Assembly: GCF_008831285.2 (NCBI RefSeq)
Contig: NC_045148.1
Location: 1,054,001-1,118,000 of the forward strand
Origin: Nymphaea colorata
Lineage: Eukaryota > Streptophyta > Magnoliopsida > Nymphaeales > Nymphaeaceae
Direction: 5' to 3'
Length of the DNA stretch: 64,000 bases
The translations under genes and the position numbers were made by a program. The notes beneath the pieces were generated by a model. That model worked only from the letters and a program-made list of their open reading frames with translations, was not told where the DNA came from and did not search any database. Positions 1-64,000 of this stretch are shown in pieces (the stretch's first letter is position 1; each line of letters opens with the position of its first letter).

Positions 1-1105
1 TCTTAGTCAATGTCATCGATGCGAAGTAGATACATTCATGATGTAGTTGGTATCAGCTTATGCAGTTATCTTTTGCCTTTGCTGCCTTTTTTACACTACC
101 ACGTGGATTTGAGGTGTTTTCTGTGGCCTTACATGTTCCACGAGTTAGATAAGAGTTTATAAGACATAGCAAGAGAAGTGCAGGCGGTCCTCTGTGACTT
201 GCCAAGAGAACAGCTTGTGAGAGCCATACACATCCACATGCATGCACTAGAATCCGGACATGTTTATATGTTTTATTGTTTTCTAAATCATTAACTCATG
301 AGTTATTCTTAAATGTGTTCCAATACAAAGTCTGGTTCTTATATTGCCTCATTATCTTTGTTTTTCACATCTTCCATGATTTTTTTAAACTGAGATTTGA
401 GGAGGGAGGCAGTTAAGTTCTTGTTTAGTCTGTATATTATGTGAATAGCATTTGGAGATTTTCCATTTTGTTCTTGCTTTTCATGGACAAAACTTGATCT
501 TTTATTGGTCCACTTTTTTGTCATCTTGCTGCCTCTATCATCATTTTCTTTGGATCTGGTCCACTTATTCTTATCTCTTTTTGTGTTATTTCTTCACCTA
601 TCTTGTCAAGCTTTACCTTTATAAATGGCAATCTAGGTACTATTTTTTGACATATATTCACTAAACATCCTCGGTTATAGTTTTTCAGTCATTCATTTTT
701 TTTTTAATCTTTTGGTTGCAAGATTACTCATGAGTAAATTGAGTATTTCAAGCTGCTTATGCATGCATATTTTGATATTCAAGTGAAGAACTTAAGCAAA
801 GGCGTTTATGGGATTTTCAAGATGTGTTAAATATCTTGTTCTCTAATGGTAATTGTAGTCGTGATGCACTAATTTTGAGCTCTATGATTTTGTCATTTCG
901 TTTTTTTTTTTTTTTTTTTTTTTAGTGCATGTACTGGTATGTGTTTGGCGTGAAATTAGGTAATTGATGCAAGCTATGCCGCTTCTTGATAATGATGATG
1001 CTTCTCTATCTCATGCTTATTATTTATGAATTTGCACATTTGCATCCTGATTGAGGTGCCTCCATGTTTTGGTCATGTGTGTGTGATACGCTTCTGTCTC
1101 TGCAG
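1..1105. other. Left-edge non-coding DNA, probably metaxin intron 1
   Basis: No convincing exon is visible. The metaxin exon starting at 1106 lacks the family's N-terminal thioredoxin-like segment, so the first coding exon probably lies left of the window and this stretch is intron. It is AT-rich, has a T run at about 901-923, and ends in a normal pyrimidine-rich acceptor (ctgtctctgcag). Confidence 0.55.
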
Positions 1106-3182
1106 AAGACATACCATCAGTGGAATATGGTGATTATGTAGCATTCAACAGTGAAAAGGGTGGAACTATTGAAGGATTGAAAGAAGATGGAATCCTTGAT
1201 ATGGATTCAAAACTTCTTAGTCACTCAATTCCTGAGTGGTTAGCAATGAAGGCAATGATTGATTCATGGCTTGCAGATGCTTTAGCTTATGAACTCTGGA
1301 TCGGTTCTGGTGGTAGTGCAGTTCGTCAAATCTATTACTCTGATCTCCCTTGGATAATTGGGAAGGCTCTTCACTGGAAGCAAACTCAAGCTGCGAAGCA
1401 AAGGCTTGGGATCACAATGTCTAATACTGCTGAAAGAGAGGCTGAGGTATACAATTTCAGCTCGCATATTGATGATTGATGTTTCGTCTCTTCAGACAGT
1501 TTAGCATGTAAGACTGTCTTACTCTGAAGAAAAAGTTGTTTTGTTTAATTTGTAATAGAAAAAATCATACTCAATTTCTTGTTTAAATAACATTTATTTC
1601 TTTAAATGTAATTTGTTATCTTGATTTTTCTTTGAAACGAAAGCTAAAACTGGTCTTTCAACACCTAATTTAGTACCTGACTGGAGAAGTTTAATTGCTG
1701 GGAGAGTTTATCTAAGTGCATCTGAAAATACCCTCCAACATCTTTGTTATTGCTGCCTGGCCGGAAAACATAGAAACTGCATACTTCAGCTTGCATTCTC
1801 TTATTGAGGTCTAAATGACATTTGGAGTTTTTATCTAAGTGTTATTCTCAATCAATCACTCCCTTCAGAATCTCACTGTTTCTAGGTGCTCAAAGGATTT
1901 TGCAAGCATCATCAAAATGCCCCTAAAAGATTGCACACACTGTGGTCTGCAGGTCTACTATTGTTTCCAGCTGGTTGGCTCCTCTTTATGGGTCAAAATT
2001 ATCCGAATAGTAGCCAACAAGCAATGTTAGCACCAATTGTTTAACACAGTTGTTTTGCATAGATTTTCAGGAAGGCTACAAAAGCATATGAGGCACTCTC
2101 TGCAAAACTAGGGGAGAACAATTTTTTCTTTGAGGATAGGTATACTAAAAATTACATTCTTGTTTCATTCTCTAATCTCTATGTATTCCAGTCTGGTTTT
2201 AAAACTTGACTAAACAAGTTTGAGTTACCTCAGTTGCTTTTATGTTTTTCAGGCCAACAAGTTTGGATGCTGCTATGCTTGGGCATACGCTGTTCGTTCT
2301 TCATGCTCTATCTGTGAGTTCTCCATATGGACATTCTGTATCTAATACGTGTACCAGTACGCTTGATGCTAGAAGAGAAATGTAGTCATTTATGTATTGG
2401 TGTTTGTAATGCTGATTTGCATTTCTGTTGTTTTCTAAAGCATTTTGTAACTCTTCACAACTTTATTGTTTTGTCTTCTGTGAAACTTCTTGCATATTGC
2501 AAACCAAAGATTCTTCTTTTACTGATGACTTCATCTAATAACCTAGGATTCATCTACATTGAGGTCTCAGCTCACAAGACATGAAAATCTTGTCAGATAT
2601 TCAGAGAACCTCAAGGTAGAGTTCTTGGAAGATAGTTCAACATCTGTTCCCAGATCTCCTTTTGAACCATCAACATCATCAATGCCAAGCAGAAAATCTG
2701 CACCATACGGAAGTAAGTATGAGATAACCGTCCAGCTAGAAGTGTAATTTAGAGAATATATTTATTGGTCGTGATTGTTTCGTGTCCTTTTGTGAAAAGG
2801 TTGAGCTATGAACTCTGCAATTTTTTGTTTGGTCGTGATTTTTTTTGGACACTTAAATCTTTTCTTTGTCAAATGTAGAAAGTGCTGTACCACTTTCATT
2901 TTCTGACTATGCTCAAGTTCCCCATTAGTGTTCTTGGACGTTCATCCATGTTTATGGAAGTGCTAACCCACATGTTCATCATGACACTAATGTTCAGCTA
3001 GTAAACCCAAGAGCAAGCCTAAGAAGGAAAAGACAGAAGAAGAGAAGGCATTCCGCAGAAGAGCAAAGTATTTCTTGTTAACGCAGCTTGTCGCTGTTCT
3101 TGTTTTTTTGACACTTATGGGTGGCTCGGAGGAAGCAGATATAGAGGTTGATGATGATGAAGGCATTGATTACGAGGACTAG
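1106..3182 (+). CDS. MTX1: Metaxin, mitochondrial outer-membrane import protein (5' partial, spliced)
   Basis: Plant metaxin is an outer mitochondrial membrane protein of the import and assembly (SAM-type) machinery, built from thioredoxin-like and GST-C-like domains. Exons read as 1106-1446, 2075-2139, 2253-2313, 2547-2712 and 2998-3182. The translation keeps the family's YVAFNSEKGG, IYYSDLPWII, RLGIT, AYEALSAKLGE, FFEDRPTSLDA and ENLVRYSENLK blocks in order. A lysine-rich stretch (SKPKSKPKKEKTEEEK) follows, then a C-terminal hydrophobic span (FLLTQLVAVLVFLTLMGG) and an acidic tail ending DYED. That tail-anchored ending is typical of plant metaxin. Exon phases agree if exon 2 uses the AG at 2073-2074 rather than the stronger-looking AG at 2069-2070, which would shift the frame. 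The 5' exon is outside the window. Identity is from recalled family similarity; boundaries are from splice signals. Confidence 0.9.
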
Positions 3183-4199
3183 GCTGGTGTGGTTGCCTTC
3201 TCCCCTCCCCTCCAAGCGTCAAATTTATTATTGAGTCTGGTTCTCTGTCAATTCATCAAAGATATTTAAATTATTGTAAGGTAGCTACTGTTCAGGATTT
3301 TTGGTTGAATTACAGATTCATTTGTCGTGATCTTCCTTCATGTCTTCATATTTCATACTTGTGACCGGAATCATGGTTAGACACTAAATTAGTTAAATCT
3401 CTGCTTCATGGCAGGCAGATTTGTAGGGTCTTGATCCAGTTTCAAGCGCTCAACTTGAGAATCCTTCAACCATGGGGGACTCGGTTGTGAATCTTTCTGA
3501 GCTTGCCTGTCCTTGTAGCTCATGGCTTGGCCTGTGCCGTGGGCTAAACTTGGCTTGATCCTTGGTTATGCAAATTTTCTGTTTGAATCAGATATTAGAC
3601 ACATCCATTTTCCCATTCAAAACATCCAAATACATCATACGCTGTGCTTCCGGAGGGAAAGACCTCGGATGCAATTCGAATCAGAGTTGGGTTTCACTTG
3701 TCAGAGCTAATTCTGACATGGGCCAATATTTAAATTCTAATTCAGTTTACTCCTCGTGCAAACCTATATCCAAATGCACATCCAAAGTGCATATATTTTA
3801 CCATTTTATGTCACATCCATTACTTTATAGGGAAGTCCTAGATTCAGTAATGTCTCAGCATTCTTGGGCTTGGATTGGTTATCCTCAATTGGGCCTTTTT
3901 TGGTCCAGATATAACAGAATTGGTTCGAATCTGACCCCTTTTCTCCACTAGATCTGAGCAACGTCAATATACATACATTATATATATATATTGTAGTTTT
4001 TGTTTTTCATGTAACAGACACTGAAACTCGCAAATGAACCCTCTCTTCTGGACAATGGTTGCCAAGTAGCCGGCCTCTGCTTAGTTAAAATGCATGCGTT
4101 GGATATGGAACGGCTAAAATTTTGCTGAGTTCTTACTTGAAGTTATTAGATTTTACCTGAAATCAAAGCTAGTTGCTATTTAGGTGCAGCTCATGATAC
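3183..4199. other. Metaxin 3' UTR and intergenic DNA
   Basis: Transcribed 3' flank of the metaxin gene followed by AT-rich intergenic DNA. Two overlapping ORFs (3522-3710 and 3562-3951) resemble no family I know and are probably chance. A short TA repeat lies at about 3980-3992. Confidence 0.5.
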
Positions 4200-4725
4200 T
4201 GTAAGCAACTTGGCCATTACCTTTAGCTGGCCTTGGATACTACTAACCGCTTTGCTCCTTCTAATGTACAACACACTCCTAAGATTATTGCTCACCAAGC
4301 TCGCTCTGGACTCTCATGGAAAATTGCAGGGAGCCCAAAGGGTGGTGGATCAGGGAATGCCCTATCTTTTGCCTCTCTCACGAAGCATATGAAAAAGTCC
4401 CACTCTCAGGGGAAGGATCTCCATTCCCAGATGGCCCTCATCTTTCAGGTGCCCCCTTTATGGCCAATCGACCCAGGAGACTATCGGGCCCTGCTCATAG
4501 ATATTTTTCTTTCCCCTCCTTGCTTCCAGTGAAAGACAAGCAAGTGCAAAGCAACATTCTGTCTACTCCATCTAGCCAGGACCTCACTATGGAAGTCGAT
4601 CCTGGCGAGTTGAGTGCTGATAGCAAGCTTGCCCCTTCCCTGCTGAAGGAGGAAACATAATCCCTCCTGGCTGATCCTCATCTGCCTTGTTGATTGAAGG
4701 TACTACCCTTTCGCCCCTTCCTTTT

Positions 4726-5450
4726 ATGAAGATCTTGAATTGGAATATCAGAGGGCTGGTCCGGAAGGAAGCCCAACGTGCGGTTTATAATTCTTTACAT
4801 GTGAAAAGTCCTGACATAGTGTTTTTACTAGATTCTATGCTTTCTGGTAATCACATTGCTACTTTCTTTAATAGACATAGCAAGTATAATTTTGTTTCGA
4901 ACCATGACCAAGCAGATGGTCGGGCTCGTGTTATTGCAGGATGGAACCCCACAACCATCGAGTTGTAGACATTATTCTTTGCAGGGATTGGATCAGTCTT
5001 ATTGACAAGAAGCGTAACGGGTCCCCAACTTTTGCTACTTTGGAGGCTACCTTCACCCTCATCGATTCACCCATCAAGCTGCTCTTTGTACTCTTAGCAA
5101 CTCTTCAAAAACTTGGTCCTCCCTGTTGGTGTGATTGGGGACTTTAATGCCGTCAGAGACAATAATGATAAAAGTGGTTGAGCCCATAATTCATCCTCTT
5201 GCAATGACTTCAATAAGTTCATAGCAGACAATAATTTCAGCATTGTTGACGACCCCAGTGACATTTCACCTGGAGCAATAATAGGAGAAACTCAGCTACG
5301 ATCTTGTGGAAATTGGACTGGGCAATGGTCAACGCCGCTTGGGTGCTTCAAGTTGGGGATCAGAATAGTCTTCAAATATTACCTAGGTGTGCTTCGGACC
5401 ACAGTATTCTGGTGCTCCGCTCTGTTAAAGTCTCTTATAGGAATCCTTTA
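4726..5450 (+). pseudogene. LINE endonuclease domain, broken
   Basis: Begins with MKILNWNIRGL, the usual start of plant L1 endonuclease domains, and continues with ALVxxxxPDIVFLLDS-like sequence. A later frame holds VIGDFNAVRD (about 5130-5159), the GDFN motif of the exonuclease-endonuclease-phosphatase fold that nicks target DNA for priming. The reading frame stops at 4968 and is then spread over other frames, with a further stop just after DKSG near 5180. It is part of the LINE at 4200-8880 and cannot make a functional enzyme. Confidence 0.8.
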
Positions 5451-5608
5451 AGAGGTTAGTTTAAGTTTAAGTTTAAATTCCTTAAGAATTGGAGCTTGAG
5501 AGATGAGTGTGTGGAAGTCATTTGCGAAGGTTGGAGCTATCAAGCCTTAGGGTGTGCCTTCATCCGTGTTCTATCCAAGCTTGAGGTTACTCGCAGCAAA
5601 CTTTCAGC

Positions 5609-7252
5609 TTGGAAGCTTGGAATAATCTGCATTACGGGAATATTCCCCAAAAAATTGACTCCCTTCATAAAGAGCTTAATGTTGTTCAAGCAAGAATGGA
5701 TAGTGGGGACTTATCCTTATCTGGCCTTGAGTATTGCATCAGACTTGAGTTGCAAGCTACTTTAAAGGAAGAAGAGCTGCTTTGGGCCCAAAAAGCCAAA
5801 ATTAATTGGCTGAAAAATGGCGATCGTAACACAAAATTTTATCAACAGGTTGCATCAGAGAGAAAATCTAGGCAGTCTCTTTCTACTATATTTGTGGGGG
5901 ACCTTACCATTGAGGCTCAAGACCAGATCAATGATGAATGTACCAAATTCTTTAAGGCGCTTCTTTGTGAAGATGCTGCCACTGGTTCTATGTTTGATCA
6001 TTTAAGCCCTAGTCCTATTGTTTCTAGGGAAGAAAATTTAGAGCTCCTTGCTCTTATCTCAGACTCAGAAATCAAACATGCAGTCTTTAGTTCTAAGGCT
6101 GATAGTGTTCTAGGACCTGACGGCTTCTCGGCTTTCTTCTACCAATGCTATTGGCACATTGTTCGAGACGATGTCACCAGGGCGATTAAGGAATTCTTTG
6201 AAACAGGTCGACTAGTCAAGAAGATCAACAGATCCATTCTAGTGCTTATCCCTAAGCATCAAGGCACTTGCTCGCCGCAAGACTTCAGGCCGATTGCGCT
6301 CTGTAACTCTCTTTATAAATTCATCACCAGTCATTTGCTTCCGTATGAGACCTATTCTGGCCAGAATTATTGCAGATTCACAAGGAGCCTTTACCAAGGG
6401 CAGAAAATTACATGATCAGGTTGCCATGGCTCACGAGGTTGTAAATTTCATGTTTGTCCATTATGTCCTGTCTGTGTGCTACCAATTGGACTTATCAAAG
6501 GCCTATGATCGAGTGAACTGGAATTTTCTTAGAAACTCCCTTCTCTCGCTGGGCTTTCATGATACTTGGATTGCACGCATTATGACATGCATCTCAATAG
6601 TTTCAATTGCGATTTTAGTCAATGTGTGGTGAGTCAATACTTTCATAACTCTCGTGGCCTCAGACAAGGTGATCCAATGTCACCACTCCTCTTGATTGGT
6701 ATCATGGAGTGTCTCCATAGGCGTATTCTGCATAGTGTAAACACGAATAAGCTTTGCGGGCCAACTATACCAAGGGTCGAGAAAGCGCCTGTGGAACTAT
6801 TCTTTGCTTATGATATAATTTTCTTCCTCCCACTTAAAGTGAAGTTTCTTCAAGAAATTAAAGGTATTATGAGTGATTTCGAAATGAAATCTGGTATGAA
6901 AGTTAATGATGCTAAGTTGAGAATAGTAACTTTCAATGCCCATGAAGACTTGAGCAACATGGTTGTGGCCTCTCTTCCTCTTAATTACCTGGGGCTTCCC
7001 CTTTTTATTGGAAAATTTAGCCCATATCTTTGCCAACCCCTTATTACGGAAGCTCAAAGGAAGCTGGCAGCATGGAAGGCCTCGCTACTATCTTATGCGG
7101 GTAGACTCTGCTTACTTCAATCCTCTTTTATACCTCCAATATTTTTTTGGTGTTCCCCCTTCAAACTTTCGAAAAAGATTATTCAGGTTCTCGTGCCCCT
7201 TGCAGCTAATTTTTATGGGCCTCTAACCTTGGACGCCGCAAACAACATTTAG
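5609..7252 (+). pseudogene. LINE reverse transcriptase, frameshifted and catalytically altered
   Basis: Shows the conserved L1 reverse transcriptase blocks in order: WLKNGDRNTKFYQ, GPDGFSAFFYQCYW, the LIPK and DFRPIALCN blocks, QGAFTKGRKLHDQV, the catalytic A block DLSKAYDRVNW (about 6490-6520), and RGLRQGDPMSPLL (about 6654-6693). The second catalytic block, normally FADD, reads FAYD (about 6803-6814), so one of the two metal-binding aspartates is lost. Frames change near 6340 and 6600. Together these show a long-dead element. Confidence 0.88.
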
Positions 7253-7509
7253 TTGCATGGAATAAACTTTGCAGACCGAAAGGAGAGGGTGGTGTGGGGC
7301 TTAGAAGCATTAAAGATCTTAACAGAGCCTACTTAGGAAATCTTGTTCTGCAGGTCAGTCATACAACTTTTTCTTAGGCTTCCCTTGCCTCAAAGAAATA
7401 TCTCAGCAACCACAGTCTATGGACACGTAAGGGTAAGGCAAAAGATTCTTCGTTCTGGAGATGTATAGAATGGGGTTGGGACGCCATTAAAAAGGAGGTC
7501 AGATGGTCT

Positions 7510-8229
7510 GTGGGAAATGGATTTACAGCTCGAGTGTGGTTGGATGATTGGGGGAAAGACATTTTGCTGTTCAAAGTCCATTCCTTTGAGTTCTATACTT
7601 TAGCGACCATGCATGCTTTTTCTATTGCAGAGTTAAAGCTTGCCATTCAACACAACTTAGATGATAAACGATTGGCTAAGGATGTTCTTCCCAATCTAAG
7701 TTCTATCCACCTTTCTCAATCTCTTGATTCGTGGCAATGGAAGAGCTTAGATTGGGATAATGTTTCTTGGCAGCTTATTTGGGAGGATATCCAAAAAAAA
7801 TGGAACACTTTTTATTGGAAAAAGACTATCTGAGATGTTGCGATTCCACCAAGGGCCCAATGATATGCATACATCGCGAGCGAAGGAAAGTTGAGCACTA
7901 TGGACAGCCTCCAACGTAGAGGGTTTCATCTGCCGAATAGATGCCCTCTTTGTCTTTCTGATGAGGAGTCTATTAATCACCTATTTTTTCATTGTCCGAT
8001 CACTTCTTTGGCATCTCATCCTTACAAAATTCCCGAAACCCTATGTTACTTTGAGATCGTTTCCACAAGGTATCTAGTGGTGGATCCCTCCTCTTTCAAG
8101 AGAGGATGGTTGAGCCGGTGTTGGCGAATTACCTTTCTAGTAGTAATTTGGAAAATTTGGGCATGGAGAAACTCATTAGTTTTTGAAGATCGTCCTATAT
8201 ATGCGACACAAAATATTGACAAAATGTAG
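7510..8229 (+). pseudogene. LINE C-terminal region with zf-RVT motif
   Basis: Two frames carry the C-terminal third of the LINE polyprotein. The first (7510-7833) has GNGFTARVWLDDW, a block common just after the reverse transcriptase in plant L1s. The second (7891-8229) has CPLCLSDEESINHLFFHCP, the zinc-knuckle-like zf-RVT motif, then WRITFLVVIWKIWAWRNSLVF. The break near 7833 is a stop and frameshift. A third ORF (8242-8790) continues to the element's 3' end without a domain I recognise. Confidence 0.8.
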
Positions 8230-8904
8230 AACGAGTGTTCCTTGATCTATCAATCTCTCAATTCGCCACCAGATCAGAGAAGAGAGATTTCACTTTGGGT
8301 TAAAACAAGCTTTCTTCTTGGCTTAAGTCTCCTTAAAGCATATTATGAGGTTCTAATTCAGATAGTTACTTCGAAAGTGGGTGATTTTGTTAAAGTTGGA
8401 GCACTGATCTCTACCAAAAGGCAGATTCGGAACAAGGAAGCGCTTCCTGGTTTCCTTTTCACATTCACTTCCCAACCTCTCTTCCATGAAACTACTAGCT
8501 TGGAACAATTATTGTCCATGATGCAAATTGAGGGGCAGAGTGTGCATATTCATTCTAGCAACATGCAGTGGGTTAAAGCTATGTGGGAGATGATCCGTGG
8601 TCAAATTCAACTTTTTCTATGCTTCCACAACATAAGTAGGCTGAAGTCACATCTCAAGTTCTGTTGTCATAACCCCTCTAAGGAACTAGATTTCTTTTTG
8701 TCTTATTCCTTGCAATCCAATGTTACCCTTCATTGGGACCCCTCCTCTTGTGGATGGAATTCGAACTCGTCAGTTAGCCCTGCACCATAAGTGACGTTTT
8801 TGGGCTTCTTTCTTGTGTACATTCCTTCCACTTTTTTTTTTGTATCTTTTATATCTTTTGTTAATATCTCAATAAAATGGTCGAGGGCTTCCCCCAACAG
8901 GATT

Positions 8905-9155
8905 GCATTGGAGAATAGGCTCGATCAGTACTATGGTGTATTTCTTTGTTCGGAGATCAAAGTTTATGAGATAGGTCCAGTTGTTCATGGCAACCCATGT
9001 TTGTTAGAGGTAAACAATGCACGAAATTTTATAAGGTTCACTTTTTTAGGTGCAAAACTTCGTTTAATGCAATTAATTAATTCATTTCCGCGTTGAATGA
9101 GAACTGTTTTTCCCTATTCTTTTTCTTTTTGGGATTTGGGCCATTTGGCCTACTT
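8905..9155 (+). repeat. Dispersed repeat, copy 1
   Basis: About 240 bp, sharing tracts with 11375-11610 and in part with 15690-15795. Shared strings include CAAAGTTTATGAGATA, GTTGTTCATGGCAACCC, TTAGAGGTAAACAATGCACG and TGAGAACTGTTTTTC. It opens a frame reading RLDQYYGVFLCSEIKVYEI then NPCLLEVNNARNFIRFTF, which may be a captured exon of a gene I do not recognise. It starts about 25 bp after the LINE 3' end, so the LINE may have inserted beside or into it. Confidence 0.75.
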
Positions 9156-9707
9156 ATAAATTTCATTTTATAAGGGACTAATTTTTTTAGAATATTATAA
9201 AAATTGATTTCGTTTGATTGGCAGACGCATAAAACCATTGGGAAAAATCATATTTTTTGGTAAATTTGTTTCAGAAACAGCTGAGTCAGATGAAGTGCTG
9301 TCTATGAACGGTGTCCATGGTTTTCAAAGGGAATCTGATACTAACAACTAGAGACGACAGCCACCTGTAAAGAGGTTGTACAAATTTCTAGCTTAATCGA
9401 GTCACCTCATTCATGATTCAACTTCCAATAAGCTGCGAATATTTAAAAAATTTATTTTCGAAAAAAGTGGATGAAAATATATAAAAACTAAAATACAATT
9501 ATTCTTAAAACGTTGAACAAACTAAAAACTGACATGCAGCGCCGTGGAATTAGTTGCACAATCAAAATATTCGTTTCCCTCGATTTGAATAAATTGATTC
9601 ATGCTAATCACAATTAAAACTCTTTATCGAAGAAACTAATTTTATAATATATATGTCGACAAAAATATTTTAAATTATTTATTAATTAGTTTTTATAAAA
9701 AAAAATT
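9156..9707. other. Intergenic AT-rich DNA
   Basis: No coding signal. It has many A and T runs and ends just before the first SnRK1 fragment. I see no clear repeat structure here. Confidence 0.5.
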
Positions 9708-10500
9708 GCAGTCCTGGGCATGTTGGTTGGCTGGAAATGACAGAAGTCCTAAAAGCTTTACAAGAGTTGAATGTTGGTTGGAAAAAGATTGGGCACTATA
9801 ACATGAAATGCAGGCCTATGTCACCTGAATGCGGGGTGCGGGTGCCGGTGCCGGTGCCGGTGCGGCACATCTCAAAAAAATTAGGTGCGGCGGTGCGGTG
9901 AAGATATTTTATTAATATTATTATTATTATTATTAATTTTTTGTAGAAATTGAATAACACAATTAAAATTATACATTTTTATGATAGTGAGAAAAAATCA
10001 AAAAAGAAATGTTTGAAAAAAAGGCAAACAGATCGTTTTATGAAAGTCACCATTCTTTAGTCCTGTATCGTTTTTTTTGAAAGAGAAAAGAGAACATATA
10101 ATATATCTATAAATGTATTAAATTAGATGCAACGGCAGATGGGGATTTGATTTTGTGGATTTTTAATCTGGTTTCATCCTGAAATCATATCCAGATCCAA
10201 ACCATACACACAATAAACTTGGTTTGGATTTGACTCGGAACTTGATCCAACTCCCCTGGGTGCGGTTTGGGTGCGCCTCATCATCGGGTGCGCACCTGGA
10301 GCGCACCCGCACCCGCAAAGCACCCGGTGCGGGTGCGAGCTCCTGGGAAACGCACCCAGGTGACATTGCTCCTGGCTATCCAAGCCAGCCTGAAAACGTA
10401 CTTAACCCTCAGCATATCAGCAATATCTACAGTAATGGCCCAATAATTGAAAGTGATGCAGTGGACGCTGCTGCAGTAAAGTTTGAATCGCCAGTAATTG
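9708..10500 (+). pseudogene. SnRK1 (KIN10-type) C-terminal exon fragment, interrupted
   Basis: Nucleotide match to the better-preserved fragment at 15251-15493. The first part (9708-9814) reads as MTEVLKALQELNVGWKKIGH then YNMKCR, the start of the KA1-like C-terminal domain of the SnRK1 catalytic subunit, the plant AMPK/SNF1 energy-sensor kinase. The second part (about 10367-10495) has QPENVLNPQHISNIYSNGP and VIESDA-like sequence up to KFES. A 549-bp inverted-repeat element (9818-10366) splits the exon at the point where the other copy reads through CRW-PG. No kinase domain accompanies it, so it is a fragment and non-functional. Confidence 0.85.
9818..10366. mobile_element. Inverted-repeat element with GGTGCGG-rich ends
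   Basis: The left end ATGTCACCTG and right end CAGGTGACAT are perfect 10-bp inverted repeats. Both ends then continue with G-rich (left) or C-rich (right) tandem blocks of GGTGCGG/GGTGCCGG type, giving long imperfect terminal inverted repeats. The AT-rich middle has no transposase. It interrupts the SnRK1 exon fragment, which sets both boundaries by comparison with 15340-15375. Flanks GCAGGCCT and TGCTCCTG give no clear target duplication, so the superfamily is unresolved (MULE- or hAT-like). Confidence 0.75.
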
Positions 10501-10791
10501 ACTGGTGTTTTGTGTCTCTGCATGGGTTTCATGAACCATCATAATTTTATGTTTGCATGCAGTTGATGCAAGTATATCGATCTACGAAAATTATCACTTA
10601 GTTACTTAGATCCAATCTCCATAATCTTTCAACATGTTTATGTATATAATGTCTTTGACTCGAAGGGTATACCAAATGTAAATACAGAATCTCTTGAACA
10701 TGATAAAATATTCTGACGTAGTAATAAGTAATTTTGAATACGTGTGGCTATTTTTTATGCTATGCTTTCCGTGATATGTTTTCGATCCTGG

Positions 10792-10984
10792 CAGGGCGAA
10801 GCCAGAGTTTTTTTCAGGAGTGAGCCAAACAATCCAACTTCGATGCGGGTAGGGCCAAACTGAACCCGAATATAAAAAATACATTGCACCACTAAATTTT
10901 TTTAGTTTTTTCAATGTATTTTTTTTTTTAAATAGTTGGGGTGGGGCCATGGCCTAGGTGGCCCACCCCCTCCCTCCTCCCCTG
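10792..10984 (-). mobile_element. Short non-autonomous hAT-like element (copy 1)
   Basis: Ends are CAGGGCGAAGCCAG and (reverse complement of the right end) CAGGGGAGGAGGGAGG, close to the common plant CAGGGGCGGAGCC-type ends. Flanking 8-mers GATCCTGG (10784-10791) and GATCTTGG (10985-10992) match at 7 of 8 bases, fitting the 8-bp target duplication of hAT elements. Read on the minus strand it aligns with the copy at 44065-44260, sharing the GGGCCAT, TACATTGAAAAAA and TTTGGCCC blocks. No transposase. Confidence 0.8.
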
Positions 10985-10992
10985 GATCTTGG

Positions 10993-11374
10993 CCGACCAA
11001 AATGTGCAAGTCTAGCTTGCCGAGCGGACGATGGAAGTTATTTATCGTGGTGACACGACTTCTCGTGTATATGGTTTGGTTGGATACGCAAATTCACAAA
11101 TTTACGCATGGGGGTCACCCATTGAACATTAGATTAACCTTCCATTCATCTGCTTCTAGCATGTTTGGAAGTTGTCCAGCCCATGTATCTTGGGTTATTG
11201 CCATCAAAGCTATGTTTGGAGAAGTAGAAAAGCTATACACAGAATTTCTGAGTGTCTGTGCTTTTCGAGATAAATCAACAACTAGAAAAGGCTCAAACAC
11301 GACGGACAACTCCATAAGCTGTTGAGAAATTGTGAGAAAAGTCCTGCAACTTCAGTTGAAGTTGCTGAAGCAAA
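10993..11374 (+). other. Unrecognised sequence with a possible exon-like frame
   Basis: A plus frame (to 11325) includes FGEVEKLYTEFLSVCAFRDK and looks somewhat protein-like, but I recognise no family and see no clear splice sites. It is continuous with repeat copy 2 downstream and lies in the same decayed block as the SnRK1 fragments, so it may be part of another captured or duplicated gene. Confidence 0.3.
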
Positions 11375-11610
11375 GAGACTCGATCACTACTGTGGTGTGT
11401 TTCTGTGTTCGGAGCTCAAAGTTTATGAGATATAACTAGTTGTTCATCGCAACCCGTATTTGTTAGAGGTAAACAATGCACGAAATTTTATGAGGTTCAC
11501 TTTTTTGAAGAGTAAGATGCGAAATTTCATTGAATGCAATTAATTACTTCATTTCCGCGTTGAATGAATGAGAACTGTTTTTCTTTCTTTTTGGGATTTG
11601 GCCCACTTAC
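11375..11610 (+). repeat. Dispersed repeat, copy 2
   Basis: Second copy of the repeat at 8905-9155, sharing GATCAcTACtgTGGTGTgTTTCTgTGTTCGGAG-type sequence (lower case where copies differ), the GTTAGAGGTAAACAATGCACG run and the trailing TTTTTGGGATTTGG block. Two small indels separate the copies, one adding GAATGA before the TGAGAACTG block. The frame YCGVFLCSELKVYEI is followed by a stop here, unlike copy 1. Confidence 0.75.
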
Positions 11611-13915
11611 GAACGCCGGACGTCACGTTTTCCGTCACCATGTTGCTTGAATTTAGGTGCTTTGTTATTTCATCTTACGTCAGAAGCAAGCTGGAGCTGA
11701 GTCGGGCGCTGGCTCTAGATTTCTCAAATTGAACAACCGAACGGGAAGAGGATAATCTTCAACTTTCGATATTTTTGAGTGCATTCAAACGAAAATAAAA
11801 GCATTTTCGTTAAAGTAAAATGTCACATAGGACCGAATGAAACGGACGCTTTCTTGTTAAAAGGATTGGGAAAATTTGTGGGACATTTTTATTACACTAA
11901 TCCAAGCGATTTAAGTTCCAGATCCATATCTCCTTTTCTTTTGACTGTGGAGCTATGAAATTTCATTCGACGCGAGGTCCGTGCTGACAATATCCAAATA
12001 ATGATGTACACATCTCATGCATGCCAAGTGTCAAATAAGATTTGATAGATAAAACTGCATTTATCTCTAACTAGGTTGAAAGTGTGGATTTTGATTTAGA
12101 TCCAATTTCAGATAGCCTGTTTGGATGAACTAAAACTTGCTTTTAGAGTTCAAAAATGTAACACCATAAAAATTTAGTCTTGCATTGAAAATTGTGAGGG
12201 GCCTTAAAGGAGTCCTCACAATCTTAAATACGAGATTAATTGAGGTGATACAATCTGCCCCTTTAAGGTGGGTGGGTGTGCGACCTCAGGTTCGAGTATT
12301 GAACCAACTCTAATACTACTGTAACGAGCCGACCCACTCTTGAACCCGAGCCATAGTTCGGCAAACCCCAACCAGCCTCTTAACAGTTTCGGTTTCAATT
12401 CAAAAAAATGATAAAAACTAGAACATCTATCTATTTAATAACCCTCTTTATAAGTCCTTAAAATATCCTTCACAATATTTGGTACGTGGCATGGGGTCAA
12501 AAATCTTTCATGGCTCGGTTATTGATAGAGTGAATAGATTTGTCATTTCTTGAAATCTTTCTTCTGCATATCAAAATGCAAGATGTGGGTGGAAGGTTAG
12601 GGTCAAAATCCCAATTTTTGAATGTACCAGCTGTCTAAAATGGTGCCAATAAGAAGAAACTAGATATTTCCAGATATCTTACTCAAAATAATCGAGATTG
12701 GTCATTGGAATGGCCTATCGAATTATTGGAAGCAAATGGAAAAGGAACACTGAGTGGGATCAAAGGAACTAGCGGACTGATCACTAAATAGATACAAATC
12801 TGCATCCGCCAGACTAGCCCGTCCCCCATGCATCGAAAGGAAAGGAAAGAATAGTAACATGTAGAGGTGCGGGGTAGATGATTTCAAAATGGGCTCCTCC
12901 ATTCATTAGATAAAGAAAATCGTCAAGATTTCGGGATCCGTTGCCGAACGCCGAATGGAGTCTAGTCGGGTAATTAGAGGTAAGGAACTGGGACATGTTT
13001 CCTACTACAGGGATGAGCTTTCTAATGTTTTGCTTCTTGGTTTTGTAGTGTTATATGAGGACCCTTCATTCCTAATGCCTAGCTGCTCTACACCAAAGTC
13101 GATCTTTTAGGTTGATTCAGATCACTCTGGTAGTGGTTGTTTCAAGACATCATCATCAATGGCATGACACACTTCGCTTTGCAAGTGCTTTGTCGCTTCG
13201 CTTTGCAATTCTCTATTTTTTTTTAAATAAGTAATTTTGAATCCTTGTTAGTAAACAAATGTCTATATTTGAACTTTAAAATATCAAATATGATCTCTTG
13301 GATTTTTCAAGTATGTCTCGAAGTGAAAATGGAAAGTGTTATGCAAATGATTTAATGTTATAAAAAAAGTCTTTTCAATAAAAGAAACATTATTATTGTT
13401 AAAGATAATGTGACAACTTATAAGAGAATAACATCTATAAAAGCAAAGATGTAATAAACATAATAATAACATTGTTATCAACGAGGGTGGTCCTCCACCT
13501 GAATTTGCAGAAAATCAAGTTTCTTGAGCATATTGTAAACTGAGAGTATAAATATCAAATCTAACAATATTGATGTTACACATTTCAAATCTAAAAATAT
13601 TGATGTTACACAAGGCAACTAACATTTTTGCTCAACAAAAAAAATGTTATCATTGTTGATGATAATTTTGCAACCTGTAAGGGAATGATATCTATAAAAA
13701 TAATGAAACCATCAAAAATAATAATTGCATCGCTATCAACAAAGAGATTCGGCGACCCAGAGTTGTAAAAAAAATCAAAGAGATATCTAAAAATTATTTT
13801 TAACAGAGAGTATAAATATCAAATCAAACACCATGATCCTTAAGGCCAATGGTGGCCTTCCGTGGTGGAAAACCACGTTAAATCTCGTGCTTTCATTACA
13901 AGACATCTCCCAACT
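11611..13915. other. Intergenic DNA without recognised genes
   Basis: No supported coding region. At about 13544-13620 the phrase CAAATCTAACAATATTGATG/CAAATCTAAAAATATTGATG occurs twice, 36 bp apart, and a looser 250-bp similarity (TTATTATTGTTAAAGATAATG versus TTATCATTGTTGATGATAAT, each with TAAGRGAATRAYATCTATAAAA) links about 13385-13500 with 13640-13750. These suggest an old tandem duplication. A GGTTCGAGT string near 12291 resembles a Pol III B box but has no convincing A box. Confidence 0.45.
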
Positions 13916-15493
<1,578 letters not shown>

Positions 15494-15795
15494 GTAATTG
15501 ACTGGTGTTTGTGTTTCTGCATGGGTTTCATGAACCATCATAATTTTAAGTTTGCATGCAGTTGATGCAAGTATATCGATCTACGAAAATTTTCACTTAG
15601 TTACATAGATGCAATCTCCATAATCTTTCAGCATGTTTATGTATATCATGTCTTTGACTCGAAGAGTATACCAAATGTAAGCATCGAATCTGTTGGTTCG
15701 GAGCTCAAAGTTTATGAGATAGGACTAGTTGTTCATGGCAACCCATATTTGTTAGAGGTAAACAATGCACGAAAATTTAAAAGGTTCACTTTTTT
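15494..15795 (+). repeat. Tail shared with the first SnRK1 fragment, then repeat copy 3
   Basis: 15494-15690 matches 10496-10690 (intron after the KA1 exon, including TTTGCATGCAGTTGATGCAA and ATCGATCTACGAAAATT). At about 15690 it passes directly into GGTTCGGAGCTCAAAGTTTA and on through repeat copy 3 to about 15795. In copy 1 of the duplication these two parts are separated by about 700 bp that includes the hAT-like element. Confidence 0.75.
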
Positions 15796-17050
15796 TAAGA
15801 GTAAGTAGGTGGTATCGTGAACACTTTTATAAAAAGGAACTTTTTACACTCATTAACATGATACAACATGCTTTTGTTGATGTGACAAAAAGATTCATAC
15901 TAATCATGATGGTTCTTCAAATAAAAATTCTCAAGTCAGAGTTAAGATTCATGCTTTAAAAGCCTCATTTTACTCTTTTTACTCTATCATAGAGTTATCT
16001 AAAATCAAATTATGGCACAATGTCTCTCTCTCAGGATTCCTAGTTACACGGCTGGTTTACATGAAACCAAACATTGGAAATAAATTGTCAATGAACCATT
16101 AAACCCGAGAGTAAATAAACCTCTTGAGATCATAAATAAGTGCAAACTCTCGCTGATGTTGTTGAGAGTAGCGCATCTATTGAAGATAATAAATAAATGG
16201 CAGGTCTTTAGTTCGATTTTCGTGGGCACTATTCTTTTATGCCTTAGTGACGGGGTACAGTACTATTGATGCTAATATAACCCAAAATCCTCGACGCAGG
16301 GTATTTTTTCAGTTGGGGTCGGCACTTTTCTGGGTAATAGAGTGTGTAAGTCTGTCAGTTTACTCGGAAAACTAGCCAAAAATTTCTGCCTGGCATTTAA
16401 CGGGCAACATGTATACACAAATAAGTAACTTAATGTGGGATTGTGTATCTTACAGTAGCTCACTTGTGCTTCTGGAGATTCTGTTTTGTTAAAGTTGACT
16501 GGAATATTTGGAGCTATTGGAAGTTGTTAGTGCATGGTGGAGTGCTGAGATCATGTGGGTGTGTTGGGCCAAACCCTTAGACATGTTCTATGCTTGCATT
16601 CTTGTTCTCAAAGTGAATTGTTCTCCAACTATGAAAATCAATATAGAAATGGTATTTTTAGCATACAAAAGAATCTTATTAGCTAAAAAAAATTATGATT
16701 TTTAATTTTTCTAAATCATAGTTACACACTAAGAAATGCTATTCTTATATGAATTTATAACGATAGCACGTACATACATGTATACTGTTGATTTTACAAG
16801 AATATAAATCAAAATCAAATGTGTAAAAGCTAGCAGCGATTGATCCGTTCAATAAAAAGTATACTCAATTCATTTTATGTTATCTTGGCGTGCTAGTTGG
16901 TCCCTGGTTCCGAGTCGAAAAAAAGTCAATGTCCGACCCGACCTGACTTTGGTTTCGGTCAGGACGGGTCGGAACTAAGGAAACGACGAGCCCTTTAAAA
17001 TCGAATTAGGTCCGACCCGTAAGACGGTCGAGGAGAGGACAAAAGCGGTT
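15796..17050. other. Intergenic DNA upstream of the Pumilio gene
   Basis: No coding signal. The part near 16900-17040 is GC-richer with repeated GGTCGG/CCGACCC strings (for example CCGACCCGACC), resembling a simple-sequence insertion. The Pumilio promoter should lie in the last few hundred bases. Confidence 0.45.
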
Positions 17051-18971
17051 TTTGGGTCGTTGGATGGACGAAGGATCGGACGGTCGAGGGGTGCAATTTG
17101 GGTCCTCTCTCCCTTCTCCTTCCCCTGGTCTGTTCGCCGGAAACCCTGCACCGATTACTAGTAGAGAGAGAGAGGGAGAGGGGGAGAGAGGGGAGTTAGG
17201 GTTTCGTCTTTGGAACGGTAAGGGACTCGTTCTTTTCGATGGTTTCTCTTAATCCTGCGTTCTTTTTTTCTCTCTCTGTCTGGAGCTGTCGCTCACTCCC
17301 TTGTCCTTCTTTTTGGTTATTGGTTTCGGCACTGTGTACTTTTGTAGGTGAATTCGGTTGCTTGAGCTATGTATTATAGTTCTTTTGGGATTTTAAGCCA
17401 ATGAGCCTCAATATGTCTTTTTGGTTTGTGGAAATTTCAACTTCTGGTTTCCCGATTGTGCGATTTGTGTCGAGTGGCATATGTTTTTGAACCATGTTGT
17501 TTATCTGCAGTATTTTGTTTTTACTGTGTTGTGTTTTTTCTACTCCTGTTCTTTCGCGAGATTCTCCATTCTTTTTGGAATGTGGCTATGGTGTTTCTTT
17601 CTTGTGGGCAAGTGACTTGAATTTTAACTTAGTGGTTGTGGTCCGATATTTGTATAGATAAGAAATTCATTTCCATGGTCGGAAAGTTAATTCTTTGGCC
17701 AATTTATAGTGGCTTAATAAATGGCGGCATTTGAGATGTATTATGACTTCACATGCTAGTTAGGAGCTAGGGTTTTAAGGAAGCGAGTTATTTTGCGCCA
17801 TTCTTGCTAATGGTTGATTCTGGACTCTGGATACTATTTTTTTTGGGGGAGATTTGTATTATTCTAGTCTTTGTTCCTGATCTAAGATCGACTTGTGTTG
17901 CCATTTTGTTTCCTTAATACAGCTTACAACATTTTTCGTCCGTGCACATCAGAATTGTTTAATTGTGGGCTTCCTTTTAGGTCTGGTTATTAAAAAAACT
18001 TATGACGTTTCTGGGATGTATTATTTTCTAAGCTGTCCTCTTGGCAGCAGGGTGTGGATTGAGTTTTAATATTCAAGGGGAAAAGGTGAAGCTAATATTA
18101 CGGAATGATGGTTTATTATTCACATCAAAGAGGCTGCTTATAGCAGAAAATGACAGGACAGCAAAATATTGAGCTGGTGTATCATGTCCTCTTGCGGATA
18201 TTGGTCATTTGGGCATTTATATGGAGAACATGTAGGTCTCCACATTTGGTTTTCATGGAAATGGCAGTCTAAATGCTTGATTTTAGTTGAAAGGGGAAAT
18301 TGCAGTTTCAAACACAGGGGGATAGCGGGGCATGCTCATAGCATTCAATTCGGCTATCACTTTTTCAATGTGCAAATGTTGCAGTTGCAGGAATTATTTC
18401 TGATTGTTAAAAATGTGATGCAATTTCGCATGAGAATTAAGGGCTTAGTGGTTGACATGCATAGGAATGTTGAAGATGAGAGGTTCTTGTTCAGGCCTAA
18501 TATTAGTTGATTGATTGTTCTTTCTCTTTCTTTTTTGTTCTTTTTGCAGTGTTGGCATGGGAAAAGAGAAAATCTGTTTTTGTTATTATCAAGTGAAGCA
18601 AAGCTAATTCAAACCCATCTAGTAGCAGATTTTTGGAGTCGCCAACTGCGGACAGTTCTCTTGGTAATATATCTTGCTGTCGCTGTCATGATTCTGGTAT
18701 CAGATGCCAGACACACTTTTTTGCTTTATACCTAATTTCTGCAATTCATTATCACTCTGTTTGGTTACTTGTTGCAGAAGAGGGAGTTCGTTGGACTGTC
18801 CAGTTTTGCTTGCTCTGGAGTGGTTGGCCAAGATATCATCATTTGTGATCCAAGAATATAGTTCTAATTTCATTCTTCAGAAAAAAATATGTAGTATTTT
18901 ATCAATACCGCATGCATCATATTTATCTGCTTATGTAATCTAGAGTGCACAACATCCACATTCACTTTAAC
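17051..18971 (+). promoter_or_regulatory. Pumilio 5' leader: non-coding exon(s) and leader intron(s)
   Basis: A GA/CT-rich segment (17100-17215) with TTAGGGTTTCG ends at a good donor, GGAACG|GTAAGG (GT at 17218), and looks like a first non-coding exon. Acceptor-like sites follow at 18549 (TTTTTGCAG) and 18777 (CTTGTTGCAG) before the coding start. A leader interrupted by introns is common in plant PUF genes. Exon choice is uncertain; if the exon starts at 18778 it contains upstream ATGs. Confidence 0.5.
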
Positions 18972-21900
18972 ATGCTTGAGATGACAACTGAAAGTCCAGT
19001 GAGATTAGTGGGAAATGGAGGAGCTAGGACATGGTCATCTTCCAAAGAAATGGCAGCCATTACATCTCCATCAGATAATGTGGCTGCTGAGGAACTGGGA
19101 ATGCTTTTAAGAGGCCATACGTTACATCAGAGTGGGCAAGATGGAGTTCCTAACCGAAGTGAGAGTGCTCCACCAAGTATAGAGGGATCATTTGCTGTAT
19201 TTGGAGAACTTTTTGGGCAGCAGGACCCAAATTCTATTTTGGGGAGGAGTGGGCAGAGTTTAAGCACAACAAATTTCTCTGATTCAGATGGACAATACTA
19301 CAATGATGCCGCATATGCATCTTATTATTACTCTAATATCAAATTGAATCCAAGGTTACCTTTGCCTATTGTTTCTTCAGACACTCGGCGACTGGTTGGC
19401 CGGCTCGGAGATGGTAGGAAGTTTAGCACTTCTTTTGATGACAGCAGTAATAAATCACTATTCTTCTCTCGGTCAGTTCTTTCTACTCACAAGGAGGAGC
19501 CAGAGGAGGACAGATCACCTGTTGGTAGTGTTACTAAACAGGTTTATCCTGATCCAGGAGAAAGGTCTAGGGCTTTAACATCTGGACGATCCCCAAATTC
19601 ATCAGGACGCCATAAAAGTCTGGTGGACTTGATACAGGTATGGGAGAGAAAATGATAGTTACTCTTTGTATCTTATTACCTGAACCTTTTTTTTTTGGGG
19701 AAATCCAAATTAATATATATCATATTTCTTGCTCATTTTATTGCACCTTTTTCTTTCATTTAGTTCTTTCCCTTTAGTCGTGGCCAGTGAGGGGCATAGC
19801 TGTAGAAATGCAGTTGGGAACTTGTCAATATTCATTTCTGTGAATGTTCATATGACCTTGCATGTTGTCTTCTTGTCCTCATGCATGGCGATTCCATGCA
19901 ATGCATATCCAATCTAGCATGTTCCTTCAAGCAACTAGTCTATTTCCTGGGTATTGAGCTCATTCTTTCCTTGAAAAGCGCATCAACCTTGTTGTGGCCA
20001 GTCAAGAAGGGACGCAGGAACTAAAATAAAAATTGAAAAAGAAAGGAGAAAAGCAATAAAGGCATTAGTTGTTTACATTGTTCCCTTTTGTTAACCTAAA
20101 GAAGGAAAAATTGTCACGGTGCTTTTTAGATAGCCATTCTCTACCGTATGGGTTAATTCTCGAAGTCAAGCTGCCCAATTATGCTGGAAATAAGTTATCT
20201 TTTTGTGCATCTCATTATGCATTTGGTTTCATTCATTAGTCTGAAATCCCTTTTTGCCATTCTGCAGTTAGACGTTGTGGATTCTTTCTTATGATTTTGT
20301 AATGCTTATTTTAATTAGCATATGATTTCCATTCTTATTTTGGAGATTCTATGGCTATGCATGTTCTGTCCTTTTGTTCTATAATTTTGTAATGAATGCA
20401 TCATTTGTCTTATTTTTTAGACTAACTCTAAATTAAGTATGAAACTGATTTTGCTTGGAGGGGCCTCTAACTTGTTTAAATTGTTGTTGTCTTTCTTTAT
20501 TTGTTTTTCATTAGCTGCTAGCTTCAGCTTCTCTTGTTAGTGTGCTTTTCTCCCTTGTTGAGCTTGATCTCTCTTTCTCTCTCTCTTTTAAGAATAAGGG
20601 AAGAGATTGCCTGTCACATGTTATTTATTCTCATTCATCTACACCAGCTACCCATGTTAATTTTGGGTACCCATCCTTGATGATGGTGTAAGCATGCCTG
20701 GATGATTCCTCAAAAGGGTTTTCTTCTCTTTGTGATTCTTTGGGTTCCTCCCATTCTTTTCCTTTTTTCAAATTGTTGTGACTATTTTTCAGCTACTATT
20801 CTTGGAAAATAAATGCAACCATCACTTCCCTTTTCTTTATTTTATCTAAAATTTTCTGTTCATTTTGTTCAAATTAAAAATATCATTTTTTTTTCTTTTA
20901 TTCTCTTCTTGCTCACGTGTGCTATGCTGTTTGGGTTTTACATGTGCTTGCATAATCAGGTTGCTAGATGATAATATTTTGCTGGAAACACTAAAAAGGT
21001 CTAGGTCCATCTCTGCTGGTTTGTTGCCTGTGGTTATGGTGATGACCTTGTAGTGGTCTACTTCTGCAATAACTTACCGTTCCTCTTGTTAAGCACCCAA
21101 TTGTATTGGTCAGGAATGGTTAGATGGAAGAAACCCTTTTTTTTCTGTACCAATTTGACATAGAAGTGACATTTAGTTTGCAAAGGGGCTTAGTTGACAT
21201 TAAGATTCCGTATCTCAATAAAGAACTATATGCATGTATTAGTCAGAGACGTACCTTCTATCTCCTAGCAAAGAGATTTTTTTTTTTAAAATCAAAATTC
21301 GAGTTATATCTTCAAGTAATAAGTGGTTCCAGTAGGACACTAAGATCCTCGTCATTATGAGGTATCAATGTCATTCTTTCAACTTGAAATTATTTTTATA
21401 CTTTTCTAATCAATAAGTGTTTGCTGTCCTATCTTGCAGGAGGACTTTCCTCGCACTCCTTCTCCTGTGTATAATCAACCTCGGTTAACTAATGCATCAT
21501 TTGAGGAATCACCTAATTCAGATTCCCTTAGCTTATTGCATGAGCCTTCATCAAAGGTACCAGAAGGTGGACACACAACTGCCTCTTTTCTGGGTGTAAA
21601 TGTCATGGAATCTACTTCGGATGCAAATGCTTTGCACTCAGTTCCTCATCCAACTTCATCATCTCTGGACAAGCGAATTCTGATCTCAAGTTCTGGTGAT
21701 ATTGATTTGAGCTGTTCAAATTCAAGCGCAGAAGATGCTTCACTCCTGAATCATGTCTCTAGTTCAGAAATTGATGAAGCACAGGCCTCCTTAAAGGGTT
21801 TAAATATCACCAACCTGCAAAATGTGTCTGACTTTAAAAGACAGGATGAACAAAGGGATTCTCAAATGCGCAAAGTATCACCACAACATGGCCTTATGTC

Positions 21901-24900
21901 ACATGGACGATCTTTTCAGTCTCATGGGCCAGTCCAGGGAGAAAGCCGTGGCCATGTGGGGGTGGGTCAGCCTTCACATGGTAATTACAAAGTCTCTCCT
22001 GCTCTTGTTCAAACGGTTGAAGTTCAGCCAGTTCTTCAGCCTAGCGGAATGACTCCACAGTTATATGCAGCTGGGACTGCTTATATGGCTTCTGGAAACC
22101 CTCTCTATCACAATTTGCAACCAGCAAATATGTATACTTCCCAGTACAATGTGGGTGGGTATGCAATGAATGCTGCTGTTCTGCCTCCCATGGTGGCTGG
22201 GTATGGTCCTCAAAATATCATCCCTGTGACATATGATGCCTCTGCTACTGCAAACTTCCATGCTCGAGCTGCTGCTTCACCTTTGTCTCCGAACCTTGCT
22301 CTTGGGCTTGATATGCAGCAACTTTACAAGTATAATGGCCAGGTTGGATTAGCACTGCAACCATCATATGGAGATCCTCTCTTTTATTTGCCTTTGCCTA
22401 CAGATGACACCTATGGTGCACGACCACAATACAACCCTGTGGCACATAGAATTCCTACTGGAAACCAAATTGAATCTTTTGATGCACAGAAAGTATCTTC
22501 TCTTGCTGCATATAATATAGATCAAAAGTCTCAGTTTTTGCATCTAGGAGCGATTAACACTCCAGATCCTAGAAAAGGAGCCTTTGCTTCTACCAGTTAT
22601 TATGGGAACCCCCGGGTGTGGGTCTCCTTCTGCCATTTCCAGCATCTTCCGTTGGCAGTCCATCATATACAGGGATGCCAGTGACTAGGGCAAACTTTAT
22701 TGCAAGACAAAGTGATGATACAAGACTTCCAGTGGTCTCTAACAGAAATATAGGAGCATCTCCTGGCTGGCAGGGTTCAAGAGGAAATGACAGAACTACA
22801 GAAATGAAATCTAGTTCCTTTCTTGAGGAGTTGAAGTCCAGTAAGACTCGTAGGTTTGGGTTATCTGATATTGCTGGCCGTATTGTTGAGTTCAGGTAGG
22901 CTCTGAGAACCATGTTACCTGCTTCAATGTGGATTTGAAAAATCTTTAGCGTGAGATTCTGATGCTCTTTCATGTTATGTACCATGTATCAGCACTGACC
23001 AACATGGCAGTCGGTTTATTCAACAAAAGTTAGAAAACTGCAGTCCTGAGGAGAAGGCATCAGTTTTTGAAGAAGTTCTCCCTCATGTTTCAGCATTGAT
23101 GACAGATGTCTTTGGAAATTATGTGATTCAGAAGGTGAAGTAACCATCGATTTATCTGATGATCTATGCATTCTTGTTCATTTTCTAATTCATCTATTAC
23201 TTTATGTAATTAGTAGTATCTATGGAGCAACTTTTGAACAATTTGAAATTTTATGTACTGCTTAGCATGCACTGATGAGTTCTGCATAATTGGCAGTTCT
23301 TTGAGCACGGGAATGCAGAGCAGAGGAAAAAGCTTGCAGATCAGCTCATAGGCCATGTTTTGCAATTGAGCCTCCAGATGTATGGTTGTAGAGTAATCCA
23401 GAAGGTATGATACCCATCACGATTTCTGGAGTTGAGAAAAAGTTGTTTTAAAGTATAGCATATCTTGATCCTAAACAAATTTGACAAGGTCATTGCATGG
23501 AAGGTGCTGCTATTGCACAATTTGTTTAAGTTATCCTCTTGACGAAAAGTTGAGAAAGATAGATTAGTAGTAAAAGATAAATTATTTATGAATTCAAAAT
23601 AGTTAATACATTAGAACAGACAATACTATTGGAAGTAACAGACCTAAGAAAGCTAACTTAATTTCGATTGGTAAAAGTTGTTGATTGTGGAAGTTTTTTT
23701 TGGTTTAAGAGCAAATATCTTATACAAACCTTCTTTCTATAGCTCATGATTTTTATCATGCGATTGCCAAGAATTATTAAATGGAGTGAGCACTCAAAAT
23801 TTCCATCTTTTGGCCTCTATTGTGGGAAAAGGCAGGCAGCCCCCTCTTCTACTCTTGGATTACGAGTTCACAATGTGCCCTTGTATATAAGGAGCACTGT
23901 TACATAGTGCTTAGATTTGGTGAAGGTACATATGAGGCAGAATCATAGGTCATTTGGTCATGGCAGGGATGTTACTGGCTAAAACAAAGTCTGTTAGGGT
24001 AGACTCCAACCTGCCTGGTTAAGTGATCTTTTTGTTGGGGGATTTGAGTAAGGATCTGGAGGGTGTATGTATATGTCTCTCTGTGTGTGTGTGTGTGTGT
24101 GTGTGTGTATACATATAATACAGGATTGGAGTCTCAGACAACAAAAGTATCAATTTATGGATGTCTCCAAGGAGGCAACAAAAGTATCAACTAAAAAAAT
24201 AACAAATTAACTTGGAATAGAGTTTTAAGTTCACAATATAGACTCACTTTTACATTAAGAATGAGCTTTGGAAGTTTAAAGGTGTCTTTCTCGCAGTAAT
24301 TGCAAGGATTCTTCAGTTGCCATGAGGGCCACTTGCTTTAATGCTTAATGTTGGAAACTGGAATCCCTTCAGTGGCTTACACTTTTTGATCATAGAAGTT
24401 GCAACTCTGGTTTGCACATCTCCTTTTTATCATAGAAGTTGCAAGTCCAGTTTGCACATCTCTGACCATTTCACTAGGCTAGATGTCCAATCACGCAAAC
24501 ACCATTCTCATGCTTGATCTGTATCCATTTGTGCTTTGAATGATGAGCTCCATCAGGAAAATAGGGATGATTGCCTTTTTAGCCAAACCTGATCATTGAA
24601 ACTGGCAGCCAGTTACGACAATGTTAGCAAATCTTGGTATGGTACGGCGAAAAATTATATATATTTAATTCCAAAAAAGAAAAAACAAAGATAAGTAAGC
24701 AAACAAGAAACATAAATATACTAGAAAACATGTATAACCTTAAACAATATAAATATACAACTATGAAGCATAACAATTAACAAATAACGGCATAACAGCA
24801 ACACAGGGAAAATCAGCAGGTTTTGAATTTGATGCATAATGTAAGCAATTGGGCAACAAGCATAACTTATATAAGCTCTAACGATTAACAATATGTACAC

Positions 24901-27573
24901 TTTTATGAAGATCAACGATATGTACAATTCTACACAAGACTAACCTGAACAAGAAGGCAAATTGACAGGTTTTTAAGAAGAGAACATGTTAGAATCACAG
25001 ATTATGAAGTATGGCAGCAGCGATAGATGATTATGCAGCAGATATTGAAGAACCGGTGCTGGTAAGACAGATTTTGAAGAAAGGCACTATGGCAGATTTT
25101 GGAAAAATGTCAAAACTAAGAAATGACGATAAATCTAATACCAAATGAAATGCAACAAAAATGGGGGAAATTACATACGAAAAATGTTTTTCATTAGATG
25201 AAAAGTAAGGGGAAAAGAGCATACAGAAAATAGAAAAGGGAAAAAATTGCAGAAACCCTAAAAAAAGTTAGTTGAAAAGAAGATTACGCCGTTGGCAACC
25301 TTGAACGCTGCCGCCGTTCATCACCGGCCACCGAAGTTCTCCACCTCTGACCGTCTGTGGACTTGAGGAAGAATAGGGAAGAATGTGGAAGTCGCAGAGG
25401 AAATGGTGGAAGAGAAAAGACATTGGGCAGATAATTTAAAAAAAAAAAATAATATGGTTTGATCAGAACCGTACCACGGCATACCCGCATACCCATTTTG
25501 GCGTACTGGTGTACCAGTATGGGTACGCGGGTCTCCCCCACATACCACGGTGACATAGGCAGCTGGATAACAAGGGTTAATCCAGCGTCTTGACAGCCTT
25601 AAACATAGTTGTTGTCTTCGATGGGTCGATTGCCCATTTTGAGGACTTGGAAACAATTGGTTGCTTTCAGGAAATAGAGATCTCCCAAGGAGCGAGCCAG
25701 CAACTCCTTGAAGTCGAACAGGTGAACCTATCGTAATCTAGGGTGGAGCCAGAATTTATTTATTTATTTTTTTCACCGGGGGGTGGGGGGATTGTATGTT
25801 CTAATTTGTATAGGGGCGAACCATAATTTTCAAAAGTTTTACATATGCCAAGTTCAAAATTTTCAAAAATATAAGTAACCTTTTTTCCAAAATGTGAGAA
25901 GGGTCCATGGCCCCTGCCAGTCCCCCCTTCCCCCTGTCCCTAATCGTGTTTTGTGTCACACGGACTGGCCGAAACATGAGAAGCACCTGAATCGACATGA
26001 CTCGGGTGCAGGTGCATCTCTGGCATGCCGCTGCGTGTGATCAACCAAATCCGGTGCGTCAAACCACGTCGAGGTCATATTTATTCTTTTTTCAGATCTT
26101 TAAAAAGAAATGATGCTTCTAGTTCTCAGTTTTTCTGTTTTGGACCTTTTGGTGCTTCTATTATACTATTTTTGTTATTTTACTACATAATGTTGCAGTT
26201 TAATACTAGAAAGGAAAAGTATTAATGCTTAATTGATGGGAAAAAAACTGCAAGGTCCAATTGGATGCATGTTGTGTTTGTGGTTGCTTTCGTATGACGA
26301 ATATTCAAGAACGAAATGCTGTTCAATACTGACATATCTGTGGTTTGAAAAGGTTCAAAATTGATGTGCCTCAAGAATGGCGATGTAAATGTCTTATATA
26401 CGACAATTATAGTAATAAGATCCCCTCTTTCATTTTTTTTTTCTGTTGAAGTGCATTCCAAATAATGTGAAATTGCCTGTGTGACCTTGCAGGCTGAAAA
26501 ATTGTGATCTATAATGTCTTATACATGATACTTGTGGGAATGAAGTCTTTTCCCTTATCATATTGTTCTTCTGTAAAAATGTAATCTGAAAAAATAATCT
26601 CACTGCCTGTGTGATCTTGCACACATGCTAGTTCATATGATGTCTGAATGCATGCTATGGTCATTCCCTAAATTAATGTGACTCAAGAATTGTGTCTTAA
26701 AATGTATTGTATTCAATGGTACACAAATAAAATCTTTTCCTCTTTGATATTCTTTTTCTGAAAAAATGCATTCTAAATATAATCTCAAATAGCCAAATTG
26801 ACTTTGTGGTTTTGTGCACAAGCTAGTTGATTTGGTGTCAGAAATCAGACTAATGGTCGTTCTTGTTCAAATTGAGTTGGAAAACTATGTATCTGTTGGA
26901 ACTTGTGAGTTTTAACTTTTATATGTGCATTTGTCTGTATGTTTTTGGATGTAGACATGTCTTTTATTGATGACCAGCTAATATCAATTTCATGTGATGG
27001 CAACCTTTTCATCCATGAGTTCTAACCAATTTGTTGCACTGGTAGGCTCTTGAAGTCATTGAACTAGACCAGAAGACACAACTTGTCATGGAACTTGACG
27101 GGCATGTGTTACAATGTGTCCGTGATCAAAATGGAAATCATGTGATCCAGAAATGTATTGAATGCCTGCCCAGTGAAAAGATTGAATTCATCATCTCTGC
27201 ATTTCATGGCCAAGTTTTCACTCTTTCTAAACACCCTTACGGATGCCGTGTTATCCAGGTGAAAATGATAGCATTAGTTAGTGCTTCTCCCTCACTCTCT
27301 TTTTCTATGTGTGTGCTTAGGTTGTGCATGCATGTGTATTATTTATTGACTTGCTGTGATGTGGCTTTCTTATTATCAGAGGATTCTGGAACATTGCACC
27401 AATGGGAAACAAAGCCAGTGTATAGTAGATGAAATTCTTGAATCTGCATATGTGCTAGCTCAGGATCAGTATGGAAATTATGTCACACAGGTGGTATTTG
27501 TTTTCTTTGCTCTTGGAATTTATCTGAAAGTGCCTTCCTTAAACTTTTACTTTTGGCTTTGATCCGTTTTTTG

Positions 27574-27624
<51 letters not shown>

Positions 27625-30600
27625 AGAGTATGTATGTGTGTGTGTGTGCGTGCCCGCGTGTGCATGTGTGTGATGTAGAATGTCTTGTTAAATCTTGTTA
27701 GTCAATGAAACTTGTAATTGATCCTCATAATCTGTTGGGCTTTTTATGGCTTGCAGCATGTGCTGGAGCGTGGAAAACCACATGAAAGAAGTCAAATTAT
27801 TAGTAAGCTGGCTGGTCAGATTGTTCCGTTGAGCCAACATAAATTTGCATCAAATGTTATAGAGAAATGTTTGGAGCATGGTGATCTTACTGAACGGGAA
27901 CGTTTGATTGACGAAATTCTTGGTCAGACTGAAGCAAACGACAATTTGCTGGTACACATTTAGATCTTTATATGCTGTTTTCGCTATATAAGTAGGCTAA
28001 TACATGTTTCCTTGACCTTTTACTAGTTCTATGCATTCATTTTTTTTCAGACTTGGTTTAGAAGTGGAGGAATGGGCATTGGATAGGTTTGGGCTAGGTA
28101 GGGCCACCTCTGTTACTGGCCTATGAAATCTCCACTACATGATAACAAAATGTCGGACCTGATCATCTGACGGATTCTACCTGACTAGCCGACCCAAATA
28201 ATATATTGGGCTTGGTTGCATCAATTTCTCTCTGGCCCAAATTTGAATCCTACTGATACCTGCTGTTTGGCTAGTAATCTTGTGCTGGGTTGGGTGGAAC
28301 ACAGTCTGAATAATAATAATTATTTTTTTTTTCCATCTTACAATACATCTAAAATTTGAAAAAATTATATCGACCAGATGAAAAATCGCAAATAAGTATG
28401 ATCTGTAAAGTCCCAACTCCTGACACCCATCTCGGTCTGTTTGTAGTCAAGCCCCAGGCCTGACTCGACATTGCCGGCTGCCTGATTACCTGACGGCTGA
28501 CAGGTTACCCAGCTTAATGCAATTCCATTATTCAAATGCAATTTCTTTATAGACAATTTCAACATTTTCTTTTAACAACTATGACTGGTTGGACTGTCTT
28601 TTAAAGTTTAGAACTTAAATTATTTCATCTTGCTGCAGTGTTACTGTTGGGATAGAATTCATAAGGAAAAAATGTTCACGGATATATCTCACTTTTTATA
28701 TTAAAAACCTTTGGCTTGCTCGAGTTTCCTATTGCTTTCAAGCGTCTATTGAGGAGTTGAGTTGAAACTGTGTAGTTTGCCAGGTAGAGGACGATTGAAG
28801 TTTTTTAAGCCGCCTTATTTTTTTGAAGGATAACTACTAAACATACTCGTTGGGGTATCTGCGAATCAGATGTACACTAAATTGGACTGTCCAGGCCCAG
28901 CTCTAGTAAATGATGTTTTTGTTGAATCCAGATCCTTTCAGGTCTCATACCGAGGAAACCGTACTTAGCCCTGACTAAGATGCATAACTAGATCTGATCC
29001 ATACCTAGGAAACTCGTTTAACTTTGTAAACTTGAACTCTATTGGCGACAAGTCTGGGGTAAAATCCTGATCCATTTACTAATTAAACTTTATTGTGCTG
29101 AACTGAATGCCTAATCTGCTGTTTCTTTTCTTCTATACCAAATGCAAGCTCTTCTGAGTTATGGGTGGGGTCTGGTCATACCTGTGACCTTGGAACGAAC
29201 ATTCATTATTGATGAGTAAAGGGTTTAATCTGTCCTTGGCTGCTAAGCGAGAAGCTTCTTGGAAGTGGTTCTACTTTCCTTGTTTGTTTTTCTGTTTCTT
29301 TACAATTGTCTGCTGGCATGCATATACTACGTGTGCGCTGTTCTGCTCTCTTTGGTTCGAATTCCTGGGCCATCTCGTGTCTTTTCAGTAAACTTGTGTT
29401 TTTTGAACTTCAAAAACAAAATATGTGTTCATGCACCACAGTAATGTTCTAGTATGTATAATCTATGTTGTCCTTTATGTGCAGATGATGATGAAGGACC
29501 AATTTGCAAATTATGTGGTTCAGAAGATTCTTGAAAGATCTACTGATCAACAAAGGGAAGTGTTGCTTAACCGTATTCGAGTGCATCTGCATGCCTTAAG
29601 GAAGTACACATATGGGAAACATATTGTTGCCCGAGTAGAACAACTTCTACAGAGTGAAGGTAATTTTGTTACACTTGTCTCTTTCCTGTTGTGAACTTTC
29701 TTAAATAGAACATGACAAAAGGTAAATCCAGCAGAAATGGCTTTAAGGGCAGTTGGCTTCATTTTGTGAAATCGTTGTAGTTTTTCTGTCTTTAGTAACA
29801 TAATAATGCAAATACCTCCTGCCTATTTAAGAATTCCACCAGAAGACATCGTGTACTTTTGAATAATTTGATCACAAATTTCTCTTTAGATGTACATTTC
29901 AAATAGAGCATTTTCTTTTCTGTACTAGACAGAGATGGTACGATTTTGATTGGATTAGGCTTAGAAGATTACCATGTGCATGTGTTTTTGTATGGTCTTA
30001 ATCGATTGTAAGTGTAAAAATCAATTTTATCCTTTTTTCCATCTGTTCTTTGTAAGTTGGGTGGTCTTGCTCTTGCTTTCCGAAAGGATACTAGAAAGGC
30101 ACATAATATGCAAAACTTTTTGCTTAAGCAGCGATTGAAGTCCTAAGCTGGTGCATAAAGTAGAAGTTAGTGACAGCATTTACTTATTTTATATGTATGA
30201 GATGCTAATTCTTTCATAAACTCTTATTGGCTTATTTTTATTGATTGCTACATTGCCTGCTATTAGCATTTTGTCCAAGTACAATATAATTCGTAATTTG
30301 GAAGGGTGATATAGGTGCAAAGGAAATTCTCTCATTGTCAAAGTGCTTCTTTTCCAAGTGTAGCTAAATTAATCAGTGAGCTGTGTGGTATACTCTTCAA
30401 CCGCAGTTGTCAAAAGAAGGACACATTGGTCAAGGCCCCAGAAAACTATTCAGGACAAGTCAGTCGACTAAAATAAAACGATAAAAATCATAGAAGCACA
30501 ACCAGATGTACAAAATACGTACATACAAACAGATAAGCAATTGGATTGTGTCTTAATTTTTATTTTCTCCGTGTTTCCAGCCTTAAAACCAATTATATGA

Positions 30601-31362
30601 TTAGTGAATAAACACAGTTGGATGGATGTGGTCTACATTGTTTATTTAAGAAATAAAAGGTTTTGAATCACATCATTTAAATGTATAAAAAAAAAGTGCA
30701 TAAAAATTGATGGGTTATTTCTTGAAATTATAATCTAATGTATGATTTCTGGCAGAAAAGATTGTTCTGAAATTCCGAGTCTATGAATACCATCAAATTA
30801 TGTAATGGCTATATTTTAAGAACAAAAGGTTGGACTAGAAACCTGCTAGTTAGTTGACTAAGTGACTGGGCGATTGAACAGACCACATGTTCACAAACTA
30901 GTCGGCTGGCTACCAGACAGGGTAACTAGTCGATGCTTGTTGCTTAGGTTTGTCATCACAGACCACTGTGCATACTTTTGTACGTAAGCTGCTTTCTTAC
31001 TTAGAAATATCTGGTTGGTGTGGTATACTTGTTGAAGCTAATGAGCTGCTAAAACATCAATATGCCCAGCAATTTCATTTCATGCTGTTTCATGATGTGA
31101 TTATATTCTTCAGAGTTCGCCACAATTTGTTTGTGGTCAGTTGTTATACCTGGTATTTATGGGCACTGTTGAGATAATAGAAACCTGTTCGTCTCCTTCT
31201 GGTTTCTGATTTAATCAGTTTGTACATCTTTAAGGATTTGGTTATTAACAGCATGATTCATGTACCTTTTCACTTTATATAGATGTATATCTTTTTTGGG
31301 GGTAGGTTGCTCATCCTTATATATGCGTTTTCTCTACAGAATTGTCTAATTCCAGTTCATAA
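18972..31362 (+). CDS. Pumilio/PUF-domain RNA-binding protein, APUM1-6 type, with one apparent 1-bp deletion
   Basis: PUF proteins bind UGUR-containing 3' UTRs in the cytoplasm and repress or destabilise mRNA. Exons: 18972-19637, 21440-22895, 22993-23134, 23297-23404, 27046-27258, 27380-27490, 27757-27951, 29485-29659 and probably 31340-31362. The N-terminal part has [24 protein letters not shown] and a central nucleic acid-binding NABP-like region. Eight PUF repeats follow, with helices such as [75 protein letters not shown] and [11 protein letters not shown], then [16 protein letters not shown]. Total about 1029 residues if one C is restored near 22610, where GNPRVW replaces the family's [11 protein letters not shown] and the frame is lost. 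Start is Met at 18972 or 18981 (MTTESP). The 3.6-kb intron 23405-27045 holds repeats. The last exon is inferred from phase only; without it intron read-through stops after 12 residues. Confidence 0.9.
24079..24110. repeat. GT microsatellite in Pumilio intron
   Basis: About 14 GT units following CTCTCT, inside the large fourth intron. Confidence 0.9.
24625..25560. mobile_element. Probable non-autonomous DNA element in Pumilio intron
   Basis: The left part has TTGGTATGGTACGGCG. The right part has several related strings, including AACCGTACCACGG, the palindrome TACTGGTGTACCAGTA (25504-25519) and ACATACCACGGTGACA, so the two ends are loosely inverted copies. The interior near 25240-25375 is GC-richer and, on the minus strand, reads like a plant 5' leader (CTAACTTTTTTTAGGGTTTC). 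This suggests an element that picked up gene sequence. No transposase; edges are approximate. Confidence 0.4.
25739..25942. mobile_element. Possible third hAT-like short element
   Basis: The left end GGGTGGAGCCAGAAT and the right end (reverse complement) AGGGACAGGGGGAAGG resemble the ends of the two hAT-like elements at 10792 and 44065, including a GGGCCATGG-type block near the C-rich end. No convincing 8-bp target duplication was found, so this is only a likely relative. Confidence 0.4.
26340..26880 (+). repeat. Degenerate tandem repeat in Pumilio intron
   Basis: Successive stretches share ordered blocks: GTGCCTCAAGAATGG / GTGACTCAAGAATTG, ATGTCTTATAYAYGA, AAGATC/AAGTC/AAATC before CTTTTCC/CCTCTTT, TGCATTCCAAATAAT / TGCATTCTAAATATAATCTC, and TTGCCTGTGTGACCTTGCA / CTGCCTGTGTGATCTTGCA / TTGACTTTGTGGTTTTGTGC. 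About two and a half to three copies of roughly 140-200 bp, strongly diverged. Confidence 0.65.
27573..27672. repeat. TA and TG microsatellites in Pumilio intron
   Basis: A TA run (27573-27624) broken by one TG, followed by a TG/CG run up to about 27672. It lies between the exons ending at 27490 and starting at 27757. Confidence 0.9.
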
Positions 31363-33193
31363 ACGTGCGTGAAAAATATCATGGATTGGCTTTTGCTTTC
31401 AAATTCAAATGGCAGAGTCGTGGAGGTGGTCAAAACTTGTTTAGCAGGAATAGTGGCCTTTCGGATAGATTTGCTGAGTCTCTCAGCTTCTTAATTGGTG
31501 TACCGGTTGGCACGTCTGTAAGTTGGCACGTCTGTAAAGTCAGTAAGGGGAGCTATGTCGTGGTGTAATTGTAACTAGTTAATAATATGGTTATGTACAG
31601 ATCAGAATTCTGTAAATCTCATTTAGAAAGGTGAATGTGTACGAATCAGCATTCCCTTAGATTACCAAGCATGATGCATCATGCCTATCAGTCATCTTGT
31701 TCGTTTGTGATGATGAAATTATATGTGGGTTGCTAATGCGTTGGGTTGGCACTTGGCAGTCATCTTTCTGTATTGACATTTCAACATTTCAATAGTGAAG
31801 CGCAAACGTTTAAAATTTTGTTTTACGCTTGCATGAAAAGTCTGTTGGACATACTGAAACACTGCTGAAAACCTACCTGGAAAATTTGAAAACGAAAGTT
31901 GATGTTTCGACACTTTTTTTTATTTTTTTCATGAGACCCAACATCGGATGACAGTTTCGTCTTTTCATTTTCTCTCTCTCTCTCTCTCCCTAGTAAGAGG
32001 ACAATTTTTTGGACTTGTAAGACAGATCGATTTCATGGATTCTCAAAAAAAAGCAAATCAATACAAAATCCTAGTCATTGAGGTGTAGTGACCAAAAAAA
32101 GGACCAAAGTGTGTTGTGGCTATTATGTTAACATGAACAAAGAAAATCCTAGTCTCTCTCTCTCTCTCTTGCTCGCATGCTGTAACCGGTACTGTTAGTG
32201 GAAATGTCAAGGCTATGTTTGAAACAATTCTTCATTGCTGCTCTGGAGATCTACAATTAGTGACAGTACAAGATGAAATTCAAGAGTAACTATACGATAC
32301 CTCCTTTTTCAAAATTACCAGGTGTCTGGTTCTGCATTGTTCCACAAGATGAAGGCAACCAGGTTCCTAAAGAATGGAAGTCCAGCAGCGAATCTAGTGT
32401 CAAGGAAATCTCTGGTCATGACCTGCTGCAGCTGGAATATAAGCGCAATAAATACATCACAAGCTGGCCTTTGTTGATATGGGATGGAAAACCTAAATGG
32501 AAAGAGTACCTACAATCCTGCAATTTAAGTGGTATGTGATCTATGAGAAGAGCTAACAGATTAGACAATTTCATTTAGAGCCTTTCTCAGATTTGCGACA
32601 AACGAGAACACTGTCACATGTTAAAGTTTTGAGATCGAATAAAATTGTGCACTATCCAGCATATTTTGTCGATCAGCTATATCAATTGACGAGGTTTCAA
32701 ATGGCTAATGCATTCTTGTGGGCTAGTTGTGAAGATGAAAGCAGTTCACTTAGAAGTCGTAATCACATTAAAAAAATCAATTTCAGTTGTTGGTGGTACC
32801 ACTTTTCTTTCGCAAGCTGGATGTCCAAAAATTAACTCTAAATTTGCTTTGTCCACTCATCGAGTTCATTTGAAAAAATGGACTCAATAAGTAGACAAAC
32901 CACTTGAGTTCATTTTTTTCAAACAAGCTTAGCTCAGAAACAAGCAACCAATCGAACCAGAATTTTCGAATTGACATTTGAATAACCAGAACCCCTTGTG
33001 AAAAATGCCCTTATGGTTTCTCCATCTGCGTGACGGATATTTGCATTTGCTCGTTTCTCATATGGTTATTTGCATGCAAAAATACATAAATTTTCTCCCA
33101 TTTTATTAAAAGTGCAATTCTCATTCCTCCTGACCACTTTCCGACATGCTTTGCAGTGTGAGGAAACAATTTTATTCGAGAAAGCATGTGGGC
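31363..33193. other. Pumilio 3' flank and intergenic DNA
   Basis: The first few hundred bases are probably Pumilio 3' UTR. A plus frame at 32273-32539 reads GVWFCIVPQDEGNQVPKEWK and YITSWPLLIWDGKPKWKEYL. It is flanked by an acceptor-like TTACCAG (32321) and a donor-like GTATGT (32532), so it may be an isolated exon or gene fragment; I recognise no family. CT microsatellites lie near 31972-31988 and 32153-32169. Confidence 0.4.
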
Positions 33194-33345
33194 ACAAGAG
33201 ACAGAGAGAGAGAGAGAGATCCGTGTCATCAAGACAAGGACGAATGCTAGTAGTTGATAAACATGCCAAACAGAGACAGAGAGAGAGAGAGAGATCCGTG
33301 TTATCAAAACAAGGACGAATGCTAGTAGATGACAAACATGCCAAA
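33194..33345. repeat. 75-bp tandem duplication with GA core
   Basis: Two copies with a period of 75 bp: each has ACAGAGAGAGAG, ATCCGTGTYATCAARACAAG, GACGAATGCTAGTAG and ACATGCCAAA in order. Few differences, so the duplication is fairly recent. It lies in the 3' flank of the P3 gene. Confidence 0.9.
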
Positions 33346-33535
33346 TCATGCAACATCTATTAGAAATGGCACGGTAAGTATAATCAAGAGACCAAAAGAA
33401 AATAAAGAATCCCATGACAAAACTTGTCTACAATTCTCTCTTACTACGACGATCTTGAAATCTGAAACTCTCAACAGTGATAAGAATAGAAGAGCACAAA
33501 AAATTGGGAACTGGTTCAGCCAAATCCAAGACAGA

Positions 33536-34738
33536 TTAATCGAAGAGTGAGAAACCCATGTCCTCATCACTCTCTTCCTTCTCTTCCTTCTTCTCTTCTG
33601 CTGGAGGCTCTGCTGAGGCAGCGGAAGAGCTCGACCCTCCTGCTGCTGCTGCAGCTGCTCCACCAATGAAGGCACCACCACCACCACCACCTCCGATAAT
33701 CACCTAAAACATGTCAAAGGCACAGTTTACTAAAATTCAGGGTAAGCTCGTTTTGGTCCCTCTGATATAGCGGCAAAACGAACAAGAAAACAGATAAATG
33801 TGCTCCATTGAATCACTTAACAGTTAAGACAACAACAGAAATACCATTTCCCAGTTTCTCCCCAATCGGATATTAAAGAGATGTATCCCATCACCTACTG
33901 AACTGAAAAAAATACAAATGGTGAAAAACGAAAAATAAGAACAAATAAATTCCTTCAAAAAACCTAAACTTCAGACTAAACCTGAACAAATCCACTCAGA
34001 AACAGAAACGAAGGGAACCCCAAATTCGGAGACAAGAGGTTCAAAAAAAAAAAAAAAGGAAAGACAACATAAAATTCGTCCGAGAATAATTTCCGCCAAA
34101 TCGTTCTACAAGTAAAAAACCAAATAAGAAAAGAAGATGTAAACAGTAAACACTGCCCATCTAGACAAGCCATATGCAGCCAACGTACGTAAGAAAAGGC
34201 CACTAACAAAACGACTCAAAGGGGAATCAACAACCATGTTCAAGTAATTTACAGTTAAAAAAAAAGAATAAATGTAGAGTCACCGAAAGACTGTAGCCTA
34301 ACGAAGAATAGAGAAGAGGGAAAGACTACTTCACATGGAAAAAAAGGAGAAAGAACAAAAAAAATTAAAAGAAGGCTTCCATGAACACACGCTCAAGGAA
34401 CAACATCAAACAAAAAACAGATAGAAGGAAAAACCGAACCAAGTTCAAAATTGGTGACAAAAGAATAAAATGAAGGACGAGAATTGGTGAGCGCGGCAGA
34501 TCAAAGAACCGATAAAAGAGCGGCTAGTCTTTCCACTCACCTGGAAGACGGCAGAGCTTGGAGTGACGAGTGAGAACGAGGACTGGACGGGGCCGGATGA
34601 GTCGGAGGCAAAGGCAGCCTGGACGAGTCTCCTCTGCAAGTCAAAGGTGGAGGAGGCGGAGGCCTCGATGCCACCGGAGAGCTGCTTGGCGCTCCATTCG
34701 TCACCCTCGCTCCTGCACACGAACGTGAAAGCTCCCAT
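33536..34738 (-). CDS. RPP3: 60S acidic ribosomal protein P3 (plant-specific stalk protein)
   Basis: P3 is a plant-specific member of the P1/P2 family and forms part of the lateral stalk of the large ribosomal subunit, which recruits elongation factors. Exons on the minus strand: 34738-34541 (66 codons) and 33703-33536 (55 codons plus stop), total 121 residues, normal for P3. The N-terminus MGAFTFVCRSEGDEWSAKQL is the P3 signature. Then come SSFSLVTPSSAVFQV, a Gly/Ala hinge (GGGGGGGAFIGGAAAAAAGG), an acidic Lys/Glu stretch and the conserved C-terminal SDEDMGFSLFD shared by all P proteins. The 837-bp intron has normal GT-AG ends and is in phase. Nothing is broken. Confidence 0.97.
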
Positions 34739-34800
34739 CCTCCCTAAAAAAGTCTCTCTCCCTTCTCTCTCTCTCTCCTTGTGGGTGGGAAGAGACAGGT

Positions 34801-34813
34801 TGGGCTAGGGTTT
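34801..34813 (-). promoter_or_regulatory. Telo-box next to a site II element, P3 promoter
   Basis: On the minus strand the sequence reads AAACCCTAGCCCA: a telo-box (AAACCCTA) fused to a site II-type TGGGCT element in reverse. This pair is established in promoters of plant ribosomal protein and translation genes. It sits 63 bp upstream of the P3 ATG, with a pyrimidine-rich leader (on the transcribed sense, GAGAGA-type) between. It supports growth-linked control of P3. Confidence 0.7.
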
Positions 34814-35514
34814 TTCTTCTGCTGCCCTTACCGGTCCCCAGATTCGGGTCGGGTTCAGTTTTTGCAACTTGGTTTAAGTTTATTAACCGGTTTCAATTCA
34901 GACTCAAATTTAGACCCTTCTTGTCAATGTTATTCAAATTAGACTGCACAAGAGAGATTTAACGACGCAATCAGATCAAATTTTAACAATCCAAGATGAA
35001 TGCCGGACTCAAGTTCACATTCAATTATAAAACTGCAACTGAATGGCCACATTAAAAAAAGTAAAATTTACAAGTGCTAAACTTCAAGACCAATAAGATG
35101 AGACCTTTTCTCAATCTAAAAAAAGCAAATCAAGGACTTCAAGTGTGAATCTTTAGGTGATAAATAATGAAGTTAGCATTGGAAAAATGTTACCTAGTCT
35201 GCCCAGCTAAAGTATTAATTCAAGCCACCATGTTAGACATAATATTGGATTTTATTGGGTTTAGTACGGATTAGATCTGAACCACACTGGATCCATTTAC
35301 CCATCTGACAGGCAACTGCAAGTGCATACCCACGGGCCGCTCCAGCCCCTAAAAGCAGTCCATTATTCTTCAACGGCTATATTTTCACCCAGCTTTATAT
35401 CTTATTAAGACCTCCCCCTCAGTCTCTCTTTCCTCCTTGTTAACGTTCATTTCTCTGAGTTGGCAAATACAAGGTTACCACTTACCAGACAGGATTCCTT
35501 TGCTTCTCTCGTAA
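34814..35514. other. Divergent intergenic region between P3 and the gene at 35515
   Basis: No coding signal. It must contain the upstream regions of both genes, which run apart. The last 150 bp before 35515 have TATAT near 35397 and a CT-rich stretch (35413-35440), fitting a core promoter and leader for the plus-strand gene. Confidence 0.5.
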
Positions 35515-36256
35515 ATGGCCACAGCAGCCTGCACAGTGCAGCGGGTCAACAAGGCATCGTCCGAACAGTTGCTTCGCAAATTTGCCGATATGGAATCAGA
35601 GCCAGCCAGACGGTCGAAGAAAATGAAGCCAGTTCCTAGCAGCTCACGCATGACCAGTGCGTTGATTGAAAGGAACTCGCTCCTGCCGCCGTCATCAAAT
35701 CAGAGAACCAGGATGTTTTGGACTTTCAAGTGCAATAAATCAGGTAGGAGAGCAAGGCAGCTGCTCCGGAACCAATTCTTCTTGGCATTGGTTAAGCAGG
35801 TATAGATTTCATGACTCACTTGGGTCTCACTTTGAGCAACTTGTCCTCCCTTCCCTCCAGCGGTTATGAAAACTTGATTGAGACTGCAGTTGCTTGGTTG
35901 GTCCATCCCTTTTGCTTGGTTTAGCAGGCGGATGATAAGCCTAAACCACGCCAGAAACCAGGACAGGAAATGGGTAGGCAGGCTAAGGTGCTTTTGTTAC
36001 TGGGTCTCCGGGTCAATATCTGTTAAGGATGTAAACTTTCAGGTTATGATATCGGGATTTGTTTTCTTTAACTGTAGAAAATAATTTCTGACTCTGATTT
36101 TTCATGCATTTAACTGGATCTGAAATTTAAACGCCTCTTATTGACGGAATAACTGTTGCCTTTCAGAGATGGGATCAGACAGTTGAAACAGCTTCTAAGA
36201 TGCTGCTGGAGAAGCATTGCAATCCACACGTTCGACTGAAAGATGAGTCAGTGTGA
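35515..36256 (+). CDS. Unrecognised spliced plant gene, about 144 residues
   Basis: Three exons agree in phase: 35515-35799 (95 codons), 35928-35987 (20 codons) and 36167-36256 (29 codons plus stop). The protein starts MATAACTVQRVNKASSEQLL, then RKFADMESEPARRSKKMKPV, a Ser/Pro-rich stretch with ALIERNSLLPPSSNQ, a basic middle, and ends with TVETASKMLLEKHCNPHVRL KDESV (written in two parts). It is basic, has no signal peptide or membrane span, and resembles small plant-specific proteins of unknown role; I cannot name it. Acceptors (TTTAGCAG, CCTTTCAG) are good; the first donor (CAG|GTATAG) is acceptable. A possible extra 3' exon is described at 36411. The phase agreement argues for a real gene. 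Confidence 0.65.
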
Positions 36257-36410
36257 CAGCTGAAAGTGATTATTATGCATCGTGGTTAGGTCATTAATCA
36301 TATTAAGAAAAAATGACCTACAGGTTACCAATAGAAGTTATAGAATCTACACCTTTTTCCTTTTGTTTTTATTGCTGACCCCCTTCCTTGTTCTTTTCAA
36401 AGATGATAAG

Positions 36411-36596
36411 CCGTGCCCAATTTATGAGTTAGTGGAAGCCTCTGTTGCTTTAGTTGAAGAAATTCACAAGTCGTTTGTTAGATGCTATTTGGAGACATGT
36501 AAAACTAGCAATCAAAATGGGTATCCGTGCGTATGTCATCGACCATTCCTACTTAGCTGTCACATGTTCTTTTGTTCAATCGATATAAGACCGTAA
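36411..36596 (+). other. Possible alternative last exon of the gene at 35515
   Basis: The frame reads PCPIYELVEASVALVEEIHK then SFVRCYLETCK, which looks like conserved protein and has a likely acceptor after GATGATAAG. If exon 3 were spliced at TCA|GTGTGA (36250/36251), it would join in phase and extend the protein by about 60 residues. That donor is weak, so this could be alternative splicing, or a damaged or mis-sequenced donor. The base composition suits coding sequence better than its flanks. Confidence 0.35.
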
Positions 36597-37208
36597 GAAA
36601 ATCATTACGACTTGTAAAGACGAAGAAAAAAGAAAAAAGTACAGCAACAAGGTGAAGGGCATTAGACATTGGAATCGCCGGACAGATCTAACATCTTTCA
36701 TGCATGTAACTTATATGACGGCACTAGTTAGAGAAACGGACACTAAAGACTACAGCTAAAAGCTGATACTTAAGTGCTTTGAGCAATCAACAAGGGCAGA
36801 AAAAAGTCGCTTAAACCATCATCTTCAATTACTAACATGTGAAATGTGAAGTCAGAAAATCAAGTTGTATTGCAGATATTTTTGCATTCCATGAACGTAC
36901 CAGCTCGAAGGAAGTATGGGAAGAAAACTCAAAACCATATAACAGAGCCAACAGCATAATAAAATGGACAGCGATTTTCACCACTTTCAAGAAAAGGGAA
37001 TCTCAGTGACGGAAGAGAGTTAGCTCCCAAGTTGTTAAAAAGGGTATGGCATACACCAACTTCATATTAGTAGCAATCCACGCAAGAACCAATCGCAAAT
37101 GTCCGAGGACAATTGGTCCATGGTTCTTCCAATTATTATCATCAGACTACACAAAAAAAAAATAAAGAGACAGGCGCACAAGCATGTGCATGAGAGTGTT
37201 TGTGCGTG

Positions 37209-37209
37209 G

Positions 37210-37255
<46 letters not shown>

Positions 37256-37270
37256 GAGAGAGAGAGAGAG
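37209..37270. repeat. TG and GA microsatellites
   Basis: Short TG run (37210-37224) passing into a long GA run to 37270 with one GGG interruption. Confidence 0.95.
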
Positions 37271-38917
37271 TTATCGTTCATATATACGACTTCCAAAGAA
37301 GATACAATAGATGAAACTCCATGTTATATTATAAAAAACAAAAATCAGAGTTCTGAGAGGTGAAATTGTGCAACATGGGTCCTTCACTGAAGGTTATGCA
37401 TGCCAACGCTTTTACTGGATGTGGTCATGAAAAGGAGATCAAGGAGAAAACCTGCAAACAGTAAGAAAAGGTGATCAAATTAATGCATTAACAAAATATG
37501 GTTGCAGCAAATAAACTGACCTTCCTTCTAAAAATGTTCTCCAAAGATTTGGATGATCAAGCTTTAGCAAATCAGAGTCTAGACAGTCAACCTGGTGTGA
37601 ATGTTACATGCCAGAAGAGGCACTAAAACCCATATGCAGTAATTTTGTAATGTATGTCCACCTCAGATTCATGCTTTTCTTCTTGCTCTATTTATCCATC
37701 GCAGTTTCATATAAATGTGGAAATTATGAGTGGTATTTGTTGAATAATTTCAGTATTTGAACCTCCATGATTGCCATATTTACAAGAAAATTGCCTGATC
37801 CAGAAGTGAGATGATAGACACACACAAAATAAAGGAAGCAGGAGATGCCAGCAAATCATCATAACACGGTTTCATGAGATACTTGCACAGTTAAAATTCT
37901 CTAATCTTAGAACTAATCATCTTCAAATGACTATCCATCACTAGGATGAACCACCAAACTGATGCATGATTTTCTACAAACCTAAGAAGCTTCATGCTAA
38001 GGATGAAGGTTTATGCACTCCAGGAAGTTTGTTGTTCTGCATGTCATACCACTTAGCATTCATTCTTACATGTACGAAAAACTGGCTGCTTATGCTCTTG
38101 TGTTCACCTTATTGCCTATACTTACTTCCACTCAGCACAAAAGCATGCTCTGAATGTAATGCTGTGCATATCTCCATACCTTCTTAGGACTTTCTTGTTA
38201 ACCTACATTGGTAACTTCTTCCATGTACATAAACTATCAGACAACCAGGTGAAGCCACTGTCAAATGGATTTTGCAGTCCCAACAAAGCAGCTTCTTTAA
38301 ATTTAAGTTTTGACCTTCCTCCTATCCGATTCTAATTCCTCAAGCCTACAATTCCCATCCTTATCTGACTCAAAACATAGAATTCCAATTCCCAGTCTAG
38401 TACAACTTGGTTGTTTTTTATTTTAGATTTCTTGTTTTGGAACATTTAAACCGCCTCATTCAAAATTCCTTTACTTAAAGGAAGGATCTTAAGTAAACCA
38501 AGAACAGATACTTCCACATTACTGAAACCTTAACATCATAGCAAATATCAAGAAAGCAAGAATTTCATAATAATGAATGATAAATGCAGTAATGCTACAG
38601 AAATGGTTCCATAGTAACTTCAAACGAACATGGAATCTATGGTTTGATAATAAGCAAGCTTGCTGCCATCACGCCACCTTTCAGAGTTTACAATCATGTG
38701 TGTTAACTCATTACCAATTAACTGGGAGCCTGTAATCTCCTGTTTTCTTTGATATAAAGGAACAAAGAATAAGGTGTTTGAAGACAGAAGAACCTACAGC
38801 TGATATTCAAGAGAATGTCATTCACAGTCAGCAAACTAAAGAAGGTGCATGTGTCAGGTGGCGCCTCCAATTGCAGGTTTTCTCCTATCCCACGAATGTA
38901 TGTTGTCAACATATGCA

Positions 38918-38998
38918 GGCTCAACGGCTTACAACCAAATAATATATAATTTACCAGAGGCTCAAGGACTTACAACCAAATAGTATATAATTTATTAT
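38918..38998. repeat. 41-bp tandem duplication
   Basis: Two copies of GGCTCAA..ACTTACAACCAAATA followed by TATATAATTTA, offset by 41 bp, with a few substitutions. Confidence 0.85.
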
Positions 38999-39320
38999 AG
39001 TCTCATGTTATGGAGCAGCAAAAAACACAAACAATTGGTAAGATTAGTGACAACAATAACACCAGGTTTTGATGCACTCCTGGTCTGCTGCAAATTTATG
39101 ACAAGCATCAATCACAAGATACTAAGAATATGCTATAAGATCTTGCTATTCATTCCGGGTTATTGTGATGGTGCATTTGAAGACTATTTTTCCACTGGTA
39201 ATCATGCTTGGGAGAAAGCTGCATAAGCAAGTCTAATCCAGATTTACACACAGGAAAAAGAGAAGATACATATTATTTTGAAATACAGGCAATTTTTGGA
39301 AACATTATCCAGTCCAGATT

Positions 39321-39366
39321 TAGAATGTTAGCATTAGACATCCTAGAATGTTAGCATTAGACATCC
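39321..39366. repeat. 23-bp perfect tandem duplication
   Basis: TAGAATGTTAGCATTAGACA plus TCC occurs twice back to back with no difference. Confidence 0.95.
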
Positions 39367-40407
39367 TAGTCAACAATGAGACATAAATTTTCACGTCCAT
39401 AATCACAAAGCTAATTTAGCTTCAAGCTTCAACCAAGTACCAAACGAGCAGATTGAAAGGAAAAGAATCACTTAAATTAGTCAAAATTGTATATCACTAG
39501 TGGAAACAACCAACCCACAGGGTTTGGCCTTACAAATGTCTCCCTGGACGTGGAGTGTATTGAGAAATCTACATGCAACTCAAACATATAACAATTACAA
39601 TAGGAGATAAACTGAAAAAGCTGTCATCTAGGCGTGTGCAGGATAATGTCTGCATGCACACAGAATACAACACAAGAATGTCTAAATCTATGGAAAGGGT
39701 ATGGACAATTGCTACCACGAAGAAAAAATCATATAGGAACCAAAGTGGGGAAAGCAGATGTTTGGGAGAATTATCAAACAGTTGATATGGTTCACGGAAA
39801 CAACTTGAAGTGGGGAACAAAGTGGAAGTGAAAGCAAACAAACAATTGAAAAAGAGAAGTGAGCTTCCCGGTTACCGTGGCACACAGAGATTGCAATAGA
39901 ATGACAACCGAAAAGATGGAGATTTGTAACTGGAGTGACGCTAATTTGCAGTAGCTTCACAAACTGCAACGGCATCACGAGGCCATCGACTTGAAATTAC
40001 TAAATTAAGGGCATAACTTAAGATTCTCAGAAAGCAGAAGTTAAACCACAACATCATCCATCACATCCCACTTCCAAAGTTTTCATTTGTCAAAGAAGTT
40101 TGCTCAAGCAAATGGAGATATCACAAAAAATAGCCTCAAAGCACACAGTAATGTACAAGCGGGCTTCCTATAGATTATCCAAACATCTTTAGAGATGACT
40201 CCCAACATATTGAGCTTCTACCGCGGATGTGGGTAAAAGAAACTCAACCTTGAAGATGCAAAGGGAAGATTAATTACAAAGAACAGGTATTTGTGTTAAG
40301 GGAGAAAAGGGCGAGAAGAGAAAAAGGAAAAAAAGAAAAAGATAGGTACCTCGAATAAAAGGCAGAACAATGAAAAGTGAGAGAAGGGTTCCTTGGTCTT
40401 CCTCCGT

Positions 40408-40545
40408 CTACTTCTTTTCCTGCTTCTTCTTGGAGCTGACAGGGGGAACATAGATCAGAGAGGCCGCCATGGCTGCCGGGAAGACGACGTAACGTGCTAT
40501 GTTCGCCAGCTTTGCCAACAACGGCTCTCCCCTCATGAACGCCAT
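40408..40545 (-). CDS. 45-residue single-span membrane protein, unknown function
   Basis: The frame begins MAFMRGEPLLAKLANIARYV, continues with VFPAAMAASLIYVPPVSS and ends KKKQEKK. There is one hydrophobic segment (about residues 15-35), a short basic N-terminus and a lysine-rich tail. That layout is common in small mitochondrial or ER tail-type proteins, though I cannot assign a compartment. A GA-rich leader (CT run on the plus strand, 40550-40575) and no in-frame upstream ATG nearer than the longer open frame support this start; the long upstream extension to 40728 has low-complexity leader character and is unlikely to be translated. I do not recognise the family with certainty. Confidence 0.6.
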   Translation of the reverse strand: MAFMRGEPLLAKLANIARYVVFPAAMAASLIYVPPVSSKKKQEKK

Positions 40546-40960
40546 GTCTCCCTCTCTCTCTCTCTCTCCCCTCTCTCTGTGCGACCTCCACAAATAATAC
40601 AACTTGGGGCAGACCAAATATGTTGAGGAAGCCCCCAAGATCAAAACTGAACTTTTCCTAGAGGTGGGTTCTGGGTGAGAGAGAGAGGGCCCTTGTGATC
40701 CCAACCGCGAACTTTTGTCCCCTTGCAAGGCTACTGTAAATAAAAGCAGGATTTCTTGGGGGCGAAGAATAGAACCGGCTTAGATTGGCCAGAGCATGTT
40801 GACTGTTGATCGAGGCCAAGAATTTGCTACATAGAACAATTTGGCAAGGCCTTGTTAACCGTCATGAACATTAGTTAAAAAGGAACAGAAATTTCAGAGA
40901 TCAACAGACTACCTCAATCAGTGGCGGAAATAGATTTTTTTTTTTTTTTTTTTTGGAGAA
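40546..40960. other. Leader and upstream region of the small membrane-protein gene
   Basis: Contains the CT/GA-rich leader (40550-40575) and presumably the promoter. A T run (40934-40954) follows GTGGCGGAAATAGA, which resembles the end of the CAGGGGCGGA-type elements, so a decayed copy may end here. Confidence 0.4.
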
Positions 40961-41040
40961 ACAACCATTCACAGATTTTTGTTTTTTTAGACAACCATTC
41001 ACAGATTTTTGTTTTTTTAGACAACCATTCACAGATTTTT
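40961..41040 (+). repeat. 30-bp tandem repeat, 2.7 copies
   Basis: ACAACCATTCACAGATTTTT occurs three times, separated by GTTTTTTTAG, with no substitutions. An open frame across it repeats RQPFTDFCFF, but that is a by-product of the repeat. Confidence 0.95.
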
Positions 41041-42159
41041 TATATATGAAAGGAGCAGTCATACATGTAACTGAGCAAATATTTGAAAATGTCATTGTGT
41101 TCCCTCCTCTCTCCCCCTTTGCATACTCTTTTTTGTTTTCTGCTGCCTTTTTTTGCTTTTGCCAACTCTGTAAAATCGTTTATACATTGACACACAATTT
41201 TCCTTTTCATGTATCTTTCCATTTGATTGCTCTCTCTCTCACTCTCCCTAAATTTTTCTGTCTATTCTCTACTTAAGGGAGAATTAGATCCACCACATGC
41301 ATGTGGTCCATGTATTGGCTACATAAACACTTATTCAAGATCCCAAATGGGCAGTAAACTGTAGTTTGATACACATGATCTGGTTCCGTACCAAGATTAT
41401 GTGTTCAAGTACTTTGTTGAAAGAAGAAACAAATACTTCAATTGACGGGTCCATCTACAACAATTAAGTCTGCAGGTGGATTTTTATATATGGTTGCTCC
41501 ACAATAGTTTACAATTAATGCATGCGTCACTTCCATCACTGTAAGTGTCTTACGCTCCAGAACTCAGAGAAACAAGTGGGTGAATAATGATTTTGACTAT
41601 AAATTAATATTAAATGATAAAATGGTCATGACATTTTTCCTTAACTGTTTATCATATTGAACCATTCTTGTGAAATAGCTAAGTAACTTTAAAATGCCAA
41701 AGTCACCATTCAATTTTTCATAAAAACCATATTTTAAAGGCATTGTCGCGTTACATCATGGTGTTTCAACATAAAAAAAAAAAAAAAACCTTTGTAGTAC
41801 AAAAACCGGTCTCTTTTGAAAAATATTGTATTACAGCTTTTTACTCTTTTCCAATAATTTTTTATGATTTTTCTTCCCTCATAAAGAATTACCCATCGCT
41901 TTTTTTTTTTTTTACTGTCAACTTTGTGCCAATAGCACACGAGAAGAACCTCGCTATTTTTTGATGGCTGTAATGCTGAATTGCCTGCAATATTTTGAAT
42001 GGAAACTTTCGGCGGTCCTATTCCCCTACAGTTGGTCATTGAACGCCAAGGAACCCTAGAATGGGCCATCGCGAACCTCCGGAGGCAGGAGCGCAATGAG
42101 GGGTAGGCTTTGCCCGCTCTCGGGTAAAGATCGTCGAAGCTTCTGAAAAACCTTCTGTT
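41041..42159. other. Intergenic AT-rich DNA
   Basis: No coding signal. Poly-A and poly-T tracts lie near 41774-41788 and 41900-41911. The stretch from about 41990 becomes GC-richer and leads into the LINE ORF1 fragment. Confidence 0.5.
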
Positions 42160-42490
42160 GAAGGGCTTCATACAACAGAAGCAACTGTATTGGAGGAAGG
42201 ACCGATGGTGGCAACTCTATCGGAGGAAGGACCGATGGTGGAGATCCCTCAAGAAGCATACGACCGGATGGTGGAACCCTTACATTTGCAGCCATGACAG
42301 GATTGTACGAAGGACAGGGGCGCACGCTCTGGAATGGGTTACAACTACGCGTTCGAAGCCTTGCGGAGCCTGTGGGCACAAAGGATAAACTCTAAGTTCT
42401 CCGTGATTGGCAATGGCCGATTTCTAATCCGTGTGGAATCGGAGGTTGAACTGAAGCTGCTTCTGAAGACAAGACGGGGCAGGATTATGA
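42160..42490 (+). pseudogene. LINE ORF1-type (DUF4283) fragment
   Basis: The plus frame reads MVEIPQEAYDRMVEPLHLQP, then (after a frame change) GYNYAFEALRSLWAQRINSK and FSVIGNGRFLIRVESEVELK. This follows the layout of the DUF4283 domain of plant retroelement nucleocapsid-like ORF1 proteins: VEIP...VEP, a helix, then FSV-GNG-FL-R. The zinc-knuckle part is missing. A direct duplication at about 42190-42240 repeats the codons for EEGPMV. It is a stray fragment, separate from the copia element that follows. Confidence 0.6.
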
Positions 42491-42847
42491 CGGAAAACCA
42501 GCCATATTCCCCTGCCGCATCAAGGGACATGCTATCGCCGACCATAGCAATTTACGAGTTTTTTCTTTCTTTTCTCCACATGTATCCTCTGCTAACAAGA
42601 AAGGAGATTACCACAGATTGTAGAGAAGATCAGTCAATAACAGCCAACGGTTTGCCCTTTTGGTTTTTGGTTAGGGATGAAGATGGCAACGATGTTGTTG
42701 CACAGCCATCCAGATTTTATCAAGATAAAGAAAGAAATCTTTTTTGTAACTAGCAAACTGCCTTATAGCATAGATCCTTAGTACGTTACATATATCCTTT
42801 TCAACCACGTTATATTCTGTGTTTGTTCTCCTACTTTGTAGCCAACG

Positions 42848-45400
42848 ATGGCATCTATTCCATCTTCCTCCACGCTGGTATAGATTTCTTATCCTTATCC
42901 TTATTCTATCAACCTCTCCAACTTTGTTTCTCTTAAGCTACGACCAGAAAACTTTCTCTTATGAAAGACACAGATTCTCGCTCTTATTGAAAGCCAAGAT
43001 CTTCAAGGCTTTCTCACCGGAGATGTTGCTGCTTCTGCTGAATTCGTCATTAATGCATTCGTCATTGATGCAGTTGATCCCTTAGGCCAGAAAAAGACTC
43101 TTAATCCCCAGTTCACAGCTTGGAAGAAATCAAATGGCCTCCACATTGACCGAAAGTGCTCTTGGTTGAGTTGTTGGTCAAGAGCCATCAAGGGACATTT
43201 GGAGCTCTCTTATGGATGCCTACTCTGGCAAGTCAAGAGAAAGAAAGCTTCATCTAACTCATTTGCTTATGTCTCTCAAAAAGGGTGATGACTTTGTTGA
43301 TGAATATATTAACAAATCCAAAGCAGTTTGTGATGACCTTGCTGCCATTGGGAAACCTATTGGTTGCTCTAAAGACTTGGTGATGGATATGAAGCCTTTG
43401 TCGCTGCCATGATTCGACCTCCTGCTCCATCCTATAAAGAAGTTGTCCCACTCCTTCAAAGTTTTGACACTCGCCTCAAAGGTCCCACGCCCCCTCTTAT
43501 GGCTATGGTAAACCAACGTCAACCAAACCATAGTCATGGTCGAAGCAAATGTTTCATCTCAGACTTCTACGGATTCTATCGCTAGTCCTGTGAGAACCAT
43601 GACCACCAGATCTATGGTGGGGACATATAAGCCTAATCCAAGGTATGCTAATATTCATATCTTATATGGGAACATTCTCAAAGAACCCACTAATGTTAAT
43701 CAAGTTTTGCATCACGCTGGATGGAAGAAAGCTATGGACGATGAGATGAAGGCTCTCATTGAAAATAGAACTTGGGTTTTAGTTCGTTATGACCACATGA
43801 TGAACTTGGTAGGATCCAAATGAGTGTTTAAAACCAAGTTAAAATCCGACGTGACCCTAGACAAACTGAAGGCCAAACTTGTTGCTCGGGGATTCTCTCA
43901 AAAGGAGGGAATAGATTTTCATGAGACATTTTCTTCGGTTGTGCGACAAACCACGGTTTGAATGGTTATCACTGTTGCTCTTGTAAAAGGATGGGCTCTC
44001 ATGCAGTTGGATATTAAAAATGCTTTCTTGCATGGGATGATTCGTGAAGACGTGTACATGCGGCCAGGGGCGGAGGGAGGGGGGCGCCCGCTCGGGCCAT
44101 AGCCCGGGTGAGCCCAGGAAAAAAAAAATTACATTGAAAAAATCAAATTTTTTTAGTTTGGCCCGACCGATCGCTCCTCATCGCTCCTTTTGGCCCGATC
44201 CTGGCCCAGCTCGCAAATTGTCTTGGCCCAACCCTAAAAAAAATCCTGGCTCCGCCCCTGCATGCGACAACCCCCTAGATACATAGATGAATCCAAACCT
44301 GATCCTGTCTGTAAATTATAGCGAGCTTTATATGGTTTGAAGCAAGCGTCACGAGCTTGGTATGCCAGGTTAAGTACTTTTCTCCTTGATTATGAGTTTT
44401 CTATCAGTTTTGCTAATCCCTCCATGTTCACCTTCCATCAAGCACCTGTTACTTTCATACTTTTCATATATGTTGATGATATGATTCTTATGGGAAGCTG
44501 TGCTTTAGCATTGCACAAAATTGTTGATACTTTCTACAGTGAGTTTCTTGTTAAGAATTTTGGTCGCCTAACTTATTTTTTAGGGGTTGAAGTTGCCTGG
44601 ACAAATCTGGGCCTCATACTTTGTCAAACAAAGTATGCAAAGGATATTTTGGAAAACGCTAAGATGGAAGACTCTAAGCCTTGTAACACTCCCATGAGTA
44701 CAAAAATACATAAACTACAAGCAGAAGATAAGTCTTTTGACGATGTTACCCTTTATAGGCAAATTGTTGGTTCACTTCAGTATCTTTGTCTTACTCATCC
44801 GAACATCTCGTTTGCTGTCAATTACATCAGCCAGTTTATGCGACTAAATTGCGGAGTAAATAAGGCTCTAAATGAGGTATTTCATTAGTGATTCTTTCAG
44901 GTCCTTGGCTTGTCACATGAGTCTAAATTTCATATTTCCGGATATGAAAAGAAGTATAAGCCCTGTTACACTCTCACTTTCAAATGATTAAACATTTTCT
45001 GCGTTATGTGAAAAGAACTCTACATTTTGGACTTCAAATTTTGAAGCAAAGTACCTTGGATATATATGCCTTTTTAGATTCTGATTGGGCAGGTTGCTCC
45101 CATACCAGACGCTCAACCACCGGTTTCTGTATATACCTTGGTGTTAATTGCATTACTTGGAGTGCCAAGAAACAAAATACTGTTTCTCGATCCAGTGCTG
45201 AGGCTGAGTACCGTGCCATGGCATCGATGACAGCAGAGCTTACATGGGTTCAGTTCCTAATGAAAGACATAGGGATTCGAATAGATAAGGCTCCCGTGCT
45301 ATATTGTGATAATAAAAGTTCCCTCTTTATGGCAGTGAACCTTGTGGCTCATGGAAGAAGCAAGCACATTCAAACTAGATGGTGCTTCAACCTTCATATC
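42848..45400 (+). mobile_element. Ty1/copia retrotransposon remnant, internally deleted
   Basis: Gag starts at 42848 (stop after 11 codons) with NLSNFVSLKLRPENFLL and IESQDLQGFLTGDV, then LHLTHLLMSLKKGDDFVDEY (from 43256), typical copia gag. At about 43540 it passes straight into the pre-RT segment (RTMTTRSMVGTYKPNPRY, GWKKAMDDEMKALIENRTWV). Zinc knuckle, protease and integrase are therefore missing. The reverse transcriptase has [46 protein letters not shown], intact YVDD in FILFIYVDDMILMG, and the RNase H blocks DSDWAG and SSAEAEYRAMA, ending KHIQTR at about 45380. In-frame stops, a nested element (44065-44260) and an insertion of roughly 120 bp near 44850-44980 make it inactive. LTRs were not found. 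Confidence 0.9.
44065..44260 (+). mobile_element. Short hAT-like element nested in the copia reverse transcriptase
   Basis: Ends CAGGGGCGGAG and CTCCGCCCCTG are exact 11-bp inverted repeats. Flanks CATGCGGC (44057-44064) and CATGCGAC (44261-44268) are a 7-of-8 match, the 8-bp target duplication of hAT elements. Removing the element and one flank restores the copia frame VYMRQPPRYIDES, so both borders are exact. It belongs to the same family as 10792-10984, in opposite orientation. Confidence 0.9.
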
Positions 45401-46940
45401 TTTTTCTTCTTTTTCATATGGTTAAAATGTTTTACAGAAGCATGAGCATTATTCCTTACATAAACCAAAATTCGGCGCACTTCCTAAGCTGGGGAGTACA
45501 TTTGTATAGCTAATTTAATGCTGCTTGCGTGAGGCTTCAGAACTAAATTGATTTATCTTCAGCGACAGAAAGAACTACAAAATTAGGCCTAGTGCAAGTT
45601 GAGAGACGCAAAAAGGCTACCTCATTTTAAACGCCAGTGACGCGAGATTCATCTCAGGGCTCAAAGTTGGTTGACTTGTGTCTTGACAGCCTGAATTAGG
45701 TCCACAAGTGGAACTTGGTTGTCACGACACCTTCATTTTTATATGCGAACTCCCTCTACATATATTTTCCAGTATGGAATATTATATTAGTTATTCATAA
45801 TATAGTATACGTGGTGCACATAATAATGTAAAATGCGTCATTCAGGTTCATCTTTTAGCAATACGTCCACTGTGGTTGCCTTAGTAGCTATCTTCTATTC
45901 AAGTTTTGGCATAGCTAGGGTAGTCTCATGTGCTTTAACCAAAAGCATTGCTTAAAGACGCGGCAGCCTAATTAATGAGACCAGTATTCTTGAATCTTAT
46001 TTAGGCCGCTATAAATTTTAATTTGACCCGTTTATCAAAGATTGGAAGTTTGATATCTAAGTGCCAGGAAAGTGAGGCATACTCCAATTTTGTCTTCTTC
46101 ATGGCGACGTATGATGGTCATGGAGATTATGAGCTAATAAGCATCGGATCAGTAATGGTGAGTAGGTGAGAAGTTGCAGCGTTTTCATACAAGCTAAGCA
46201 GCCATCTCTTTGGAATTGCAAATTGGCTAACATATGACTCTGCATTTTTCACTTAGGACCATCAATGAAGTTTTGTATATTATAATGAATTATATAGTGA
46301 ACGTGGTAAGATCCACTTCATTTAGTTACAAACAGAACCATGAATTTACGAAAAAATTGCAACGGGTACAAGTTTTGTTTCTCATGTGCGAACACATATT
46401 CCATGTCACTGTTCCCCATTTCTCCAAGACCTTGTAACACAATTATATAGGGAATGGGAACGGGAAGTCCACTGTAACATTAATTAGCCATGTGAGAATC
46501 AGATCCTCAATATGGAAGACATAAAGTTGGATTCCTAGAGTCAGATTCTCAAATCTACAAACCACTGAGTTCTTTCTCAAACAAACATTTATGAAACCAA
46601 ATTGGCAGTAGAAATGGTGCGTTAAAAAGACTCACGATTAGACAAAGACACACATTTCAAGCTATAAAATTATAATTTAAGGCCTAAAACTCCACTTCCG
46701 AGTATGCTTCCCACATGCAAGAGCGCATCTTTGCACCCAAATTGAGAGGCATTGCTAGGAGTGGCTCTTCTGCTTATGTTCTTACAACAACAAGCGGGAA
46801 AGCTTAACAGAGACAGCTAAAGGTGAAAAGATTATGTATGGCTCACCATGTGTATGGTTGTGAAAGCAATGCTGCATATGGCTTTGCACAATATATAAAA
46901 GCCAGACAGCAACAGCCATCATCAATGACACAGTTGTCTT
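45401..46940. other. Intergenic DNA and zinc-transporter 3' flank
   Basis: No supported genes. The last 200 bp before 46941 are probably 3' UTR of the transporter on the minus strand. Confidence 0.5.
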
Positions 46941-48122
46941 CTAACGCTCAACTTGAATGGTCACATGGGTGATGCTGTGTTCTCTCTGAATGTAAGCAAT
47001 GACATTGTTGAGGACAGCGTCTGCGTCTGCCTCTGGTTTGATCTTCACATGGCATGACATGAGAATCTTCCCCACCGTGATGGCCCAAACATGGAGCTCA
47101 TGAACGGCGACCACCTCCTCCATGTCAAGGATCCCCCTCTCTAGCCTCCCTGCGTCGACTTCTCTCGGCGTGCTCTCCATCAGCACTTCCAGGATGCTCA
47201 TCAGCATCCGAATCGTCGTTGCCAGAACGACCAGCGAGAAGAAGAGGGTGCAGATGAGATCGACGATCCGCAGTTCGGGCTTGAACCAGATGATGGCACC
47301 GCCGATCATCACCCCAACGCTCTGAATCGAATCTCCGATGACATGAAGATAGGCACTCTGAACATTCACATTCCTCCTCCTCCTCTTCTTATTTTTCGGT
47401 TTCTCTGTAGCAGCACCTACAGATTTCACTCTCCTCGATCTATGGGGATCTTCCTCAGGCTCAGGGTGGTGGTTGTCCCCTCCTTCCTCATTATCATGAT
47501 CATGATTATGGCCATGGCCGTGAGCGTCATGACTATGACCATGGTCATGTCCATGGCCATGACCATGGCTGTGTCCTAACAAGAAAGTCATGACCAGATT
47601 CACAACCAAGCCTACTGCAGCAATAACGAACATCAAAAGGCCATGAACCTCTGCGTTTCCGTGTATGAGCCTGTATATGGCCTCATAGACCAGGATGCCG
47701 GTGATGAGCCAAATGAGCTGTATGGAGACCAAGGTGCCTAGAATCTCCACCCGGAAAAAGCCGTAGCTCCGGCGGTGGGTGGCCTCCCAGCTGGAAGCCC
47801 AGAGGGAGAAGAGGGAGATGCCGAAGGCAACGACGTCGGACAGCAGGTGGGCGGCGTCGGTTAGGATGGCGAGGCTGTTGGCCTTGATCCCTCCGGCGAC
47901 TTCTGCTCCCATGAAGACGAGGCAAAGGACCATGGCCATCCAGAGCTTCCTCGCGGCGGTGGACCGCTCGCTAGCGTGTTTGGAACGGCTGTGGCTGTCG
48001 GAGAAGCCGCACCTCGCACCACCACAGGCCTGCTTGCTGACCTCCTTGCCCGGCGCGGCCAGCGGAAGGTCATCTGTCGACATCTCGAGTATGTGAACTT
48101 CGTGGGAGGTTGATGACTCCAT
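46941..48122 (-). CDS. MTP1: CDF zinc transporter, MTP1-type (vacuolar metal tolerance protein)
   Basis: MTP1-class proteins are Zn2+/H+ antiporters of the vacuolar membrane that store excess zinc. The gene is a single 393-codon exon, as usual for this group. Six hydrophobic segments are seen (about residues 60-78, 88-108, 124-148, 160-182, 258-278, 284-308). The two zinc-site HxxxD motifs are intact: HLLSD (His92, Asp96) in the second segment and HVIGD (His260, Asp264) in the fifth. The cytosolic loop between segments 4 and 5 (184-219) is His-rich, mostly [12 protein letters not shown]-type repeats, the hallmark of MTP1 and a sensor/buffer for zinc. A cytosolic C-terminal domain has HELHVWAI and ends HVTIQVER. 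The N-terminus has a Cys-rich patch (CGGARCGF). GC content is higher than the flanks. Start at 48122 gives the expected length. MTP1 versus MTP2/3/4 is by similarity and the His loop. Confidence 0.95.
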
Positions 48123-49886
48123 TCTGAATCTCTGATCGTCTGCACTATCTACCTGCTAGAGAGAGAAAGAGAGATGTCAATGTTAAATTGCAGACTGTGG
48201 ATGCCATATAACTGCAAGGTCTTTGGAATTGCATTGGTTTTGCTCACCCCTTAGGTCCAAATGTTTAATATGATTACACATTTTCGAGGCAAAATAGACC
48301 AATAGGCTACCACTTACGACTATCAGTCTTTTCTATAAGCACAAGATCGATCTAATGTTCTTCTCACGCTAGAAAGGATATTCCTCTCTCCTGTTAAGTA
48401 CACAAGAATTCCATGATCACTACCTTCTCTTTCACACCACCTTTGCGCCTGCGGATCTTACGCCATGATAAGAGCGATTAAGTCTGGTGTTTCAGGTAAA
48501 CTGGCTATGAAGTATCCATCTTTACAAACTGGGATTGTATATAAGCAGTACCGAGCATGAGGATGAAGATGAGTTCCAGAGTGCAAGAGTAGGTGATAGA
48601 GTCTCCATACCAAAGCCAGCTATTTTCTTATTGAGAAATTGAAAAGGCGAAACTGAATTGGCTGGGCCAACCACAATAAAGAGTAGGTGACAGCACGAAA
48701 TTATTATTGGCACATGAGCCCACGAAAGAATCACAACCCCAGTGAACCAAAAACGGCTCTGCCCTCCCTTGGTTGGATGAGTATATAGTTTATTCATTAA
48801 ATATAATAATACGCCAACTTGGGCATTAATGCTGGATTAATTACGGGTGATGAATGACATCGTCACTTATATTTCGAACGAGTCCTCCTTTTGGATTTTT
48901 CAACCATATTGTCAACATCATTTTTCATAATGAGAAGTACCATTTAACTATGAACTCAGAAAATGGCATCGGTTTTTTCCGGTTTCTCAATATGGGCTCG
49001 AGTTATTGGTGCCAAGAATGAGCTGATGGTGATTTCTTCACTTTTACCTTCTAGGAAGAAGCTCTACTCAGCTAAGTGATATCAACAGTTACATCCGTTT
49101 TTTTCAGCTGAAAGTACTTTTCAGAAAATTACGAAAACTGTAAGTTTCAAGTCAGATAGTTAAAGCTTAGAGTCTTTATTCCTCTAGCTGATATCAAAGT
49201 TGGTTGGCCTCGTACCAAGAAATTCATAAATGACACACCTTTCAAAGATTATGAAAACTCAGTAGGCCAGTAAAAGCAGAAACTTCCTCCCAAAGAAAAA
49301 AAAAAGGCCTGCAGATCTTTCACGTGAAAGGGCAAAGTATTAAATAATAAACAGACTACACTAGATTGCATAGTCGACTCTAATCCACTCATCGCTAATT
49401 TCTGCACTTCTAAAAACAACCCTTCTAAAAACAACCTTCAGGCCAAGATTTACTGAGCAGATGGAGCCAAGGAGGTCACTGCAGGCCCCTTGATTTTCGA
49501 ACAAGTAATCTAAAAACATATCTACTTGTCTTTTTTTTAGCTATCCTTCAATTAAAAATTTTACATACAGGAGGCACCTAATTTCCACTTTAGTTTTTTC
49601 ATTTTTTTTCCCCTTTTGTCTCCGCCACTGCCCATGAAAATGACTGCAAATCAAATCTAGTTTCGTGTATGTGTACGCATGCATGAAGTTGTAAAAGGAC
49701 CTTGAAGTTTCGGGTATGCTTCAAAAAGCATATGGCTAGTTTCACATCATTTTCTTTTTCTTTTCAAATCACAAAGAAAGTCTCCGACAATAGGAAAAGG
49801 AAATCCAATGAATGTACCGGCTTTTTGTGGGAAAAGATGACAAAAAAAAAGGTATATAGGACAATTGAACGGCTCTTGCTATTTGG
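48123..49886. other. Upstream region of the zinc transporter and intergenic DNA
   Basis: The GA-rich strand near 48158-48172 is probably transporter leader. No further genes supported. CTCCGCCACTGCCC near 49620 resembles the end of a CAGGGGCGGA-type element, but no partner end is clear. Confidence 0.45.
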
Positions 49887-50068
49887 AGCTAAACAGTTCA
49901 TTCATAAGAATAATGGGTGATTGAGAGAAAAAACAAGAAAAGAAGGTGTGAAAAATGTGATATTTTTCATTATTTAGAGCTAAACAGTTCGTTCATAAGA
50001 ATAATGGGTGATTGAGAGAAAAACAAGAAAAGAAGGTGTAAAAAATGTGATATTTTCATTATTTAGTA
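49887..50068. repeat. 91-bp tandem duplication
   Basis: AGCTAAACAGTTCRTTCATA through AAGAAGGTGTRAAAAATGTG and TTTTCATTATTTAG occurs twice, offset by 91 bp, with only a few indels in A and T runs and two substitutions. It is a recent duplication. Confidence 0.92.
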
Positions 50069-51421
50069 TTAGTTTACATTTTTTTTTCTGTTCATCATGA
50101 TGAAGCAAACGTCAAACAATAGTGATAGAAATGCACGCACAAATGTATACATAGAGAGGCGCACATAGGTATGGTGTTTGTGCACGGTGATTGAAAATTG
50201 CGAGGATTTGTTTATGTTTCAAATATTGTGTTTCACACTTTCCATGGTGTGTCCCCCATCTGCTGTGGGCTCACAGTTATATAAGACAGTAGCGACAAAA
50301 CTATACTGCATCAGGTGAAACGTTATCAACCGTTTCAATCGTCAAAAATATAGTAATCTTTTATCATGCAGGAAATATTGTCATGTCCCTATTGCATTCT
50401 TATCAGCAATATCTCCAGAAAAGACAAGTCATTGGACTCCAACCGCTTGTCTGACGCAATTTTCTTAACTTTTATTTTGTTTTTATGTCAAAGAGGCGTT
50501 ACAAAGAAAGATCCTTCCATTTTATATCATTGGAGCAGATGCTCCAAAAACTAGTCTTCCTAGGTGTGACATCAATGAAATTTTTCAGAGCCTTCAAAAA
50601 TTTCACCCGTGTTCGACTCTAAGATGTCATGATTTCAACAGTTTCACCAGGTCAATACATTTCGGATTACTTTTCTAAGGTTTATATATTAAACGCATCT
50701 TAATGCCAAGATGGTGAGCGTTGGCGCCCACCTGCCCATAATAAATGCAGGAAACGTTTGAGCGTTTCAATAATGTGATCTTCTTTTAAACTCTGTTGTC
50801 TGCTGAACAAAGAACCTGACCTTGATCTCTTTGCAGTTGGAAAAGAAACTGCCGGAGGGCCGGCAGTGAATATCTCTAATTGGAAGCATGGAACCGGTCG
50901 TCGACCTTGCAATTTGGCTCTTGTATGGTGATAAAAGGGACATGTTTAACGAGGGAAGTCATTTATCACGAATATATCTATGGTTTATGAGTTAAAACTC
51001 TCTTCCGAACTGTCAAAACTGGGAAGGTATTACTGTTCTGTGGGTACCTCTCTAGTTGGGATTATTACTCCCATCATTATGATTCCATTCCTTTACAGTG
51101 AGTCCTCCAGTCTCCATGGTTACCCATATGTTAGAAATGTACCTCTAGTCTTTCGTATTGTACTGCCTTCATTAGGGAAGTACAAAGCACAAGGAGTTTG
51201 GTGGGCATCTTATCTTTAATTGGTCCCATTTGTATCTGTTCACTGATTAACCTGTGATCACTATGCAAGCTGTTCTGCACTAGAGATTCTTACAGTGAAA
51301 GATGGAAAACAGGAAAAGTAAAGACACTATCAGTGGTGTCGGCGTCACCTTCCTTGGCTAGTTGGACATCCCAATCAGCCATCAGCCCACTATTTTTGAG
51401 TCATTTTCTTGCTACTTGTTA
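50069..51421. other. Intergenic DNA
   Basis: No supported gene. ORFs at 50366-50554, 50700-50912 (-) and 50980-51219 show no known domains. Confidence 0.5.
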
Positions 51422-51476
51422 AGCCATATACATTCAGCTGAGCCATATACATTCAGCTGAGCCATATACATTCAGC
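51422..51476. repeat. 19-bp tandem repeat, about three copies
   Basis: AGCCATATACATTCAGCTG is repeated at 51422, 51441 and 51460, the last copy partial. It directly abuts a 133-bp duplication that also carries the ACATTCAGC core. Confidence 0.95.
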
Positions 51477-51477
51477 A

Positions 51478-51743
51478 GACGCTAAATAGATGTCCTAAAA
51501 TCTTCACTTAGGCGATTTTTCTGTAAGTTTGCTGGACTATTGCTTATGCATTGAGAGAGTCATAAGCTGCTGTTAGGCAACTGTAAATGAGAAAAATTTG
51601 ACATTCAGCTGACGCTAAATAGATGTCCTGAAGTCTTCACTTAGGCACACTTTTCATTAAGTTTGCTGGACTATTGCTTATGCACTGAGAGAATCATAAG
51701 CTGCTGTTAGGCAACTGCAATGTGAAAAATTTGCTCCTCGGTT
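51478..51743. repeat. 133-bp tandem duplication
   Basis: GACGCTAAATAGATGTCCT, TCTTCACTTAGGC, AAGTTTGCTGGACTATTGCT and CATAAGCTGCTGTTAGGCAA all recur in order with a 133-bp offset. Copies differ by several substitutions and small indels. Confidence 0.93.
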
Positions 51744-52388
51744 ACTTTCTGTGATACTCCTCTGAAAACTAGAATACGCTATTCTGTATATCTATCTCTT
51801 GCACAAAATATTTCTCCGTTGAGTGGTCATGCAGATTCGGGACGGAGGCAGAAAACTTTTGTTGGGGAGGGCCCGTCATACATAAGAAAAAGTAAGCATA
51901 TATACCTGCATGTGATCGCAAATACAACCTGTAATCGTATATATTTTGACAAATACAGTAATTTGTAGCAAGCAATAAACATATCATTTAACAAATAGTG
52001 TATGTATAAACATACCATATGTGATTTTATACAATACACATTTTTTGAAAAAAACCGGTACGATTATCTAGGATTTGAAAATGTGTGTGTACATATATAT
52101 ATATATATTCCTGAAAACGACTTAGTTACTTTTCCAGTTGGGGAGCTCCTATTAGGCTGAAGTTTCATTCCAGAGTCTTCGATCGATTTTCATACCAATC
52201 CCTTAAGATTACATGTTTAAACAGAGTAAAGATACATGGAATAGCAAAAGACAGAGCGCGGGATCCTCTCTCTACCTACGTGAGATAAAAGTTTCTTCTA
52301 GAATCAATAACAGTTTCACCAATCCAACATAGAAAGCGATCCATAATTGCCCGTCATTCACAGAGAAATGAAGAGAAAACAGAGAGAG

Positions 52389-52438
<50 letters not shown>

Positions 52439-52861
52439 TCTCTTTTCTGGTGGACCAGTCGTATTACAGCGGCCGGCCCACCTGTTGGTACAGGCTACAG
52501 AGTCAAGAAGAGCTTCGATTTGGGAGGAAAACAGAGAAGAAAGAAGAGTAATAGAGAGAGGGCGAGAGAGCCCAGGGTGTTAGCGTCGATGCTTTGAAGT
52601 AACCCAAAACGTTTTCGGTTAAGAATTGGAACAAATGTTCTTCATCATAAATACAAATCAGAGGCCGTCAAATCTAGCAGTTCGTGCAAGAGACATTACA
52701 AAACTGTTCTTCCATTACTCACTGTCTCAATCTTTCTAGAAAACTTTAGGGCCTCCATGGCCTGTCTTTACAACTTTAAAGAAACCTACCATGTTCCACC
52801 AAAAAGTTGATTCGACGAGAAGTAGTTACTGGAAAAGATTTTACCAGTAAAAGACTATCCC
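51744..52861. other. Intergenic DNA with a long GA microsatellite
   Basis: A GA run fills about 52395-52435. GGGACGGAGGCAGAAAA near 51840 resembles the left end of the CAGGGGCGGA-type elements, with no certain right end. TA run near 52096-52109. No genes supported. Confidence 0.5.
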
Positions 52862-53485
52862 TTCTAAAATCTTGGCGGCCGGTACCGCGATTCTGTCTCC
52901 ATCCGTCAGCTGTCTACCTGGCCGGCGTCGACCAGGCGATCAAGGCTCTCACCTGGGCTTGCCGCTTTGCCTCGTCCACTAGCGCTTCTCTCTGGACAGA
53001 CCTGTTCTTGTCAAACACAACGTCTGCATGTGCATCATTAAAACTTTGTCTACTTACTCTCTCAAATCGCTAATTAACTTAATTTAGCACTGTGTTAGGT
53101 GACTTTTGAAACGTTGAAGATATGCTCACTGTCTTTTTCTATACGCACTTATGTCAAGCATTTTCTTCATTCTTAGGCTGAAGACCGCACATTTGTCTGG
53201 AGAGGAAGATTACAAGCACGCCAGAGTGAATTGACATCGACATGAATGCGCGTACTAATCTATACCCATAAGCAGAAGCTAGTTAGCTAGCCAAAGCTAC
53301 CAAACCTTACCATCTTCATCGTAGGAGTTGAATTTTTTCTTGAACACGTTGTTATATTTTATTTTCATCGATGAACAGATGAACCGGAGGAGAAGGATTT
53401 CCGGCATTTTTTATCCACTGAATCTTATATGAGCTCGTTTGATGGGGAGGAAGCTGCCCACTTGCGTCAGGCGCTAGCAAATGAA
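52862..53485 (+). other. Possible exon cluster of an unrecognised gene or gene fragment
   Basis: 52865-53000 is GC-rich against AT-rich flanks and the plus frame reads AVYLAGVDQAIKALTWACRF. At 53379-53485 a second open segment, between acceptor-like TCGATGAACAG and donor GAA|GTATAT, reads EPEEKDFRHFLSTESYMSSF then DGEEAAHLRQALANE. A third (53179 on) reads AEDRTFVWRGRLQARQSELT. I recognise no family and cannot join them in phase, so this may be a decayed gene. Confidence 0.3.
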
Positions 53486-56400
53486 GTATATATTATTTTT
53501 TTACAACTTGAAGAGTAGATTTACAGTAATATCCGCAATTTCGCCTGGTTTTCAGTTTCACATTGCTTCCTCCGCAATTTTAGGAACCATAAAGTGGAAG
53601 ACTTGAGGACTTGAGGTTATAAAGACAGCTACCTAGACATGTCTCTAAGCCAATACCTTTTTCTTCTTGTCTGGTGCAGTCACCACTGTTCTCGAGGAAC
53701 ATTTGGCATACAAATTAACCAAAGGGACATGGGATCCTTTAAACTGGGAAAAAATGTTGTTGGCTCATATTGTGCTCGATAACTAAGGTTAGTTTGATTT
53801 CCCATGGATCTCAATTGGATAGAATCTGAAAGGTGATAGTGGAAATCCATACTTGTATCAAACTGGATTTCAATTTCTACACCCAATGTGGATTTCAATC
53901 CAATGTAAAAAGTGTGGATTTGAAATCGCATTTGTGGGGTGGGAGGTTGGACTTGAAAACCACGGATCTGAGATTGCCAGTAACCAAAAGCAACCTACGT
54001 TTTTGTGTTTTTTAAATATTCTAAACTATTTAATAGCTAATACTCAAAACTATTTAATAGCTAATTTAAAAATTTAAAAAAAATCTATACAAGTCAGTAA
54101 TGCACAAAACCAAATACTGACAACACTGCTCTGTTGCTTGCATGGTGTCATCAGTAAAAGGATAGAAGCTAGAATATTTTTGAAACAAATGAACTTTCCA
54201 AAATATATGTTTCAGGATCGCCACATTTTAGTTTTTGAAAGTTATAGTGTGGTTATGGATATTATGCTTAAATCCAACAGTCAATGCCTAATTGGCTAAT
54301 ATAATAATTCAATATTTGATTGTATAACATAAATATGACGTTCTTTATACAAACCATTTCAAAAACACAATGTTCATATAAAATGGCACTCTTAATATTT
54401 TAAGTTCTACCCTTGTTTTTTAGTGTTTCAAGCATGCTAACTCGCGGCATTGTGGTGATTAGGTATGTTATTGCATATAATATAATTGATCTCTTTCAGA
54501 ATTGGGTTAAGCTGGATTCTTTATATGTGTGTGTGTGTGGAGTCAAAATTGAGGTTTGATGGAATTTATCCAACATCGCTATCAAATTTGAATCATTCAT
54601 ATTCAAATTAGCAATCAGATATATAATATCAAATCGATAGTCTCAGATCCCCAACATGGAACACGTCTAGATCTATAGTTTCAGAATTTGCAGCTATAAG
54701 CTTAAACTGTCATGACTTCGGGAGAAAATCATAACTGAAGTTGCTCCTAATTTGGTCACCGTGCTGAGAAAGCTTATAACTGTAAATAAACAGATCTAAC
54801 GAGATCCAGTTCATTTAAACTGGGCCTCAATAGCAAGGATCTTCAACCATATGAAAGGATACTATCAATTTTGTAACTATATTGGATGATGGCAGGCAGA
54901 ATTTTATTTTTTTGGGGAAACTTAATCTGATGATATTCTGGTAAGGTCACAACTTTCCCAAATACTCCAAAACAGGGTCTCAAGTTCAGACAAACTGCTA
55001 ACTAGGACCATGTGAGATTTACTGCATACTTTCTTACCTTCACTTCTATTGGCTTCAATTTAAAATAAAAAAAGGGAACTCGGTTTAGAAGATGAGGACT
55101 CGACGATAAGGAAACTAGAATCAAAGTGGAAAAATGAAGAGGATTTAGAAATAGAAGAAAAAAACAAAAGCTCTACTTTCGATGCGTTTAGAGTGAATCG
55201 TCTAATATTTTAACTAAAAAATTATAAATAACGGATTTAATTCACAAAACAATTTTCCAACACTCGTTTCATAGTTTCGTCCTTTTCGTGATTGTAAAGA
55301 CAAAAGGCAAATGAGAGTCGGGCAAGTATTTGAAACTTAAATTTAAACTGTGATTTGTATTTTTCGAAAATTTTGGAGAACAGCAATCTCTTAAATATTT
55401 TGTAATATATATTCTTTTTCGTCCGTGAATGATTAAGAAACTATTTGTATTTTGTCCAACGCTAAAAAGTCACAACAATTCATAAATTTCTCAAAAATGA
55501 ATGAAAAATGTTAAAAAATGAACAGAAGAACAGCGGGAGTGTTAAATAGAAAAGTAATACATAAGAAACGCATAAGAACAATCAAGAATCCAACAAATTA
55601 TTATATGGTGAATGCCAGAATAGGCGGTTTACATATACAAACAATCTCAATCCAACATATTGTTGGTGAAGGTTTAGTAAAATATGACAAAATCCCGCGA
55701 GAACCTGAAATTCAGAAGGAAAAAGCTTTCTCGCTTTTCAGAACTTCCAGAGTTGCAGCACCTTCACTTAAAAGGCACTGTTGCCCCAAGCAATGGAGTT
55801 GGCGGGGAAACTCAGCCATCGTCGTCTTCATCTTTGAAGACTCATTAATCCCAACCACCCTTCAACATCATGTGGACATGTGAAAAGACAAGCAATTCCA
55901 TGGCCCTAGCCTTTTTCTGAACTTTGCTGCTGTCCCCGGCCTAACTTTTTCCTTTTCATAAAGGAACGAAGGAACAAGGACGACCATTGATGCTCCATCT
56001 TGCCGCATTGCAGAACTGTTTCAAACTGTTTCAAAAAAGCCAAAAGGAATTTTAAGGCCGCTTGGTGTTTGTAAATCCGAAAATCACGTTTTATCAAATA
56101 TGTACCTGAAAATGACATCTTATCCCATGCTGACCAGCTTAAACATACATCATACATGGGAAGGCTTCCACAATATCCAAAACCAAATTCTTAAGGTCAC
56201 TTGGATAACAAAACTTCTTGAACACCCCCGAAAACTGGTTTTTGAAGACACGCCTAAAATCCAATGTTTTGTGAACAATGAGGCTGGGTTTTCAAACTGT
56301 TTATGAGAACTAAGACTTTGTAAAAACCGGGTTTTCTCAAAATTTACCTTGAAGATGCGATTTAGGCGATCACTCAAACAACTAATCACATGACTTGGAC

Positions 56401-58131
56401 GTAGAGAGAGAGCCACCCCCATGGGGTCAAACTAGATGCAATCTACCCATTTGAAGGAGACAAAGCGTCTCACCACACATTTATTTGAGAAAAGCAAGAG
56501 AAGGCCTTACATGCATGTGGTAAAAATATCCAACCCTGGGGGGCTGGACAAAAGGACAGTAGACATTTGTAAGGCAATAAAAACAGTGCAATAATATTAA
56601 TATTTAAGCGGGTCGAAATAACAAAAGGAGAATCCAATGCTCGATGGGCATATATCAGACAAATTTCTTGACAACGTTGAGAGGGCGGGACAGGCCAACG
56701 GAATCATTCCAGGAAGATGACAATGAAGTACGGCCACAAAGAGCAGAAGAATTAGAGAAGAAGAGGCCAAAGACAAGTTGACAGACAGAAAGGTACCGAT
56801 TAATAAAAAACTATATCAACCAATTGAAATTTGAATGAATGAAACACAAACGCATATACAATGGAGATGTGGACTAGAAGTCTAAAAAAACTGAAGGGAA
56901 CTTCAGTTACAGGCATGAGCTCATTCTTCAAAATTAATGCTTGAACAAACTCGCATGATAAGTTCAGGAAGATACATAAGAGAGAAATGGTAGCTCGCAA
57001 GCTGATCAAAAGCTCAAGAAAAGGTAGTTCGTTTGCGAAGTTATTATGCATCCACGGCCTTAGGTTTACATGTTAGCTGACATGGAGTTAATACTGCGCT
57101 TCTTATTATTGAAAGATCGTCCTTCGCTTTGTAACAACTATTAGTCCTATCTAGAATAATTTCATAGCTCGGTTTTTCAGATGGTTTTTCTTTTGGAGAC
57201 TAACTAAAAAGGATGCGACGAGTCTCGTTTCCAAACATTTACGCAGGTTTTAGAAGAAAAACGTATGATATCGAAAGCGATCAAGACCTAAGGTCGGCCA
57301 CCTCAAGCCAATAACATTGTATACGATGAACTTCCGTCAATGCAAGGTCCGAATATCTATAGAATCTTAAATACGGCAGACCTTGCGGGGCACAGAGAGA
57401 GAGAGAGAAAGTATGCTTTCAACATTACACATGTAATGCCTCCGTTGGAGGGACGTATATAAAGGTAAAAGCAAGCAAGATGATCCGCTCTAGCACATGA
57501 AACCAGTAAACCACGGGGCCATTAAATCACCCGTTAGATTCTTGCTTCAAACATCACTGAAGGAACTCCAACATGTCTCATTTACAGGGACAATTTCATC
57601 CAGTAGGCTCTGCAGAGAACATTGGATATAACAGGTAAAGCTTATATATGATCTGAGAGCTAGAGGTCTCAAGACCTTAATGTAGTAGAGATAGAGAGTT
57701 TAATTCCCCATATGCATTTGGATATAGTTTTGTAGAAACTCATCTTGACAGAAACATAAGAAAAGGAGAAAAATTCTTCTACAGTGTAATACATACAAGA
57801 GAAAAGGTCCTGATATAAAAGGACAATTAAGCACCATCCCATATATACTTTGCAAAATATTTTGAAGTGAACTAAAAATGCATATACAAATTCCACAAAC
57901 GACAATAGAGCCTGTCTTTGTTAACAATATGATAAAAAAAAACCACGTACAATGAGAAAAGAAGCGATCGAGGTACTCAAGCTCATCCAAGTTGATCCAG
58001 GAATGAGGAAAAGAAAATGAAAAGGAAACGAAAAGGAGTAAGTTGGTGCTTTCTTGAAAGATTAAAGCAGCCAGTCACGGATGATAAAAGAGAATAAAAG
58101 AACAGATCAACAAGAGAAAGAGTCTTAGAGA
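53486..58131. other. Long intergenic region
   Basis: No supported genes. Segments near 53790-54000 (GATTTC/GGATTTCAAT repeats, palindromic in part) and 56050-56390 look like inactive short elements, but I could not define their ends. The part from about 57300 to 58131 is downstream of, and possibly within, the 3' part of the miR159 primary transcript. Confidence 0.45.
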
Positions 58132-58318
58132 TTCGGAGCGTAGAGCTCCCTTCAATCCAAAAAAGGGTCGGAATAAGAAGGCGGTACGGCTCCTCCAACA
58201 TGCAATCCACCAGTGCTATCTCCCATCTGCAAGGAGGAGATAGTACAGTGGAATCCATGATCGAGCAGCTGTGTTCACCTTCTAAAACCCACTTTTGGAC
58301 AGAAAGGAGCTCTCCCAC
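58132..58318 (-). ncRNA. MIR159: MIR159 microRNA precursor hairpin
   Basis: The minus strand at 58161-58141 is the miR159a mature sequence (TTTGGATTGAAGGGAGCTCT plus a final A). The other arm, 58312-58292, reads GAGCTCCTTTCTGTCCAAAA (plus G) and pairs as the star strand. The flanks also pair: GAGTGGGAGAGCTCC opposite GGAGCTCTACGCTC at the base, ATGGATTCCAC opposite its partner GTGGATTGCAT in the upper stem, and CTATCTCC opposite GGGAGATAG around a loop of about 11 bases. A hairpin of about 187 nt with the mature strand in the 3' arm, and a long upper stem, is what MIR159 genes show. Known role of the family: in complex with ARGONAUTE1, miR159 cuts GAMYB-type MYB mRNAs, affecting anther, seed and vegetative growth. 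It is not miR319, which has GACTG and ends CTCCC. Confidence 0.96.
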
Positions 58319-58711
58319 TCTCTCTTGTCACCACCGAGAAACTTGCGCAGTGGAGCAGGAAAGAAGGAGTTTCCCGACCGTGGAAACAAAGAGGACGAAG
58401 ATAAAATATGGGAGCGACGAACGATAATGAAAAATGACCACTACAAAGAAAGAGAGATCTCGAGCAACCGACCAAAATCTCAGAAACGAAGAACGAAGAA
58501 GACAAGATGGTCAAACACCAACAAAGATTTGTCGCAGGATGGACAGGAAATACAATAACAATTCATCAGGTTGGCCAACGGAACACCAGCAACAACAGTC
58601 GGCGGCCATCATAGCCAGGAAGATGGAAAAGAAATTGAAGGCCTTGAGCTCGTGTTGGAGGAGACGAAGGGATGGACTCATCCCTAGAACGAGAGGTGGG
58701 GAACAAGGACG

Positions 58712-58721
58712 CTTATATAGA
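58712..58721 (-). promoter_or_regulatory. TATA box of the MIR159 gene
   Basis: The minus strand reads CTATATAAGC, a near-ideal plant TATA box. A start about 30 bp downstream would fall near 58680-58690, giving a leader of about 370 nt before the hairpin base at 58318, a normal pri-miRNA arrangement. No open frame of note occurs in that leader. Confidence 0.7.
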
Positions 58722-61700
58722 GACTAAGAGTTCGGTCTTCTGAAAATTTCTTGTCGCAATAATAATTTACAAGATATGACGTTAAATCCATATGGCGGTT
58801 TCCCTTTTTTATTTTTTTGAGGGTTTTCACTTGGAATGAATAGCTGGTTGGCATCTTTTGCCGCAAATTACAAAAGTAGGAACCACTCCCTGCGGCCATT
58901 GTTGGCAGTTGGTATTGTTCGCTTGCAGTGACCGTTAGAACCGACTCGGGTTTATCTAGAACCGGTTATAACTTGCATGTCCGGAAGTTATAATTTTGCG
59001 AGGGAAATTAGGTTTTTGCTTCACAAAACCAATTTTGAGAACTGGGTTTTGTTAAAGTCCAGTTTTGATGGCACCCAAGACTTGGTTTATTTGTTGGGGT
59101 GACACAAACTTGATTTTTGGAGATTGAGGTTTTCACTTCGCAAGATTAATTTAGTTAAAACAGGGTTTGCTTCGAGTCTAAGTTTTGATGGCATTCACTC
59201 ATGCACTTGCATAAGTTGGCACATGCTAGGACGATGTTGGGTTTTAGATGGTTTCCCAACTAAACATAAGCATATTTTGGATAAATGAAAGAGCTGACTA
59301 TTTATAAAAGAGCTGAAACTCCCACTCAATACCTTGTTATGAATTATCACAACCAACGAAATGGAGACCTCAATTATAATGTTTGATGAGGATGACTTGT
59401 TCTCCATTTAGGAAGCAATGACATCTAAACCAGTGCCATTAAGCCGCACCACCAAACAAGCTTTGAGTTGAAACTTGTCTTTCGCCTATATATTTATACT
59501 TCTTCTTGGGAAAGCAATTTGCTAGGCATCTTGCTTTTTATCGACTTAAGTTGGTCCTCGAATGCTCCTAATGGAACATTTTTTTGCTAAAGAAGTTTTG
59601 ATTTACATCTACATCTTTTTTCAATCTATAAAAGGTGGCACGCTTAGTACATTCATCATAAATTATGGTCAGTTGTTCATGACATTCGTTTTAAAATCCA
59701 TTTTAGTACTTTTATCCGCACCAGTTAAGCTTATTGAATAAATCAACCAACCCCATTGCCTCTTTCATTCCCAGTGATTAGGAAGTTAACAACCCACCAG
59801 TTGAAATTGAATTCCAAAAGCTCCCTCATTTTCGTTCTCTCTACCTCTTGGCATCATCGATCGGCCTAAGTACATTACCTTCATTCATTCACAAATCACA
59901 AGAAAACAAAGCTCTACCACCGTCACAAATCACAACAATCAATTATCAAGAGCCACAATGTATGGAGGAAATTAACAAGTGACTAGTCTACATGCACAAT
60001 GTCATGAAAAATATTTCCCTAGTTTCTTTCTAGAATATATGTATACATATATATATATATATATTCACACGAATCCTTCTACTGTTCAAAACCTTGCTGC
60101 ATAGCACTAGCAGCCGAGACGATTTTAAGGTGACTCGGGTGAAAGAGACCGAGACGATCTGCAGTAAATTTTAGGGGCAACCGGTTCAAGGGTTTCGGGG
60201 GAGGAGAGAGTGGTAATTGGGGAAGCGACGTGACCGGTCACAGGCAGGTCAATTGTACGGGAGGTCCGCCCCCACCCCACCCGTCAGGGTGAGTGAAGAT
60301 CCACCGATAGATCTCGCCTCAAAAGAAGCGAAACGACACGTCACTGTCATCACTACGATTCCTTCACCCCCAATTACCTTCTTACCCCTACCAGCTTCTC
60401 TCTCTCTAGAAGCGTCGTTTTCTTCTACCTCGGTTCTGAACCGGCAACTCCAAATTGGATCCGACCGGGCAAACTGTCTGGATCCATATCCAGTAAGGCT
60501 TTTGCATTGATTTGGTCCTGTGTCCGACTTAGTGTGCACTGAACGGTTTGGTTTTTGGATCTAAAGTGGATCCAGGGCCTGGTCCAAAATGCTCGGGTCG
60601 GATCCGGATATTTTGTTAGAGCCGATTATGTCCAGACAAGTTGGTGCTTAGAGGTTTTCCACTGTGAGGATGTTGGGGGAACTTTTGTACCGATGATGGT
60701 GACCCAACCCGAATCTTGTTAGGGTTTTTCATTATGCCAGGCAGGTGGTCTTGTATCGCTGCCTTCGAACACCTGGGTCCCACGACCCAAGGTAGGATCC
60801 GAACCGGGCCCTACACCAAATCTCCTCTCCTTTGTCACACTGTAAATGGGATTGTGTCTATGATTTTTTAATAAAGTTTTTATGTTTTAGCTGTCTCGAT
60901 TTCCAAACCGACTTGCTTTGTTTAGCTCATGATCCGGATCCGAGATCTCCAAAGCTCAATCTTGGCTGCCCCCAAATCCTAATTAGACTCTGTTATTTAT
61001 CTTTTCAAGGGAAGTTATTTGTGTTTTTTTTGTCATAATAAATGAACCCACCCACCCACCCAAGATCTTCTTTTATGTGGTTTATTTGGATCTGATTTGG
61101 CAGGTTTGAAACCTTACAATGTGAGTTTCTTGAATTCATGAGGCACAAACAGCAGCACCCACTGTTTTCCGTTTCCGAAAAAGAAACTCAAACCAGATGG
61201 CTCCTGGCAGTGAAACTTCATAATTTTTGCCTGGTCTTTGAGACGAAAGAACTTTGTTTAAATTTAAAAGTCATCTTATGCCTGTTAGGTGATCATTATA
61301 TCTCTGTGGATCATGTAAAAGAAGAAAAAGGGAGGATCAAATCAAACAGTTGTTGATTATGCCAGGGAGCCAACGAATCCAATGCAGTGTAACTTAGAGT
61401 TCAAAAGAAAGTTGGCAAGTTGAATCCTCGAGAAAAGCTGTAGTCGCATACTTGTTTGTGGGAGAGTGGAGAATTTTTTGCATTTTTTCTGACCCGATCA
61501 TTTCCCAGAGGCAACCATTTTCTCGAGAAACATTTTCTTACATTATTACAAAGTCCAGACCATGGTTATATCAACTGAGCTCAATGAAATATATCAAAAA
61601 AATTGCTTATGAAGTACCTTTTTGTTTCTGTAATTTAACTGAACATGTTACGTGGGTCGAGGCCATTAATTCTGCAAGCTTGATCTGTTTTTGAAGTGGA

Positions 61701-63915
61701 ATGAGCAAACCCAGTTCTGAATCTTCATGAAATGGGCAGTAGTCAACAAGTTTTTTTCATCCCTGATATGTCTCTGTGATTATCAACAAATGATTGAACG
61801 ACAGAAGATCCTGCAGAAATTGCTGTAGAGAAGCACAAATTTGCTTAGATGCATCGGCAACTCAATTGAAATTTGCGTGTGTTTGATAGACGAATGCCTC
61901 GCAAGAAAATTTAGAGAGAATGATCTTCCGTCATAACTATCCATTTTTTTTATGCCACCAATTTTCATTTCCTTTCTAAACAGAAAGCTCATGCTCCTCC
62001 ACTACTGGAAGCATTTTGGGATAGGATTCAAATAAAAGCGAGCTCCTTTCGTTAAAGTATTTATGAAGTTACCGAGGTAACTCTCTTAAGTGGGAAGAGG
62101 GGCCAACTTGGGAGTTTTATAATGGAGTTCATAAATGACTGTACCATGAACGGTCTGAAAAGTTAATGGATTCTCCCTGTTAAAAAGGGAGCGCTTATGA
62201 GCAACTTCTTAAATTATCATAAAGCTTACAATGTTATTATTTGTAACTATTAAATTTTTCTGAAGTTGCATAACCAAATGCAAAGTAATCACTTTTCATA
62301 AGTCATGGCTTCATCATTTTGTTGGTAAGGAACGCCATGGCTTCATCATTTTGTTGCAGGCAGCCATTCTTCCTCATGTCAAGCTTTTGGTTCGATTTAC
62401 AGAAGAATATGACCAAGCTGATGAACTTGGCTAACTTTCCAAGGCCTGAAATGTAATACCATTTGTTGGAAACTAAGTTAGGGACTTTCTTCTGATACTG
62501 GTAGGGGCGTTCCTGGAATTCACTGTAGTTCTATAGATGCCCTAGACTGGTACACCAATAGGGCATAGGACAGAAGAAGGGACATGAGTGGTAACTAAGT
62601 GTTTGAACTTTTGTGGTTGGTTCTTAGAAGTTGGTTCAATGGGGAACATGACAAAGGAATGTACTGAACCTATTCCTCCAGGTACCGTTCTGTAGGAACA
62701 GCTGGATTGAGGTAAAAGAGTTCGAGGACACAATGCTGATCTGGATCCGGTTCTAATGTAGGCATATTCTTGAAGCCATTATTAACTGGTAGTAATTGGA
62801 TACCTAGCCGGGTTTGTACATGGAGTTGATTTCACATGAAATGTTTACATGCTAATGGATTTGGATCCACTTCCATAAAACTGGGATTTGGGTTTCATTT
62901 GCAAGACTGAAACGGATCGGATCGAAAGATTCAACAAGACATTTGCTAGAAACAAAAGTGGGTAGTGAGAGATTCATTAAAACATTCAGAGAGTGTTCCA
63001 TCTGCCAAACGATCCGATTCCTTTTATTTTATCAAAGAAATCTGTTGTTTAGTTTACAAAATTTTCATTGCTGGGACATCATATGTCCCTTCCTAACAGA
63101 ACAAGATCCATATTTTGCCATCTGAAGGTTACCCATCAAATCAAATCCAACCTAGATCCATATTTATTTGTTCTTTGGCATCTAAACGGACCCGAACCTA
63201 TCTAGAATCAATCATACCGGCCTTACATCTGTCATGGTTGCAAGACACTGTTGAGAAAATCATGGTTCATACAGATCAATGAGAAGTTGGTCTGTGGTGC
63301 AAACAAGACTGTCCTGATCCAGATCTACGAACACATGCTGTGCAGGTGTTTGATGAACATAGATGCTATAATTCTCATAGCAGAACGGTACTTTCTTTCA
63401 CCAAGAAGAGCTCTGTTCTGTTGATGTGGTTACAGGGATCTCACTTAGTCCTTCAAGTTAAAGGAAGAAGGTCAAGAGTTCAATATAACCTGTATGCAGC
63501 TCTTACATATACAATTTGATTTGGAGAAAATAAAATCACCATCTTCTAATGCAAAACCACGGAGACACATGAATGCCAAGGGAAATGCTCCGGTTGTTAA
63601 GTGTACGTGGGCAAGGCCTTCTGTCTCTCATATGAGGAAACCTGGCAAGGGCCAATGCATCCTTTTCTGGTTTTTATGGTGGCAGCTTGAAACATTCACT
63701 AGGTTCAAACTCTGACTGCTTTCATACACCCGAACCACCACCCACTACACCAAGAAGGGAAATTTCATATAGTCTGACCAATCCTAATTTTTTGACACTT
63801 TTCTTCTATTTTTTTTAAATTGGTTTATAAGCAAGAGTTTAATTAGGATAAACTTCTATGCATAACGTAAATTTCAAAAATTCTAACGTGCTACATCTTT
63901 CCAAATGTCTGCAGG
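58722..63915. other. MIR159 upstream DNA and intergenic region
   Basis: The first few hundred bases hold the MIR159 upstream region. Beyond it there are no firm genes. 58980-59190 has repeated AACTTGATTTT/CCAATTTTGAG-like phrases typical of a decayed short element. A TA run lies at 60045-60062. Isolated exon-like segments occur, such as 62359-62431 after TTTTGTTGCAG, reading AAILPHVKLLVRFTEEYDQA then a stop, and 63349-63390 reading VFDEHRCYNSHSRT between splice-like sites. A GC-richer patch at 60217-60500 reads open but has no known domain. Confidence 0.4.
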
Positions 63916-64000
63916 TGATGGACTTCTTGACTGGAATAATTTGTTGAGGAAACACTGTGAATGGGATTATGGTCAATTCAAGTTAAACTCATACACCGCG
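63916..64000 (+). other. Possible internal exon running off the right edge
   Basis: After the acceptor-like AAATGTCTGCAG (63914-63915) an open frame reads DGLLDWNNLLRKHCEWDYGQ then FKLNSYTA to the window end. Codon content looks protein-like, but I do not recognise the family. It may continue a plus-strand gene beginning upstream. Confidence 0.4.

Follow-up and report, generated by a model that had tools for sequence, protein, structure and literature searches.

A long foldback in the genome of the water lily Nymphaea colorata raises two questions: is it a gene of the MIR159 family, and is this copy one that works? MIR159 genes are found across land plants, and their small RNA holds down certain MYB regulator genes. 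We analysed a stretch of 64,000 nucleotides (C11:1054001-1118000; hereafter the window), in which a preliminary description had proposed a complete MIR159 locus on the minus strand.

Fold and sequence of the hairpin

The features considered here are the following:

58132..58318, minus strand: MIR159 precursor hairpin, from fold energy and RF00638 match
58141..58161, minus strand: mature miR159a in the 3' arm, an exact 21-nt match with 19/21 bases paired in the fold
58292..58312, minus strand: miR159 star, 21 nt, from the predicted fold with a 2-nt 3' overhang assumed
58245..58270, minus strand: loop-proximal conserved block of the 5' arm (alignment columns 49-74; 21/26 columns identical in three copies)
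58189..58213, minus strand: loop-proximal conserved block of the 3' arm (alignment columns 106-130; 18/25 columns identical in three copies)
58711..58720, minus strand: TATA-like box CTATATAAGC, a possible promoter element, from its sequence motif

The coordinates of the conserved blocks were obtained by counting columns, the window row being free of gaps. Three lines of evidence bear on the identity of the hairpin: firstly, the minus strand of 58132-58318 is predicted to form a single long unbranched hairpin with a minimum free energy of -93.5 kcal/mol (z -8.86; none of 200 shuffles was equally stable), so that the stable foldback expected here was recovered, with a terminal loop of 10 nt in place of the 11 bases claimed; secondly, the Rfam model RF00638 (MIR159) matches the minus strand from 58324 to 58129 with 109.7 bits, against a gathering cut-off of 74 bits, and does so over model positions 1-196 of 196; thirdly, the exact 21-nt miR159a described earlier does lie at 58141-58161 on the minus strand, as the sole site in the window within 3 mismatches (chance expectation 0.01; a match in 1 of 100 shuffles of the window). 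The fold sets the star strand at 58292-58312, at the 130 nt from the mature strand that had been described, and the 21 mature letters occur in published miR159 papers. MicroRNA genes always escape protein scans; Rfam detects this locus at once.

The plus strand of the hairpin also stands just at the RF00638 cut-off (74.1 bits vs 74). Matches on both strands were found at 9 of the 11 RF00638 loci in the genome, the antisense match, which is devoid of the mature letters, always scoring lower, and we read the plus-strand match as the probable mirror image of a hairpin that is almost symmetrical, not as a second gene. A 14-nt inverted repeat (93%) links the leader at 58653-58666 to the upper 3' arm of the hairpin at 58187-58200; we considered it as a meaningful element and took it for chance.

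MIR159 and MIR319-type hairpins in the genome

A search of the 407.8-Mb assembly (783 contigs) with RF00638, in which 34 of 75,495 candidates were scored, yielded 20 rows that fall at 11 places; the lowest-scoring rows are below the gathering cut-off. By their mature strand, three of these loci are MIR159: the window copy, a copy at C11:16.97 Mb with the identical 21 nt, and a copy at C2:3.19 Mb with G as its final base. At C13:9438604-9438793 (L023; 9.438 Mb), next to a MIR319-type hairpin, lies a MIR159-like one whose mature strand is the variant CTTGGATTGAAGGGGGCTCCG. The remaining loci are of MIR319 type, including one at C2:5.20 Mb that matches only in part, and the mature strand of the MIR319-type loci, CTTGGACTGAAGGGAGCTCCC, differs from miR159a at 4 of 21 positions.

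Conservation among the three MIR159 copies is concentrated in two duplexes: identical columns make up 20/21 of the mature strand, 15/21 of the star and 21/26 and 18/25 of the loop-proximal blocks, as against 6/21 and 4/27 in the spacers and 5/31 at the top. In its star strand the window copy is distinct in sequence from both of the others. Of the pairs predicted for these three hairpins, 14/63 have changed on both sides with pairing kept, and the proportion was 34/59 when four relatives (three that are linked or variant, and an unlinked MIR319 type) were added to make seven sequences; both counts lean towards the predicted structures, because the structures were predicted from the same sequences. 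At a further 10/63 pairs one copy of the three has lost the pairing, which weighs against a canonical working gene. By BLASTN, the window matches the C11:16.97 Mb copy in the hairpin alone (70% over 58140-58316), and no similarity to the other MIR159 copies was found outside the hairpin; at E 1e-4 the window hairpin and the C2 copy gave no match, which also counts against that reading.

Arabidopsis MIR159c is reported to be poorly processed (PMC3118147; PMC2988730), and with two other MIR159 copies that could suffice, the window copy might be a similarly silent or poorly processed one, kept by recent descent while the others do the work. We consider this improbable: in sequence the window copy stands far from even its nearest paralogue, with nothing alignable outside the hairpin, yet its mature strand is still exact and it has kept both duplexes as well as pairs with compensatory changes, and such retention in a diverged copy would need selection over the time of divergence. 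Moreover, the window locus is of type 1, whereas MIR159c is assigned to type 4 (PMC3118147). We hold it highly probable that the minus strand instead carries a canonical MIR159 gene, one that probably works and whose transcription, processing and cleavage of targets we infer.

That a MIR319 gene was caught by the MIR159 model is hardly credible. RF00638 does match MIR319-type hairpins in this genome as well, but the mature strand of the window is exactly miR159a, four differences away from that of the MIR319-type loci, and this settles the matter by sequence. The locus has the mature identity and 3'-arm position of MIR159, a covariance-model score above the cut-off and predicted complementary sites in GAMYB-like genes, and it does not carry the miR319-type mature strand that defines MIR319. 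Its identity as MIR159 is near certain, and the original reading as a MIR159 precursor is borne out by sequence, fold, arm, strand, covariation with two paralogues and matching target genes.

Surroundings of the window copy and linked pairs elsewhere

A 111-codon open reading frame with a GTG start (57983-58318) covers the hairpin, as the preliminary description had noted in calling it meaningless, and it has no Pfam match. A protein-coding exon, for which this frame would speak, or a chance inverted repeat can be dismissed as vanishingly improbable, since neither that frame nor the 56-codon leader frame nor the overlapping plus-strand frame matched Pfam, and the hairpin has a full-length Rfam match and a z of -8.86. 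A peptide encoded by the leader (miPEP) was likewise rejected, the 56-codon frame having neither a Pfam match nor similarity to the other copies, which is found nowhere outside the hairpin.

A TATA box had been placed about 390 bp upstream. The TATA-like CTATATAAGC is present (58720-58711) and starts about 401 nt before the hairpin. The minus strand of the window has CTATAWAW at a frequency of 0.078 per kb and the less strict TATAWAW at 1.3 per kb, so that CTATATAAGC is no more than suggestive of a TATA box. In the 800 nt preceding each of the other two MIR159 hairpins, the sole TATAWA word lay 52 nt from the C2 hairpin. The leader and TATA box of the window copy are not common to the other MIR159 copies, a point against a canonical working gene, and the "complete locus" of the earlier account stands for the hairpin only.

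We compared the window and 9 kb beyond it with 19.8 kb of C11 and 29.7 kb of C2, and the window only with 9.9 kb of C13. The hairpin matches C11; otherwise only short matches were seen, which we take to be repeats. A neighbourhood common to the MIR159 copies was rejected, as no shared genes were found in the short stretches compared. A 404-codon open frame at 46941-48155 on the minus strand belongs by Pfam to the cation efflux (zinc transporter) family. It has relatives on C8, C9, C10, C11 (11.04 Mb) and C758 (14 matches), the pieces at C11:11.04 Mb being 83-84% identical, and none of the 14 matches lies near C2:3.19 Mb or C11:16.97 Mb. The window also holds open reading frames at 44322-45445, presumably the reverse transcriptase and RNase H of a Copia-type retrotransposon, and at 5585-7252, which we take to be a LINE-type reverse transcriptase.

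Elsewhere in the genome, hairpins of MIR159 and MIR319 type lie in pairs, the members of a pair sharing a strand. They are separated by 16.8 kb on C2 (3188101 and 3204863; L007, L010), by 8.7 kb on C11 (16971422 and 16980111; L004, L012) and by 8.1 kb on C13 (9446723 and 9438604; L003, L023). When 11 loci were placed at random in 200,000 trials, two neighbours within 17 kb arose in 1 and three in 0; this excludes chance placement only, and later tandem duplication is compatible with it. Because the C2 and C11 pairs have the same order and strand and their hairpins are 78% and 82% alike, the two probably go back to the duplication of a single pair; on C13 the order is reversed.

By contrast with these pairs, the window copy is solitary, the nearest other RF00638 locus on its contig lying 14.97 Mb away (with 34 of 75,495 candidates scored, weak remnants may escape). 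We also looked for a MIR319 partner beside it and rejected one: when the window was scanned with Rfam at a permissive threshold (E up to 1), the MIR159 hairpin appeared on both strands, and the only other matches were three to different miRNA families, all of which fell short of their gathering scores. It is conceivable, and on balance unlikely, that the three linked pairs are the remnant of a local duplication that founded both families, and the window copy an old solitary MIR159 whose MIR319 neighbour was lost or never present. Linked pairs of this kind could be of use in dating the divergence of MIR159 and MIR319; we found no earlier report of linked MIR159/MIR319 genes in the accessible text of the literature, including PMC8386757, PMC4233070 and PMC4434875, a search outside which most subscription journals lie.

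Predicted targets and comparison with known precursors

The genome was searched for the target-site pattern with up to 2 mismatches, the reversed pattern serving as control, and sites were scored on a mismatch scale of our own. The pattern occurred at 20 places, comprising the 11 RF00638 hairpins and 9 other sites, all 9 of which were examined; the count of non-hairpin sites, only 9 compared with 5 for the reversed pattern, weighs against a canonical working gene. GAMYB genes had been named as the targets of miR159, and three GAMYB-like genes here do carry in-frame complementary sites in a long exon, at C1:36.07 Mb (3.5), C1:25.20 Mb (3.5) and C11:6.76 Mb (4.5). In each of the three, the exon upstream of the long one contains two MYB repeats by Pfam, which recognises nothing in the long, site-bearing exon itself. 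A further site at C12:14.99 Mb (3.5) is in frame inside a MYB repeat of a gene that we take, from its MYB letters, to be DUO1-like; none of the papers returned by a literature search for this label contained the letters sought.

The other 5 of the 9 sites lie outside recognised MYB frames. Two of them, with scores of 3.5 and 2.0, equal or surpass the MYB sites, so that a good score is not enough to define a target. The best of all non-hairpin sites (C13:559833, L048, site at 1434; score 2.0) is one of these, and could be chance or another target.

What the analysis shows is the hairpin, its duplex geometry, the family match, the covariation between copies and the presence of complementary genes in the same genome. 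By analogy with the family, the primary transcript would be made by RNA polymerase II, perhaps driven by the TATA box at 58720, and DCL1 would cut its long hairpin in successive steps that start at the loop and end at the base, a direction of processing known for the MIR159/319 family (PMC3118147). The lowest duplex would then yield miR159a (58141-58161), which would guide Argonaute to GAMYB-like, and perhaps DUO1-like, MYB mRNAs and so repress them.

The locus is one more copy of a plant microRNA gene that ranks among the best studied, in a species for which 92 miRNAs are reported from small-RNA data (PMC11548254), and it places an intact miR159-GAMYB pairing near the base of the flowering plants. 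Such a pairing is expected in a water lily, since according to a review lycopods, ferns, conifers and Amborella have it (PMC6724108).

Set against known systems, the locus shares with MIR319, known for its TCP targets (PMC8386757), a long related hairpin that the same model RF00638 matches, and is distinguished from it by its miR159a mature strand. Like the MIR159 family, it has predicted GAMYB-like target genes in the same genome. It most resembles the type 1 'bi-duplex' MIR159/319 precursors (RF00638; PMC3118147) in its exact 3'-arm mature strand, long unbranched stem and two conserved duplexes. Type 1 is defined by strands that lie over 60 nt apart, two further conserved blocks and an extended branchless stem (PMC3118147, Table 1), and the window hairpin has 130 nt, blocks with 21/26 and 18/25 identical columns and an unbranched fold; its 5'-arm block (58245..58270) resembles ACR5 and its 3'-arm block (58189..58213) ACR3 of the family as described there. 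The type 1 pattern is recorded for 226 genes and 5 candidates from 71 species (PMC3118147), and nested duplexes for 82 of 88 MIR159 genes (PMC9361848). The window locus is an ordinary, well-formed member of a thoroughly known family: it shows no difference of kind from type 1 MIR159/319 precursors, and what is peculiar to it is its spacers and loop.
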